A stretch of 52,366 bases of DNA from Bacillota bacterium (GTDB taxonomy: Bacteria; Bacillota; Sulfobacillia; JAJYWN01; JAJZPE01). The DNA is taken from positions 1 through 52,366 of the forward strand of contig DASXUT010000154.1 of NCBI GenBank assembly GCA_036504675.1, given 5' to 3'. Positions within the stretch are counted from its first letter, which is position 1; each line of letters starts with the position of its first letter. The position numbers were made by a program, and so were the translations under genes. Shown here in pieces: positions 1 to 52,366 of this stretch. The notes under the pieces were generated by a model. The model was not told where the DNA came from. It worked only from the letters and a program-made list of their open reading frames with translations, and did no database searches.

Positions 1-178
1 TCTCCGCCTTGAGCCGCGCCTCTTCACTCCGCATCCGGCCGTAGCTCATCGCCTTGTGCTTGGAGGCGTTGGCCTTGATCTTGGTGCCGTCGATGGCCAC
101 ATGGCCCAACGTCACCATCCCCGCTGCGGTGGTCATCAGCAGAGTCATGATTGGTTGGGGAAGCAGCGGGTATAGGGC
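1..178 (-). mobile_element. IS1182-type transposase fragment (both ends missing)
   Basis: The minus strand encodes, from an in-frame stop at 179-181 towards the window edge, a stretch containing GHVAIDGTKIKANASKHK followed by AMSYGRM. This block is characteristic of the N-terminal half of IS1182/IS4-like DDE transposases, where the first catalytic Asp sits in the VAIDGTK motif. The residues before it are short, and no full N-terminal domain precedes the motif. The coding stretch starts abruptly after a stop and runs off the left edge. It is probably a 5'-truncated remnant, although the part outside the window could be longer. No terminal inverted repeat is visible. The next gene starts about 115 bases away. 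Confidence 0.7.
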
Positions 179-294
179 CTATCGCGGCGGAGGTCCGTGG
201 TCGGTTGATCGGGCGGAAATCATCAAGGGCAGGCTCAGAAGAGCCTGCCCTTATGCGTCCAGGGGTTGGGCTGAGAGGCCGGGGCATAGGTCCG

Positions 295-1059
295 CTACCG
301 CTCCATGAAGTCCCTGAGGTAGTCCGTGATCCGATCCAAACCGGCCTCGACGAGCAGCTTCCCTATCTCGGGAGTGGCCTTGGTCGCGTCGCCGAGGGCC
401 CCGTTCTCGGTTTCCTCGTCGAAGAACCGGGGTTCAGCGGCCCATGGCCACTTGTCGATCTTCTCCTGCACCGGCTGGACGATCTTGCCGGGTGTCAGGG
501 CCTCCCGCCTTATCGCCCGCGGATAGAGGTGCAGCATCACGGACACCTCTCCGTCGCAGGAGTGCCCGTTGACCGGGGATTTGACGTGCTCTTTGTAGAG
601 GTCGTCGACCGCGTCGTACGGTACGGTCGCCCAGGCCGCCGGGCAGCTCATCTCGTGCCTAATCTTCTGGGTCACGATGCTGAGGACGGGGCAATTCCCG
701 CCGTGCCCGTTGGCGAAGAAGAAACGCCTGAGCCCGTGGGCATGCAGCGCTCTGACCATGTCCATCAGCACGGCGATGAGCGTCTCGGGCTGAAGGGTGA
801 TGGTCCCGGGGAAGTGCATGTGGTGGCCGGAGACGCCCATGGGGACCACGGGGGCAACGAGGGCGTTGGGGTACAACCGCTCGCCCAGCAGCCTCGAGAA
901 CTCCCTCGACCCGACCGTGTCCATCTCGAACGTCGCGTGCGGCCCATGTTGCTCGGTCGAACCCACCGGGATGATGGCCAGTTTTATCTGCGGGAGAGCG
1001 GCCTTGACTTCGGGCCAGGTCATGTCGTGCAGGTAGAGGCACGGTCTTTGATCGGTCAA
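295..1059 (-). CDS. Creatininase-family amidohydrolase
   Basis: This 254-residue protein is the usual length for the creatininase family, which are metal-dependent cytosolic amidohydrolases acting on small cyclic or amide substrates. Visible motifs are GSTEQHGPH (E36, H38), then D47, NGHGGN (H119), and an acidic E171 in the segment HSCDGEVS. These are the positions expected to bind the two metal ions. The substrate cannot be read from sequence; the family includes creatininase, MftE-type peptidases and enzymes acting on formamidopyrimidines. No mycofactocin genes are nearby, so MftE is not favoured. The gene stands alone, 74 bases downstream of the DinB-like gene on the same strand. Confidence 0.88.
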   Translation of the reverse strand: MTDQRPCLYLHDMTWPEVKAALPQIKLAIIPVGSTEQHGPHATFEMDTVGSREFSRLLGERLYPNALVAPVVPMGVSGHHMHFPGTITLQPETLIAVLMDMVRALHAHGLRRFFFANGHGGNCPVLSIVTQKIRHEMSCPAAWATVPYDAVDDLYKEHVKSPVNGHSCDGEVSVMLHLYPRAIRREALTPGKIVQPVQEKIDKWPWAAEPRFFDEETENGALGDATKATPEIGKLLVEAGLDRITDYLRDFMER

Positions 1060-1133
1060 GCCGGTCGCTCCCTTCGATTATCCAATTCGCGGATAGTGGG
1101 GGTCTTCGACAGCGGCCCCGGAACCGCCTCTCG

Positions 1134-1748
1134 CTATTCCGCCGGCGGGCTCGACTTCAGCAGATCGCGAACGACGTCCGCCCGGCTCAAGTGCATCACG
1201 CTGTGCTCGGCGCAAACCCAGTAGAGGAACCAAGACATCGACTTGCCGGTCCAGAACTTATCCATCCGCTCCATCCCCGGCATGATGGCTCCGGAATCCA
1301 GGACGCGCCTCGATTCGGGCAGTCCGTAGGTCTCTTCCCATCGCTCCGTGGCCATGGTCGTCGCCACTTCCCGCGTCCGTAAGCCGACGGCGTCGCGGTA
1401 TTCCAGGAGGGCGGGAAGAACCACGTCGCGACTGAGCCGACGCATGTCGTCTTTGGACATGCCGGTGCCCACGTCCCGCCGGGGCACGCTCATCCGCTCG
1501 GCCCAACCGCCCTCGTCGAGCACCTGCGGGCGCCCGGCGATGATGACGTTGGCGGCGACGTCCTCGATGCGGGCGATGTGCCAGAGGGCCCAGACGATCG
1601 AGGTCATCCCCAGCGGCGTGGCACGCAGCTCTTCCTCGGTCGCGTCGCGGAGGACGCTCTCCAGGGCCGACCAGCCGCCCTCGGCCGTCGCCACGCGCTT
1701 CGAGTGGACCACGGCGTGCAAACGAAGGAAGAAGTCGACAGCGTTCAT
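1134..1748 (-). CDS. DinB-like superfamily protein
   Basis: The 204-residue product has the four-helix pattern of DinB/YfiT-like metalloproteins, with the typical segment TSIVWALWHIARIEDVAANV in which a His on helix 2 is a metal ligand. A second candidate His lies near the C-terminus in CAEHSVMHLSRAD. DinB-like proteins include thiol S-transferases dependent on bacillithiol or mycothiol and many proteins without a known role, so no specific reaction is proposed. The start is the ATG preceded by GGGAGG at about 9 bases. An upstream in-frame GTG-less extension of 13 codons has no binding site. tRNA-Asn lies just upstream, and the creatininase gene follows in the same direction. Confidence 0.8.
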   Translation of the reverse strand: MNAVDFFLRLHAVVHSKRVATAEGGWSALESVLRDATEEELRATPLGMTSIVWALWHIARIEDVAANVIIAGRPQVLDEGGWAERMSVPRRDVGTGMSKDDMRRLSRDVVLPALLEYRDAVGLRTREVATTMATERWEETYGLPESRRVLDSGAIMPGMERMDKFWTGKSMSWFLYWVCAEHSVMHLSRADVVRDLLKSSPPAE

Positions 1749-1835
1749 GATCGTCAGCCTCCCGGGGGACGGATTGGTGTCACCCACGTGACAAAACGCC
1801 CGGCGTTCGCAGGTACCGACCGCCGGGCTTATCCG

Positions 1836-1907
1836 CTCCTCGGGTAGGGCTCGAACCTACAACCCTCCGGTTAACAGCCGGATGCTCTACCATTGAGCTA
1901 CCAAGGA
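1836..1907 (-). tRNA. tRNA-Asn (anticodon GTT)
   Basis: The minus strand folds into a complete cloverleaf. The acceptor arms TCCTTGG (1901-1907) and CCGAGGA (1837-1843) pair with one G-T wobble and discriminator G at 1836. The anticodon stem TCCGG/CCGGA (1866-1870 and 1878-1882) encloses the seven-base loop CTGTTAA, with GTT as anticodon (plus-strand 1873-1875). The T-arm carries GGTTCGAGCCC. The 3' CCA is not encoded. It is flanked by DinB (downstream) and an ABC ATPase gene (upstream), all on the minus strand. Confidence 0.95.
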
Positions 1908-1920
1908 ATTCACAGAAGCC

Positions 1921-1949
1921 ATTATAGCACGATTCAGCTGGCTATGCAG
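1921..1949 (-). promoter_or_regulatory. Sigma-A-type promoter of tRNA-Asn
   Basis: A perfect -10 TATAAT (plus-strand 1921-1926) lies 14 bases upstream of the tRNA. A weak -35 CTGCAT (1944-1949) is spaced at 17 bases. The -35 and spacer fall inside the last codons and stop of the upstream ABC ATPase gene. Only the -10 is strong, so the assignment rests on it and its position. Confidence 0.7.
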
Positions 1950-2626
1950 GCGAGCCGGCCGTCTCTCATCCTGAGCCGTGTGCTGGCCAATCCGGCCAAT
2001 TCGGTATCGTGCGTAGCGATTATGAGGGTCACCCCCTGGCCGGCGACGAGGTCGAGGAGGAGCTTGACGACCTGCTCGCCCGAGGCTGAGTCGAGGTTCC
2101 CGGTGGGTTCGTCGGCCAGAATCAGCCGGGGCTCGGCGATGAGGGCCCTGGCGATGGCCACCCGTTGTTGCTCGCCCCCGGAGAGCTGGCTTGGCAGGTG
2201 GTGGGCCCGGCCCTCAAGCCCGACGGCAGCGAGTAGAGATGAAGCCCGTTCCCTCAACGGCCGGCGCTTGGCGTAGGGAGCCAGCGGGACCATCACGTGG
2301 TCGAGGGCGGTCAGGGTCGGGATGAGGTGGAACTGCTGAAAGACGAAGCCGATCAGCCGGCGGCGCAATTCGGCCAGGGACTTGGGTTTGAGCCCGGCCA
2401 CATCGCGGCCATCCAGGGATAGCGAGCCGGCGTCGGGCTTCTCCAGGGTCCCGATGAGGTACAGGAGGGTCGACTTGCCGGACCCGGAGGGCCCCATCAG
2501 GCTGACGAAATCCCCCTGCCCGATGTCCAGGTCGACGGCATCGACGGCGAGCACCTGGCCCTCACCACTCGGGTAGGCTTTGCGCAATCCGCGGGCTGAG
2601 ACAACCGCAGGTTGGACGGCCATCAT
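1934..2626 (-). CDS. ABC transporter ATP-binding protein (LolD/MacB-like)
   Basis: The 230-residue nucleotide-binding subunit belongs to the LolD/MacB/FtsE class that works with FtsX-type permeases. It has Walker A GPSGSGKST, signature LSGGEQQRVAIARAL, Walker B LILADEPTGNLDS and a switch His in IATHD. The start is the first of two tandem ATG codons, preceded by GGGAGTGG. It lies 69 bases downstream of the FtsX-like permease gene on the same strand, which should form its membrane partner. Because that permease gene is interrupted in this sequence, the ATPase may be without a functional partner here. The substrate is unknown; such pairs extrude peptides, lipids or antibiotics, or act as mechanotransmitters. 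Confidence 0.92.
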   Translation of the reverse strand: MMAVQPAVVSARGLRKAYPSGEGQVLAVDAVDLDIGQGDFVSLMGPSGSGKSTLLYLIGTLEKPDAGSLSLDGRDVAGLKPKSLAELRRRLIGFVFQQFHLIPTLTALDHVMVPLAPYAKRRPLRERASSLLAAVGLEGRAHHLPSQLSGGEQQRVAIARALIAEPRLILADEPTGNLDSASGEQVVKLLLDLVAGQGVTLIIATHDTELAGLASTRLRMRDGRLACIAS

Positions 2627-2695
2627 GGACCACTCCCTTCTGAACGGGGCCGATGAGTCGCGCCGCGGGGCTGGGGCGTACTTGGGTCGGGGGCG

Positions 2696-5304
2696 TCATT
2701 CGTCCCGCAGGGCCGGGCCGGGCGCAAGCCTTGATGCTCGCCAAGCCGCGCCGAGGGCGGCCAGCGGAACGATGATCAGAGGCACGGCGGCCGACGGCCC
2801 GCCGGACGCCAGGGCCTTCGACAGGGTCAGGCGGCCCTGGGTCACGGCGAGGGTCGAGGCGGTTCCGAGGAGCAGCCCGCCAAAAGCGCCCATTACTCCA
2901 AGGATGATGCCCTCAGCCAAGACCAGCCGAAAGCGGTGAGGGGGGGTCCATCCGGTGGCCGCCAGCAGACCCAGCTGCGCCCGACGTCGGATGACGCCCA
3001 GGAGGGCCGAATCGGCCGCGGCGACCGCCGCGACCATCAGGGCGACGACGGCCATAGCCAGGTGATAGGTCTCGACGTGGAGCAGGATGTACCGGCCGAG
3101 GAGCGTCCCCCTGAGGTAGCCCCTGGTCGAGGTGAGAAGGGAGACCAACAGGATCAGGAACCCATCGGCCACGGCGGTGACGATGACGTTCACCGTGGTC
3201 GTCCCGGGGCGCCCGGCCAGCCCGCTCCAGGCCAAGCCCCAGAGGCCGAGGCTGCCTTTTGCGGCCCGCCCACGGCGACGGGCGGTAACACGGACATCGC
3301 CTCTTCTCAGGGCGAGGATAGGGGTCGCCCGACGGGCCACACCAAGGCCGGCCGCAATCCCGAAGAGAGCCACAAGGAGGCTGGCCGGCAGGACCATCGC
3401 CGCCTCGAGGAAGGACAAACGCAGGTGTCCGGCCCAGGCGACGCCTTGGGATAGTAGCACTCCCAGCAGCCCAGCCAGCAAGGCCGGTCCGAAGAATTGC
3501 ATTAGGACGCGCCCTGCGACGCTCCCATCGGTCCACCCCAGGGCCTTCAGCAGCCCGAGTTCGCCCTGCTTCTGAAGGGTTGTCACCATGGCCGTGTTGC
3601 CAACGTAGAGGCCGGCCACCGCCAAGACGATCAGGAAGAAGACCAGGTTCTCCCACTGGATCCGCTGCCTGACCTCGACGTTGACCCCGGCCTTCGTCCA
3701 CCACTCCTCAATGTAGCCAGCCGCGGGCACGCTGCCGAAGCCGGGTAGGAAGACGAGGGTCTTCTCGGCCGAGGCCCCGGCGGTGATGGTCACGTGAAGG
3801 CCCGTCCGCCGGACGATCTCAGCAGCCACTCGTTCTAGCTTCTGCTGGGCTTCGGGGGAGTACTGATCGATGCCGGCGACGCGCACGCGGACGGACGAGA
3901 TGCTTGTGTCTCCGGCGATGAGGCGGGCCGCCTGCATCGTCGTCAGCATCAAGGGTGGCTCCTGGATGTAGCTATATGGGTCGCCGTTGGGGCGCAACGT
4001 CCTCGGTTTCGCCAGTGGACGGCCCGCAGCATCGTGGGTCATGGTGAGGAGGGGTGGAACGTAGTTGTCCGCCGGTACGGCCAGGCCTCCGGGACTCTCC
4101 GGGCCGAGTTTCTCGATATCGAAAGTCCCGGTGAGCTTAAAGAGGATGTTGGCTTCCGTGGGCTTGTCCGGTGGCTTCCTGAAGACAGGCTCGTGGACGG
4201 TGATGTTTATGCCTACCGGCACAGCGGCGAGAACCTTCTGGCCAAGCAGGTCCGGAGCCGGCTGATAGGCTACCGATCCGGGGGGTGCAAACAGGAGAGC
4301 CGTGTAACGCCCCGGGCCAAAGGCCGTGTTGAGACCTTGGTAGAACGCCTCCTGGTAGTCGCTGGGGTCTAGGGACAATGAGAGCACCTGGGATCCAGGC
4401 AAAGAGTCAAGGTACTTCACCCCGCCCTTTTGCCCGATGATCTCAGCCACCGCCGATGGGTTGGAGTAGTCTGCCCCCTTGAGGTTCAGGCGTTGAACGG
4501 TGGAGTCCGTTTCTATCTGGACGTACCCGTGCAGGTTGAGAGCGACGGGTATCTCAAAGGCCTGGCCCTTCTGCGTCACAAAGTACTTGGAGGCATCGAC
4601 AATTCCCGGGACGAGCCGGAGTCAAGCCAGCCGGTTTGGAACGCGCGCTTTAGCCCCAGCAGGCCGTCCTCCATGTCGGGGTCGATCGCCGCCAGCAAAC
4701 GCTCAAATGAGGGCCAAACATAATCCCACTTCGAAAAGGGCATTGATCTCGGAGCGAGGCTTCCACCGCTAAGGATTCCGACCTATTGGGACAGGTCGAG
4801 GTCCCGTTGCGGATCGCCGAGGCTACGGAACATGAGCGTATAGGAGGTATAGGAGCCCACATTGGACCAGATTGAACCGAGGGTTTCGCCGCTCTGAGTG
4901 ACCCGGTACAGGCCGGGCTCGCTCACGACTGGGCTGTCTGTCGAGGGTAGGCGCGGCAACGACCCCCACACCCTCCCCAAAACCGCTATCGGCGCGGCAA
5001 TCTCCACGCCGGGGATGTCCTTGATGGCTTCCCACTGGGTGAAGGTGATCCCGCCGCACCAACCGGTCAGGGCGTTGGGCCTGACCTTCCCCTGAGCCAC
5101 CGGCATCTGCGCCTCGGTCGGCAGGATCAGGAGGTCATAGCTGGTCCGCCACTGTTGATCCAGGTCGGCCACGGCGGTGGCCGTCAGGCTCCTCGAGCTG
5201 GAAAGGAAGAGCCCGAAGGCCACACTGACCAGAAGCAGACCCAGGAACAGAAGCATTTGGCGGCTGTCCACCCGGAGGCGGGGCCATCGGCTCCGAGGCT
5301 CCAT
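2696..5304 (-). pseudogene. FtsX-like ABC permease gene, interrupted by a TAG codon and a frameshift
   Basis: Two open frames together make one FtsX-type permease of about 868 residues. The first part (5304 to 4783) begins at an ATG with GGGAGGG 8 bases upstream and has an N-terminal membrane segment (LLFLGLLLVSVAFGLFL) and an extracytoplasmic region. It stops at TAG (4783-4785). Reading through that stop in the same frame gives a sensible continuation (FERLLAAIDPDMEDGLLGL) to about 4625, after which the reading frame must change near 4613-4627 to continue as GIVDASKYFVTQKG into the long second part. That part carries two FtsX modules with roughly seven or eight membrane segments. Either the gene is decayed or the assembly holds two nearby errors. 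No good binding site supports an independent start at 4579 (GTG). Confidence 0.75.
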
Positions 5305-5353
5305 AACCAGCCCTCCCCGTTCGCGCCACACTCCGCTCCGACCGGCCAGACGC

Positions 5354-5384
5354 AAAAGGGAGACCGGCCATTCGGCTGTCTCCC
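5354..5384 (-). terminator. Rho-independent terminator downstream of the Fe-S protein gene
   Basis: The minus strand forms GGGAGAC (5378-5384) pairing with GTCTCCC (5358-5364), extended by an inner partial stem, and is followed by TTTTG. It lies 144 bases after the stop of the Fe-S protein gene and 50 bases before the permease start, so it separates the two units. Confidence 0.65.
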
Positions 5385-5527
5385 CTGGTTCGTTTCAACT
5401 ACATCACCCGGTCGTCAGACCGGTGCGGACTTGACCATTGCCATTGTCTTCCACAAGGCTGGCCCTTTTCCTTCTGGCCGGGGTGAAACGCCGTCAGCCA
5501 ACCGTGACCGCCGACGCCCGCCATCCC

Positions 5528-6238
5528 CTACCCCGGCACCCCGGCCAGGATCCGGATGTCCTCCAGCCGGACCTGCAGCCCCGCCTCTTTCCGCAACATC
5601 ATGTTGACGAGCCCGGTGTGGTTCAGGTGCATCATGCAGAAGCCGGGCAGGAAGGTGTGCCGGACGCCGAACATGGGCGCCCGTCGCTGCCTTGTCGCCA
5701 TGCCGACGAAGCCCAGCATGTGGTAACCGCCGACATCCTTGACCGGGCGGCCGCGGGCGAAGGCCGGTCCGACGCACCAGGTCTCGAGGACGCCGGTGAC
5801 CGGGTCGGCCTCGATGACCTTAAGCACATGCTGGACGGGGCAACCGGCCCCGAAGGGCCGCCCAAGGACGATGTCGCCTCGGGTGATCCCCCACTTCTCG
5901 ACCAGGTCCCCGCGGAACGGCAGGACGACCTTCCGGGCCGACGGCTCCCCGGGCAGCGGTCCCAGGACAAAGTCCCAGGCGTTGCCGAGGACGTCGGTGG
6001 TGTCGGTGGCGCAGACGGTGGAGATGTCGGCCACGGGTGCCTGAGCCTCGTAGAAGGCGCAATCATCGACGGCCCGCTCGCCCGTGGCCAGCAGGCCGCG
6101 GAACTCCTCGCAGTTGCGGGCGCCGCAGAGGCCGCAGTCCTTTCCGGGCGGGGTCCAGTGGGCGTCGAGGGCGCGGTCCCTTTCGCGGACCCCGTCGCGA
6201 TCCTTTTGGTCCTTTTCGCGGCCCTTTTCGACTTCCAT
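5528..6238 (-). CDS. Uncharacterised 4Fe-4S cluster protein, partner of the upstream GTPase
   Basis: The 236-residue protein has a charged N-terminus (1-27) followed by a cluster-binding motif C35-x2-C38-G-x3-C43-x16-C60. This matches the Fe-S domain found in the corrinoid protein large subunit of the acetyl-CoA synthase system and in RnfB. The rest (about 75-236) is a conserved-looking domain with segments DLVEKWGITRGDIVLGRP, GAGCPVQHVLKV and FLPGFCMMHLNHTG, which I do not recognise as a named enzyme. The start is an ATG one base after the GTPase stop; a longer reading frame upstream overlaps the GTPase and has GTPase-shadow composition. With the GTPase and the ABC ATPase it forms a minus-strand trio. 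A role in metallocofactor assembly or in activating a metalloenzyme is inference from the motif set only. Confidence 0.8.
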   Translation of the reverse strand: MEVEKGREKDQKDRDGVRERDRALDAHWTPPGKDCGLCGARNCEEFRGLLATGERAVDDCAFYEAQAPVADISTVCATDTTDVLGNAWDFVLGPLPGEPSARKVVLPFRGDLVEKWGITRGDIVLGRPFGAGCPVQHVLKVIEADPVTGVLETWCVGPAFARGRPVKDVGGYHMLGFVGMATRQRRAPMFGVRHTFLPGFCMMHLNHTGLVNMMLRKEAGLQVRLEDIRILAGVPG

Positions 6239-6239
6239 C

Positions 6240-6950
6240 TCATTCGCCCCTGAAGAGGTACTCGGCGGCCGCGCCGTCGAGCCGGCGGACCACGCCGAAG
6301 TGGTGTTGCCAGCCGATCTCTTTCTTGCCGACGCAGAGGGTGCAGGTGCCGAGGGGCGGCACGCCTCGCAACAACAGGCCCTTGGGGTCAATGTCCGGCG
6401 ACTGGGCGATGAGATCGTAGAGCTTTTGGAGGGACGTGCCCTGGAGGGCGTTGGTCTCGAAGATGCGGATGCTCGGGTGAACCTCGCGGATCTTCTGCAG
6501 AAAGACTTCCCGCTCGGCTTGGCCGACGAGATCGATCTTGGTGACCACGGCGATGTCGGCCAGGCTGACCATGGACCCCATCTTCAGCGGGCTCTGGATG
6601 CCGGAGATGGCCGACAGGATGATGATTCCGAGCCCCTGGTTCAGGTATGGCGTGCAGCGTAGGCAGAGCCCCGCGCTCTCGACCATGAGCAGGTCGGCCT
6701 GATTCCTCTGGGCCCATTCGATCGCATCACCCAGGACCATCACCCCGGCGTGGTCTGGACAGAGGTCGCCGGAGTAGATCTTGGAGGTCAGGATGCCGAA
6801 CTCCGCCGCCAGCTCTTCATCTTCAAAGGCCTTGACCACGTCGATCTTGAGGAAAGCCAGGCGGCGCTGCTTGTGGAAGCGGGCGGTGACCTGCTTCAAG
6901 AGGGCCGTCTTGCCGGCCGACGGCGGCCCGGCGACGATCAGCAATTGCAC
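6240..6950 (-). CDS. HypB/CobW-like P-loop GTPase with Cys motifs
   Basis: This 236-residue protein has the P-loop GPPSAGKT (8-15), a TKID guanine-specificity motif (137-140), and several cysteines at positions expected for metal handling: GDLC (C64), ESAGLCLRC (C96, C99) and TCTLC (C203, C206). The family of SIMIBI GTPases (HypB, UreG, CobW) delivers nickel, cobalt or zinc to enzymes. The C-terminal CxxC with following GW and His pair is not typical of HypB. It starts at GTG with AAGGAAGGTG upstream. It follows an ABC ATPase gene after 115 bases that hold a strong hairpin, and it is coupled to the Fe-S protein gene (TGA, one base, ATG). Function is inferred, not established. Confidence 0.85.
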   Translation of the reverse strand: MQLLIVAGPPSAGKTALLKQVTARFHKQRRLAFLKIDVVKAFEDEELAAEFGILTSKIYSGDLCPDHAGVMVLGDAIEWAQRNQADLLMVESAGLCLRCTPYLNQGLGIIILSAISGIQSPLKMGSMVSLADIAVVTKIDLVGQAEREVFLQKIREVHPSIRIFETNALQGTSLQKLYDLIAQSPDIDPKGLLLRGVPPLGTCTLCVGKKEIGWQHHFGVVRRLDGAAAEYLFRGE

Positions 6951-6999
6951 GTCGACACCTTCCTTACTCGGGGATTGAGTTCAATCGGCCGGTGAGAAC

Positions 7000-7029
7000 G
7001 GTCGGACCCCGGGGGCCGGGGGTCCGACC
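7000..7029 (-). other. Strong hairpin between the ABC ATPase and GTPase genes
   Basis: GGTCGGACCCC (7000-7010) and GGGGTCCGACC (7019-7029) form a perfect 11-bp stem with a nine-base loop. No T tract follows on the minus strand (GTTCTCACC), so this is not a clear intrinsic terminator. It may be an RNA-processing or transcript-stability element that sets relative expression of the two genes. Confidence 0.55.
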
Positions 7030-7065
7030 TGGCTCGCACCGGACCGGCTGGGTCGCTATTCAGTT

Positions 7066-7830
7066 CTAGATGACCTCGTTGCAGAGCGATAGGCCGGCGC
7101 GCAGTTTCTCGCGGGCGGCAATCAGCCGCCGGTCCAAGGATATCAGCGTCTCGGCGGCCGGTCGCTCGGCGTCGTCACGTTCAAGGATCTTGACCACACC
7201 TCCGTTGGCGAAGACGATTCGCTTATGGGTCAGGATGGCGATGACCGGGTCGTGGGTGACGAAGACGATCATCTTGTTGGCCCGACGGACCGTGTCGACG
7301 ACCTCTTGCTTGAAGATCCCGGCGTTCTCGATCTCGTCGAGGAGGATGACCGGGGCCGCGCAGATGTGAAGGGCGTCGGCGATCATCAGGGACCGGGTCT
7401 GCCCGCCGGACAGGGTGGTGATCCGCATCATCGGCCCGATCTTCTCGCCGGTGAACTGGTTGGCCAGGTCGATCGTCTCATCGATGAGGCCATCCAATGG
7501 CAATCTGCGGGCCCGAGCGTGGGTCGCCAGGAAGTCCTTGACCGTGAGGTCGGTGAAGCACTTGGTGTTCTGGGTGATCATCGCCACGGGCTTGCGGGCC
7601 GGGTCCTGCCGCCAATCCTCGTCGGGGACCCCCCCGTCGATGAGGACCTGACGGCCGGTGGCCGTATCCTTCTGGGCCAGGAGCTCGATGTCGGTGATGA
7701 AGGCCGTCTTGCCGCTGCCGGTCGGCCCGACGATGGAGACGATCTCGCCAACTCGCAGGTCCAGACGCGAAAAATTTTCCCGGCGACCATCCTTGGTGGT
7801 CCCGGGAAGAATGCTGAGCTCCTGAAGCAT
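7066..7830 (-). CDS. ABC-type ATPase without a permease
   Basis: The 254-residue protein is an ABC ATPase: Walker A GPTGSGKT (35-42), signature LSGGQ (140-144), Walker B VILLDE (161-166), His switch VTHD (H193), and an N-terminal extension (1-30) unlike that of transporter subunits. No membrane protein gene is adjacent, so it may be a soluble ATPase that works with the downstream GTPase and Fe-S protein, rather than a transporter component. The start is the ATG with GGGAGTG about 6 bases upstream; a 12-codon upstream extension exists but lacks a site. It is divergent from the AsnB-CofE fusion gene across 294 bases. The precise role is unknown. Confidence 0.85.
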   Translation of the reverse strand: MLQELSILPGTTKDGRRENFSRLDLRVGEIVSIVGPTGSGKTAFITDIELLAQKDTATGRQVLIDGGVPDEDWRQDPARKPVAMITQNTKCFTDLTVKDFLATHARARRLPLDGLIDETIDLANQFTGEKIGPMMRITTLSGGQTRSLMIADALHICAAPVILLDEIENAGIFKQEVVDTVRRANKMIVFVTHDPVIAILTHKRIVFANGGVVKILERDDAERPAAETLISLDRRLIAAREKLRAGLSLCNEVI

Positions 7831-8124
7831 TGGAATCACTCCCGTTATGTCATTTTTTAGTTCCAACTTATGAAGCCTTAGTCCCGGGGGTGCGAAAAAC
7901 GGGACGGATGCCTAGGGATCGGGGCCCGCGGAACCTTCGAGTCGGCAGGGAACGTCGCCTCAACCTCGAACGTCAATATGACTGCAGATGCCTCGCCGGC
8001 CAAGGCGGTCGGAACGCGGCGGCAGCCTGGGTTAGTTCTGACGTTTGTTATGTAAAGGCCGATGTGATAAAGTAATTTGGTTGAGGCTCATCTTTTTCTT
8101 TGCATTGTTTCGGAGGTGTCAGCG

Positions 8125-10875
8125 ATGTGTGGAATCTACGGCTTTCTTGGTCAGCCAAATAGTGGCCTATTGAACCGAATGGGCAAGGTCCTCGTCCACC
8201 GCGGGCCGGACGACGTCGGTTCGCTCGAGCTGCCCTGGATCAGCCTGGGTCATCGCCGGCTGTCCATCATCGACCTGGCCACCGGCCATCAGCCGCTGGC
8301 CAACGAGGATGAGACGGTTTGGTTGGTCTATAACGGCGAGGTCTACAATTACCGCGAATTGCGGGCCGAGCTGGTCGAGCGTGGTCATGTCTTCAAGACC
8401 AACAGCGACAGCGAGGTCATCGTCCACGCCTATGAAGAATACGGCCCCGACTGCTTCAAGGGCTTCAACGGCATGTGGGCGGTGGTCCTGGCCGACCTCC
8501 GCCGGAACCGGCTGATCCTGGCCCGCGACCACTTCGGGATCAAACCCCTGTACTACACCATCGCCGGCGGCCGGCTCCTCTTCGCCTCGGAGATCAAGGC
8601 CCTTCTTCAGGATCCCTCGGCGCCATCCCGACCGAACGACCAGATGGTCTACGAGTACCTTGTCCACGGTCTCCACGACCACAAGCCAGAGACCTTCTTC
8701 GAGGGCATCTATCACCTGATGCCGGCGACCTACGCCGAGATCGACGGGGCGGCCATGGCCGCTCTGTCGGACGGAGAGGGCCTGGCTGCGCGGGCCGTCA
8801 CCTATTGGACGCCAGAGCTCAGCGAGGACGGCTCGGCCGACCCCGACGAGTTCCGCCGGCTCTTCGAGAAGACCGTGGAGCGCCGCTTGGTGGCCGAAGT
8901 GCCGGTCGGCTCGTGCCTGTCCGGCGGCCTCGACTCGACGTCCATCGTCAGCTTCATGAGCGGCCTTTTGAAGTCCCAGACGCCCGACGCGGCCTCGTTG
9001 CGCGGGCAGCTGAAGACGTTCTCCGCCGTCTTCGACAACGATCCCATTGATGAGCGGGACTACATCGCCGAAGCCGTCAAGGCCACCGGCGCCGACACCA
9101 CCTACATCCGTCCGACCTCGGAGGACTTCGTCGAGGAGCTCCGCGACTTCATCTGGCATCAGGAGGAGCCCCTCATCAGCACCGGGCCTTACGCCCAGTG
9201 GTGCGTCATGCGCGAGGCACGGAAGCAGGTCACCGTCCTCCTCGACGGGCAGGGCGGCGACGAACTGCTCGCCGGATACGTCCCCTATCAGTACGTCTAC
9301 CTGGCTCAGCTTTGGAAGGAAAGGAAGTACGGGAGATTCCTCCGCGAAGTCTGGGCGGCCAGGGATGTCCTCAAGCCGCTCCTCACCCGGCGGCTGCGCG
9401 ATCGCCGGAAGGGCTTCCCCCTGCGCAGCCTGCTGCGCAAGGAGTTCACCGACCGGGTCGTCGACCCGGGCTACACCCGCTCGCGGAACAACCTGAAGCT
9501 CCGTCTGCTCCAGGACCTGACCACCTACAGCCTGCCGTGCCTGCTGCGCTACGAGGACAAGAACTCGATGGCCCACTCGCTCGAGTCCCGCGTGCCTTAC
9601 CTGGACCAGGAACTCGTCGAGTGGATCCTCCGGCTGCCGTCCGACGTCATCATCCGCGACGGCTGGAGCCGCTGGATCCTGCGCACCGGGCTGAAGGGCG
9701 TGCTCCCCGAGAAGATCCGGCGACGCCGCTGGAAGGTCGGGTTCACGACCCCCGAGATCCGTTGGATCAAGGCCCGGCGGGCCGCCTTCACCAGCCTTCT
9801 TCGGTCGCCGTCCTTCGCCAACCGACCCTACTGGGACGGCGAAGCGGTGGCCCGCGCCTTCCTGGCCGCCAACCGGGGTAAGATCGACTTCTCCATGTTC
9901 TTCTGGCGGGTCATCAACGTCGAGTTGTGGCTGCGCGAATTTATCGACGCCCGGGCGGTCGACGAGCTCATCGCGGCCGAGCCTGGGGCCGGCGCCGCCC
10001 GGACCGCGCCCAATCAGGCCGCGCTCGATGAGGCCGCCGAAGCCGTGGCGGCGGTGGCGGCGACGGCCGAGACCAGCCCCACCCGGGGGCGCCTGGCCGA
10101 CCTCGGCGACCGGCTGGCCGTCAGGCTGACCGGCACCGGCGAGGCCGCCCGGCTGGCCGAGACCTATCGCCCCAACGCCGGCAAGCACCTCTTCGCCGCC
10201 GTCGGCGGACGGGTCTACGCCCGCCTGCCGGTCAAGACCGGCATCGTTAAGTCCGGCGACGACCTGGTCGCCTTCTTCAAGGAGTCCGTCGGCCGTCACG
10301 TGCAGCCGGGCGACATCGTCGTGATCGCCGAGAAGCCCGTGGCCATCAGCCAGGGCCGGTCCTTCCCGATCGAGGAGATCGAAGTGACCTGGCTGGCCAA
10401 GGCCCTCTCCAAGGCGGTCACCAAGACGCCGCACGGCATCGGCCTGGGCATCCCCCAGACCATGCAGTTGGCTTTGAACGAGGCCGGCGCGCCCAGGATC
10501 CTTCTGGCCACGGCGGTCTCCGCCGTCGCCAGGGTCTTCGGCCGCCGCGGGATCTTCTACAAGATCGCCGGTCCGACGGTCGAGGCCATCGACGGCCCGA
10601 CCCCCGGGACCCTGCCACCGTACAATCGCCAGGCCAAGCTCGGACCGAAGGACCCCATGGACGTCGCGGCGAAGCTGGCGGCGGCCATCGGCCCGCAGGT
10701 TGGGGTGGCCATCATCGACGCCAGCGACCTCACCGCCGACGTCCTCGGTCACGCGGCCGGGGTCGACCCGAGACTGGTCGAGACCTTGATGCGGGACAAC
10801 CCGCTCGGCCAGGGCCACCAACAGACGCCCATCGCCATCCTGCGCGAGGTGGGGCGCCTGGCGGCCGTGGCCTGA
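8125..10875 (+). CDS. asnB: Asparagine synthetase (glutamine-hydrolysing) fused to a CofE-like domain
   Basis: The 916-residue product begins MCGIYGF, giving the N-terminal nucleophile Cys of the class II glutaminase domain (about 1-200) after Met removal. This fixes the start at the ATG six bases after GGAGGTG. The synthetase domain follows with the pyrophosphatase loop SGGLDS (266-271), ending near 606. After an Ala-rich linker (about 612-675) comes a C-terminal domain of about 235 residues containing GDDLVAFF, QPGDIVVIAEKPVAISQGR and NPLGQGHQQTP. This matches the CofE-like family (F420-0:gamma-glutamyl ligase, PF01996) found as a separate protein in other Bacillota. Ordinary AsnB proteins stop at about 610-640 residues. 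The fusion joins two amide-forming activities; the joint substrate is unknown. A terminator follows at 10989. Confidence 0.9.
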   Translation: MCGIYGFLGQPNSGLLNRMGKVLVHRGPDDVGSLELPWISLGHRRLSIIDLATGHQPLANEDETVWLVYNGEVYNYRELRAELVERGHVFKTNSDSEVIVHAYEEYGPDCFKGFNGMWAVVLADLRRNRLILARDHFGIKPLYYTIAGGRLLFASEIKALLQDPSAPSRPNDQMVYEYLVHGLHDHKPETFFEGIYHLMPATYAEIDGAAMAALSDGEGLAARAVTYWTPELSEDGSADPDEFRRLFEKTVERRLVAEVPVGSCLSGGLDSTSIVSFMSGLLKSQTPDAASLRGQLKTFSAVFDNDPIDERDYIAEAVKATGADTTYIRPTSEDFVEELRDFIWHQEEPLISTGPYAQWCVMREARKQVTVLLDGQGGDELLAGYVPYQYVYLAQLWKERKYGRFLREVWAARDVLKPLLTRRLRDRRKGFPLRSLLRKEFTDRVVDPGYTRSRNNLKLRLLQDLTTYSLPCLLRYEDKNSMAHSLESRVPYLDQELVEWILRLPSDVIIRDGWSRWILRTGLKGVLPEKIRRRRWKVGFTTPEIRWIKARRAAFTSLLRSPSFANRPYWDGEAVARAFLAANRGKIDFSMFFWRVINVELWLREFIDARAVDELIAAEPGAGAARTAPNQAALDEAAEAVAAVAATAETSPTRGRLADLGDRLAVRLTGTGEAARLAETYRPNAGKHLFAAVGGRVYARLPVKTGIVKSGDDLVAFFKESVGRHVQPGDIVVIAEKPVAISQGRSFPIEEIEVTWLAKALSKAVTKTPHGIGLGIPQTMQLALNEAGAPRILLATAVSAVARVFGRRGIFYKIAGPTVEAIDGPTPGTLPPYNRQAKLGPKDPMDVAAKLAAAIGPQVGVAIIDASDLTADVLGHAAGVDPRLVETLMRDNPLGQGHQQTPIAILREVGRLAAVA

Positions 10876-10988
10876 ACTCGGGGCCAAGCCAAGTCTTGAG
10901 GTCAGGCGATGATGAGCGACCCGGTGATGCGGGCGGCGGGCTGCGGCGGCAAGTAGAAAGGCACGGATGACTCGACTGTCGAAGGATT

Positions 10989-11023
10989 GGGCCCGGGCAG
11001 GCTATCGCCCGGGCCCTTTCGGT
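10989..11023 (+). terminator. Rho-independent terminator after the AsnB-CofE gene
   Basis: A perfect 10-bp stem, GGGCCCGGGC (10989-10998) with GCCCGGGCCC (11007-11016), and an eight-base loop is followed by TTTCGGTT. It lies 114 bases after the stop codon. Confidence 0.8.
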
Positions 11024-11122
11024 TATTCGCTCATTCCCCGGGCCCTCGCTTTTCACCGCCCCGCGCCGTGACCTTTGGCGTCGTCCGTCGTCTTACTGTA
11101 TTGTCGAGGTGAACACAGCGCT

Positions 11123-11683
11123 GTGACTCAAATGACGCCCTCAACCAAGGAATCACGGTCACGAAAGGACCTTCCACGGGTTCGAGCGGTCTTCCAAGAC
11201 GCCTACCGCCAAGCCTGGCGGGAGCTGTACCGGTACGTCTATCGCCGGGTCCAGAACCGCGAGGAAGCCGAGGACATCACCCAGGAGGCCTATTCTCGGG
11301 CCTTCGCCCGGGGGACGGGCGAACCTCCCTCCCGCTGGTACCTTCAGACCGTCGCCCTCAACGTCATCCGAGACCGTTGGCGGAGGCGGAGAACCTGCGG
11401 CCAGGAGGTCCCTCTCGAACAAGTCTGGCTCGAACGATTGGGCGGCGCCGGCGGCGACGACCCCGAGGGGGCCGTGGAACGGGCCTGGATGGAGGGTCTC
11501 CTGAACCGGCTCCCCAAAGAGCAACAAACCGTCATCCGCCTGAGGATCGTCGAGGGCTATTCCCGCGTCGAGACGGCCGGGCGGCTGGGAATCAGTGAAG
11601 ACGCGGTCCGCGACCTGCAATACCGGGCCGTCCAGACCCTGCGGAGGCTCATCCGCGAACCCATCGAGGAGGAGACACGTTGA
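11123..11683 (+). CDS. ECF-type RNA polymerase sigma factor
   Basis: This 186-residue protein has sigma region 2 (RELYRYVYRRVQNREEAEDITQEAY is its core, with the DIT/QEA -10-recognition helix) at about 30-95 and region 4 (LNRLPKEQQTVIRLRIVEGY followed by a helix-turn-helix, SRVETAGRLGISEDAVRDL) at about 125-180. Regions 1 and 3 are absent, as in ECF sigma factors. The GTG at 11123 is 11 bases after GAGGTG; the ATG at 11132 is an alternative, and the first in-frame start at 11075 lacks a site. The stop overlaps the start of the next gene in TTGA, so the two proteins are translationally coupled, typical of a sigma factor with its regulator. Confidence 0.88.
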   Translation: MTQMTPSTKESRSRKDLPRVRAVFQDAYRQAWRELYRYVYRRVQNREEAEDITQEAYSRAFARGTGEPPSRWYLQTVALNVIRDRWRRRRTCGQEVPLEQVWLERLGGAGGDDPEGAVERAWMEGLLNRLPKEQQTVIRLRIVEGYSRVETAGRLGISEDAVRDLQYRAVQTLRRLIREPIEEETR

Positions 11684-13152
11684 AGGCTTCTGCCGAAGAA
11701 GAATTGGATCGCCTGATCGAGGCGATGAATGAAGAGAAATCCCCGCCACTCGGCGGCGACCCGGACCTGGCCGAAATGGCCGCCGTGGTCAGAGCGGTGC
11801 GGTCGCTGCGGCCCCAGGCCGAACCGCGCCACGTCCCCGGCCGGCCCGGCCTGCGCCGGTTCCTGACCCGCCTGGGCATCGGCCTTGCCGCCGCCTGCCT
11901 CGCCGCCGCCCTGATCGCCGTGCCCTGGCCCGGCTCCCCGCGGGCCGACGTCGTCCAGGCCATGGAACGGGTCGTCTCCAAGCTTACCAGCTACCATGGA
12001 GCGCTCGAGATGCGGACGACCAACGCCGGGGGCCAGACGGTCTTCACCCGTCGGGTCGAGCTCTGGTCGGACGGGAGAAAGCAGGCCTTCCGCCTCGACG
12101 ACGGGACCTTGACGGTCAATAACGGAGACGTGCATTGGCAGGCCCGCCCGGAGGATCGCCTAGTGGTCCTGCTGCCCCTGGTCGGCCCGGGCGCCGACGG
12201 CTCCTTCGATCTGAAGGACGAGGCCGGGCGGGCCCTGGAGTACCCGCACAAGTCGGTCGGGGTGGAGACGGTGGCCGGCCGCGAGGCTTCCCACATCGTC
12301 ATCGAGCCGCCGGGGGGCCAGGCTTACGACCTTTGGATCGATGTTCAGACCAAGCTCCCCCTGCGCCTGCGGACGGCGATGCAGAACGCCATTCAGACCA
12401 CCTACACCTTCGTCAGCTTCGAAACCGGTGAAATCGCCGATCCATCGGTCTTCGTGTACGACCGGACGGCCCTCGAGAAGCAAGGGTATCAGGTGGTGGA
12501 CGGCGACCCCGGCCGCGTGGTGGCCACGCCGAGAGAAGCCGCGGCCGTGGCCGGTTTCAACCCGCTGCTCCCGGCCGAGGGCCCGGAGCGGATTGTCGCC
12601 TTCAAGGATCGGATCGTCCTCGATTATGGCCAGACGACGATCACCGAAAGCAAGGCCGCCGGGGCCTTCGATCTCGTCGCCAACAGCGCCACCGGCAAGG
12701 CCGCGGGCGGGCCGCTCGAGGTGTGGTTCGACCGGTTGCGCTGGCGACAGGATGGTCTGGAGATCGCCGTCAAGGGCCCGCGCCGGGCTGAACTGGCCGC
12801 TCAGGTGACGGCCGACCTGGCCCTCCCCGACGTCGGCGCCGACCCGGCCGAGCAGGCCGAGGTCAAGGTGCCGGTCGACCTGATGATGGTTAAGGCGCAG
12901 CAGCAGCAGGTGGACGGCGGGCACAGCCCGTGGTGGCTCGACCCGATGCAGGTGGCCGCGGCCTTCGTGGACCAGACCGCGCCGGCGGGTTCCGGCGGGC
13001 CCGGGCCGCGGACCTTCCGAGTCAATTCGAACAACGGCCTCGTCGCCGTGGTCGAGGTGGGCGAGGGTTCCGTCGAGCGGGTCTACCTCAAGCGCCTGGT
13101 CCGCCAAGATGAGACCGGCATCTGGTCGGTGGTCGGCTACGACAAGCGGTAG
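11680..13152 (+). CDS. Membrane-anchored RseB/LolA-like protein, probable regulator of the upstream sigma factor
   Basis: The 490-residue protein starts at TTG, overlapping the sigma factor stop, with GAGGAG upstream. It has a cytoplasmic N-terminal helix-rich segment (1-60), one membrane span (about 65-84, rich in Ala/Leu) and a large extracytoplasmic region. That region begins ADVVQAMERVVSKLTSYHG and continues with beta-rich sequence (VELWSDGRKQAFRLDDGTLTV is part of it) in the style of RseB/LolA lipoprotein-carrier folds. Position, topology and coupling argue for an anti-sigma/sensor role; no ZAS zinc motif (HxxxCxxC) is visible in the N-terminus, so the mode of sigma binding is open. A hairpin terminator follows 7 bases after the stop. 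Confidence 0.7.
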   Translation: MKASAEEELDRLIEAMNEEKSPPLGGDPDLAEMAAVVRAVRSLRPQAEPRHVPGRPGLRRFLTRLGIGLAAACLAAALIAVPWPGSPRADVVQAMERVVSKLTSYHGALEMRTTNAGGQTVFTRRVELWSDGRKQAFRLDDGTLTVNNGDVHWQARPEDRLVVLLPLVGPGADGSFDLKDEAGRALEYPHKSVGVETVAGREASHIVIEPPGGQAYDLWIDVQTKLPLRLRTAMQNAIQTTYTFVSFETGEIADPSVFVYDRTALEKQGYQVVDGDPGRVVATPREAAAVAGFNPLLPAEGPERIVAFKDRIVLDYGQTTITESKAAGAFDLVANSATGKAAGGPLEVWFDRLRWRQDGLEIAVKGPRRAELAAQVTADLALPDVGADPAEQAEVKVPVDLMMVKAQQQQVDGGHSPWWLDPMQVAAAFVDQTAPAGSGGPGPRTFRVNSNNGLVAVVEVGEGSVERVYLKRLVRQDETGIWSVVGYDKR

Positions 13153-13158
13153 AAGAGG

Positions 13159-13184
13159 CGAGGCCCCCATCCCTGGGGGCCTCG
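13159..13184 (+). terminator. Hairpin terminator after the sigma/regulator operon
   Basis: CGAGGCCCCCA (13159-13169) and TGGGGGCCTCG (13174-13184) form a perfect 11-bp stem with a four-base loop directly after the stop. The following ACCTTCTCC is only pyrimidine rich, so termination may be imperfect. Confidence 0.65.
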
Positions 13185-13257
13185 ACCTTCTCCCACTGAA
13201 CCGACTTCTTGACTCGGACTATGCTCTTTCGAGGTCACCTCCAAGTCGACAATCGAA

Positions 13258-13701
13258 CTAACTCAATTCGATGGCCGGATACCCCACCTTTGGCTGCAGG
13301 CGGACGGTGAACCGGTCAACATTGGTCGTCGCTTCGATGCCGGAAGGGCGGACGGTATATTCCCGGAAGCAGGGCACCTGTGGGATCTCGGCGACCGGAC
13401 TCGCCGGTGGCCATTCCAGGACGACCCGGGTGGCCGACGAGATGGCGAAGGCCTCTCGGCTGCACTCCAGGCCAATCGGGTGCCAGATCCTGATCGTCTC
13501 TCCGGCATCCAGCCGGAGGGTCAGGCAACTGCCGCTGGCCGCCGCTCCGACGATGATCCGCCGGTCCTCGACGGGCTTTCCGAACCAGTCGCCAAAGACG
13601 CGGGGCGTTCCCGCCTTGATATTCTGCACGGACATCTGGATTTGGGCAGCGATAAGGCTTGCCTCGTTGATAGTCACAGCGCTGATGGTCGCCTCGCTCA
13701 C
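13258..13701 (-). CDS. Hypothetical protein, 147 residues
   Basis: I do not recognise the family. The start is well supported: GTG six bases after AAGGAG at 13708-13713, whereas the open frame extends upstream without a site. The protein is predicted to be soluble and beta rich, with alternating hydrophobic residues in segments such as CLTLRLDAGETIRIW and REYTVRPSGIEATTNV. It has no signal peptide or membrane segment. The N-terminus (SEATISAVTINEASLIAAQI) looks helical. It is transcribed towards the sigma/regulator operon, convergent with it, and has no co-directional neighbour closer than the acyl-CoA ligase. No catalytic motif is seen. Confidence 0.6.
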   Translation of the reverse strand: MSEATISAVTINEASLIAAQIQMSVQNIKAGTPRVFGDWFGKPVEDRRIIVGAAASGSCLTLRLDAGETIRIWHPIGLECSREAFAISSATRVVLEWPPASPVAEIPQVPCFREYTVRPSGIEATTNVDRFTVRLQPKVGYPAIELS

Positions 13702-14169
13702 GCCGGCTCCTTCCCCGAGACGCCCCCCGGTGCGGCGTCTGGGCTGGGGCTTGTCAATTGCTCCCATCCCAATAGTCGTCCAGGGCGGCTGAGGACTTGA
13801 GCGGAATCTGACGACGCGGTTCGCCAAGAGTCGACACGGCGGCGACGTCCGGGTCGGCAGGGCCGAACGCCTCCCGCCTACTTGTCGGCTTTGAAAGAGC
13901 TACGCAACCGACGATGTCGGCGGCTCCAGTGCCCATCGACCCTGTCATCATAGGTGCTGCCGACCTGCGGTAGGCAGTGACCGCCGGCCAGGACCTGGCC
14001 GGGCCGGGGGGCGAAGCCGACCGAGAAGCCGTCGGCGGTAACCAGGGACGAGGCCACCACCTGGGCCCAGGAGGCCTTGCCGAAAGAGACCCTCCCGGTG
14101 GCCACGGGACGGGCGCGCTCGGTGCCTGCGGAGAACAATCGCCAGCCGCCCTCCGTCCAAGGAGGGGGG
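13702..14169. other. 468-base intergenic stretch without a convincing gene
   Basis: This region separates the divergent 147-residue hypothetical gene and the transglycosylase-like gene. It must hold their promoters, but no clear -35/-10 pair stands out. A minus-strand open frame (about 13878-14186) overlaps the transglycosylase start and shows no recognisable motif or good ribosome binding site, so I do not call it. Confidence 0.5.
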
Positions 14170-14838
14170 GTGACGTTCGTGGACAAATCCCCGTCGGCAG
14201 CCGGCGCCCTGGCCCTGGTGCTGATCCTCAGCCTCGGCGGATCGCTGTTGGTTCAAGGTTCGATCAACGGGCGCCTCGCGGCCCAGGTCGAACGGCTCGA
14301 AGGAGAACTCTCCGCGACCAAAGAGGAACTTCGGGCGGTCGGCGCCCGTCTGACTTCGGCCCTTAGCTCCGGGCCACTGAACCAGGCCTTCGCCACCGCC
14401 GGGGCCCGGTACGAGGTCCCGGTGGACCTCCTCAAAGCCGTCTCCTACGCCGAGTCCAGGTGGTGGCACCGCAGTGGGTCATCCCCGAGCATCGATGGGC
14501 GATACGGCCTGATGGGCCTGCGGCGCGGGGCCACCCTGACCAGGGCCGCCAGGCTGCTCGGTCTCAGCGAGGAAACGCTGATGACCAACCCGGTAGAGAA
14601 CATCTACGGGGCGGCCGCCGTGTTGCGCGATCTCGATGAGCGGACAGCCAACGGCGCCCGTCCTTCGGCCGACCTCGATGACTGGTACCAGACGATCAAA
14701 GCCTATGGGTGCTTCGGCAGCGACTATGTGCGGACGCTGTACGCCAACGAGGTCTTTCGGTTCGCGCGGCAGGGAGCGAGCCGGACGATCTCAGGGGAGG
14801 AAATCCGCATCCAACCAGCGGCCGGCGGCGGGAACTAG
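14170..14838 (+). CDS. Membrane-anchored lytic transglycosylase-like (SLT fold) protein
   Basis: The 222-residue protein has an N-terminal membrane anchor (about 11-29), a short coiled coil (about 34-60) and a lysozyme-like SLT domain (about 70-205). The catalytic Glu is E95 in VSYAESRWW, followed by the conserved YGLMGLRRGAT segment, NPVENIYGAAAVLRDL, and a C-terminal WYQTIKAYGC block. It would cleave peptidoglycan outside the membrane. GTG at 14170 follows AAGGAGGGGG; GTG at 14179 is an alternative start. It stands alone, with a bidirectional hairpin between it and the convergent acyl-CoA ligase gene. Confidence 0.82.
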   Translation: MTFVDKSPSAAGALALVLILSLGGSLLVQGSINGRLAAQVERLEGELSATKEELRAVGARLTSALSSGPLNQAFATAGARYEVPVDLLKAVSYAESRWWHRSGSSPSIDGRYGLMGLRRGATLTRAARLLGLSEETLMTNPVENIYGAAAVLRDLDERTANGARPSADLDDWYQTIKAYGCFGSDYVRTLYANEVFRFARQGASRTISGEEIRIQPAAGGGN

Positions 14839-14869
14839 GCGACCGATTGGGGCCGCTCACCCGAAAAGC

Positions 14870-14894
14870 AAGGCCCGGACAACATCCGGGCCTT
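14870..14894. terminator. Bidirectional hairpin terminator
   Basis: AAGGCCCGGA (14870-14879) and TCCGGGCCTT (14885-14894) form a 10-bp stem with a five-base loop between two convergent genes. The TT/CTC and AA/TTGC flanks give short U-rich tails on both strands. Confidence 0.7.
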
Positions 14895-14937
14895 CTCGGC
14901 ATCGGCCGACGCGGTGCAGGCTCTCAGGCTACCCCCC

Positions 14938-16635
14938 TCAGGCGATCCCTTCCCCTTCCTTGGCCAGCTTGACCTTCTCCTCTTCAACCAGGACGCGGCG
15001 GAGGACCTTGCCGACGATGGTCTTCGGCAGGGAGGTGCGGAACTCGACCTGGCGCGGGGCCTTGAAGGCGGCCATGTGGTCGCGGCAGAACTGGATGATC
15101 TCCTCCGGGGTGGCCGTTTCCCCTGGCTTCAGGATTACGTAGGCCTTGACCGTCTCGCCGCGGTAGGGGTCGGGGACGCCGGCCACGGCTGCCTCGAGGA
15201 CCTTCGGGTGCTCGAAGAGGATCTCCTCGACATCCCGCGGGTAGATGTTGAAGCCGCCGGCGATGATCATGTCCTTCTTGCGGTCGACGACGTAGAAGTA
15301 GCCCTCTTCGTCCATCTTGGCGATGTCGCCGGTGTAGAGCCAGCCGTCGCGGAGGGTCTTGGCCGTCTCGTCGGACCGGTTCCAGTAGCCCTTCATCACC
15401 TGCGGGCCCTTGATGACTAGCTCGCCGACCTCGCCGGGAGGCAGGTCGCGTTGGCCGGTCTCGAGGTCGACGATCTTCGCGTCGGTGTCCGGGACGGGCA
15501 GGCCGATGGAGCCGATCCTGCCCTTGCCCCAGATGGGGTTGGCGTGGGTGACCGGGGTCGACTCCGACAGTCCGTAGCCCTCGACCAGCTTGCCCTGGGT
15601 GATCTCCTGGAACTTGTTCTGCGTCTCGGCCATCAGGGCGGCCGACCCGCTGATGCACGACTCGATCGACTTCAGGTTGTACTTCTTTATCTCGGGATAG
15701 TTGTTGCAGGCCACGTACATCGTGGGGGCGCCGCAGAAGATGGTCGCCTTGTGCCGCTGGATGTTCTCGAGGACGTCCTTGACCACGAACCGCGGCAGGA
15801 GGATCATCGACGAACCCAGGAAGGTGGCCATGTTCATGACCGAGGTCATCCCGTAGGAGTGGAACAAGGGCAGGGCCCCGACCATGACCTCCTCACCCCA
15901 GCGGGACTTATGGAACCACTCGCGGCACTGCATGACGTTGGCGACCAGGTTCTTGTGGGTCAGGACGGCCCCCTTGGCGGTGCCCGTGGTGCCCCCGGTG
16001 TACTGCAGGACGGCCGCGTCCCCGCCGAGATCGTGGGTGACCGCCGACGGCGCCGCGGCGTACTTGGCCACGAGGTCCTTGAAGGCAATCGCCCCGCTCC
16101 CCGGCTGGACGCCGACGACCAGCTTGTCGCGGCGGGCCTTGATCGGGTAGAGCGCGCTCAGCGGAAAGGGCATGTACTCGGCCATCCCGGCGATGATCAG
16201 TCGTTTCAAAGGCGTCTTCGCCCTGACCTTGTCCAGCCTCGGCCAGAGGTGATCGAGGATGACGATGGTCTCGGCGCCCGAGTCGTTCATCTGGAACTCC
16301 AGCTCGCGGTCAACATACATCGGGTTGGTCAGGACCACGGTGGCCCCCGCCCGCAGGGCCCCGTAGTAAGCGATGACCACCTGCGGGCAATTGGGCAGCA
16401 TGATCGCCACCCGGTCACCCTTCTTGACCCCCATCGCGGTCATCGCCGTGGCGAATTTGTCGACCTGGTCCTTCAGCCAGCGGTAGGTGAACTTACGATT
16501 GAAGAAGATGATGGCGGTCCCGTCCGGTCTTTTGGACGCCGAATCGTAGACGAACTGGTAGACCGGTACTTGGGGGTAGTCGATGGAGGGCCGGACCTCT
16601 GGTTCATAGCTCTTGTGCCAGACTCTTGCTTCCAC
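14938..16635 (-). CDS. fadD: Long-chain acyl-CoA ligase (AMP-forming)
   Basis: The 565-residue enzyme belongs to the ANL superfamily and activates fatty acids to acyl-CoA with ATP. Motifs are the P-loop-like [17 protein letters not shown], the GYGLSES adenylate motif, [11 protein letters not shown], the hinge [13 protein letters not shown], and the C-terminal Lys segment [11 protein letters not shown]. The length is normal for FadD. GTG at 16635 has GGGGAGG nine bases upstream; a TTG three codons earlier abuts the site and is unlikely. The gene is monocistronic, bounded by hairpins on both sides. A possible promoter lies near 16710-16735 on the minus strand (ATGACA, 18 bases, TATTAC). No beta-oxidation genes are adjacent, and the chain-length preference cannot be read. 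Confidence 0.9.
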
Positions 16636-16765
16636 CCGAACCAACCTCCCCGATTTATCTTCCGGTTCATAATATTACGAATGTTGGGGCCGGAATCCTG
16701 CTGGTAATAGGAGCGGATTGCGGAGTTTGTCATAAAGACAGGAAAAGGCCCCGACCATGGCAGGC

Positions 16766-16797
16766 AAAAGCCCGGCAGGGGATGTCCCCGCCGGGCT
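16766..16797 (-). terminator. Rho-independent terminator at the end of the low-GC cassette
   Basis: On the minus strand AGCCCGGC (16790-16797) and GCCGGGCT (16769-16776) enclose an inner GGGGACATCCCC hairpin and are followed by TTTTGCC. It lies 26 bases after the stop of the 51-residue protein gene and closes the cassette transcription unit. Confidence 0.8.
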
Positions 16798-16822
16798 ACA
16801 GATTCTACTAAGCAGTGGTAAC

Positions 16823-16978
16823 TCATTCACTTGAGCCTTGAACAGTTGTCATCTCTGGGGCCGGCGCCGCAGAAACCGGAGTCAAGATGTACGAGATGTG
16901 GACCGCGCTAACCTCTCTGGACTTGCCCCCCAAGAGTACCGTATCTCCGCCCACTTGAATTGACCCGTCAATTGACAC
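16823..16978 (-). CDS. Small protein of 51 residues, last gene of the SecB-like cassette
   Basis: The frame begins at GTG one base after the stop of the nuclease-like gene (TAA-T-GTG) and ends at TGA before a terminator. The N-terminal part, SIDGSIQVGGDTVLLGGKS, suggests beta strands and a turn; the C-terminal part is Pro/Ala-rich (TPVSAAPAPE). I do not recognise the family. Spacing and the position inside a tight operon make it a likely real gene despite its length. It could be an antitoxin or accessory subunit, but nothing in the sequence proves that. An ATG in another frame two bases earlier gives only a 32-codon frame without operon logic. Confidence 0.5.
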   Translation of the reverse strand: MSIDGSIQVGGDTVLLGGKSREVSAVHISYILTPVSAAPAPEMTTVQGSSE

Positions 16979-16979
16979 A

Positions 16980-17717
16980 TTATGCCAGTCTACGTACATC
17001 AAACCTCAATTCCGGTATGTCTTCACGCGCAAGCCAGCTTAGTTGGGCGTAAGATCTCCTTAGGCCGGAGAAAGGCCCCCCAGTCTCAAAGACACCTTTG
17101 CTTGCCAGTGTTATCCCACCTACTTCGGTATCGAAACCAATGGCCGTGATCTCTGCCTTCAACAGAGCCAGATAGTCGCAACAATCGGTGGAAAATAAGC
17201 TGGGCGAAACCTTTACCTCCAGGAGAACGCCGCTCTTAGGGCCTTCTTTGATGCCGCCGACATCGATTGTCGACTTTCCCTTGTGCTTGACGGTCTTACC
17301 ATCAATCTTGACTAGAGGATTGTCCGCGAACTGGCAACCGTCGCCAGCAAACCTGCTGCTAAGCGGATCAATAACTAGTCTTTCTGCTAAGCGCCCTCTG
17401 AGCCTACCCAGGTAATCATCCTCAGATAAGTCGCGCTGCCCATGAGGAGAGTCATATAGCTGTTCAACTAGCCGAAGGAAATCTTGGAGATACTGCTTCT
17501 CGCTATTTGGCAGGACTGACCCGCGAAGCCTCTTCTTGTGTCCAGGCCATTCAGAGGCAAAATTGGCCATAGTCTTGATCTTGAAAACCACATCAAGCAA
17601 AGACTCCAGGAAATCTGGATGAATCTTTAGGAATGAGATTAACCTGGAAAGTGATGGCTGACTATCGACCTCCTGAACTGCCCTAAATTGTGCAACCAAC
17701 TGAACCCGACTAGTCAT
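16980..17717 (-). CDS. Probable PD-(D/E)XK-fold nuclease in the SecB-like cassette
   Basis: The 245-residue protein starts at ATG overlapping the SecB-like gene stop by 8 nt (ATGACTAG). The N-terminal half is helical. At 149-172 it contains STIDVGG followed 15 residues later by GVLLEVKVSP, that is D152 ... E168-x-K170, the spacing expected of a PD-(D/E)XK catalytic core, with E112 in AERLVID as a possible upstream acid. The segment CCDYLALLKAEITAIGFDTE then resembles the helix following the core. Restriction enzymes, Card1-like and many defence nucleases share this fold. The match is by motif only, and no target-recognition domain is evident. GC is much lower than in the neighbouring housekeeping genes. 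Confidence 0.55.
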   Translation of the reverse strand: MTSRVQLVAQFRAVQEVDSQPSLSRLISFLKIHPDFLESLLDVVFKIKTMANFASEWPGHKKRLRGSVLPNSEKQYLQDFLRLVEQLYDSPHGQRDLSEDDYLGRLRGRLAERLVIDPLSSRFAGDGCQFADNPLVKIDGKTVKHKGKSTIDVGGIKEGPKSGVLLEVKVSPSLFSTDCCDYLALLKAEITAIGFDTEVGGITLASKGVFETGGPFSGLRRSYAQLSWLAREDIPELRFDVRRLA

Positions 17718-18174
17718 CGCTCTTCCCCGTCGGATTTGATTCCCGCGAACGTTCAATGTTCTTAGAGGTCTGGAAAACATCGATGAGGGGTATTAGTAAC
17801 GGTGAAAGCCCCATCCTCATGGTGATATTGGCCACCAATTCTCGAGTGAACGGAAAAAGTAGCGCGAGAGCCTGGTTTGCCACAAATTCCCGGAATCCCT
17901 GGGCATCACTCCCGGGCTCGGTACTACAGTGTCCGGCAATCGTTAGTCTAAGACCAACGGCTTGCCGATCGCCTTGTTTAGCAGCTATATCTAATGTCAG
18001 GCTACAATGCCCCTCGGTGTCGGAAACAACCTTCCCGTCTGCCTCAGCCTTAATGGATACATCTAGGTGGTCCAATGCTTCATCTGAATAAAGCTTACAC
18101 TCTAGCTCTTTGAGCAACACCTTGGTGAGCTGAACCCGGTGAGGCACTATGTGTTGCTGTACCTCAGGCGACAT
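17710..18174 (-). CDS. SecB-like chaperone
   Basis: This 154-residue protein ends its core with ANQALALLFPFTRELVANIT (101-118), then MRMGLSPLLIPLIDVFQTSK. This closely matches the C-terminal SecB pattern LLFPFAREL...RGGFPPLLLPPVNF. The preceding part has the SecB-type strands LDVSIKAEAD, CSLTLDIAAK and VGLRLTIAG. SecB binds unfolded clients; outside Proteobacteria, SecB-like proteins usually occur in toxin-antitoxin-chaperone modules. The ATG at 18174 overlaps the upstream gene by 11 nt and has AAGGACG upstream. A C-terminal tail (138-154) is charged. No secA or secretion gene is adjacent, so a dedicated client within the cassette is the better guess. Confidence 0.75.
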   Translation of the reverse strand: MSPEVQQHIVPHRVQLTKVLLKELECKLYSDEALDHLDVSIKAEADGKVVSDTEGHCSLTLDIAAKQGDRQAVGLRLTIAGHCSTEPGSDAQGFREFVANQALALLFPFTRELVANITMRMGLSPLLIPLIDVFQTSKNIERSRESNPTGKSDD

Positions 18175-18748
18175 TAGCCCACGTCCTTGTTTCCATAGCG
18201 TCAGCAGCCCTGGTGGATGGGTGTCCACCGTAGAAACAAAATGTGGGTTGATGTAAGGCAGGTTTAAGGTCGAACGATATCGACACATTAACTGCGGCAA
18301 GGTTTTGGATATGCTCCAACACGAGGTACTTCGAACGGAGAAGTCCAGTTTTCTTCAGCCCGGAATGCAACTGCTCAAGCGCCTCTATGAGCCAAAACCA
18401 TCTATCATCAACGCTTGTTGCACCTTCCATCAAGTAACTCATATACTCAACCAGGCCAATGAGATCGACTAGCTCCTCCTCTCGGTCTACCACAATTTGA
18501 TCCGTGCATTCCTCGATTATCGAGGTGCCAGTCGAATTGTACCAACTGGCAAACTCGGGGTGGACTGCAATAACCTCTGCCACAAAACCCGCGTGCTTCT
18601 TTACAAAATCATCGAGGACTTGTCGCCCGACGTCTCTCAAAGAAGACTCCTGCCCTGGGCCAAACTTTGATGGGGTTATCCACTTGAAAAGCTCAGTCGC
18701 ATCCCCATACTGCTTAACCCAATTGATGAGAACTTTGGTAAAGGCCAT
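18164..18748 (-). CDS. Helical protein of unknown function, first gene of the SecB-like cassette
   Basis: The 194-residue product starts at ATG with GGAGGG eight bases upstream. It appears mainly helical, acidic in the middle (DREEELVDLIGLVEYMSYLM) and without membrane segments or obvious catalytic motif. Three Trp residues occur near the N-terminus and centre. I do not recognise the family. It overlaps the SecB-like gene by 11 nt, so both are translated from the same transcript. It could be a toxin, an antitoxin that is the chaperone client, or a structural partner. The last 40 residues lie just upstream of the SecB-like start and have a less regular composition, so a local frame error there cannot be excluded. 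Confidence 0.65.
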   Translation of the reverse strand: MAFTKVLINWVKQYGDATELFKWITPSKFGPGQESSLRDVGRQVLDDFVKKHAGFVAEVIAVHPEFASWYNSTGTSIIEECTDQIVVDREEELVDLIGLVEYMSYLMEGATSVDDRWFWLIEALEQLHSGLKKTGLLRSKYLVLEHIQNLAAVNVSISFDLKPALHQPTFCFYGGHPSTRAADAMETRTWANVA

Positions 18749-18904
18749 TAGCTCACCCTCCGTCCCAGAGTATTCCCGGGACTCACGCATATGACACTCC
18801 ATGGCCAGACACTGCTGCGCAAGATTAGGACAAGAGAAGACCGCCGGTCCTAGGAATCCTCTGATCTAACCGTTTGCCTCAAAAACCCCATACTCTATAT
18901 CGTT

Positions 18905-20044
18905 TCAGTCCAGATAATCCTTCAGCTTCTTGCTCCGACTCGGGTGCCGCAGCTTCCGCAGGGCCTTGGCCTCGATCTGCCGGATGCGCTCGCGAGTGAC
19001 GGCGAAGACGTGGCCGACCTCTTCGAGGGTTCGGGCCCGGCCGTCGTCCAGCCCGAAGCGCAGGCGAAGGACGTCGCGCTCGCGCGGGGTCAGGGTCGCC
19101 AGGACCTCTTCGAGCTGCTCCTTGAGGAGCATGAAGCTGGCCGCCTCGGCCGGCGCGGGAGCGTCCTCGTCCTCGATGAAGTCACCGAGGTGGCTGTCCT
19201 CTTCCTCGCCGATGGGCGTCTCCAGAGAGACCGGCTCCTGGGCGATCTTGAGGATCTCGCGGACGCGGTCGACGGAAATCTCCATCTCGGCGGCGATCTC
19301 TTCGGGAGACGGCTCGCGGCCGAGCTTCTGAAGCAACTGGCGCTGGACCCGGATCAGCTTGTTGATGGTCTCGACCATGTGGACCGGGATGCGGATCGTC
19401 CTGGCCTGGTCGGCGATGGCCCGGGTGATCGCCTGGCGAATCCACCAGGTCGCGTAGGTGCTGAACTTGTAGCCCTTCCGGTAGTCGAACTTCTCGACCG
19501 CCTTGAGCAGGCCGAGGTTGCCCTCCTGGATGAGGTCCAAAAAGAGCATGCCGCGGCCGACGTACTTCTTGGCGATGGCCACGACCAGGCGGAGGTTGGC
19601 TTCGGTCAGGTGGCGTTTGGCCTCTTCGTCCCCGGCCTCGATCCCCTTGGCCAGGTCGACCTCGTCCTGGGCGGTGAGAAGGGGCACCCGCCCAATCTCT
19701 TTGAGGTACATCCGGACGGGGTCGTCGATGGCGACCCCTTCGGGCACGGACAGGTCGACCTCTTCGGCCGCGTGAGATCCCGTCTCGGAGTCGGCTTCGG
19801 CCGGAGGTTCGGTGGCTTCGTCACGCTCGAGGGGTCCGACCGGAGTGGCCTCAGCCTCGGGAACCTCGCCGACGACTTCGATGCCGTCTTCTTCTAGCAT
19901 TTTGTAGATGTCGTCGATCTGGTCGGGGGAGAGCTCCTCGTCCTGAAGGGCGTCCATGACCTCATTGTAGGTCAAGACGCCGCGCTTCTTGCCTTTGATG
20001 ATTAGCTCGCGCACCCCCGCGCTCTTCGGTTCCTGGCTCTTCAT
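18905..20044 (-). CDS. rpoD: Primary RNA polymerase sigma factor (sigma-A)
   Basis: The 379-residue protein has a reduced region 1.1 (about 5-50, [15 protein letters not shown]), an acidic linker, region 1.2 from [11 protein letters not shown], region 2 with [20 protein letters not shown] and [14 protein letters not shown], region 3, and region 4 ending in an HTH and GEEEDSH-to-C-terminal [12 protein letters not shown]. This is the length and order of Bacillota SigA. The ATG overlaps the dnaG stop (ATGA), the standard dnaG-rpoD coupling. Downstream lies the low-GC cassette, with no clear intrinsic terminator directly after the stop, so read-through into the cassette is possible. Confidence 0.97.
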
Positions 20045-21963
20045 CCGGTTTCCCCTTTCGATACATGCCGTTGGCCCGGCGGGGCAGCCGTGCCTCCGGC
20101 CGAACGTAGTTGCTGAAGTTCATGATATTCCCGGAGCATCGCTTCGGGAATCTCTTGGCCGTCACGCTCCAGGCGTTCCATCTCCACCCGGATGAGTTCG
20201 GCCCTGGCCTTGACGGAGGCCTCCCTGATTGTCTTTAGGTAGCCCGGGACCATCTTATCTGGCTCGCCCGGCGGCATCTCGCCCATCACGATCTCGGCGG
20301 CCACCCGGGCGTCATCTTCGTTCTCGAAGTGGGCCGGCAGGGCGGCGAGGAAGGCTTCGGACCCCGGGGGCTCGGAAGCCGCCTCCTCGCCGAGGACCAT
20401 CTCGGCGACGACCCGCTCGGCGGCCCCGGAGAAGTCGTCCGGCCCGAGCCCCCCGACGATCTGCCGCCTCAGCTCCGGCTGGTCGATGAGCAGCCGGAGG
20501 AGTCCCCTCTCGGCCAGCAGCCTGGCCGTAGGACGGCCGGCGCGGGCCAGGTCTTGCCCATTATTATTCCTGCTCAACGCTGGAATATGCTGGCTGATCG
20601 GTCGGCCGCCGTCGGTGGACTGCGTTCCCGACTTCGTCTGCCTGGCCCGAAAGGCCTTGCGGACCTCGGTCCGAAGGGCCTCGACACCAAGGCCTAGCTT
20701 GGTCGCAAACTCCTGAATGTATGCCTCACGCTCGACCGCGTTTTCCAGCCCGGCCAGCACCGTGGCCATGGTCGAGGCGATCTTGACCTTTCCCTCGACG
20801 GTCGCCGGGTCACCGTCCCGCCTGGCCAGCTCAAACCGGTACTCCACCAGGGGCAGGGCCTTCTGAGTGGCCGTCCGGAAGGCGTCGGCACCCCGCAGGC
20901 GGATGAACTCGTCCGGATCCTTGCCCTCCGCGAGGGCGGCGACCCTGACTCGGCAACCCGCCTCGCCGAGGATCTCCAGACCGCGCATTGTGGCGGTCTG
21001 TCCGGCGGTGTCGGCGTCGTAGGCGATCACCGTCTCCGGCGCCATCCGGGCCAGGATGGCTCCCTGGTCACGGGTCAGCGCCGTCCCCAGGCTGGCCACC
21101 ACGTTCTGGACGCCGGCCTGGTGGCAGGTGATGGCGTCCATGTACCCTTCGACCAGGATGACCTGACCGCTGTCGCGGATGGCCGGCCTGGCCAGGTTCA
21201 GGGCGTAGAGGTTGTGCCCCTTGGCGAAGACGACCGTATCCGAAGAGTTGAGGTACTTCGGAAGACTGTCGTCGAGGACCCGCCCGCCGAAGGCGATGAC
21301 TCGTCCGCGGGCGTCGAAGATCGGGAAGACCACCCGGTTCCGCAACCGGTCATAGTAGGAATCGCGGTCGACGCTGTGGATGACCAGGCCGGCCCCTTCC
21401 ATGGTCTTCGGCGGAAAGCCCTTGCGAGTTAAGGCCTTGAGCAACAAATCCCAAGCTTCGGGGGCATATCCGAGGCGGAAGCGCTCGACCGTTTCGGCGG
21501 TCAGGCCGCGATCGACGAGGTACTGGCGGGCGCCGGCCCCCTGCCGGGACTTCATAAGGGCCAGGTGGTAGAAGTCCGCCGCCAGCTCCAGGGCATGATA
21601 ATGGGCCTCGCGTTCCTGGCGCCTTCGGGCTTCCTCGGGTGAAAGCTCCGGCTCTGGGAGCGGGAGACCCACTCGTTCCGCCAGCCCGGCCACGGCCTCT
21701 GGAAAGGTGAGGTTGTCCCGCTTCATCAGGAAATGAAAAACGTTGCCCCCGGCATGGCAGCCAAAGCAGTAGAACATCTGCTTGTCCGGGGCAACCGAAA
21801 AGGACGGCGTCTTTTCGTGGTGGAACGGGCAGAGTCCGACGAAGTTCTTGCCGGTCTTGCGCAACGCGACGCTCTCGCCGATGACGTCGACTATGTCGCT
21901 GCGCGAGCGAATCTCCTCGATGAACTCGTCGGTGAGTCCTTTCACCGCCCATCCCTGCCCCAT
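20041..21963 (-). CDS. dnaG: DNA primase
   Basis: The 640-residue protein synthesises RNA primers at the replication fork. The N-terminal zinc ribbon [11 protein letters not shown]...CFGC places ligands at C45, H48, C66 and C69. The catalytic RNAP domain includes [14 protein letters not shown], the TOPRIM block [11 protein letters not shown] and the DxD motif YDADTAGQ. The C-terminal helicase-binding domain (from about 480) has a less conserved helical pattern. The ATG at 21963 is used here; the GTG at 21945 is an alternative that removes six residues. It lies 71 bases after dgt and overlaps rpoD, so the three genes may be co-transcribed. Confidence 0.97.
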
Positions 21964-22034
21964 GGCCTGTAGCAGCTACCTGCGCTCAGGCTTTAATACG
22001 CTTTCGCTACGACTCCGGTTTTTCCTCCTCGGCG

Positions 22035-23141
22035 TCATCCGGCCCTTTCTGGGGCCTGGACCTCGCCCTCCGAGGGAGCCGGCGGGAAGTGCTTGTCGAA
22101 CTGGGCCATGGCATAGCGATCGGTCATCCCGGCGACATAATCACAGGCTCGCCGCCAGTCCGGGGCGGCCAAGCTGGGGGGATCGCCACCGGCAATCTGC
22201 CCGGGGTTCTTCCGGTAGAACCCGTAGAGGGCCTGGACCAGCTTCCTCGCGTTGTCCTCTTCAGCCTTGGCCCCGGAACCGACGTAGACTCGCTCGAAGA
22301 GGAAGCTCCGAAGGTCGTCCATGGCCCCCCTGACCGGCCGGCTCAGGGCCAGCTCGGGGCGGTCATAGCTGGCCTCGATGACCGCCGTGACCAGGGTGTT
22401 GATGCGCCTGGCCCGGGTCGCCCCGAGGACGGCCACCGGGCCGGCCGGGACGTCTTCTGGGGCGATGATCCCCCCACGAATGGCATCATCGATATCGTGG
22501 TTGATGTAGGCGATCCGGTCGGACATCCTGACCAACTGGCCCTCGAGGGTGGCCGGAAGGTCTCCGTCGGCCCAGAGGTCGCCGGTGTGCTTGGCGATGC
22601 CGTCGCGGACCTCCCAGGTCAGGTTGAGGCCGACTCCCTCGGGATGGCCGGGCTCGAGCCGCTCGAGGAGGGAGACCACCCGGAGGCTCTGCTCATTGTG
22701 GCGGAAGCCACTATGGCCCTCGGCTTCGAGGGCGTCATTCAGGACGGCCTCTCCGGTGTGCCCGAAAGGGGTGTGACCGAGGTCGTGGCCCAGGGCGATG
22801 GCCTCGGTCAGATCCTCGTTGAGGCGCAGAGCGCGGGCCATCGTCCGGGCGATCTGGGCCACCTCGAGGGTGTGGGTCAGGCGCGTCCGGTAGTGGTCAC
22901 CGGCCACGGCGATGAAGACCTGGGTCTTGTCCTTGAGGCGACGGAAGGCCTTGGAGTGGATGATCCGATCGCGGTCCCGCTGAAACGCGGTCCGGATCGG
23001 GCACGGCTCCTCGGCGACCTGCCGACCGAGGGAGCGGCTGCTCCTGGTGGCATGTCGGGAGAGGGTGCGGTCTTCCAGGTCCTCGGTGAACAGCCGCGGT
23101 CGTACGGACACACGGCCGCCGTCTTCCGGTCTGTCGCCCAT
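22035..23141 (-). CDS. dgt: Deoxyguanosinetriphosphate triphosphohydrolase-like HD protein
   Basis: The 368-residue HD-domain enzyme has RDRDRIIHSKAFRRLKDKTQ near residue 55, then RLTHTLEVAQIARTMAR, and the HD signature ALGHDLGHTPFGHTGE. Further downstream are FRHNEQSLRV and the conserved VRMSDRIAYINHDIDDA. These features define dNTP triphosphohydrolases, which release triphosphate from dNTPs. The start is the ATG following GGAGGGCAAAG. The gene precedes dnaG-rpoD, the common order in Clostridia. The divergent neighbour encodes a GGDEF protein, and a perfect 16-bp palindrome sits in the shared upstream region. A TATACA hexamer near 23179 (minus strand) is a plausible -10. Confidence 0.94.
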   Translation of the reverse strand: MGDRPEDGGRVSVRPRLFTEDLEDRTLSRHATRSSRSLGRQVAEEPCPIRTAFQRDRDRIIHSKAFRRLKDKTQVFIAVAGDHYRTRLTHTLEVAQIARTMARALRLNEDLTEAIALGHDLGHTPFGHTGEAVLNDALEAEGHSGFRHNEQSLRVVSLLERLEPGHPEGVGLNLTWEVRDGIAKHTGDLWADGDLPATLEGQLVRMSDRIAYINHDIDDAIRGGIIAPEDVPAGPVAVLGATRARRINTLVTAVIEASYDRPELALSRPVRGAMDDLRSFLFERVYVGSGAKAEEDNARKLVQALYGFYRKNPGQIAGGDPPSLAAPDWRRACDYVAGMTDRYAMAQFDKHFPPAPSEGEVQAPERAG

Positions 23142-23210
23142 CTTTGCCCTCCAGAGTGGCTAAGCGCGCCTGTGTTGTATACGAGCCTCGGCCGGACATT
23201 CCTTCCGGGT

Positions 23211-23226
23211 GACGAAAATTTTCGTC
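23211..23226. promoter_or_regulatory. Perfect 16-bp palindrome between dgt and the GGDEF gene
   Basis: GACGAAAATTTTCGTC is a perfect inverted repeat, AT rich at its centre in otherwise GC-rich DNA. It lies 70 bases upstream of dgt and 148 upstream of the divergent GGDEF gene. The shape is that of a dimeric repressor operator. No matching regulator gene is in the window, and I saw no second copy. Confidence 0.45.
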
Positions 23227-23373
23227 GACGGGCGGCCGGCTCAAGTCTCTTCGGTCAACGCGCTAACCAAACGTGGTCACAAGGACGATGATTCCTATTA
23301 GATATGGTGCCGAAAGGGGTCCCACGAAACCGCGGAGTGGCGCGGGGGCCGTTCTTCGAGAAGGGTGTTGACC

Positions 23374-25632
23374 GTGAACAAGACCGACAACCCCATCGAA
23401 CCCACGCGGTTCATCCTGACCGCCGCCTCCATCGAGCTCCTCATGGGGCTCAGCGTCTATGCCTTGCCGGTCGACCTGCTCGGCCCCCTCTCGCCGGACC
23501 TGCGGGGTTTCGTGACCGCCCCGATGAGCACGGCGGGCATCCTCTTGCTGCTCCTCGTGCGCTATCGCCTGCCGCGTTGGGGGCGCTGGGCGGTGCTGGG
23601 CTTTGCCACCTTCACCCTGGGCTTCGGGGCCGCCCGGTTGGCCATGGAAGGCCTGTGGATGCTCGCCTTCCTCGAGGCCTCCCTGGTCTGCACCTTGCTG
23701 GCGGTGGCCGCTCTGCCCCACGGAATCGGGGGCGTCGTCCCGGACTTCACCTATCTCTTCCTTGCGCTGACTGAGCTCTTGAGCGGAGCGGCGATGCTCA
23801 TCCGCCCCGAGGTCTTCCTTTACCCGACTTTCCCCCCCGTCCGCGCCTCGACGACCTGGGTCGGGGCGGCCGTGCTGGCCGGCGGGGTACTCTTGACCCT
23901 GCGCCGCGACGGGACCAAGTCGCGGATGTGGCTGATCAGGCCCCTCCGCCACCTATTCTATCTGAGGCCCTGGCTGGCGGCGGTCCTGCCGATCCTGATG
24001 TTCTATGACCAGCTCTGGCTGAAGGACATCCAGGGCCTGCTGGCCTGGGTGATTTTCCTGGCGGCGATCCCGTGGCCCAAAGGCGTCCTCATGCTCGGAC
24101 CGGTCGAGGAGGAGGACCGCGCCACGCCGGGGGGCGAAGCGGCCGATTCCATCTCGAACCTGGAGCGCACCCTGGAGATCTGGACCTGGCTATTGGCCCT
24201 GGCGTTGGTTTTCTGGAGCGCCCTGCAGGGCTCACACCGGGCGGGGCCGACCGGCGCCGAGGAGGTCTTCACCCTGGCCCTGGTGGCCTGGAACATCGTG
24301 GCCTTCTGGGTCCTGCGCGGGCGGGTCACCCCCGGGAAGCGCCTGGCTTGGCAACTGCTCTTCCTGGCGACCGCCGTCGGCGTCTTCCAACTGACGGCCC
24401 GCGATCGAACCGTGGCCTACATCTTCGCCGGGCTGCTCATCGTCATCCCCAGTCTGTGGACCAGGGCCTTCGGCACGAAGTCCGGGTGGAGACTGCTCGG
24501 TTCGGCGTTGGCGATGATCGCCCTGGGTGGTCTGAAAAGCTGGGCCATCGATGGCCTGGCCCTCGGAGCGGCGATGGGTGAGACCCTGATCGAGCTGTTC
24601 GTCCTGGCTCTCGCCGGCGGGATGGCCGTCCGCAGCGCCGGCGAGCAGCGTCATCTGGCCGCCAGCCTCGACGCCCGGGCCCAGGAGCTTTCCGGGGCTC
24701 AGGAAACCCTCCGCCAGAGCGAAGAGAAGTTCCGGATGGCCTTCACCCACGCGGCCATCGGGAAGGCCCTCATAAGCCCGACCGGCGGGCGTTTCCTGGC
24801 CGTCAACCAAGCCCTGAGTGAGATGCTCGGCTATTCGGAAGTGGAACTCCTGGAGATGACGGACGAGGCCCTCCTCCATCCGGAAGAGCGTCAATCAGGC
24901 CATGGTCTACTGGCCCGCCTGCGTCAGGGACCCGTTGACTCCGTCGACCTCGAACGCCGTTACCTCAACAGCCGGGGGGAGACGGTCTGGACCCAGGTGA
25001 CGGCCTCACCGATCCGCGGGGCCGATGGCGCGCCGCAGTGCCTGGTGGTCGAGATCCAAGACATCACCGCCCGGAAGCAGGTCGAAAGTCAACTGGTCCA
25101 CCAGGCCAATCACGACTCGCTGACCAACCTCCATAACCGCCGCCGGTTTCGCGAGGACCTCGAGCGTCAGCTGCGGCTGGTCGAGCGGTACGGGTACCGG
25201 GGGGCCGTCATCTACCTCGACCTCGATGGCTTCAAGGAGGTCAATGACGCCTTCGGGCACCAGGCGGGCGACATCGTCCTTGTAAGTCTGGCCGAAGCCC
25301 TCGAGGCCCACCTCCGAAAGACCGACACCGTGGCCCGCATCGGCGGGGACGAGTTCGCCGTCCTCCTCCCCGCCGCCGGTCCGGCCAGGGCGGGGGTGGT
25401 CGCCGAACACATCCTCGGCACCGTGTCCGGGCACGTGACGTTGATCGGGTCCCGGCCGGTACGGGTGACGGCCAGCCTTGGGGTGGCGATGTACCCCGAT
25501 GACGGGAGGTCGCCGGACGAGCTTCTCAGCCGGGCCGACATCGCCCTGTTCGAGGCCAAGCGAAGCCGCAACTGCTACGTCTTCTACCGTCCGGAGATGG
25601 CCGAGGCGGCGGCCGGACCTGGGGTCGGCTGA
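23374..25632 (+). CDS. Membrane-bound PAS-GGDEF protein (probable diguanylate cyclase)
   Basis: The 752-residue protein has an N-terminal region of about 10-12 hydrophobic segments (1-420) with two blocks separated by a polar cytoplasmic segment near 235-265, a linker helix, a PAS domain (about 445-570, EKFRMAFTHAAIGKALI to QDITARKQ) and a GGDEF domain (about 585-745) with intact RIGGDEF. This predicts synthesis of c-di-GMP in response to a signal sensed by the membrane part, which I do not recognise as MASE1, MASE2 or 7TMR. No RxxD product-inhibition site is obvious before GGDEF (the residues are RKTD, so RxxD is possible). Start: GTG at 23374, nine bases after GAGAAGG; TTG 23368 and GTG 23365 are alternatives. 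There is no EAL domain. Confidence 0.9.
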   Translation: MNKTDNPIEPTRFILTAASIELLMGLSVYALPVDLLGPLSPDLRGFVTAPMSTAGILLLLLVRYRLPRWGRWAVLGFATFTLGFGAARLAMEGLWMLAFLEASLVCTLLAVAALPHGIGGVVPDFTYLFLALTELLSGAAMLIRPEVFLYPTFPPVRASTTWVGAAVLAGGVLLTLRRDGTKSRMWLIRPLRHLFYLRPWLAAVLPILMFYDQLWLKDIQGLLAWVIFLAAIPWPKGVLMLGPVEEEDRATPGGEAADSISNLERTLEIWTWLLALALVFWSALQGSHRAGPTGAEEVFTLALVAWNIVAFWVLRGRVTPGKRLAWQLLFLATAVGVFQLTARDRTVAYIFAGLLIVIPSLWTRAFGTKSGWRLLGSALAMIALGGLKSWAIDGLALGAAMGETLIELFVLALAGGMAVRSAGEQRHLAASLDARAQELSGAQETLRQSEEKFRMAFTHAAIGKALISPTGGRFLAVNQALSEMLGYSEVELLEMTDEALLHPEERQSGHGLLARLRQGPVDSVDLERRYLNSRGETVWTQVTASPIRGADGAPQCLVVEIQDITARKQVESQLVHQANHDSLTNLHNRRRFREDLERQLRLVERYGYRGAVIYLDLDGFKEVNDAFGHQAGDIVLVSLAEALEAHLRKTDTVARIGGDEFAVLLPAAGPARAGVVAEHILGTVSGHVTLIGSRPVRVTASLGVAMYPDDGRSPDELLSRADIALFEAKRSRNCYVFYRPEMAEAAAGPGVG

Positions 25633-25659
25633 CCGGGGGCTGACCGGCGGGCTGACCGG
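25627..25659 (+). repeat. Three tandem copies of GGCTGACCGG
   Basis: The decamer GGCTGACCGG starts at 25627, 25638 and 25650, spanning the stop codon of the GGDEF gene and the bases after it. The copies are separated by 1-2 bases. It may be local slippage. Confidence 0.7.
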
Positions 25660-25683
25660 CCACCTCTGACCGATCGGCAAGAA

Positions 25684-25709
25684 GGCCCGGGACCAAGCGG
25701 TCCCGGGCC
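25684..25709. terminator. Hairpin terminator between the GGDEF and HAD genes
   Basis: GGCCCGGGACC (25684-25694) and GGTCCCGGGCC (25699-25709) form a perfect 11-bp stem with the loop AAGC between two convergent genes. It can serve both strands; T tracts are weak. Confidence 0.65.
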
Positions 25710-25719
25710 CTGCGGTTCG

Positions 25720-26493
25720 TCAGCCGGCCGGCCGGATCTCGGCCACTGAACCAATGACCACGTCGGCCAGCGGCTCGAGCTTCTCGCGCGGGTTGGTCCC
25801 GGTCAGGACCCCCACCTTGAGGCGCACCCCGGCGTTCCGGCCGAGGGCCATGTCGTCGGGGGTGTCTCCGACCATCGCCACGTGCTCGGGCTGAACCCCG
25901 AGTTGCTCGCAGACGTGGAGGACGAGGTCCGGGTGGGGCTTGCCGCGCTTGACCAGGTCGCTCCCGCCCAGGTAGTGCAGGAACGGGCGGAGGCCGGTCA
26001 TGGTCAGCATGACCTCGCTGCGGGTGACCATATCGGTGGTGGCCACGGCCAGCCGGAGGCCGGCCTTTCTCAGGTCGCTCAGGGCCGCGGCCGCTCCGGG
26101 CAGGGCCTGGCTGACCTCACCAATCCTGGCCAGGAGCCGTTCCTCGGCCCGGGCGAAGGCCTTTTCGATGACCGACCGCGCCTCGCTCCATCCGAGCCCG
26201 GCGTATCGGTACAGGGCCCCGGCGGCGATGATCGTCTCCTCGGCCCGCGAGGCCATGGCCAGGGGCCCGGCCGGATCGATCCAACAGCGCCCGCGGTCGT
26301 ATCCATCCACCGCATCGAGGTGCGCGGCCAGGTCCGGGGTCAGCCGGATGATCTCGCCCAGGGCCTTACGGCGCTCCTCGGCCATGGCCATCCACCATGG
26401 AAAACAATCGACGAGGGTACCGTCCTTGTCGAAGATGATCGCCTCGACCTCGGCCACCACCGGGCCGAAACGGACAGGGAGCATGGTCGTCAC
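25720..26493 (-). CDS. HAD-superfamily phosphatase, phosphoglycolate phosphatase-like
   Basis: The 257-residue protein has HAD motif I IIFDKDGTLVD (Asp nucleophile and acid/base Asp), motif II VATTD, a Lys in KRGKPHPD, and motif IV VGDTPDD. A helical cap lies between motifs I and II (about 35-120), as in Gph/PgmB-type enzymes. The substrate is unknown. GTG at 26493 overlaps the ppdK stop (GTGA), so it is co-translated with ppdK; an ATG three codons later is possible. The coupling suggests a role linked to PPDK, for example disposal of a phosphorylated side product, but this is inference. Confidence 0.85.
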   Translation of the reverse strand: MTTMLPVRFGPVVAEVEAIIFDKDGTLVDCFPWWMAMAEERRKALGEIIRLTPDLAAHLDAVDGYDRGRCWIDPAGPLAMASRAEETIIAAGALYRYAGLGWSEARSVIEKAFARAEERLLARIGEVSQALPGAAAALSDLRKAGLRLAVATTDMVTRSEVMLTMTGLRPFLHYLGGSDLVKRGKPHPDLVLHVCEQLGVQPEHVAMVGDTPDDMALGRNAGVRLKVGVLTGTNPREKLEPLADVVIGSVAEIRPAG

Positions 26494-29174
26494 TTATCCT
26501 TTTCGACGGCGATCTTTTGGGCCACGTTGGCCTGAGCGGCGGCCAGCCGGGCGATGGGCACCCGAAAGGGCGAGCAGGACACGTAGTCCAGGCCCACCCG
26601 ATGGCAGAAGCCGATCGACTGCGGGTCCCCGCCGTGCTCGCCGCAGATCCCGATCTGCAGGCCGGGCCGCGTCCCCCGGCCGAGCCGGACGGCCATCTCG
26701 ACGAGCTTGCCGACGCCGCCCTCGTCCAGGGTGGCGAAGGGGTTACCGGGCAGGATGCCCTTTTGCGTGTAGATCGGTAGGAACTTGGCCTCGGCGTCAT
26801 CACGGGAAAAGCCGAAGGTCATCTGGGTCAGGTCGTTGGTGCCAAAGGAGAAGAACTCGGCCTCGGTGGCGATCTCGTCGGCGGTCAGGGCGGCCCGCGG
26901 GACCTCGATCATCGTCCCGATCATGATCTGCTTGAGGGTCACCCCGGTGGCCTTCTGGACCTCGTCAAGGACCCGCTCGGTCATGCCGCGGAGGAGCTGG
27001 AGCTCCTTGATGTGGCCGACGAGGGGAATCATCACCTCGGGCCGGGCGTCAACGCCCTCCTTGACCAGTTGGGCGGCGGCCTGGAAGATGGCCCGGCACT
27101 GCATCTCGTAGATCTCGGGATGGACGACGCCAAGACGGCAGCCGCGGAAGCCCATCATCGGGTTGAACTCGGCCAGGGCCCGGACTTTCTTGAGCAGCTC
27201 CTCTTTCTCGGCGATCTCGGCGTCGTGGCCGGTCTCACCCTTGGAGGCCAACGCCCGCAGGCGGGCGATGTCGACGGCCAACTCCTCGCCGTCGGGAAGG
27301 AACTCGTGGAGCGGCGGGTCGAGGAGACGGATGGTCACCGGGAACCCTTCCATCGCCTTGAGGATCCCGTAGAAGTCGCCTTGCTGCATCGGCAGGAGCT
27401 TGTCAAGGGCCGCCCGGCGGTCTTTTTCGTTCAGGGCCACGATCATCTCCTGGACCACGGGGATGCGCTCGTGGGCCATGAACATGTGCTCAGTCCGGCA
27501 CAGGCCGATCCCCTTGGCTCCGAAGTCGCGGGCCTTCTTGGCGTCGCCCGGCGTATCGGCGTTGGCCCACACGCCGAGTTTTTTGAGCTCGTCGCACCAA
27601 CCCAGGATCTCCTCGAACTCGCCGGAGAGCTCCGGGTCGACCAGGGGCACTTCGCCCAGGATGACCTGGCCGGTGGCCCCGTCGATGGAGACGAGGTCGC
27701 CCTCGTGGATGGCCGCCCCGTCGACGAGGACCTCCTTCCGCTCAACGCTGATCTTCAAGGCGTCGCACCCGACCACGCAGGGTTTGCCCATGTGGCGGGC
27801 GACGATGGCGGCGTGGCAGGTCATCCCGCCGCGGCTGGTCAAGATGCCCTGGGCGGCGATGATCCCGTGGATGTCGTCGGGGGTGGTCTCCGGGCGAACC
27901 AGGAGGACCTTCTGCCCCTTCTCCCCGCGAGCCTGGGCCTCGTCGGCATCGAAGACGACCTGGCCGGAGGCGGCCCCCGGCGAGGCCGGCAGGCCCTGGG
28001 CGATCACCTTCAGCTTGGCCTTGGGGTCGATTCCACGGTGGAGGAGCTTGGTCAACTGGTCGGGCTCGATCCGCATGATCGCCTCACGCTTGCCGATCTT
28101 GCCCTCGTGGACGAGGTCGGCGGCGATCTTGACCGCCGCCGCGGCCGTTCGCTTGCCGGTCCGGGTCTGCAGGAGATAGAGCACGCCGTGCTCGACGGTG
28201 AACTCGATGTCCTGCATGTCGGCATAGTGCTGCTCGAGCAGTCCACAGACCCCGACCAATTGCTTGTAGACGGCCGGAAGGTCCTTGTCAAGCTCGGCGA
28301 TGGGCTTCGGGGTGCGGATGCCGGCGACCACGTCCTCGCCCTGGGCGTTGGTCAAGTATTCGCCATAGAGGCCCTTGTCACCGGTGGCCGGGTTGCGGGT
28401 GAAGATGACCCCGGTGCCCGAATCGAAACCCATGTTCCCGAAGACCATCGTCTGGACGTTGACGGCCGTCCCGAGGTCGGCGGGAATGTTGTTCTGCTTG
28501 CGGTAGACGATGGCCCGCTGGTTGTGCCAGGAGGCGAAGACGGCGACGACGGCCATCTCCAGCTGGACCACGGGGTCCTGCGGGAAGTCCCGCCCGGCCT
28601 CCCGCTTAACGACTTCCTTGTACTCGTGGACGATGCTCCTCAGGCTGTCCGGCGAGATCTCGTGGTCGAAGCGGACCCGCTGGTCCTCCTTGTGGCCCTC
28701 GAGGAGGCGCTCGAAGTCGTGGATGTCGACCTTGAGGACGACGTTCGAGAACATCTGGATGAACCGCCGATAGCAGTCGTAGGCGAAGCGCTCGTCGTTC
28801 GTGGCCCTGGCCACGGCGAGCACGGTCTGATCATTGAGACCCAGGTTGAGGATGGTGTCCATCATCCCGGGCATGGAGAACTTGGCGCCCGACCGGACCG
28901 ACACCAACAGCGGGGTGTGGGTATCGCCCAGCTTCTTCCCGGTCTTCTTCTCCAGGCGGTCGAGTTCCGCCAGGGCCGCCGGCCACAGGCCTTCGGGAAG
29001 CTTCTCGCCCTCGGCGTAGAAGGCCTTGCAGGCCTCGGTGCTGATGGTGAACCCGGGCGGGACGGGCAACCCGATGTGGGTCATCTCGGCCAGGTTGGCC
29101 CCCTTGCCGCCGAGCAGATCGCGTTGACAGGCCCGTCCCTCGGCAAATGGAAAGACGTACTGTACCCCGCTCAT
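26490..29174 (-). CDS. ppdK: Pyruvate, phosphate dikinase
   Basis: The 894-residue enzyme interconverts pyruvate, ATP and Pi with PEP, AMP and PPi. It has an N-terminal ATP-binding domain (start GVQYVFPFAEGRACQRDLLG, then GGKGANLAEM), a central swivelling domain with phospho-His in RGGMTCHAAIVARHMGKPC (the Thr two residues before His is the regulatory site) and a C-terminal PEP/pyruvate barrel ending in GICGEHGGDP. The length is standard. The ATG at 29174 shares its A with the ppsR stop (TGATG) and has GGGAGGGAG upstream inside ppsR; a longer upstream frame overlaps ppsR and is rejected. ppsR encodes its own regulator, so both are made from one transcript. Confidence 0.97.
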   Translation of the reverse strand: MSGVQYVFPFAEGRACQRDLLGGKGANLAEMTHIGLPVPPGFTISTEACKAFYAEGEKLPEGLWPAALAELDRLEKKTGKKLGDTHTPLLVSVRSGAKFSMPGMMDTILNLGLNDQTVLAVARATNDERFAYDCYRRFIQMFSNVVLKVDIHDFERLLEGHKEDQRVRFDHEISPDSLRSIVHEYKEVVKREAGRDFPQDPVVQLEMAVVAVFASWHNQRAIVYRKQNNIPADLGTAVNVQTMVFGNMGFDSGTGVIFTRNPATGDKGLYGEYLTNAQGEDVVAGIRTPKPIAELDKDLPAVYKQLVGVCGLLEQHYADMQDIEFTVEHGVLYLLQTRTGKRTAAAAVKIAADLVHEGKIGKREAIMRIEPDQLTKLLHRGIDPKAKLKVIAQGLPASPGAASGQVVFDADEAQARGEKGQKVLLVRPETTPDDIHGIIAAQGILTSRGGMTCHAAIVARHMGKPCVVGCDALKISVERKEVLVDGAAIHEGDLVSIDGATGQVILGEVPLVDPELSGEFEEILGWCDELKKLGVWANADTPGDAKKARDFGAKGIGLCRTEHMFMAHERIPVVQEMIVALNEKDRRAALDKLLPMQQGDFYGILKAMEGFPVTIRLLDPPLHEFLPDGEELAVDIARLRALASKGETGHDAEIAEKEELLKKVRALAEFNPMMGFRGCRLGVVHPEIYEMQCRAIFQAAAQLVKEGVDARPEVMIPLVGHIKELQLLRGMTERVLDEVQKATGVTLKQIMIGTMIEVPRAALTADEIATEAEFFSFGTNDLTQMTFGFSRDDAEAKFLPIYTQKGILPGNPFATLDEGGVGKLVEMAVRLGRGTRPGLQIGICGEHGGDPQSIGFCHRVGLDYVSCSPFRVPIARLAAAQANVAQKIAVEKDK

Positions 29175-29989
29175 CAGTCTCTCGTCTCCCTCCCTTTGAT
29201 CATCCGAAGAATGGCGCCGGCCGTCTCCTCGACGGCCTTGCCGGTGACATCGATGCGGCGGCAACCGAGGTGTTTCATGATTCCCCCGGCGTACTCGAGT
29301 TCCTCGATGATCCTTTCCCGGCTGGCATAACCGGCCTCGCCGGGCAGACCGAGGACTTCGAGCCGCTCCCCACGGATATCATTGAGCTTTTCGGGGTCGA
29401 TGGTCAGGCCGATGACCTTTCCCCGCGGCAGCTTGAACAGCTCGGGCGGCGGCGGGACCTCGGGGACCAGGGGCACGTTGGCCGCTTTGACCCGCTTGTT
29501 GGCCAGGTATATGCTGACGGGCGTCTTCGAGGTCCGGGAGACGCCGACCAGGACGACGTCAGCCCGATCCAGGCCGCGCGGGTCGAGTCCGTCGTCGTGG
29601 TCGACGGCGAACTCGACCGCCTCGATGCGGCGGTAGTAGTCCTCATCGACCCGCCGGAAGAGGCCCGTCTCCATCCGGGGGGCGCCGCCGGCGACCCGGG
29701 CCAGGGCGGCCAGGGTCGGGCCGAACAGGTCGACCTGCGGGATGTCCCGGGCGGCCGCCTCGACCGCCATGGCTTCCCGGAGTTCCGGCAGAAGCAGGGT
29801 GTGGACGATGGCGCAGGAGCCCCGGGTGTGAGCCCGCTCGATGACTTCGAGGAGGTGGTCGCGGTCGCTGATGTACGGCGCCCGAACGACTTCGAACTCC
29901 TCCTCGAACTGGCTCATGGCCCCTCTGGCGACCAGCTCGGCGGTTTCACCAATGGAATCGGAGACGACGAAGACGGCCGGCCGGTCCAC
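29174..29989 (-). CDS. ppsR: PPDK regulatory protein (DUF299 bifunctional kinase/phosphorylase)
   Basis: The 271-residue protein belongs to the YqfL/PpsR family that phosphorylates the regulatory Thr of PPDK with ADP and removes it with Pi. Diagnostic features are VVSDSIGETAELV at the N-terminus, the P-loop-like GVSRTSKTPVSIYLA (about 148-162), VPLVPEVPPPPELF, IGLTIDPEKLNDIR, and a C-terminal RRIDVTGKAVEETA. GTG at 29989 follows GGGGGTGATCA. It overlaps ppdK by one base. The position after glyS is the usual one in Bacillota. A start-region extension is not needed, as length matches the family. Confidence 0.95.
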   Translation of the reverse strand: MDRPAVFVVSDSIGETAELVARGAMSQFEEEFEVVRAPYISDRDHLLEVIERAHTRGSCAIVHTLLLPELREAMAVEAAARDIPQVDLFGPTLAALARVAGGAPRMETGLFRRVDEDYYRRIEAVEFAVDHDDGLDPRGLDRADVVLVGVSRTSKTPVSIYLANKRVKAANVPLVPEVPPPPELFKLPRGKVIGLTIDPEKLNDIRGERLEVLGLPGEAGYASRERIIEELEYAGGIMKHLGCRRIDVTGKAVEETAGAILRMIKGRETRD

Positions 29990-30060
29990 CTGATCACCCC
30001 CACTATTTACGCTGCGGGCCTGGGATTTCCTTTAGCACCGGGGATCCTTGCTGTTGCCAT

Positions 30061-32172
30061 TCAGGCCTTGGCCGGGACGAGCTTGGACAGATCGGCCATC
30101 CGGGTGGCCAGATTGGAGACGGAACGGAGGAGGTTCAGCCGGTTGTCCCTGACCAGTTCGTCCTCGACCATGACCATCACGGCATCGAAGAAGGCGTCGA
30201 CCGCCGGGCGCAGTCGGGACAGGCTTCTCAGAAAATCGGCGTAGCGCTCCTCTCTCTCCATGGCCAGGGCCTCGGCGGCGACGTCCTCATAGTCGGCGAG
30301 GAGGCGCCTCTCGGCCTCGTGCTGGAAGAGGCCGGGGTCGATGGGCTTGACCGCCGGGGCCTTCCCGGCCAGGTTGGCCGCGCGGGTGAAGGCCGTGACG
30401 ACGTCGGCGAAGGTCCCTTCGTCGCGGACCTCGGACAGGGCGCGGGCCCGGGCGAGGGCCGCGGTCAGATCGTCGAAGCCGGCCGAGAGGGTCGCCTCGA
30501 TGACGTCATAGCGCAACCCGGTTTCATCCATCGAGGCCTGCAGCCGCTGACGAAGGAAGTCGAGCAGGGCCGAGCGTCCTTCGGGGGCGGTGACGATCCC
30601 CTTCAGGTGGTCGAAGGCCCGGTCGACGAGGCCGCTGAGGGACAGGCGGAGGCCCGCTCCGAGGATGATCGCCACCACGCCCTGGGCCGCCCGGCGCAGT
30701 CCGTAGGGGTCCTGCGAGCCGGTGGGGACGATCCCGGTGCCGAAGGCGGCTGAGAGGGTGTCGACCTTGTCGGCCAGGGCCAGGAGGCGCCCGGCCGGCG
30801 TGGCCGGGATGTCGTCCCCGGCGAAAGCCGGTCGGTACTGCTCACCGATGGCCGCGGCGACGGCTTCGGGCTCACCGGCCTTGTCGGCGTAGACCCGGCC
30901 CATGCGCCCCTGCAGTTCCGGGAACTCCTTGACGACGCTGGTGACGAGATCGGCCTTGGCCAGGTGGGCCGCATGCCTCGCCGTCTCGGCCAGTCCGGCG
31001 TCGTCCCCGGCGATGTCCACCACCAGGGCTTCTAGGCGGTGAGTCTTGTCGCCCATGGTCCCCAATCGCTCTTGGAAGGAGACGCCGTCGAGTTCGGCCA
31101 CCCGGTCCCGGAGGGGCCGGGCAAGGTCCTCTTCGAAGAAGAACTTGCCGTCGGCCAGGCGAGCCCGCAGGACTCTCTCGTTGCCGGCCCGGACGACGTC
31201 GATGGCGCAGTCGTCGCCGTTGCGAACGGTGATGAACAAGGGCATCAGGTGGCCCTTGGCGTCCACCACCGGGAAGTAGCGCTGGTGGTGCTTCATCGTG
31301 GTGATCAGGATGTCGGCCGGGACGGCCAGGTATTCTTGGTTGAAGCGGCCGAGGAGGGCGGTCGGGTACTCGACCAGGTAGGTCACCTCGTCGAGGAGGG
31401 ACGGGTCTTCGAGAACCCGCCCGCCGGCCTTTTCCGCCAGTGCCCGGATCTGGGCCAGGATCTGGGTCCGGCGCTCGGCCGGATCGACGACGATCTGAGC
31501 CCGGCGGACGACCGGCAGGTACTCGGCGGCATGGCCCACCCGATGCGGCTTGGGACTGAGGAAACGGTGCCCCAGGGTCTCCCGTCCGGAGGAAACCCCG
31601 TCGAGGCTGAAGGGGATGAGCCGGTCTTGGTAGAGGGCGAGGAGCCACTTAATCGGCCGGACGAAGCGCAGGTCGTGATCGCCCCAGCGCATCAGCTTGG
31701 GCCATTCGAGCTTGGTGATGAAGGCCGGAAAGACCCCCCCGAGGACCTCCTCGGCGGTGCGGCCGAGCTCGGTCTTTAGGGCGAAGACATATTCGCCGCC
31801 GGCCACGGTCCGGACGGTCAGGTCGGCCGGGGTGACCCCCTGCGAGCGAGCGAAGCCCTCGGCCGCCTTGGTCGGCCGCCCTTCCGGGTCGTAGGCGGCC
31901 TTCCTGGCCGGCCCCTTGACCTCGATGATCCGGTCGTCCTGCCGGGAGGCCACGCCCGAGGCGATCAGGACGAGGCGGCGCGGGGTCCCATAGGCCAGGA
32001 CGTCGCTTGCGCCCAAACGCGCTTCCTTGAGCAGGGCCCGGCCGCGGGCAGCCAGTTGCTCGAGGGCCGCCGGCATGAAGCGGGCCGGGATCTCTTCGGT
32101 GCCGATCTCCAGGACCAGGTCGACCGGACCGCCGAGGGCCTGACGCCCACCGGTATCTTTCTTAGCTGGCAT
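30061..32172 (-). CDS. glyS: Glycyl-tRNA synthetase beta subunit
   Basis: The 703-residue subunit of the bacterial alpha2beta2 enzyme begins with [20 protein letters not shown], the standard N-terminus, and contains [19 protein letters not shown] (conserved in all GlyS), an HD-like region and a C-terminal anticodon-binding domain (from about 570, [13 protein letters not shown]). It recognises tRNA-Gly while the alpha subunit carries catalysis. The ATG overlaps glyQ by 11 nt, securing equal synthesis of both subunits. The gene is under the T-box upstream of glyQ. The length agrees with the family. Confidence 0.97.
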
Positions 32173-33136
32173 GGGATTCGCCTCCCCTGGGGGACTGGCC
32201 GGCCTCGGACCCGTCGACGGCCCCGGACGCCGACCCGGCGCCGCCGAACTTGCCGGTCAGCGGGAAGCCCATCTCTTCGCGGACCTTCAGCCAGGCCTGG
32301 GCACACCCCCGGGCGATCGCCCGGATGCGACCGAGGTAGCGGGTGCGCTCGGTGACGCTGATGGCCCCCCTGGCCTCGAGGACGTTGAACGCGTGCGAGC
32401 ACTTGAGGACGAAGTCGTAGGCCGGCAGGATCAGGCCGTGCTCGAGAACCCGCTTGGCCTCCCGCTCATAGAGGTCGAAGGCGGTGATCAGAGCGCCCAC
32501 GTCGGCCACTTCGAAGCTGTAGGCCGAGTGCTCATACTCAGCCCTCTTGAAGACGTCGCCGTAAGTCACATCGCCGACCCAGATGATGTCGAAGAGGTTA
32601 TCCTTGTCCTGCAGGTAGCCGGTGAGCCGTTCCAGCCCGTAGGTTATCTCCGCCGAAACCGGCCGGGCTTCGAACCCACCGACCTGTTGGAAGTAGGTGA
32701 ACTGGGTGATCTCCATCCCGTCGAGCCAGACCTCCCAGCCCGTGCCGGCCGCCCCGAGGGTCGGGGCTTCCCAGTTGTCCTCGACGAAGCGGATATCGTG
32801 CCGCTTGGCATCGATCCCCAGAGCGGCCAGGCTGGCCAGGTAGACCTCTTGGATATCGTCGATGGAGGGTTTGATGATGACCTGGAACTGGTGGTGCTGG
32901 TAGAAACGGTTGGGGTTCTCGCCGTAACGGGCGTCGGCCGGACGACGGGAGGGCTCGACATATGCCACCCGCCACGGTTCCGGGCCGAGGGCTCGGAAGA
33001 AACTCATCGGGTTCATCGTCCCGGCGCCCTTCTCGACGTCGTATGGCTGCCCCAAGAGACAGCCTCGGTCCTGCCAGAACTGGCTGAGGGTCAGGATGAC
33101 CTCCTGGAAGGTCAGGGGTTTGTGGGCTCTTGGCAT
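32162..33136 (-). CDS. glyQ: Glycyl-tRNA synthetase alpha subunit
   Basis: The 324-residue catalytic subunit contains [53 protein letters not shown] and the class II motif QFQVIIKPS, ending with [19 protein letters not shown] (near 255). The C-terminal extension beyond the usual 290-295 residues ([16 protein letters not shown] and so on) is low complexity. The ATG at 33136 is set by GGGAGGAAGAG upstream; the open frame continues 71 codons into the T-box leader and is not real there. Transcription starts at the T-box promoter. Confidence 0.97.
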
Positions 33137-33173
33137 TTCTCTTCCTCCCGACTGGTTGGACCCGCCGCAGACG

Positions 33174-33406
33174 AAATCCCGTCCTCCGGGCGGCGTAAGA
33201 CGCTGCCCAGGGACGGGATTAATGTTCCCGCGGTTCCACCCTGGTTGGCCGGCCGGCCGTGGCATCCGCCACGGGCCGATCGGTCCGCTCGCTTCGGCGG
33301 AGCTCGTCGAGCGCCTCCCCGATGCCCCGCGCCGGTTCGCACCATCCACCGGCTCTCTTGGGCGGGACGCCCCGGGTACCCCTCTCGGTCATTGCTCCCC
33401 TAAACG
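33174..33406 (-). ncRNA. T-box riboswitch leader of glyQS (tRNA-Gly sensor)
   Basis: The minus strand between the promoter and glyQ carries the T-box sequence AGGGTGGAACCGCGGG (33227-33242) that forms the antiterminator with the acceptor end of uncharged tRNA. Directly after it, AATCCCGTCC (33211-33220) pairs with GGACGGGATTT (33174-33184) through an inner GC-rich stem to make the terminator, and TTTCG follows. Upstream is the conserved AGAGAG...GGTGGATGGTGCGAACC motif (about 33323-33355). Downstream genes are glyQS, so tRNA-Gly is the expected ligand; I did not assign the specifier codon because the Stem I fold is not certain by eye. Confidence 0.92.
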
Positions 33407-33412
33407 CTTATT

Positions 33413-33441
33413 AATCTACCAGATTCCGGGGGGGTTGTCAA
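33413..33441 (-). promoter_or_regulatory. Sigma-A promoter of the T-box glyQS operon
   Basis: A consensus -35 TTGACA (plus-strand 33436-33441) is 17 bases from -10 TAGATT (33413-33418). The start of transcription is expected near 33406, about 165 bases before the T-box sequence. Confidence 0.85.
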
Positions 33442-33477
33442 AAAAGGCGGCGGAGCGAGGGTGGGTCGCCCGGGGCC

Positions 33478-34902
33478 TCACGGAATCCAGTAGCTTGTCA
33501 GGCGGCCCATGGGCTGCAGCACCTTGCGGATCATCAGCATCCCGGTGTAGTTGCAGAGGGCGAAGACGAAGGCGCCCGGTGGGACGGCGGCCAGCCCCAG
33601 TTCGAGAGCCCGCCGGTAATCCGGCTCTCGCCGGATGCGATGGTCCTGGGCGGACGCGTATTTGAGCCTCAGGGCCAGGTCATCGGCCCAGGTACCGGAG
33701 ACCACGGTCCGCTCGAAGCCGGTCGGCCCCTCGAAGAGGTTCTCGAAGCCGACGTCCCAGATCCAGCCGACGTCGATGCCGCGGACGAGGGGGTCGTTCA
33801 TGGCCACGATGAGGGCCTTGGGTTGCGGGTGCATGACGATGGCCTTGATCATCTCATTGCAGCCGACGGGGTTCTTGACCATACCGATGAAGACCTTGCG
33901 GCCGCGGACCTTGACCACCTCGCCCCGGCCAAAGGCCGGCCGGCAACGCTCCAACCCCAAGCGGGCGACGTTTTCGTCGATGCCGAGGCAGGTCGCCGCG
34001 GTCAGGGCGGCCAGGGCGTTGTAGGCGTTGAACAGCCCGGGGAAGGCCAGGGAGACCTCGAGTGGGCCGGCGCCGTGCTCCACGGTGAGCAGCGACCCCT
34101 CAGCCCCGCGGGGCTTGATCTTCCGCAGGATGACCGAGGCCGTGGGCCGCCCGTAGCCGCAGCCGGGGCACTGGTAGATGCCGGCATGGGCGAAGTACTC
34201 GACCTTGTAGGTCAGGAGGGCACCGCAACGCGGGCAATGCCGGCCCTCAATCAGGTGGCCCTCGGTGTGCCTGTCGCCGAAGCCGTTCTCGGCCCCGAAG
34301 AAGCGGACGATCCGGCCCGATTGCGAATCGAGACTGGCCACCAGGGGGTCGTCGGCGTTGAGGACGCAGAAGCCGCCCGGGATCGAGGCCAGCCCGCGCC
34401 CGACCTTGGTGACGACGTTCTCGATCTGCCCGTAGCGGTCGACCTGGTCGCGGGAGAAGTTGGTGACCACCAGACCGACGCACTTGAGGTCGTTGGCCAC
34501 CAGGGGCAGCCATCCCTCATCGACTTCGAAGACGGCGTAGTCGGCCTCGATCCGGCCCAGGCAGTCGGCGGCGTTGACGAAGGCGGCGGCCACGCCATAC
34601 CGGAGGTTAGCCCCGGACGGGTTGTGGATCACCCGGTAGCCCGCCGTCCTCATGATCGAAGTCAGCATCCTGGCGGTCGTCGTCTTGCCGTTGGTCCCGG
34701 TGACCAGGATGCTGCCGCGCTTGACCCTGGCACCGAGGGTCCTCAGGATGGCCGGGTCGATGGTCAGGGCGACCTTCCCGGGCAGGTTGGAACCGCCGCG
34801 ACCGGCCGCCCGACTCGCGTAGAACGACAGCTTAGCGGAAGCCAAGGCTATCCGCCCGCGGAGACCATAGTGGCTCAAACGGCCGTCTCCCTCCCCAGAC
34901 AT
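33478..34902 (-). CDS. murT: MurT-like lipid II isoglutaminyl synthase subunit
   Basis: The 474-residue Mur-ligase-related protein has the P-loop GTNGKTTT (69-76), a central ATPase domain, a four-Cys zinc ribbon (C223, C226 in CPRCG; C245, C248 in CPGCG) that is specific to MurT, and a C-terminal DUF1727 domain (from about 345). MurT amidates the D-Glu of lipid II using ammonia from the glutaminase GatD. gatD normally lies directly beside murT, but here the neighbours are glyQ and recO, so the partner must be elsewhere or absent. The ATG at 34902 has a weak GAGGCG site; an upstream frame to 35019 crosses the promoter at 34941-34970. Confidence 0.88.
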   Translation of the reverse strand: MSGEGDGRLSHYGLRGRIALASAKLSFYASRAAGRGGSNLPGKVALTIDPAILRTLGARVKRGSILVTGTNGKTTTARMLTSIMRTAGYRVIHNPSGANLRYGVAAAFVNAADCLGRIEADYAVFEVDEGWLPLVANDLKCVGLVVTNFSRDQVDRYGQIENVVTKVGRGLASIPGGFCVLNADDPLVASLDSQSGRIVRFFGAENGFGDRHTEGHLIEGRHCPRCGALLTYKVEYFAHAGIYQCPGCGYGRPTASVILRKIKPRGAEGSLLTVEHGAGPLEVSLAFPGLFNAYNALAALTAATCLGIDENVARLGLERCRPAFGRGEVVKVRGRKVFIGMVKNPVGCNEMIKAIVMHPQPKALIVAMNDPLVRGIDVGWIWDVGFENLFEGPTGFERTVVSGTWADDLALRLKYASAQDHRIRREPDYRRALELGLAAVPPGAFVFALCNYTGMLMIRKVLQPMGRLTSYWIP

Positions 34903-34940
34903 GATCGCCTCGGCCGAAGGGCTAGGGCAAAGGCCGCTAT

Positions 34941-34970
34941 AGTCTATGGGAGGGGCCTGGCAGATGCCAA
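34941..34970 (-). promoter_or_regulatory. Probable promoter of murT
   Basis: TTGGCA (plus-strand 34965-34970) and TAGACT (34941-34946) are 18 bases apart. The expected start near 34934 gives a leader of about 30 bases before the murT ATG. It lies after the hairpin that closes the recO unit. Confidence 0.55.
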
Positions 34971-35016
34971 TAGTTGACAGAAGCATGGGACATAAGGGAG
35001 TCCGAAGAGGCAGATA

Positions 35017-35042
35017 CACCCCGGGAGTGATTCCCCGGGGTG
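35017..35042 (-). terminator. Hairpin terminator after recO
   Basis: CACCCCGGG (35017-35025) and CCCGGGGTG (35034-35042) form a 9-bp stem with an eight-base loop. It lies 56 bases after the recO stop. The following TGTATC is a poor T tract. Confidence 0.55.
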
Positions 35043-35097
35043 AAGACGAGCCGGCAACCCGTCGATGGCGGGCCTTGGCGAGAGGGCCAGGTCGGCC

Positions 35098-35865
35098 TCA
35101 GACCGAGCCCGGGTCCCGCACCTCGCGCAGGAAAGCCAGGGTCTTGAGGGGCTTGTCCAGCCGGTGCTGGATGTGCTCGGCCAACATCTGCTCGAGGGCC
35201 CTGGCGACGGTCGGAGCCAGCTTGAGGGCGACCGCCTTGCGCAGGTCGGCGGTCAGCAGGAAGCGGGCCGATTCGACGGCCCCGGCCGGGACGGTCAGGG
35301 CCGACTCGTCGACGGCCGCGCATTCGGGGCAGAGGACGCCGCCGGCGGCCGGCGAGAAGGCCCGCCGGCCCGCGTCGCCCCCACCGAGTGCCCGCCCGCA
35401 TCCGGCGCAGCGCTCGAACTCCGGCCGGAAGCCGGTCAGGGACAGCAGCCTCAACTCGAAGAGTCTGGCCGTGACCTCCGGTTCGGCCCCCGCTTGGAGC
35501 ATGTGGAGGGTCGCCAGGAGGAGGAGGAAGAGGTCCGGGTTGCGGTCACGTTCCCGGGTGAACTCATCGGTCAGCTCGGCCAGGTAGGCCCCGTAGGCCG
35601 CCTTGACGAGGTCCTCGCGGATGCCGGTGAAGGGCTCGCGGATCTCGCATTGGCTGAGCCGGTCCAGGCCCCGCCCGCGGAAACAAAGAACAAACCCGTG
35701 GATGAAGGGCTGGGTGGCGGCGGCCAGCGGGCTCCGGGCCCGCCGGGCCCCGGCCGCGGACACCTGGACCTTGCCTTCCTCACGGGTGTAGAGGGTCAGC
35801 GCTTTGTCCGCCTCGCCGAGGTTGCGCGAGCGGAGGATGATCCCTTCGGTCTTGTAGAGGGACAC
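35098..35865 (-). CDS. recO: DNA repair protein RecO
   Basis: The 255-residue recombination mediator has an OB fold at the N-terminus (YKTEGIILRSRNLGEADKAL), a helical middle and a C-terminal four-Cys zinc finger (CAGCGRAL...LCPEC, about 160-200), as in Bacillus RecO. It works with RecR to load RecA on single-stranded DNA. GTG at 35865 starts two bases after deoC and has no strong binding site of its own, so coupling to deoC is likely. Position between era and glyQ is the standard one, apart from deoC and murT insertions. Confidence 0.93.
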   Translation of the reverse strand: MSLYKTEGIILRSRNLGEADKALTLYTREEGKVQVSAAGARRARSPLAAATQPFIHGFVLCFRGRGLDRLSQCEIREPFTGIREDLVKAAYGAYLAELTDEFTRERDRNPDLFLLLLATLHMLQAGAEPEVTARLFELRLLSLTGFRPEFERCAGCGRALGGGDAGRRAFSPAAGGVLCPECAAVDESALTVPAGAVESARFLLTADLRKAVALKLAPTVARALEQMLAEHIQHRLDKPLKTLAFLREVRDPGSV

Positions 35866-35867
35866 CG

Positions 35868-36602
35868 TCAGGAGGGGCCCCGCCGGGCGTCGAACTCCTT
35901 GATGATGGCCGCCCCGGCGCTGGCCCCGAGGCGAGTGGCCCCGGCCCCGATCATCGCCAGGGCGTCGTTCAGGGTGCGGATGCCGCCGGCGGCCTTGACC
36001 CCGAGGTCGGGGCCGACGGTCTGCCGCATCAGCCGGACGTCTTCGAGGGTGGCCCCGCCGGTCCCGAAGCCGGTCGAGGTCTTGACAAAGTCGGCCCCCG
36101 CCCGGACGGCGGCCTGGCAGGCCCGGGCCTTCTCCTCATCGGTCAGGTAACAGGCCTCGATGATCACCTTGACCAGCGGATGCCCGCCTTCCTTCGGGGC
36201 GGGACGGGCGGGTCCGGCCGGGCGCTTGGCGAAAGCCTCCCGGCCGGCCTCGACCACGGCCCGGATGTCCCGCTCGACCAGGTCGTCCCGGCCGCCCTTG
36301 AGGGCGCCGACGTTGAGGACCATGTCGACCTCGCCGGCCCCGGTCAGGACGGCCTCACCCGCCTCGGCCGCCTTGGTGGCGGTGGTCGTCGCGCCGAGCG
36401 GAAAGCCGATCACCGTGCAGACTTCCACCTCGGAGCCCTCCAGGTTGGCCACGGCCAGGGCGACGTGTCCCGGGTTGATGCAGACCGAGGCGAAGCCGTA
36501 TTCCTTGGCTTCCTCGCAAAGGTTGATGATGTCACGGGCGGTCGCCTGGGCCTTCAACAGGGTGTGGTCGATCATCCGGGCCAGGCTCTTGCGGGTCAAC
36601 AT
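35868..36602 (-). CDS. deoC: Deoxyribose-phosphate aldolase
   Basis: The 244-residue TIM-barrel enzyme cleaves 2-deoxyribose-5-phosphate to glyceraldehyde-3-phosphate and acetaldehyde in deoxynucleoside salvage. Visible motifs are [41 protein letters not shown], the Asp of [12 protein letters not shown], the Schiff-base Lys in [10 protein letters not shown], and [11 protein letters not shown] family insertion of about 12 residues ([16 protein letters not shown]) precedes [13 protein letters not shown] follows GGGGGGAGAACCGGC. Its place between era and recO is unusual, but it shares a pathway with cdd two genes upstream. Confidence 0.96.
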
Positions 36603-36657
36603 GCCGGTTCTCCCCCCTGGTTCAAAGGTGGTCGCGCCGGCCGAGGCCGGCGCCCGG

Positions 36658-37596
36658 TCACTTCTGATCGTAGTACCCCAACATCCGCAAGACCTCCGGG
36701 CTGTTCCGCCAATCGCGGTTGACCTTGACCCACAGGTCCAGGTAGACCGGCGACCCCAGGAGGCTCTCCACCTCCTGCCGGGCCTGCTGGCCGATCTCCT
36801 TCAGCATCCGCCCGCCTTCGCCGATGATGATCCCCTTCTGGGAATCCCGCTCGACGAAGATGATGGCCTTGATGTAGACCATGTTGTTCGGGCGGGACGA
36901 CATCTCCTCCACGGCCAGGGCCACCGAATGGGGGACTTCCTCGCGGGTGAGTCGGAGAATCTGTTCCCGCACCAGTTCGGCGACGATGGCCCGCTCCGGC
37001 TGGTCGGTGACGACATCTTCGGGGTAGTACCTGGGGCCCTCCTCGAGGTGGTCGATGATCGCCCGCAGGAGGACGTCCAGGTTCGTGCCTTCAGTGGCCG
37101 AGATCGGGACGACCGACTTGTACGAGCCCAGTCCGGCGTAACGGTCGGTGGCCCCGGCCAGCTCGCCCTGGTGGAGCAGGTCGATCTTGTTGACCGCCAG
37201 GAGGGCCGGGGTCTTGGCCTCGATGATCTTGCGGGCGATGAGGACGTCGCCGGGCCCCAGGGGGGCTTGCGCCTCGACGACGTGGACGATCAGGTCGACC
37301 TCGGCCAGGGTTCGCTGGGCCAGGTTGACCATGTACTCGCCGAGCTTGTGCCGCGGCTTGTGGATGCCCGGAGTGTCCAGGAAGATGACCTGATACTCCG
37401 GGCCGCTGATGATCCCGAGGATCTTGTTCCGGGTCGTCTGCGGCTTGTCGGAGACGATGGCCAGCTTCTGGCCGGCCATGTGGTTGAGGAGGGTCGACTT
37501 GCCGACGTTGGGGCGGCCGATGAGGGCGACGAAGCCCGAGCGGAATCCCTCCGGCTGGTCGGGGATCAGCGGCGTGGGCCGGCTATCTTCGCCCAA
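36658..37596 (-). CDS. era: GTPase Era
   Basis: The 312-residue GTPase has G1 [11 protein letters not shown]2 region [12 protein letters not shown]3 DTPGIHKP, G4 NKID and a C-terminal KH domain with [15 protein letters not shown] that binds the 3' end of 16S rRNA during 30S maturation. The start is TTG at 37596 with GGAGGGG about 10 bases upstream, three bases after the cdd stop. Its N-terminus carries about 15 extra residues before [14 protein letters not shown]. ybeY, also an rRNA maturation factor, lies further upstream in the same direction. Confidence 0.96.
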
Positions 37597-37599
37597 TGG

Positions 37600-38028
37600 T
37601 CATTTCCCCTCCCTCTCCAAGGAGAACGAGAAGGGCAGGAGTTCACCGAGGGTGATCACGGCTGCCTCCCCCGTGTCGGCGTTGCCCGTGACCACCCGGA
37701 GGTCCGGCCGAGCAAACTCGGCCATCACCTGCCGGCAAACCCCGCAGGGGAAGGGGAGCTTGGCCCCACCGCCGGCGACGGCGACGGCGGAGAAGGCACG
37801 GTCACCCTCGGAGACGGCCTTGAAGACGGCCGTCCGCTCGGCGCAGTTGGTCGGGCCGTAGGCCGAGTTCTCGACGTTGCAGCCGCCGTAGACCCGCCCC
37901 TCCGGGGTGCGGACGGCCGCCCCGACGAGATAGCCGGAATACGGGGCATAGGCGCGGAGGCGATACTCGGCGGCCGTTTCGAAGAGCCGGCGGTCGGCTT
38001 CGTTAAGCTGGTCGATCCGGGTCTTCAC
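37600..38028 (-). CDS. cdd: Cytidine deaminase
   Basis: The 142-residue homotetrameric-type zinc deaminase converts (deoxy)cytidine to (deoxy)uridine. It has the substrate loop CNVENSAYGPTNCAERTA with catalytic Glu in CAE, and the zinc ligands PCGVCRQ. GTG at 38028 overlaps the stop of the upstream DUF3048 gene (GTGA), with GGTGGAG upstream. The upstream in-frame codons are inside that gene and not part of this one. It sits before era, as in Bacillus. Confidence 0.95.
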   Translation of the reverse strand: MKTRIDQLNEADRRLFETAAEYRLRAYAPYSGYLVGAAVRTPEGRVYGGCNVENSAYGPTNCAERTAVFKAVSEGDRAFSAVAVAGGGAKLPFPCGVCRQVMAEFARPDLRVVTGNADTGEAAVITLGELLPFSFSLEREGK

Positions 38029-39077
38029 TTGAACTCCACCTTCGTTTCGGGGGGGATGACTTCGATCCAGGTCGAGCCGGGCACGAGGACGAGCGGGTTG
38101 CCCTGCGCATCGGTGAAGACGGTCGGGGCTTCCCGGGCGGTCTTCTTCCACTTGGCCTCGATGGCCACCCCCTTGACGAAGACCTGGGCCCGGCCCTCGC
38201 CGACCAGATAGACGTTGATCCTCAGCTTGGGGTCTTTGGGGATGGCCTCGGACTTGACGTACTGGATGATCACGTTGGGCGTGGTCAGCTGCTTCTGGGT
38301 CGGCTTATCCACCAGCGGCTGTCCCTTGATGAACCTGGAGTAGAGGCCGGTGGCCGGGTCGTACTTCCAGGAGACGACGTATCCCTCGTAGCCGGCCGGG
38401 TAGGGAATGGTCATTTCGGTCGCCGGCGAGCCGGTCGGGGCCAGGGCGGCGTCGCGCTTGAACAGCTCGCGCGGCGCTCCTTCGATGGTCGTCCGGTATT
38501 GCTTCTCGGCGGCCGCCGCCATGATCCGCTCGTAGCTGGTATACAGGTTGTTCGGGCTCTTCCGGTCGCCGGCCCGCCACGAGAAGCGGGTTGGGACGTT
38601 GAACTCGAGGTTGACGTCGTTGATGTGGAACTTCGGGATCTCCAGCTCGGCCTGCGGGCTCTGGCCGCAGTGGACGTAGATCGCGTCGAGCTCCATGACC
38701 AGGTCGAGGAAGTAGTCGCGGGCGCTGCGGACCGGTCCGATTTCGGCCGGTGCCTGGTCGAGGAAGACGGCGAAGTAGCGGGTGATGCCGCCTTCCGCCA
38801 GGACCTCGTAGACCAGGCCGGCCTGATCCAGGCCGGACTCCGGGCGGGCGTCGGGGTGATTGTCGACCATCACCGCCACCAAGCGACGCTTGGTCGACTC
38901 CTCGGTGGTTTCGAGGCCGGTCAGCGGGGAGTAGAACTTCTTGGGGGGCTCGGGCGTTGGCGCTTCGGGCGTCTTGCGGGCCGCCCAGAAACGACAGGCG
39001 GCCACCCCGCCGAGGGAGGCTGAGACGGCGAAGACGGCGATGAGGAACCAGACGAAGCGCTTCGGCGAGTGAGCCAT
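38025..39077 (-). CDS. DUF3048 lipoprotein (YerB-like)
   Basis: The 350-residue protein has a signal peptide with lipobox VAAC (C28), so it is predicted to be a lipid-anchored extracytoplasmic protein. After a Pro-rich linker (33-46) follow the DUF3048 segments SPLTGLETTEE, VAVMVDNHPDARPESGLDQA, LVYEVLAEGGITRYFAVFLD and GPVRSARDYFLDL, and a C-terminal domain with FTDAQGNPLVLVPGSTWIEV. Its biochemical function is unknown; YerB of Bacillus is the best known member. ATG follows AAGGAGTCC. It overlaps cdd by 4 nt. Confidence 0.9.
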   Translation of the reverse strand: MAHSPKRFVWFLIAVFAVSASLGGVAACRFWAARKTPEAPTPEPPKKFYSPLTGLETTEESTKRRLVAVMVDNHPDARPESGLDQAGLVYEVLAEGGITRYFAVFLDQAPAEIGPVRSARDYFLDLVMELDAIYVHCGQSPQAELEIPKFHINDVNLEFNVPTRFSWRAGDRKSPNNLYTSYERIMAAAAEKQYRTTIEGAPRELFKRDAALAPTGSPATEMTIPYPAGYEGYVVSWKYDPATGLYSRFIKGQPLVDKPTQKQLTTPNVIIQYVKSEAIPKDPKLRINVYLVGEGRAQVFVKGVAIEAKWKKTAREAPTVFTDAQGNPLVLVPGSTWIEVIPPETKVEFK

Positions 39078-39120
39078 GAGGTGGGGACTCCTTCCCTGTC
39101 TCGGGCCGCGGGCTTGGGGG

Positions 39121-39729
39121 TCAGCCGCGGGCGTTGCCCTTTTCGGGGTTGATCACCCCGCCGGAGATGACCATCTTCATCCCGTCCTCGACACTAAGGC
39201 TGGTTTGGACGACCTGCGTCTCCGGGACCAGCATGAGGAAACCGGAGGTCGGGTTGGGGGTGGTGGCGACGAAAACGTTGACCATCTTCTCGCCGCTCTT
39301 CTCGTTGACCGACCGAGGCGACTCACCGGTGACGAAAGCCAGGGTGTAGATCCCTTTGCGTGGCCATTCGATCATGACCACCCGTTTGAAGGCCGACTGA
39401 TTGGGCTTGGCGAAGGCGTCGACGATCTGCTTGATGGTCCCATAGACGGTCCTCACCAGAGGGGTGCGTTGGACCATCAGCTCGATGCCCTTGAGGAGTT
39501 GGCGCCCGATCCAGATGTTGGTAAGGAAGCCGGCCAGGATGACGACGGCAATGGTCAGAACGAACCCGAGTCCGGGGATGGGGAAGCCGAACAGACGGAT
39601 GTTCTGGACCAGGCCTTCGGTGAGGCCGTTGAGGAAGTTGAAGACCACCCGAAGGACATAGATGGTCCCGTAAACCGGCAACAGGACGATGATCCCGGTG
39701 ATGAGCCAAGCGCGGATTCTCTTCCACAT
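39121..39729 (-). CDS. DUF502-family membrane protein
   Basis: The 202-residue protein has two N-terminal membrane segments (about 7-29 and 50-72, ITGIIVLLPVYGTIYVL and LGFVLTIAVVILAGFLTNIW), then the DUF502 core with RTPLVRTVYGTIKQIVDAF, VVMIEWPRKGIYTLAFVTGE and VFVATTPNPTSGFLMLVPE. Function is unknown; such proteins are found widely in bacteria and plants. ATG at 39729 follows GGGAGGGGAG at a rather long spacing. The frame continues upstream but those codons overlap dgkA. Confidence 0.88.
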   Translation of the reverse strand: MWKRIRAWLITGIIVLLPVYGTIYVLRVVFNFLNGLTEGLVQNIRLFGFPIPGLGFVLTIAVVILAGFLTNIWIGRQLLKGIELMVQRTPLVRTVYGTIKQIVDAFAKPNQSAFKRVVMIEWPRKGIYTLAFVTGESPRSVNEKSGEKMVNVFVATTPNPTSGFLMLVPETQVVQTSLSVEDGMKMVISGGVINPEKGNARG

Positions 39730-39761
39730 GTTTTTCGGTCTCCCCTCCCGGGGGTGATCCT

Positions 39762-40271
39762 TCAGCCGTCGCTCCGGACCGGGCGGAACAAGAGGTAGGC
39801 CAGGACGATGAAGCCGGCGGCCAGCTCGCCCGCGAAAAATGGCCTTTGGGCCAGCCGACCAAGGACGAGTCGCGGGTCGGGGTTCCTGGCCACGACCACC
39901 AAAGCCAAGACGATCAGGGCGAAGAGCGAAGTGATGAGAACCGCCCCGGCCGCGGCATCCTTGGCCAGCCTGGCCAGGGGGCTGGGACCGCCGCCGGCAT
40001 GGTCCACGGCGGCCTCGACGGCGGTGTTGATGAGTTCGGTCGAGATGACGAGGGTGATCGCCAGAAACACCCAGAGCCAATCGGAGACGAGGAAATCCAG
40101 AAAAGAACCGGCGGCCAAGACGAGATAGGCCGCCAGCCAATGCAGCTTCAGGTTGCGCTCACGCCGGGTGGCCGAGGCCACCCCGGCGAGAGCCCAGGCG
40201 AAGGAACGGAAGAAGGATCGGCCTTCAGCGGGCCAATCCGAGCCGCCGGAGAACGGCTTCCTGGCGTTCAT
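39762..40271 (-). CDS. dgkA: Undecaprenol/diacylglycerol kinase (DgkA family)
   Basis: The 169-residue integral membrane kinase contains FFRSFAWALAGVASATRRERNLKLH and the family signature ISTELINTAVEAAVDH, with about four membrane segments. In Gram-positive bacteria it phosphorylates undecaprenol. The family is typically 120-150 residues; the extra C-terminal part (RNPDPRLVLGRLAQRPFF onward) adds one hydrophobic segment. ATG at 40271 overlaps ybeY by 47 nt and lacks a clear site, so translational coupling is presumed; no other in-frame start is better. Confidence 0.88.
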   Translation of the reverse strand: MNARKPFSGGSDWPAEGRSFFRSFAWALAGVASATRRERNLKLHWLAAYLVLAAGSFLDFLVSDWLWVFLAITLVISTELINTAVEAAVDHAGGGPSPLARLAKDAAAGAVLITSLFALIVLALVVVARNPDPRLVLGRLAQRPFFAGELAAGFIVLAYLLFRPVRSDG

Positions 40272-40683
40272 CCATCTCGCGCTCCTGCTCGTCGGTGTGA
40301 TGGTCGTGCCCGAGGAGATGGAGCAGGCCGTGCAGGGTGAGGAAAGCCACCTCGCGCTCGAAGGTGTGGCCGTATGTCTCGGCCTGATCGCGGGCGCGCT
40401 CGAGGGAGACGACGATGTCCCCGAGGAGGAGGGGGCGGTCCTCGTCCGCCCCCTCAAGCATGGCGAAGGAGAGGACATCGGTGGCGCAGTCGATCTGCCG
40501 GTACTCCTTGTTCAACTGGTGAATGTGTTCGTCGTCGACCAGGGCCACGCTGACCTCAACCTGGTCGCGGCGGGCGGGCGACAGCTCCTCAGTCAGGCCG
40601 GCCTCGACGGTCGACCTGACCAGACCCTCCAACCGCTCGTCGACCGGCACCTTATCCTGAAGATTGCTTATCAGAACCTCCAT
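40225..40683 (-). CDS. ybeY: Endoribonuclease YbeY (rRNA maturation factor)
   Basis: The 152-residue metalloprotein ends with HGLLHLLGHDHHTDEQE, the HGxLHLxGHDH zinc motif, preceded by YRQIDCATDVLSFAM and GDIVVSLERA. It takes part in 16S rRNA 3' maturation and ribosome quality control. ATG at 40683 follows GGGGAGGGTCC and overlaps pgpH by 32 nt; codons upstream in frame are within pgpH. The order phoH-pgpH-ybeY-dgkA is conserved in Bacillota. Confidence 0.96.
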   Translation of the reverse strand: MEVLISNLQDKVPVDERLEGLVRSTVEAGLTEELSPARRDQVEVSVALVDDEHIHQLNKEYRQIDCATDVLSFAMLEGADEDRPLLLGDIVVSLERARDQAETYGHTFEREVAFLTLHGLLHLLGHDHHTDEQEREMDERQEAVLRRLGLAR

Positions 40684-42862
40684 TGTCTGGACCCTCCCCG
40701 CTGCCTTCGGCCCCATTCGCGCCTTCCTTCCCGCTATCCTTCCCGCTTTCCCGGCCGTTCTTGCCGTTCTTATGGCCCGGGCGCAGGTCGGCCAGGACGT
40801 TATCGGGATACTCGATCCGCGGGTGGAAGATGCCGGAAAGGACCCGGACAAATGAGCCGGCGATGGTGTCGAGGTCGCGGAAGGTCAGGCCGGACGAGTT
40901 CAGTTGGCCGTCGTCGAGGCGGTCCTTGAGGATCTTCCGGACAAGGGTCTCGATGCGGGCCGGGGTCGGTTTGGCCAGCGAGCGAACCGCCGCCTCGACC
41001 GAGTCGGCCAGCATGACGACGGCCCCTTCGCGGGTTTGCGGGCGTGGGCCCTCATAGCGGAAGTCCTCTTCGACGACTTCCTCGGCCCGGCCGTTCTCGG
41101 CCGCCCGGGAGAAGAAATAGGACACCAGCGAGTTCCCGTGGTGCTGCCGGATGATGTCGATGATCGGCGGGGGCAGGTGATACCTCTGGGCCAGCTCGAC
41201 GCCGTCCTTGACGTGGGAGGTGATGATCAGGGTCGAGAGGGTCGGCGAAATCTTGTCATGCGGGTTCTCCAACCCGAACTGGTTGTCGATGAAGAAGTAT
41301 GGGCGCTTGGTCTTGCCGACATCGTGGTAGTAGGCGCCGACCCTGGCCAGCAGCGGATCCCCACCGGTGGCCTCGGTGGCCGCCTCGGCCAGGTTGGCCA
41401 CCATGATGCTGTGGTGGTAGGTCCCCGGGGCCTCGACCAGCAGCTTCTGGAGGAGGGGCTGCCCGGGATTGGACAGCTCGAGGAGCTTGACCGCGGTGAT
41501 GACGCCGAAGAAGCTCTCGAAGAAGGGCAGCGAGCCGATGGTCAGGATCGAGGCGATCAGCCCGTTGACCATCCCCCAGAGGTAGGTACGCCAGGTCTCG
41601 ATCTCATAGAGGGAGTGGGCGCCCATCAACGACAGGGCCAGGATCCCCGACAGGTTGGCCAGGCCGACCAGAAAGCCGGCCCGCATCACGTCGGAGCGCT
41701 GACCGACCCGGGCCACTGAGAAGACGCCGGTCAGACCGCCGAGGGCGGCGACGACGGCGTAGCGCAAGTCGTTGGCGTTGACCAGCCCGGTGATCACGGC
41801 GAGGACGATGGCGAAGACCACGGCCACCTGCCGGTCGACCAGGATGGCGACGAGCATCGTCCCGAAGGCCACCGGGGCGAGGTAGCCCGAGACGGTGTTG
41901 ACCGCCCCGGCGAGAAAGGCCGTGACGACGATGATGATCCCGAGCATCATCATCGCCGACTCGTCTTCCCAGGCCTTGCGGGCCATGGCGTAGAGGTAGA
42001 GGCCGATGGCGGCCATCAGGATGGCGGCCATCATCGCCGAACCGACGTAGTAACTCAGGTCGAAGCCCTGCCGGAGGACGCCGAGGTCCTGGAGGATGAC
42101 CAGGTCCTCCTGAGTGACGATGGTGCCATCATGGACGACCCGCTCCCCGCGGAGGATCCTGACCGGCTCGACCGAATCCATCGCTTCCTGCCGCCGCAGC
42201 CGGGTCTCGTTCTCATTGAGGGCCATGTTCGGCCGGAGCACCATCTTGGCCAGTTCGGAAACGAAGAGCCGATCGGTCGCGGGCAGCTGTAGGGCGGCGA
42301 CCTCGTTGTCGGCCTGTCGTTTGGCGGTATCCAGGGTGTCTTCCTTGATCCCCACCTGCATCACCCGGCCGAGGACGTCGCTGGTCCACTTCTCCAGGTT
42401 GGCCAGGTTGGCCGGCGAGGTCTTGAGCGCCTGGCTCAGCGTGGCGTCGTCGACGTTGGCGTTGATCTCCGCCCGGAGCTTGTCCAGGCGTTGCTGGGCG
42501 GTGAGGGCGGTGTCCGCCCTGAGTTCCCCGATCCTGGCGAACAGCCGGACCACGTCGTTCTTGGCCGCCGCGGCGACCGCCGGGTTGAGCTCATAAACGT
42601 CGGGGACGGTGTCCGCCTTCTGCTGCCGCTGCTTGTCCGTCTCCGGCCGGTTGACGATCGCCCTGGGGGCGTCGATGTCTCGCGGCGCCGGTTGCCCGAC
42701 CTGCAGGGAAACCTTCTCCGGCCGAGCGTGGCCGGCGATGATCACGGTCAGGAGGATAAAGAAGATAACCGCCCAAACGATGCGCCGCTGGGCGGGGTCC
42801 GGTAACAGTCGATCGTTCAGGACACGTCGCCATTTCTTGCCGAGGTCATCGAAGGAAGCCAA
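40652..42862 (-). CDS. pgpH: 7TM-HD c-di-AMP phosphodiesterase (PgpH/YqfF)
   Basis: The 736-residue membrane protein has an N-terminal span (about 27-44), a large extracytoplasmic 7TMR-HDED domain (about 50-265), seven membrane spans (about 270-460) and a cytosolic HD domain with TYHHSIMVANLAEAA, YYHDVGKTKRPYFF and IRQHHGNSL. PgpH cleaves c-di-AMP to pApA. A low-complexity Gly/Lys/Glu tail (about 695-736) extends past the usual end and overlaps ybeY. TTG at 42862 is the start; the binding site is weak (GAGCTGAAG). It follows phoH by 36 bases. Confidence 0.94.
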   Translation of the reverse strand: MASFDDLGKKWRRVLNDRLLPDPAQRRIVWAVIFFILLTVIIAGHARPEKVSLQVGQPAPRDIDAPRAIVNRPETDKQRQQKADTVPDVYELNPAVAAAAKNDVVRLFARIGELRADTALTAQQRLDKLRAEINANVDDATLSQALKTSPANLANLEKWTSDVLGRVMQVGIKEDTLDTAKRQADNEVAALQLPATDRLFVSELAKMVLRPNMALNENETRLRRQEAMDSVEPVRILRGERVVHDGTIVTQEDLVILQDLGVLRQGFDLSYYVGSAMMAAILMAAIGLYLYAMARKAWEDESAMMMLGIIIVVTAFLAGAVNTVSGYLAPVAFGTMLVAILVDRQVAVVFAIVLAVITGLVNANDLRYAVVAALGGLTGVFSVARVGQRSDVMRAGFLVGLANLSGILALSLMGAHSLYEIETWRTYLWGMVNGLIASILTIGSLPFFESFFGVITAVKLLELSNPGQPLLQKLLVEAPGTYHHSIMVANLAEAATEATGGDPLLARVGAYYHDVGKTKRPYFFIDNQFGLENPHDKISPTLSTLIITSHVKDGVELAQRYHLPPPIIDIIRQHHGNSLVSYFFSRAAENGRAEEVVEEDFRYEGPRPQTREGAVVMLADSVEAAVRSLAKPTPARIETLVRKILKDRLDDGQLNSSGLTFRDLDTIAGSFVRVLSGIFHPRIEYPDNVLADLRPGHKNGKNGRESGKDSGKEGANGAEGSGEGPDNGGSDKQSSG

Positions 42863-42898
42863 CCGCTTCAGCTCGTTTCTCCCTTAGTTCGACCGGAA

Positions 42899-43906
42899 TC
42901 AGGCCCGATCCGGCTCCCCGCTCCGGACGGGCTCGTCCTTGCGCAGTCTATCGAAGACTTCATAGGCTTTGATGATCTTCTGAACCAGCTCATGGCGGAC
43001 GACGTCGCGGTCGCTGAGGTAGACGAAGGCGATGCCATCGACCCCTTTGAGGACCACCCGGACTTCCTCGAGCCCGGAGAACTTCCCGCGCGGCAGGTCG
43101 ACCTGAGTGATGTCGCCGGTGACCACGGCCCGGGAGCCGAAGCCAAGCCGGGTCAGGAACATCTTCATCTGCTCCGGGGTCGTATTCTGGGCCTCGTCGA
43201 GGATGATGAAGGAGTCGTCCAGCGTCCGGCCGCGCATGTAGGCCAGCGGGGCGACTTCAATCATCCCGCGCTCCATGTACTTCTGAAAGGTGTCCAAGCC
43301 GAGGATGTCATAGAGGGCGTCATAGAGGGGCCGCAGGTAAGGGTCGACCTTCTCCTGCAGGTCTCCGGGGAGGAAGCCGAGCTTCTCGCCGGCCTCCACG
43401 GCCGGACGGGTGAGGATGATCCGGTTGACTTCTTTGTTCTTGAAGGCCTGGATGGCCGCGGCCATGGCCAGGTAGGTCTTGCCCGTGCCGGCCGGCCCGA
43501 TCCCGAAGGCCAGGCCGTTGTGGCGGATGGCCTCGATATACTCCTTCTGGCCCAGGGTCTTGGGCTTGATCGGCTTGCCTCGCGTGGTCATGCAGACCAC
43601 GTCGGAGAAAACATCGCCCAGGTCGGCGTCGTTCCCCTCCTGGGCAAGGCGGATGGCGTACCTGACCTCCCGACCGGAGACGTTCACCCCGGAGCGGAGC
43701 AGGTCAAGGAGTTGTCGCAAAAGGGTCGAGACCTTTTCAACGTCCTCGGTCGCCCCGGTGACGACGATTTCGTTCCCCCGGCTGACGATCTTCGCCGGGA
43801 AGCCTTCCTCGACCATCTTCAGGTTCTGGTCGAACCGGCCGAACAGGTTCTGGGCCTCGTCGTTACTGAGGATGGGGATCCTGGTCTCGGTCTCTATGTT
43901 CTCCAA
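42899..43906 (-). CDS. phoH: PhoH-like ATPase
   Basis: The 335-residue protein has an N-terminal KH-like region (NLFGRFDQNLKMVEEGFPAK, VTGATEDVEKV) and a P-loop ATPase domain with GPAGTGKTYLA (about 137-147), ILDEAQNTTPEQMKMFLTRL and VVTGDITQVDLP. PhoH/PhoL is linked to RNA metabolism together with YbeY, encoded two genes on. The start is TTG at 43906; GGAGG is about 19 bases away, so initiation may depend on other features, and the next Met would remove 30 residues of the conserved domain. Confidence 0.94.
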   Translation of the reverse strand: MENIETETRIPILSNDEAQNLFGRFDQNLKMVEEGFPAKIVSRGNEIVVTGATEDVEKVSTLLRQLLDLLRSGVNVSGREVRYAIRLAQEGNDADLGDVFSDVVCMTTRGKPIKPKTLGQKEYIEAIRHNGLAFGIGPAGTGKTYLAMAAAIQAFKNKEVNRIILTRPAVEAGEKLGFLPGDLQEKVDPYLRPLYDALYDILGLDTFQKYMERGMIEVAPLAYMRGRTLDDSFIILDEAQNTTPEQMKMFLTRLGFGSRAVVTGDITQVDLPRGKFSGLEEVRVVLKGVDGIAFVYLSDRDVVRHELVQKIIKAYEVFDRLRKDEPVRSGEPDRA

Positions 43907-43975
43907 GACTGGTTTTAGCGACCTCCTAGGCCAGCGATGGCTTGGGCCCCGAAAGGCCGTCTCGCTGGTTACCGG

Positions 43976-45211
43976 TCAGGGGACGATGGCCTCCGCCCGT
44001 CCGATTTCCTCGAGGGTCTCGATGGTCACGCCGACGGAGACCTTGCCTTCGCCGGCCGCGATCACCGGCCGGACGTCGATGATCCTGACTCCCGGTGGGA
44101 TTCTGGTCATCGCCTGGACGGTAGCGCTCTCCTTGGCCTCCTGTTCGGCAACCTCGGGCGCGACGGTCTCTTCGCCCGTCGTGACCTCGTGAAAGGTTAT
44201 CCAAGTCAGTTCGACAGGGATCTGGATATTCCTCCAGATGGGCACGGAGCGGTGGGTTTCGGTCCGATCGTAGTCCTGGAAGGGCACGTCGTTCTGGCCT
44301 TTGACTATTATTTCCTGCTGGCCGATTTTGATGAGGACCCGGGTCCGGGCGCGGCCGGTCCGGAGGCGGATTACCCTGGTCAGGAAGGCCTCCGCCTGCC
44401 CGTGGTACCAGACCCTGGCCCGGATGATCCCGGCGGCATGGACCAACCGGGTCAGAGGGGGGAGCCCCCCCGGTAGCTTGTGCGGCTCGACCAGGCCTAG
44501 TTGCTCTTCGGCGGACAGGCCGATGAGGCCGGAGATGAGGATCTGGCCGGCGGTCACGGTCTGCCCCCGGCCGACCAGCGGGACCCCCTTGAGGGCCAGC
44601 ACTTCCTCGACCAACCCGTCCTTGTTGGCGACGACATGGGCGGGGGGCGTCGCCGGGGCCTCGGCCGGCGGGAGGGCCTTCTCGGCGACGGCCAGGACGG
44701 CGCGGGTGCCGTGGATCTCCAGGGCCGCCCAGGAGATCTCGCGGACCTCCAGGACGAGCCCGGTCTCGACGACATGGAAGTCGACCGATCGCTTGAGGAC
44801 CCCAGGCTTGAGCCCGAGTCTGGCCGCGGCCTGGGTGACCACGTCCAGCGGCAGGGTCTCCAGGCCGGTCACCTCGACGCTCCAGACGAAGGACGACAGG
44901 GCGAAGAGACCGACGAGAAACAAAAAAACGCCCACCACCAGGCCCTGGCGATTAAGGACGCGGCGGGCCGAGAAAGGAAGGCCGTGCCGGTCCTCGATGT
45001 GGACCAGGACCCGCCCCTTGCGGGCTAGGTGGTGCAGGTCCGCGAAGTTACGGGCCGGAACCTTCATCCACAGGACGTGACGCCCGGCGACGACCTGCCA
45101 CACTGGAATTCCGGCCTGGACGGCCAGGTTGACCAGCCGCTCCGGACTCTGACCCTCGACCCGGATCGTCAGGTAGCCGATGAGATAGGCAATGACCCTG
45201 AAGACGACCAT
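43976..45211 (-). CDS. yqfD: Sporulation protein YqfD
   Basis: The 411-residue protein has VFRVIAYLIGYLTIRVEGQSPER at the N-terminus, a membrane span (about 90-108, VGVFLFLVGLFALSSFVW) and an extracytoplasmic region with GLVEEVLALKGVPLVGRGQTV and SGLIG. These are YqfD family features; in Bacillus the gene is needed for efficient sporulation, acting in the mother cell. ATG at 45211 follows GGGGAGGTCGGCG. It lies 23 bases after yqfC, forming the standard yqfC-yqfD-phoH run. The C-terminal segment is acidic. Confidence 0.9.
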   Translation of the reverse strand: MVVFRVIAYLIGYLTIRVEGQSPERLVNLAVQAGIPVWQVVAGRHVLWMKVPARNFADLHHLARKGRVLVHIEDRHGLPFSARRVLNRQGLVVGVFLFLVGLFALSSFVWSVEVTGLETLPLDVVTQAAARLGLKPGVLKRSVDFHVVETGLVLEVREISWAALEIHGTRAVLAVAEKALPPAEAPATPPAHVVANKDGLVEEVLALKGVPLVGRGQTVTAGQILISGLIGLSAEEQLGLVEPHKLPGGLPPLTRLVHAAGIIRARVWYHGQAEAFLTRVIRLRTGRARTRVLIKIGQQEIIVKGQNDVPFQDYDRTETHRSVPIWRNIQIPVELTWITFHEVTTGEETVAPEVAEQEAKESATVQAMTRIPPGVRIIDVRPVIAAGEGKVSVGVTIETLEEIGRAEAIVP

Positions 45212-45234
45212 CGCCGACCTCCCCGCCGCCCTGA

Positions 45235-45573
45235 CTAGACCCGGTACTCCAGACCGGTGATCCGGCCGAGGACGATCATCTCCTCGGTCCCGACGCTGCC
45301 GATGACCAGGCCTTCGCCGGTCAGGACGAGCTGGCCGGTCTCCAGGCCGACCCTGACCCGGCCGGGGGAATACTCGACCAGGCCCCGGTGGTTCTCCACG
45401 ACCGCCTGGAGGTTGCCCACCAGGACCACCCGGGGGAGGTCGAGGATGACGTCGCTGGGGAGTTCCAGCAGGTTGGCGAGTTTTTGGCGGAGACGGCGGC
45501 TGCGGACGCGGTAGCGGGTCATCCGTTCCTCGATGGCCCGATTCGGCCACGGCCGCCGGCGGTCCTCGGACAT
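45235..45573 (-). CDS. yqfC: Sporulation protein YqfC
   Basis: The 112-residue protein shows the YqfC pattern: a basic N-terminus, then LANLLELPSDVILDLPRVVLVGNLQAVVENH and GLVEYSPGRVRV, ending in MIVLGRITGLEYRV. It is a small soluble protein, often preceding yqfD. ATG at 45573 has AGGAAG right upstream. The region before it (45574-45779) contains the terminator of the rpsU-yqeY unit, so it likely has its own promoter there. Confidence 0.85.
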   Translation of the reverse strand: MSEDRRRPWPNRAIEERMTRYRVRSRRLRQKLANLLELPSDVILDLPRVVLVGNLQAVVENHRGLVEYSPGRVRVGLETGQLVLTGEGLVIGSVGTEEMIVLGRITGLEYRV

Positions 45574-45698
45574 CTTCCTACCCCCGCGTGGCGGTTCTCT
45601 AGAGCCTATGCCGGGCTGGGCGGCCGCATGACCGGACCGGCCGTCAGCCGTCGCGGGGCCCCCGTCTGTCGTCACGGGTCGTCTCGACAGACGACAAG

Positions 45699-45735
45699 AA
45701 AAAGGCTCATCTCGGTTTTCGACCCCGGATGAGCC
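45699..45735 (-). terminator. Rho-independent terminator after yqeY
   Basis: On the minus strand GGCTCATC (45728-45735) pairs with GATGAGCC (45704-45711) across a 16-base loop and is followed by TTTTTCTTG. It lies 45 bases after the yqeY stop and separates the ribosomal unit from yqfC. Confidence 0.8.
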
Positions 45736-45779
45736 CGCTGGTTCATCGCTTCAAGGGGCGCCCTCGCCGCCCCGGCACC

Positions 45780-46229
45780 TCACCCGAGGGTCTCGCGGAC
45801 GATCTGGTTGACCAGCTTGCCGTCGGCCCGGCCCTTGACCTTCGGCATCAGGGCGCCCATGACCTTGCCGATGTCCTTGGCCTCCTTCGCCGCGACCTGG
45901 GCGATGATCTCCACGACCAGGCTCCTGATCTCGTCGGGGGTCATCTGCTGAGGCATGTACCCGAGGACGATGGCGATCTCTCGTTCGAGGGCGGCCACGG
46001 TCTCCGGGCGCTCGGCCTTCTGGTACTCGACGATGGCGTCGCGCCGCTGCTTGACTTCGCGGGCGAGGACCTCGAGGACCTCCTCGTCGGAGAGTTCGTG
46101 GCCGCGGTCGATCTCGGCGTTCTTGATCGCCGCCCGGGCCAGTCGGATGACCGACAGTCTTTCCTTGCCTTCCTCGCGGGCCTTCATCGCCGACTTCATG
46201 TCCTCGTTGAGCCTTTCTTTCAAGGTCAC
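45780..46229 (-). CDS. yqeY: GatB/YqeY domain protein
   Basis: The 149-residue protein has TLKERLNEDMKSAMKAREEGK at the N-terminus, LSVIRLARAAIKNAEID, and the C-terminal GatB-like half with GYMPQQMTPDEIRSLVVE and GKVMGALMPKVKGRADGKLV. The family resembles the tRNA-binding tail of GatB; the precise role is unknown. GTG at 46229 follows GGGAGG at seven bases and matches the usual N-terminus; longer frames are not needed. rpsU precedes it, with a hairpin between. Confidence 0.9.
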   Translation of the reverse strand: MTLKERLNEDMKSAMKAREEGKERLSVIRLARAAIKNAEIDRGHELSDEEVLEVLAREVKQRRDAIVEYQKAERPETVAALEREIAIVLGYMPQQMTPDEIRSLVVEIIAQVAAKEAKDIGKVMGALMPKVKGRADGKLVNQIVRETLG

Positions 46230-46266
46230 CGTCGACGCCTCCCTTGCAGGATGCTGAGTTGCCATA

Positions 46267-46295
46267 ATAAAAGCTGGGCCCTCATCGGACCCAGC
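46267..46295 (-). terminator. Attenuator-like terminator between rpsU and yqeY
   Basis: On the minus strand GCTGGGTCC (46287-46295) and GGGCCCAGC (46273-46281) form a 9-bp stem with a G-T pair and a short loop, followed by TTTTATTATGG. Part of the transcripts may end here, making rpsU more abundant than yqeY. Confidence 0.7.
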
Positions 46296-46306
46296 CGTTA
46301 CTTGCA

Positions 46307-46480
46307 TTACTTATACCGGCGCTTCCGCGCCGCTTCGGACTTCTTCTTCCGCTTGACGCTAGGCTTCTCGTAGTGCTCGCGCCGGCGCGCCTCAGAGATG
46401 ACGCCGGCCTTCTGGCATTGGCGCTTGAAACGACGGAGGGCACTCTCCAAAGATTCGTTTTTGCCGAGCTTGACTTCCAT
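46307..46480 (-). CDS. rpsU: 30S ribosomal protein S21
   Basis: The 57-residue basic protein reads [20 protein letters not shown], then [20 protein letters not shown], ending in a Lys/Arg-rich tail. This is complete S21 of the Bacillota type. ATG at 46480 has GGGGAGGGAT upstream. The gene is driven by a near-consensus promoter at 46582-46611 and followed by an attenuator-like hairpin before yqeY. Confidence 0.97.
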
Positions 46481-46581
46481 GAATATCCCTCCCCTCGTCC
46501 AAGTAAGGGTGGGCCCGATCGGCCGCACAGGAAAACTTAACCGGCCCGCGGTGGCTCTTCTCTTCGCAGGCACGCAGAAAG

Positions 46582-46611
46582 ATTATACTATGACCGTTTT
46601 TGTTATGTCAA
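46582..46611 (-). promoter_or_regulatory. Near-consensus sigma-A promoter of rpsU
   Basis: Consensus -35 TTGACA (plus-strand 46606-46611) and -10 TATAAT (46582-46587) are 18 bases apart. The expected start near 46575 gives a leader of about 95 bases, in which I saw no riboswitch-like structure. Confidence 0.9.
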
Positions 46612-46642
46612 TCAATAATCGGGGTGGCAAAAGACTGCTTGT

Positions 46643-46987
46643 CTAGCCCGGCGGCCAGGCCAAGGCCCGCCCGCCGAGGATATGAAAATGCAGGTGATGG
46701 ATGGTCTGCCCGGCGTCGGGGCCGTAATTGACGACGACCCGATAGCCGCCGGGAACCAACTTCTCCTTCTTCGCCACCGCGTTGATGACGTCGAAGATGT
46801 GCCCGAGGAGATCGGCGTCGTGCTCGGCCAGGTCCCGGACGGAAGCGATGTGTTCCTTGGGGATGACCAGGAAATGTACGGGGGCTCCGGGATTGATGTC
46901 CTTGAAGGCCCTGACGTGGTCGTCCTCGTACAGGGTGTCGCTGGGGATCTGGCCGGCGGCGAGCTTGCAGAAAAGGCAGTCTTCCAT
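46643..46987 (-). CDS. HIT-family nucleotide-binding hydrolase (HinT-like)
   Basis: The 114-residue protein has CLFCKLAAGQIPSDTLYED, PKEHIASV and the histidine triad HHLHFHILGG near its end. HinT-type proteins hydrolyse nucleoside phosphoramidates and adenylated amino acids. N-terminal Cys pair CxxC is the usual zinc site. ATG at 46987 has GGGTGAC upstream. It lies directly upstream of rpsU, which is the common neighbour in Clostridia. A promoter was not recognised in the 171 bases upstream. Confidence 0.95.
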   Translation of the reverse strand: MEDCLFCKLAAGQIPSDTLYEDDHVRAFKDINPGAPVHFLVIPKEHIASVRDLAEHDADLLGHIFDVINAVAKKEKLVPGGYRVVVNYGPDAGQTIHHLHFHILGGRALAWPPG

Positions 46988-47158
46988 GTTGTCACCCGTT
47001 CTTGGCGGACTTGGCCCCGGTCTTCAAGCTAGAGTATCGGAAGGTGCCGCTCCAATTATTCGATTCTCGGCGGAAAATCCCTTTCTTGGCAAGGAGCTAC
47101 AAGTGACCGTCATCGCCCACCACCGTCACCGCCCGCGGCGATGCGACCTCCTCGGGGC

Positions 47159-48280
47159 TCAGGAGCGGGGGCTCACGAGCGGCGGGCAGCCGCGGTCGTG
47201 GTGGATGCAGTCGTGGCAGCCGGCGCAGTACCTGATGTCGTTCTCCAGGCCGGCGGCGGCCTTGCGGACCCAGAGCGGGTCGGCCAGCAGGGCGCGGCCG
47301 ATGGCGACCAGGTCGGCCACCCCGTCTTCGATGATCTGCCGAGCCGTCTCCGGACGGAGCACCCGCCCGACGGCGGTCACCGGCGTCTCCAGTTCGTTGA
47401 TCCGCAGGACCTGCTTGACTCCCTTGGCGAGGAGCGCCGTCGAACTCAGGGTCGCCCCGGTCGGCTCGGGCGGGGCCGTGCCCCCGGGAAAGCCCGCCGA
47501 GACGTGGATGAAGTCCGCTCCGCGTTCGGCGAGGGAGCGGGCGATGACGGCGCCGGCGGAGGCCCGGTTGCCGCCGGCGACATACTCGTCGGCGCTGATC
47601 CTCACCCCCACCGGCAGGCCCGAGCCGGCGGCCCGTTTGACGGCGGCCAGGACCTCCAGGGGGAAGCGCATCCGCCCGACGAAGTCGCCGCCGTAGTCGT
47701 CTTCCCGGTAGTTGGCGAAGGGGGAGAGGAATTGGTTGATGAGGAAGCCATGGGCGGCGTGGATCTCGATGGCGTCGGCGCCGGCGGCGGCCGCCCGCCC
47801 GGCGGCCGAGGCGAAGGCCTCGACCAGGGCCCGGATTTCGGGGATGTCCAGCTCCCTGGGCCTCGAGAGGGGCAGGGTCGGCGAGGGGATCGGTGACGGG
47901 GCCACCAGGCCCATCCCCGACCGGGCGAGGAATCCCGATTGCCGCCCGGCGTGGTTCAATTGGATCGAGACCTTGGCCCCCGCGTTGTGGATCCGCTCGA
48001 CCAGGTAATGGATGCCGTCCTGGAGATCATCGGACCACAGGCCGAGCTCGTTGGGGCTGAGCCGACCGTCGCGGGCCACCGCCGTGGCTTCCAGGGTGAT
48101 CAGGCCCGGACCCCCGTCGGCGTGCTCCCCGTAGTAGCCGATCACCCTGAGGGTGACCTCACCCTCCTCGGAGGCGTAGTCGCTGACCATCGGGGCCATG
48201 ACGATGCGGTTCTTGAGCCTCAGGCCACACCATTGGAGGGGTTCGAAGAGGGACGACGCTAAGACCACCTCGGCGGCCAC
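47159..48280 (-). CDS. NADH:flavin oxidoreductase, Old Yellow Enzyme family
   Basis: The 373-residue protein is a single FMN-binding TIM barrel: LFEPLQWCGLRLKNRIVMAP at the N-terminus, LNHAGRQ, EIHAAHGFLINQFLSPFAN with catalytic His pair, RISADEYV, and GRVLRPETARQIIEDG followed by VAIGRALLADP. The C-terminal CAGCHDC-x6-C arrangement suggests a 4Fe-4S site as in dienoyl-CoA reductases, but the second flavin domain is absent. Substrates are activated alkenes; the physiological one is unknown. GTG at 48280 is the first start; the GTG at 48268 is possible. Confidence 0.9.
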   Translation of the reverse strand: MAAEVVLASSLFEPLQWCGLRLKNRIVMAPMVSDYASEEGEVTLRVIGYYGEHADGGPGLITLEATAVARDGRLSPNELGLWSDDLQDGIHYLVERIHNAGAKVSIQLNHAGRQSGFLARSGMGLVAPSPIPSPTLPLSRPRELDIPEIRALVEAFASAAGRAAAAGADAIEIHAAHGFLINQFLSPFANYREDDYGGDFVGRMRFPLEVLAAVKRAAGSGLPVGVRISADEYVAGGNRASAGAVIARSLAERGADFIHVSAGFPGGTAPPEPTGATLSSTALLAKGVKQVLRINELETPVTAVGRVLRPETARQIIEDGVADLVAIGRALLADPLWVRKAAAGLENDIRYCAGCHDCIHHDRGCPPLVSPRS

Positions 48281-48491
48281 CTCGCAGGATCCTCAGCCGT
48301 CGTTCACCGGTCGGCGGAGGCTTGATCGGCTATGGTCTTGAGCCGCTCGAAGGCGGCGAGCTTGTCGGCGAAGGGGATGGCGCTGCGGCCGCGCGGGCAG
48401 GGGACCGCCTTGTCTTTCTGCGGTTGACACCTTTGGCCCTGCCTCCCGGCGGGAAAGAATAGGACGAGACCTGGAAGAGAGGGGGATCATC

Positions 48492-48941
48492 GTGGACCAA
48501 CTGAAGCTCGACGTCCGGGCCCGCTGGCAAGGCAAGGCCAAGACCGCAGTGCATATCCGGGACTTCCCGCCCCTGTACATGGACGAGCCGCCGGCGATGG
48601 GCGGAGGCAACGCCGGGCCCAGCCCGATGGAGTACGTCCTGGCGGCCCTCTGCGGCTGCACGGCGATCATCCTGAGGATGGTCGCCGGGGAAATCGGGGT
48701 GGCCATCGAGTCACTGGAACTAGCCGCCGAGGGGACCATCGACCCCCGCGGCCTTAAGGGCGATCCGAAGGTCATCGAGCACTTCCAGAAGATCGCCGAG
48801 ACGGTCAGATTGACCACCGACGCCTCCCCCGAGCTTCTCGAACGGCTCAAGGAGGAGTGGGTCGACCGCTGCCCGGCCTATAACCTGGTGAAGGACGCCG
48901 GCATCGACCTGACCGTGGACTGGGAGATCCACCGGCCGTGA
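48492..48941 (+). CDS. OsmC-family thiol protein
   Basis: The 149-residue protein has the OsmC pattern: GGNAGPSPMEYVLAALCGCTA with the first reactive Cys, and CPAYNLVKDAGIDL with the second. The family reduces organic peroxides or is of unknown role (YhfA-like). GTG at 48492 follows GAGAGGGGGATC. It is the only plus-strand gene in the right-hand 26 kb after the GGDEF gene and is divergent from the Old Yellow Enzyme gene. The 211 bases between them hold promoters for both, but no clear hexamers. Confidence 0.88.
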   Translation: MDQLKLDVRARWQGKAKTAVHIRDFPPLYMDEPPAMGGGNAGPSPMEYVLAALCGCTAIILRMVAGEIGVAIESLELAAEGTIDPRGLKGDPKVIEHFQKIAETVRLTTDASPELLERLKEEWVDRCPAYNLVKDAGIDLTVDWEIHRP

Positions 48942-49093
48942 CGGGCCGCGGACCCGTCGGGGGGCTCGTCCGCCTCGACGCCACATGAAGCGGCCCGGCA
49001 ACGATAGGAGAAGACTTCGACCACGGCCCCGGCCGCCCGCCTCAGGGCGCGTCCGAAGCCGGGGTCGGTCGCGTCGTTGGGGGCGAATGCCGG

Positions 49094-50224
49094 TCATTCC
49101 GACCGGTAGACGGTCTCGTTGCGGTTCTTGTCGGCATGCCGCTCGATGGCCAGAGCGATCAAGCGGTTGATCAGCTCCCCGTACGGTAGGCCGCTGGCCT
49201 CCCAAAGCTTCGGGTACATGCTGATCTTGGTGAAGCCGGGAATGGTGTTGAGCTCATTAAGGTAGATCCGGTCGGTGCCTCTTTCAACGAAGAAGTCGAC
49301 CCGAGCCATCCCGGCACAATCGATGGCTTTGAAAGCCTCGACGGCAAGTCGCCTGACCTCGGCGGCCGTCTCCGGCCGCAGGTCGGCCGGGATCCGCAAC
49401 TGCGAACGTTCATCCACGTACTTGGCGGCGTAGTCGTAAAACTCGTTGCAGGGAACGATCTCGCCCGGCACGGAGGCCTCCGGGTGGTCGTTTCCGAGGA
49501 CGCTGCACTCGATCTCCCGGGCGTCGACGGCGTCCTCGACCAGGATCCTCCGGTCGTAGCGGACCGCCAGGTCCATGCCGGCTCGAAGTTCATCGCGGTC
49601 GTGGGCTTTGCTGATCCCCACGCTCGAGCCGAGGTTGGCCGGCTTGATGAAGACCGGGAAGCCGAACTTGACCTCGATCTCCCGGGCCACGGCGTCACGC
49701 CGCTCCTCCCAGTCGCGCCGGAGGATCAAGAGGTAGTCGACCACCGGCAGACCACGCTGTTGCCAGACGGCCTTGGCCATGGCCTTGTCCATGCCCACCG
49801 AGGAGGCCAGGACACCGGCCCCGACGTACGGGATGTTGGCCATCTCCAGAAGGCCCTGGACCGTCCCGTCCTCACCGTAAGTCCCGTGGAGGACCGGGAA
49901 GACGACGTCGATGGCCTCCGGCCGACCGGGCCCGGGGCCGGCCGCCCCGGAGTCCGCTGCTTCCGGCAACTTGATCAGGCCGGGCGAACCCGGGTCGGGG
50001 AGGATCGCCAGGGGCGTCCCGGGGGATCCCTCAATGCCCGATTTCAGGGCCTTCATCGAGTCACCGGAAAGGAGCCACTGCCCGGAATGGGCGATCCCGA
50101 TCGGAACGACCTCGTATTTGTCCTTGTCGATGGCGCCGATGACGTTGGAGGCCGACATCAGAGAGACCTCATGCTCCCCCGAGCGGCCTCCAAAGATGAC
50201 GCCGACCCTTAACTTCCTGGTCAA
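49094..50224 (-). CDS. ddl: D-alanine--D-alanine ligase
   Basis: The 376-residue ATP-grasp enzyme makes D-Ala-D-Ala for peptidoglycan. Motifs include [19 protein letters not shown], the [15 protein letters not shown] loop, [15 protein letters not shown], and [23 protein letters not shown] with the metal ligands. An insertion of about 25 Gly/Pro-rich residues (near 82-110) precedes [12 protein letters not shown] at 50224 follows GGGAGGTAGGGC. The residue before S-M in [11 protein letters not shown] is consistent with D-Ala rather than D-Lac specificity, but this was not tested. Confidence 0.95.
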
Positions 50225-50288
50225 AGCCCTACCTCCCGTTTAACCGGCAAAAAGCAGTACTAGGCTATTCAACGAAAAATTGGCTTAT

Positions 50289-50313
50289 CCCTGTCCAGCC
50301 GGGCTGGACAGGG
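50289..50313. repeat. Perfect inverted repeat upstream of ddl
   Basis: CCCTGTCCAGC (50289-50299) and GCTGGACAGGG (50303-50313) form an 11-bp stem with a three-base loop, 64 bases upstream of ddl. It has no adjacent T tract, so it may be an operator or RNA structure. Confidence 0.5.
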
Positions 50314-50347
50314 CTGGCAAATTCAGGTCCGACGGGGCCGAGCCCGG

Positions 50348-50378
50348 AAAAAGAAGACGCCCCTTGGGTCGAGGGCGT
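50348..50378 (-). terminator. Terminator downstream of mtaB and the receptor remnant
   Basis: On the minus strand ACGCCCTC (50371-50378) pairs with the ACGCCCCTT complement (50357-50365) across a short loop, and the sequence CTTCTTTTTCC follows. It would end transcripts from mtaB before ddl. Confidence 0.65.
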
Positions 50379-50470
50379 TCTGTGAAGGGCATCCTCGCCG
50401 GGGCGTCAAGCCACATCCTTATCCAGGGCAGGACGAGTCAGATTGAGCGTTGGAAGGGGTCCCGGGTGCC

Positions 50471-50789
50471 TCAGAGTTTGAAGCGGCCGACCAACGCCTG
50501 CATCCCCATGGCCATCTCGGCCAGGGAACGGCGACGGTCTCGTCGACGGTCGAGAAGATCAGATCGAGCGCCTCTCCGGCCTTGCCGGCCAGCTCCACGC
50601 CACGTTCGACGTCTCCCGTGCCGAACACATGGCCTTGACCGCACGCGCGGTCCCCTGCTGCATGCCGCCGACCAGGTCGCCGATCTCGCGGGTCGCCCGT
50701 GAAGAGCGCTCGGCGAGCTTGCGGACTTCCTCGGCGACTACGGCGAAGCCCTTCCCAGCAATCAAGGAGGTTCGACCGTCGTGTTCCAA
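50471..50789 (-). pseudogene. Remnant of a methyl-accepting chemotaxis protein signalling domain
   Basis: Three frames in succession spell pieces of a chemoreceptor C-terminus. The first (about 50765-50628) reads AGKGFAVVAEEVRKLAERSS and TREIGDLVGGMQQGT, the conserved hairpin-to-N-helix region. A frame change near 50625 continues with DVERGVELAGKAGEALDLI. A second change near 50530 leads to SLAEMAMGMQALVGRFKL and a stop (50471), the usual receptor terminus. The segment between the second and third pieces is shorter than in intact receptors, so a deletion is also present. The N-terminal sensor and membrane parts are missing because mtaB ends at 50793. It is a decayed gene fragment. Confidence 0.85.
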
Positions 50790-50792
50790 GTC

Positions 50793-52175
50793 CTAGGCCT
50801 GGTCCACGGGGCCCCCGGTGGCTCGTCCGGCGGCTTCCCCCGGCCCGGTCAGGCCGGTGAGTTCGACCCGGACCAGACGACCGCGCCACTCGGGAGGACC
50901 GTCGAAGGCCACCCTGACGTAATTATCGGCCAGACCTTCGAGCACCGCGGGAAGCGGGTCGGCCCGCCGGCCCTCGCCCCCGTCCTCTTCGACCAGTACT
51001 TCGGCCACCGAGCCGAGCTGGGAAGAGACGAAGGCGCGCCCCATCTCTTCACCCAGGGCGATTAGGCGGGCGCTCCGGGCGGCCTTGACCGCCGAGCCGA
51101 CCTGACCGGGTAGGCCGGCCGCGGGGGTCCCTCGCCGGCGGGAGTACTTGAAAACATGGAGGCGCGAGAAACCCATCGACCGGGCGAAGCCGTAGCTCTC
51201 CGCGAAGTCCTCCTCGGACTCGCCGGGGAAGCCGACCATGATGTCGGTACTGACGGCCAGCCCGGGCACACGGCCCCGAGCCCCGTCGATGACCCGGCGG
51301 TAGTCGTCCGGCGAGTACTGCCGGTTCATCGCCCGGAGGGTCCGAGCGCAGCCGCTCTGCAGGGGGACGTGGAGGTGGCGGCAGAGGAGGCCGTCGCCAA
51401 TCAAGTCGACCAGCCCCGGGGTTATCTCCATCGGCTCGATGGAACTCAGCCTGACCCTGGCCAGACCGGGCAGACCGGCCAGACGGCCGACCACCCCGGC
51501 CAGATCGACGTCGCCCAGGTCACGGCCGTAGGCGCCGAGGTGGATACCGGTCAGGACGACCTCCTTGAACCCGGCCGCGGCCAGACGCCCCACCTCGGCC
51601 ACGACGTCCTCGGGGCGACGGCTGCGGATCGGGCCGCGGGCATATGGGATGATGCAATACGAGCAGTACTGCTCGCAGCCTTCCTGGATCTTGACGGTGG
51701 CCCGCGTGCGCCCGTGGAAGCCCTCGATGGGAATCTCTTCGTAGCGCCAGGGCCTGACCCCGTCCTCGGCCCCGGCCGGAGCCGGCGGCGCCGCCCCCGC
51801 CGCCTCCCCGGCCCGAGCCTGCTCGACCAGGTCGACCAGGCGGTCACGGTCGCGGGTGCCGACGACCACGTCGACCCCCGGGATGTCGATCACCTCGCCC
51901 GGCTCGGTCTCGGGGTAACAGCCGACCACGGCGACAATGGCCGCCGGATGGTCCCGGGCGACCCGGTGGATCAGTTGACGGGACTTGGCCGCCGCCCGGC
52001 CGGTGACCACGCAGGTGTTGACGACGTAGACGTCGGCCTCCTCGGGCGACGGCACGGCGTCATAGCCGGCCCGGGTGAACAGGCTGAGGAGGGCTTCGCT
52101 GTCATACTGGTTGACCTTGCAGCCGAGGGTGGTGATGGCCACCCGCGGCCGCCGCCCGTCTCTGGGCTCGCTCAT
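50793..52175 (-). CDS. mtaB: tRNA t6A37 methylthiotransferase MtaB
   Basis: The 460-residue radical-SAM enzyme converts t6A to ms2t6A at position 37 of ANN-decoding tRNAs. The N-terminal UPF0004 domain has TLGCKVNQYDSEAL, VVNTCVVTGRAAAKSR and VGCYPETEP (three cluster Cys). The radical SAM motif is CEQYCSYCIIPYARG. A TRAM domain follows at the C-terminus (about 375-445). A short Ala/Pro-rich insertion (about 122-142) separates the first two domains. ATG at 52175 shares one base with the rsmE stop (TGATG); the GTG just before is inside the rsmE end. RsmE-MtaB adjacency is typical of Bacillota. Confidence 0.96.
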   Translation of the reverse strand: MSEPRDGRRPRVAITTLGCKVNQYDSEALLSLFTRAGYDAVPSPEEADVYVVNTCVVTGRAAAKSRQLIHRVARDHPAAIVAVVGCYPETEPGEVIDIPGVDVVVGTRDRDRLVDLVEQARAGEAAGAAPPAPAGAEDGVRPWRYEEIPIEGFHGRTRATVKIQEGCEQYCSYCIIPYARGPIRSRRPEDVVAEVGRLAAAGFKEVVLTGIHLGAYGRDLGDVDLAGVVGRLAGLPGLARVRLSSIEPMEITPGLVDLIGDGLLCRHLHVPLQSGCARTLRAMNRQYSPDDYRRVIDGARGRVPGLAVSTDIMVGFPGESEEDFAESYGFARSMGFSRLHVFKYSRRRGTPAAGLPGQVGSAVKAARSARLIALGEEMGRAFVSSQLGSVAEVLVEEDGGEGRRADPLPAVLEGLADNYVRVAFDGPPEWRGRLVRVELTGLTGPGEAAGRATGGPVDQA

Positions 52176-52366
52176 CACTCGACCTCGTCCATACCGGGCA
52201 GCCCGCCGGACGGCCGGCCGCTCGGCCGGCGCCCCAGGTCGCCCAACTCGTAGAGGACCATGGTCAGGGCGGCCACGGCCGCCGTGTCGGTGCGGAGGAT
52301 GCGCGGTCCCAGGCTCACCGGCTTGATTCCACAGCGGTCGGCGGCGGCCACCTCGGCCGCGGTCAG
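52175..52366 (-). CDS. rsmE: 16S rRNA m3U1498 methyltransferase RsmE, C-terminal part
   Basis: The minus strand from the window edge encodes AAEVAAADRCGIKPVSLGPR, then ILRTDTAAVAALTMVLYEL, and a Gly/Pro-rich tail ending at TGA (52175-52177). The SLGPRILRTDTAA block is the knot-forming signature of SPOUT methyltransferase RsmE. The 63 visible residues are the C-terminal end; the rest lies beyond the right edge. It overlaps mtaB by one base. Confidence 0.93.
   Translation of the reverse strand: MTAAEVAAADRCGIKPVSLGPRILRTDTAAVAALTMVLYELGDLGRRPSGRPSGGLPGMDEVE

Follow-up and report, generated by a model that had tools for sequence, protein, structure and literature searches.

What role is served by three soluble proteins with ATPase, GTPase and iron-sulfur signatures whose genes lie together? 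The question is raised by the stretch of 52,366 nucleotides analyzed here (the window), which constitutes contig C154 in the genome assembly of a Bacillota bacterium (3.28 Mb in 199 contigs, 96% complete). The three genes (the trio) form a tandem on the minus strand at positions 5528-7830, in the order ATPase, GTPase and [4Fe-4S] protein (the Fe-S protein):

7066 to 7830, minus strand (read 7830-7066): ABC-type ATPase, predicted to be soluble; ATG start, 254 aa
6951 to 7065, minus strand: 115-nt spacer separating the ATPase gene from the GTPase gene and containing a strong hairpin; RNA fold energy -57.3 kcal/mol, z -4.62 versus shuffles
6240 to 6950, minus strand (read 6950-6240): HypB/UreG-like GTPase; GTG start, 236 aa
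5528 to 6238, minus strand (read 6238-5528): Fe-S protein; ATG start directly after the GTPase stop codon, 236 aa

The three genes and their closest relatives

The sequence-only reading had recognized an ATPase, a GTPase and an Fe-S protein encoded together, which is confirmed by reading frames at these positions and by Pfam matches above the cut-offs, namely ABC_tran for the ATPase (59 bits, cut-off 25), cobW (the CobW/HypB/UreG family) for the GTPase (52 bits, cut-off 20.7), and FeS (PF04060) for the Fe-S protein (31 bits, cut-off 23). None of the NCBIfam models listed for these proteins was at or above its own cut-off. The arms of the spacer hairpin (GGTCGGACCCC/GGGGTCCGACC, minus strand) have no match in Rfam, and the hairpin is possibly a regulatory element. 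Two other features of the window were observed. An unusual 932-aa fusion of an asparagine synthetase (AsnB type) and a C-terminal F420-0:gamma-glutamyl ligase-like domain is encoded on the plus strand at 8077-10875, and the region 16645-18904, located between an AMP-ligase-like gene and an rpoD-like gene, has a GC content of about 55% (about 65% around it) and contains three minus-strand ORFs of atypical composition, which may represent a recently acquired island.

The motifs of the ATPase are complete (Walker A GPTGSGKT, signature LSGGQTRS, Walker B LLDE, and H-loop THD), and its family profile retrieved no PDB chain at E<=1e-15. Such motifs would also be expected if the ATPase were the nucleotide-binding subunit of an ABC transporter (for sulfite, sulfonate or a metal) whose permease is encoded elsewhere in the genome. 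However, as had been noticed from the sequence, there is no permease gene within the operon, either in the window or at the other loci read, a clear difference from ABC transporters. Moreover, the constant partners of the ATPase are soluble proteins and its best NCBIfam transporter match is far under the cut-off, which makes a transporter improbable.

The GTPase resembles the HypB and UreG nickel GTPases in its P-loop and fold (best Foldseek match HypB 2hf8, E 2.5e-10). Its metal-binding candidates are a CPxH motif (C64, H67), which resembles the CPH of UreG, a C96xxC99 pair, and a C-terminal tail CTxCxGKKxxGW (C203, C206, H217). The five cysteines, already pointed out in the sequence-only reading, are invariant in 36 homologues, as are H67 and H217. 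C64, which is located in the G-domain, aligns with the metal cysteine of HypB; in HypB, this G-domain cysteine is a metal ligand. In contrast to HypB and UreG, the GTPase has no N-terminal metal motif but carries the additional C96xxC99 pair and the C-terminal CxxC tail, and it scores below the equivalog cut-offs of both (HypB, 69 bits versus 121; UreG, 29 versus 204). A stray hydrogenase-maturation locus would be conceivable in that HypB is the nearest named family, but this is contradicted by the gene context (no hydrogenase, urease or hyp genes among the annotated neighbors of the trio), by the score and by the very long branch that separates trio GTPases from HypB in the GTPase tree, and we consider it extremely unlikely.

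The Fe-S protein consists of an N-terminal [4Fe-4S] domain of the type found in corrinoid iron-sulfur proteins (CFeSP) followed by a C-terminal beta-rich domain. The proposed motif of the first domain (C35-x2-C38-x4-C43-x16-C60) is exact and invariant in the 36 homologues, whereas four more invariant residues in the second half of the protein (C133, H137, C201, and H207), which are metal-ligand candidates, had been missed. The first domain resembles that of AcsC/CdhE, the large subunit of the corrinoid iron-sulfur protein (2ycl, 40 residues, 1.6 A, Z 3.9; family profile versus 4djd, E 6e-5). The family profile matches AcsC over the Fe-S domain only: the Fe-S protein (236 aa) has neither the TIM barrel nor the corrinoid-binding domain of AcsC/CdhE, and its C-terminal domain is dissimilar. 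The predicted structure of this C-terminal domain is confident (pLDDT mostly >90), and a fold search yielded no PDB match above Z 4.3 and no Foldseek E value better than 0.3. Such weak matches to a predicted model do not prove a new fold, and since no PDB match is clear, the structure gives no function.

Conservation of the trio and its gene context in archaea

Orthologous trios are present in Clostridia/Bacillota assemblies and in Methanomicrobiales. A profile of the Fe-S protein, run against 398 sampled genomes of the phylum to which the window belongs, identified full-length orthologues (E<1e-90) in 25, and the gene was found in 48 of 196 genomes from the phylum of a Methanoculleus assembly. 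Weak matches (E>1e-7) in about 220 other Bacillota form a clearly distinct group; they reflect only the common 4Fe-4S motif and were discarded, and no trio homologue was detected in viral contigs. All 24 fetched bacterial loci have ATPase-GTPase-FeS in this order and on a single strand, with the ATPase gene truncated at the end of the contig in one of them. The archaeal loci read agree with this, except that in the archaeon G449 a NifS-like cysteine desulfurase gene is inserted between the GTPase and Fe-S genes (L145, 8965-10128). Gene calls in the fetched loci were made by a simple script and are supported by homology, and many of the genomes are draft assemblies. The window proteins share about 48-55% (ATPase), 60-65% (GTPase) and 42-58% (Fe-S protein) identity with their Methanomicrobiales homologues. 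In the GTPase tree, bacterial trios form one clade inside the archaeal diversity, a topology consistent with one ancient transfer. The co-occurrence on which the sequence-only reading depended is thus found in both Bacillota and methanogens, and the trio is a real module, more than a chance association. In one branch of methanogens, the Fe-S protein is extended at its C terminus (286 aa; L007, 3676-4533, and L143, 9189-10049).

Examination of archaeal neighborhoods revealed two arrangements. In Methanomicrobiales, genes for cysteate synthase (TIGR03844, 582 bits) and sulfopyruvate decarboxylase (TIGR03845/6) follow the trio, at some loci after an intervening gene for MMP16/ComF (TIGR03287, 502 bits). 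In other archaeal genomes, the genes run cysteate synthase-ATPase-GTPase-FeS-comDE and MMP16 lies beside them. A cysteate synthase gene is located within 2 kb of the Fe-S gene (<=2 kb, same strand) in 41 of the 48 archaeal genomes (23 and 18 for the two arrangements), and cysteate synthase is present in 45 of the 48 compared with 38 of 148 archaea without the Fe-S gene (p 9e-18, a value that ignores kinship). A 46th genome (G608) has ComA-ComB-ComDE instead of cysteate synthase, with the trio adjoining MMP16; in the remaining two, G438 and G620, neither ComA nor cysteate synthase was found, and G620 belongs to the branch with the extended Fe-S protein. Cysteate synthase was also above the cut-off in 11 of 12 trio-containing methanogen assemblies from a separate search, a set that overlaps the 48 genomes.

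A neighborhood analysis for one consistently associated enzyme class had been suggested earlier, and it does reveal a clear association, with none of the classes then listed but with sulfonate biosynthesis that consumes sulfite (represented in methanogens by cysteate synthase/ComDE/ComF and in Bacillota by ComA). Specifically, no gene for CODH/ACS, corrinoid methyltransferase or nitrogenase was seen among the annotated neighbors, and an association with these enzymes was rejected at the neighborhood level. Metal insertion or reductive activation, the role then suggested for the trio, is possible. One form of this idea is that the HypB-like metal chaperone GTPase and the ATPase insert metal into another metalloenzyme found in strict anaerobes (for example CODH/ACS, a corrinoid protein or a sulfite reductase); the link to ComA and cysteate synthase would then be a by-product of lifestyle or, in the case of a sulfite reductase working in reverse, indirect. 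The HypB/UreG fold and Cys/His motifs of the GTPase and the CFeSP-type Fe-S domain point in this direction, but no such metalloenzyme gene occurs among the annotated neighbors and 41 of 48 archaeal copies are linked to cysteate synthase, and we regard this alternative as unlikely.

The trio had been considered uncharacterized. No role has been assigned to it, but it is already in print: Chadwick et al. 2025 (PMC12068725, Fig 2B legend) described the frequent co-localization of CoM biosynthesis genes with those of an ATPase, a Ni2+-binding GTPase and a COG2000-domain Fe-S protein, and the module is hence not new. This was the only paper in which we found COG2000 used in the Fe-S/CoM sense. The window trio comprises the same three protein types, and its Methanomicrobia homologues are encoded among or next to the genes for MMP16 (ComF), cysteate synthase and ComDE. 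Unlike that methanogen trio, it resides in a bacterial host that has ComA but no ComE above the cut-off and no ComF, and it does not adjoin CoM genes. We take it to be the bacterial branch of the same module, identifying COG2000 by description and gene position. What is added here comprises the counts of archaeal linkage to cysteate synthase, the association with ComA in Bacillota, and the occurrence of the trio in bacteria without the late CoM steps.

Association with ComA in Bacillota

ComA (PF02679) was detected in 24 of the 25 trio-containing Bacillota and in 112 of the 373 trio-less ones (Fisher 2.7e-11). Shared ancestry inflates this co-occurrence, and of our co-occurrence statistics only a family-level count takes kinship into account: all 12 families with the trio carry ComA, versus roughly 60 of about 141 families (P about 2e-5, or 4e-4 if the family whose trio genome has no ComA is dropped and 11 are counted). 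That genome is G098, for which the search covered ComA alone. Directly upstream of the trio and on the same strand, both comA and comB are located in L068 and L084 (the comB call in L084 relies on clustering with the L068 gene), and comA in L072 and L074. These four loci belong to a single clade of the GTPase tree, and in G292, the fifth member of this clade, the trio and comA each lie at a contig end. Physical linkage to sulfonate or CoM genes was thus observed at 41 of 48 archaeal and four bacterial loci and is absent in the window.

Two comA copies are present in the genome of the window, both on other contigs and away from the trio. One of them (L085, 8135-10531, contig C12) is followed by genes for a 2-hydroxyacid dehydrogenase and a PanD-type aspartate decarboxylase, a cluster that could encode a route from sulfolactate via sulfopyruvate and cysteate to taurine. 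The other (L086, 5814-9061, contig C159) is in tandem with genes for a YeiH-family putative sulfate exporter and a malate/lactate dehydrogenase, an arrangement that might serve sulfonate synthesis and export.

The later CoM enzymes show a different distribution. ComE (sulfopyruvate decarboxylase) was above the cut-off in none of the 25 trio-containing Bacillota (best match in the genome of the window, 109 bits versus 221.5), and the sole COG1900 protein in that genome scores 138 bits for ComF against a cut-off of 364 and is not ComF. Completion of CoM was rejected as the role of the trio on these grounds. It might also be proposed that the trio matures or energizes COG1900 sulfur-insertion enzymes (ComF/MMP16 in methanogens and L-aspartate-semialdehyde sulfurtransferase, L-ASST, in bacteria), for example by loading Fe-S clusters or passing on sulfide. 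In support of this, ComF is encoded directly downstream of the Fe-S gene in many methanogens, and COG1900 proteins are present in 18 of the 25 trio-containing Bacillota (one each) compared with 115 of the 373 others (Fisher 5e-5). However, the trio is absent from many genomes with COG1900, and no COG1900 protein was found at E<=1e-20 in the other seven trio-containing Bacillota, including G128, a one-contig, 99% complete genome with both the trio and ComA. COG1900 (ComF/L-ASST) is a plausible partner in methanogens but was rejected as the general one because of these seven genomes, and we doubt that its maturation is what the trio is for.

A proposed role in sulfite provision or handling

ComA uses phosphoenolpyruvate (PEP) and sulfite, and cysteate synthase uses phosphoserine and sulfite; both enzymes add sulfite to a three-carbon acceptor. 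As the bacteria lack the late CoM steps and 7 of the 25 have no COG1900 protein, what the two domains share is the incorporation of sulfite by ComA or cysteate synthase rather than the completion of CoM or chemistry of the CODH/corrinoid kind. Where these archaea obtain sulfite has been described as unclear, with sulfide oxidation named as a possible source (PMC6286981). On the basis of this shared sulfite-consuming step and its unclear sulfite source, we propose that the trio acts at or around sulfite provision or handling. The association with sulfite-consuming enzymes is firm, and the mechanism is inferred; we hold the proposal tentatively, as the reading we prefer and one that falls somewhat short of probable.

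According to this proposal, a soluble, nucleotide-driven Fe-S module would serve sulfonate biosynthesis where sulfite enters carbon metabolism, i.e., at ComA in bacteria and some archaea and at cysteate synthase in Methanomicrobia. The module may make or deliver sulfite in sulfide-living anaerobes, most of which have no APS/PAPS reductase. The three proteins would constitute a metal-bearing, nucleotide-gated complex, in which the Fe-S protein might carry sulfur and electrons, the GTPase with its CxxC and CPxH motifs might hold a metal and control the handover, which the ATPase might energize. The sulfur could originate from sulfide or from the persulfide of a cysteine desulfurase, which is a guess; the desulfurase gene inserted in the G449 operon is a hint of the latter from one locus. 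The exact chemistry proposed here is considerably less certain than the general role and is, in our estimation, rather doubtful. Still less likely is the most specific version, in which the trio is an oxygen-independent, ATP/GTP-driven sulfite maker that starts from sulfide or persulfide and supplies sulfonate synthesis; none of the trio proteins resembles a known sulfite-forming enzyme. If the trio supplies sulfite, genomes with it should be without APS/PAPS reductase more often than trio-less ComA genomes. APS reductase matches of >100 bits were found in 1 of 25 trio-containing genomes versus 12 of 55 ComA-positive genomes without the trio, a borderline difference in the predicted direction (p 0.054), and the enzyme is also absent from most of the latter. 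In our samples, 112 ComA-positive Bacillota and 38 cysteate synthase-positive archaea have no trio; either enzyme can thus be present without the trio, which is not universally needed.

Biological methane formation depends on coenzyme M, whose sulfonate group derives from sulfite. The trio, which occurs in methanogenic archaea and in some anaerobic bacteria, is almost entirely confined to genomes that make sulfonates out of sulfite. Its presence in bacteria that have ComA and none of the later CoM enzymes implies that its role is separable from CoM as such and directs attention to the step in which sulfite is consumed, and through the trio the question of where methanogens obtain sulfite becomes directly testable. 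If the trio does make sulfite, it would explain how methanogens and sulfide-living anaerobes acquire sulfite for coenzyme M and sulfolactate.

Follow-up and report, generated by a model that had tools for sequence, protein, structure and literature searches.

The window, the whole 52,366-nucleotide stretch analysed here (contig DASXUT010000154.1 of a Bacillota bacterium), contains a gene in which a complete class II AsnB (residues 1-606 of the protein) is continued in the same frame by a domain of the CofE fold. We are highly confident that this fusion represents a genuine and conserved enzyme pair operating outside F420 metabolism. Both the fused architecture and the operonic pair of separate genes to which it is related are apparently undescribed, while being built from known kinds of enzyme; no prior description of the architecture was found in the open-licence PMC literature.

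Architecture, authenticity and spread of the fused gene

The reading frame runs uninterrupted on the forward strand from 8125 to 10872 (916 codons; 8125-10875 with the stop codon included), and its codon-position GC remains coding-like throughout the linker and the junction (Table 1). A long antisense ORF at 8167-10887 is the usual shadow of such a high-GC gene. Three Pfam families match above their cut-offs: GATase_7 at residues 43-162 (163 bits), Asn_synthase at residues 242-604 (258.6 bits) and F420_ligase, PF01996, at residues 703-866 (50.6 bits against a cut-off of 25). The linker is variable in the homologues, in which it spans 36-80 amino acids with a recurrent GD...A element, and it is partly disordered in the structure model. 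The model of the full-length protein (pTM 0.86), in which the low-confidence stretch of the linker is confined to residues 619-651, suggests a defined packing of the AsnB and CofE-like halves against each other.

Table 1. Coordinates of the fused gene and of its parts in the window
Feature	Position	Strand	Basis
Shine-Dalgarno GGAGG, 8 nt 5' of the ATG	8112..8116	+	Read directly from the sequence
Fused AsnB-CofE-like gene, 916 aa plus stop	8125..10875	+	ORF, full-length homologues
Class II glutaminase domain, residues 2-162	8128..8610	+	Pfam GATase_7, conservation
AsnB synthetase domain, residues 242-604	8848..9936	+	Pfam Asn_synthase, conservation; PP-loop SGGLDS 266-271, DGQGGDE 374-380
Linker, residues 607-680	9943..10164	+	Homologue alignment, structure model
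CofE-fold amide ligase-like domain, residues 681-916 (236 residues)	10165..10872	+	PF01996, AlphaFold, conservation

The proposal of an earlier note, that AsnB and a CofE-family domain are naturally fused in this gene, was borne out by the single frame, by the intact catalytic motifs of both parts and by the recurrence of the same architecture in independent assemblies. The fusion is genuine and not an accident of assembly, since independently assembled genomes encode the same architecture with full-length identities of 53-78%; a frameshift or misassembly at the junction is ruled out by this recurrence in many assemblies, as well as by the agreement of the trees of both halves. A search of 154 genomes of the window's class, using the AsnB half as the query (E <= 1e-100), retrieved 22 orthologues in 20 genomes, and this survey, of the kind suggested by the earlier note, found the CofE-like domain attached in every orthologue (22/22). 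All of them lie in open frames of 873-996 codons that include this domain, 20 of the 22 having been read directly. The CofE-like family itself was found in 123 of the 154 genomes. Within a phylum sample of 398 genomes, the window's genome was the sole match at E <= 1e-130. Actinomycetota constitute a second pocket, with fused homologues in Thermoleophilia (61-69% identity) and three more fused proteins from the Actinomycetota phylum sample; all of the close Actinomycetota homologues that were checked are fused likewise. In one further locus (L060), AsnB is cut by the contig end, and the genome (G156) has the CofE-like part on another contig. A tblastn search of plasmids matched the AsnB half alone, at less than 60% identity, and no plasmid record covered 80% of the query.

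The two halves and the F420 question

To judge from its motifs, the AsnB half is fully equipped to hydrolyse glutamine, transfer the ammonia and carry out an ATP-dependent amidation. Cys2, which becomes the catalytic Cys1 once the initial methionine is removed, is invariant in all paired or fused homologues (35/35), together with Arg45, Asn70-Gly71-Glu72 and Asp95, and the SGGxDS motif at residues 266-271 is likewise invariant in these homologues except at position 269 (x). The Pfam domains and these conserved motifs confirm the earlier description of residues 1-606 as a complete class II AsnB with Cys1 and SGGLDS. Both Pfam domains, the catalytic motifs and the TIGR01536 (asparagine synthase) score of 445.7 bits against a cut-off of 267.1 place the half in the class II asparagine-synthetase superfamily. 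It falls short of PRK09431, the equivalog of Escherichia coli AsnB (264.6 bits against 499), and matches TIGR03104, the amidotransferase of N-acetylglutaminylglutamine amide (NAGGN) synthesis, only partially (296 bits against 570). The genome, which the earlier note proposed to check for a separate canonical asnB, carries a second, separate AsnB-type gene (G000:C17), which is 31% identical.

The kinship of the C-terminal half with CofE became apparent through profile and fold searches, a single-sequence search for solved relatives having yielded only sub-threshold CofE matches (E of 0.16-0.18). A Foldseek search of the PDB with the AlphaFold model of this half (pLDDT 88) returned CofE structures as the sole matches (2PHN, E of 3.6e-9, TM ~0.6, 17-18% identity), which, together with the PF01996 match, places it in the CofE superfamily (PF01996/COG1478 fold). 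The CofE equivalogs are far from being reached, with 19.7 against 180.65 bits for TIGR01916 and 21.3 against 274 bits for NF009809. On these profile and fold comparisons, the half belongs to the superfamily as a divergent member and is not CofE itself; the earlier assignment to CofE therefore holds for the family and the fold and fails for the enzyme.

Asp823, Asp865, Asp868 and the N892-P893-x-G895...P902 signature are common to all 58 family members compared (58/58), as would be expected of an active site; in the protein itself, the C-terminal motif reads D-N-P-L-G-Q-G (891-897), followed by T-P (901-902). In the profile alignment, the invariant Asp865 falls on the aspartate of the CofE D150-T-N motif, an aspartate that binds metal in CofE. 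The D150-T-N motif and the residue after it are aligned with D-x-[NS]-D, so that the adjacent G153-R-C155 loop of CofE is lost, with the invariant Asp868 in place of Gly153. In CofE, residues 153-155 contact F420 (PMC10861534). The CofE-like half resembles CofE and the N-terminal domain of FbiB in its fold, its Pfam family and the aspartate of D150-x-N, but differs from them in its low sequence identity, in the absence of the F420-binding loop and in possessing an N-P-x-G...T-P motif of its own.

No gene but the fusion matches PF01996 in the genome to which the window belongs (3.28 Mb, 96% complete), and neither CofD (best 28.5 against 257 bits) nor CofH (best 54.3 against 374 bits) was found there above cut-off. 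A role in F420 biosynthesis is rejected on account of the CofE equivalog scores, the loss of the F420-contacting loop and the lack of CofD and CofH above cut-off. On the same three grounds, the idea that the two halves modify a cofactor in turn is not supported, and the neighbourhood of the unfused pairs described below points to the cell wall or division instead.

Unfused pairs, shared ancestry and gene neighbourhoods

In seven Thermoleophilia genomes (L112-L117 and L119), AsnB and the CofE-like protein have a gene each; the two genes are neighbours on the same strand, and their order is that of the fusion. The unfused AsnB orthologues are approximately 47-53% identical to the fused AsnB and end where the fusion junction lies; the stop and start codons of the two genes overlap in L112-L115 and L117, and the genes abut in L116. 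In L119, where the gene finder had called the wrong strand, tblastn located CofE-like coding directly 3' of AsnB (53% identity over 227 amino acids). The notion of two enzymes acting together is thus supported by halves that exist elsewhere as abutting or overlapping genes. Around AsnB paralogues of 29-38% identity, both those at other loci of Thermoleophilia and the second AsnB of the window's genome, the stretches read contained no CofE-like neighbour.

In maximum-likelihood trees obtained by quick searches, with SH-aLRT as the only support measure, the fused and paired sequences form a single clade (support of 100 for AsnB and 90 for CofE), in which all fused proteins together have the unfused pairs as their sister group (99 and 88, respectively); the CofE tree has several moderately supported branches, as well as four long branches outside this clade. 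Pairwise distances of the AsnB half and of the CofE-like half are correlated (r=0.87). Since one clade is recovered in both trees and the unfused pairs are sister to the fused proteins, the data fit a single fusion, after which both halves were inherited together and also passed between Bacillota and Actinomycetota by transfer.

The surroundings of the unfused pairs are a division and cell-wall cluster. In L116, which extends over 17 kb, the pair is preceded by genes for FtsA, FtsZ, a PgeF/YfiH-type Cu-oxidase_4 protein, a YggS-type protein (Ala_racemase_N), SepF, a ProC-type reductase and YggT, and is followed 3' by those for DivIVA, a YggU-type DUF167 protein, a DksA-type zinc-finger protein, LspA and a pseudouridine synthase (rluD), as named from Pfam. 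In six of the seven unfused loci, the pair is flanked by yggT and divIVA, and the neighbours in L113, L114, L115, L117 and L119 are homologous to those of L116 as far as each stretch extends; the short stretch of L112 displays the divIVA and yggU side alone. This evidence stems from one lineage of seven related metagenome-assembled genomes, the six unfused AsnB proteins compared being 78-94% identical to one another, and the location in the cluster may in part be inherited synteny.

Relatives of the CofE-like half point in the same direction. In the window's class, the family occurs at the C-terminus of an N-acetylmuramoyl-L-alanine amidase (Amidase_3; 8110-9756 in L051, G029) and next to Amidase_3 genes in L050 and L054. 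It also forms the C-terminal domain of a TPR-repeat protein (1390-2811 in L055, G008), and FbiB is a fusion that includes CofE itself (PMC8498797). The statement that the family normally exists alone was therefore incomplete: lone copies do occur, some adjoining T2SSF, ArsA or glutamate dehydrogenase-like genes, but so do these fusions. Tandem CofE-like genes are found in L145 (G085), with three matches within 2.4 kb.

No neighbours shared by all lineages were found for the fused genes, which lie outside the division cluster in the loci examined and adjoin, variously, an amino-acid permease (in one family), ABC transporters or an ECF sigma factor. In the window, an ECF sigma factor and a MucB/RseB-like protein follow directly downstream (11075-13152, +) and have homologues beside the fusion of G001. 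On the other strand upstream (5528-7866) are a HypB/CobW-like GTPase (6240-6950), an overlapping FeS-domain ORF (5528-6391) and an ABC ATPase (7066-7866). Three further ORFs on the reverse strand at 16980-18802, beside rpoD and dnaG, have a third-position GC of ~0.52, much below that of their surroundings, and are possibly foreign DNA or non-coding calls.

Proposed function and alternative readings

We tentatively favour, at a probability slightly short of even, a bifunctional enzyme, amidotransferase and amino-acid ligase in one, whose substrate would belong to the cell envelope and would probably be a peptidoglycan precursor. An envelope substrate is proposed because the unfused pairs lie in the division and cell-wall cluster and because CofE-like relatives are fused or adjacent to amidases; a ligase is proposed because CofE uses GTP to activate a carboxylate, which it then couples to an amine (PMC10861534, PMC8498797). 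By analogy, the CofE-like half would most likely activate an acceptor carboxylate with a nucleoside triphosphate and metal, and would couple it to an amino acid through the amino group of the latter. The AsnB half would hydrolyse glutamine, pass the ammonia to its ATP-pyrophosphatase site and amidate a carboxylate of the same substrate, either the newly added one or a neighbouring one. The substrate would probably be a cytoplasmic cell-envelope precursor and most plausibly the peptidoglycan stem peptide, at the α-carboxyl of D-Glu or the ε-carboxyl of diaminopimelate. A catalytic role of the CofE-like half, the sequence of the two reactions, the identity of the added amino acid and the choice of peptidoglycan as substrate are all inferred, and the CofE-like family could instead be inactive or regulatory.

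The closest parallel to this proposal is found in Lactococcus, where a single peptidoglycan precursor is modified first by an amino-acid ligase and then by an amidotransferase of the AsnB type: AslA ligates D-Asp and AsnH amidates it (PMC4155827). AslA is, however, an ATP-grasp enzyme that adds D-Asp to the lysine of the stem peptide, in contrast to the CofE fold of the half described here and its fused or adjacent position. The AsnB/LtsA proteins of Bacillus, Listeria and Corynebacterium, which amidate mDAP and have a characteristic extra loop, likewise combine a class II glutaminase with an AsnB synthetase and modify a cell-wall precursor, but the description consulted (PMC8554201) names neither a CofE-like domain nor a CofE-like partner. 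About half of the genomes with the fusion also have MurT (f1, f2, f18 and f48), which is not among the matches listed for f38 and f39, nor for G082 and G083 of f42; this mixed co-occurrence provides no clean anti-correlation that would support replacement of MurT/GatD by the fusion, and it does not identify the carboxylate that is modified. The window itself encodes a MurT-like Mur ligase (33478-35019, -; Mur_ligase_M and MurT_C) between glyQS and recO, with GatD absent among its immediate neighbours; this is a second MurT copy in the genome, and G001 and G002 likewise carry it on the contig that holds the fusion.

Alternatively, the two halves could build an amidated peptide-like small molecule, such as an osmolyte, part of a siderophore or the tail of a cofactor other than F420. 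Many such pathways use AsnB-type enzymes. In NAGGN synthesis, a dipeptide ligase is paired with an AsnB-type amidotransferase, much as in the fusion, and the partial TIGR03104 match recalls this system. The fused genes, moreover, have no cell-wall neighbours and adjoin transporters in some genomes. The score nevertheless lies below the TIGR03104 cut-off, the NAGGN ligase belongs to a different family from the CofE-like half, no conserved biosynthetic neighbours were seen, and the division cluster and the amidase-linked relatives speak for the envelope; a natural-product role is accordingly unlikely, while retaining an appreciable share of the probability. Improbable, on the other hand, is an ordinary asparagine synthetase with a regulatory or scaffolding C-terminal domain: the TIGR01536 score is well above its cut-off, but this model is broad, PRK09431 is not reached, the genome has its second AsnB-type gene and the CofE-like half retains the invariant acidic residues and N-P-x-G...P in all 58 sequences, as would befit an active site.

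The remaining readings give the CofE-like half an established CofE-superfamily activity. A COG1478 member (FolC2) replaces FolC in chlamydiae and complements an E. coli folC mutant (PMC1971073), and is thus a precedent for recruitment of the superfamily to a substrate other than F420. That the half is a folate poly-γ-glutamate ligase carried on an AsnB is nonetheless very improbable: relatives score at noise level for TIGR04132 (18.8-20.8 bits against 350), and the fixed AsnB partner would be left unexplained. Chlamydial FolC2 itself clusters with folate genes, and the description consulted names no AsnB partner for it. A true CofE acting on F420-0 has a negligible probability, the PF01996 match and the fold being outweighed by the equivalog scores, the lost loop and the lack of CofD and CofH above cut-off.

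Under the favoured envelope reading, Thermoleophilia and a class of Bacillota may possess a new precursor-tailoring system, a possibility to which we assign appreciably less than an even chance. In it, a ligase of the CofE fold would attach an amino acid to one of the carboxylates of the peptidoglycan stem, and its AsnB partner, fused or encoded alongside, would amidate the product. If true, this would add to MurT/GatD and AsnB/LtsA another enzymatic way of modifying the stem peptide; it would also be a first cell-wall role for the CofE fold and a hitherto unknown modification of peptidoglycan in Thermoleophilia and Bacillota that have been little studied. The analysis ties an orphan branch of the CofE superfamily to an AsnB partner that is fixed and, by way of the unfused pairs, to a division and cell-wall cluster; a family labelled F420 ligase in Pfam thereby gains a proposed function that can be tested.
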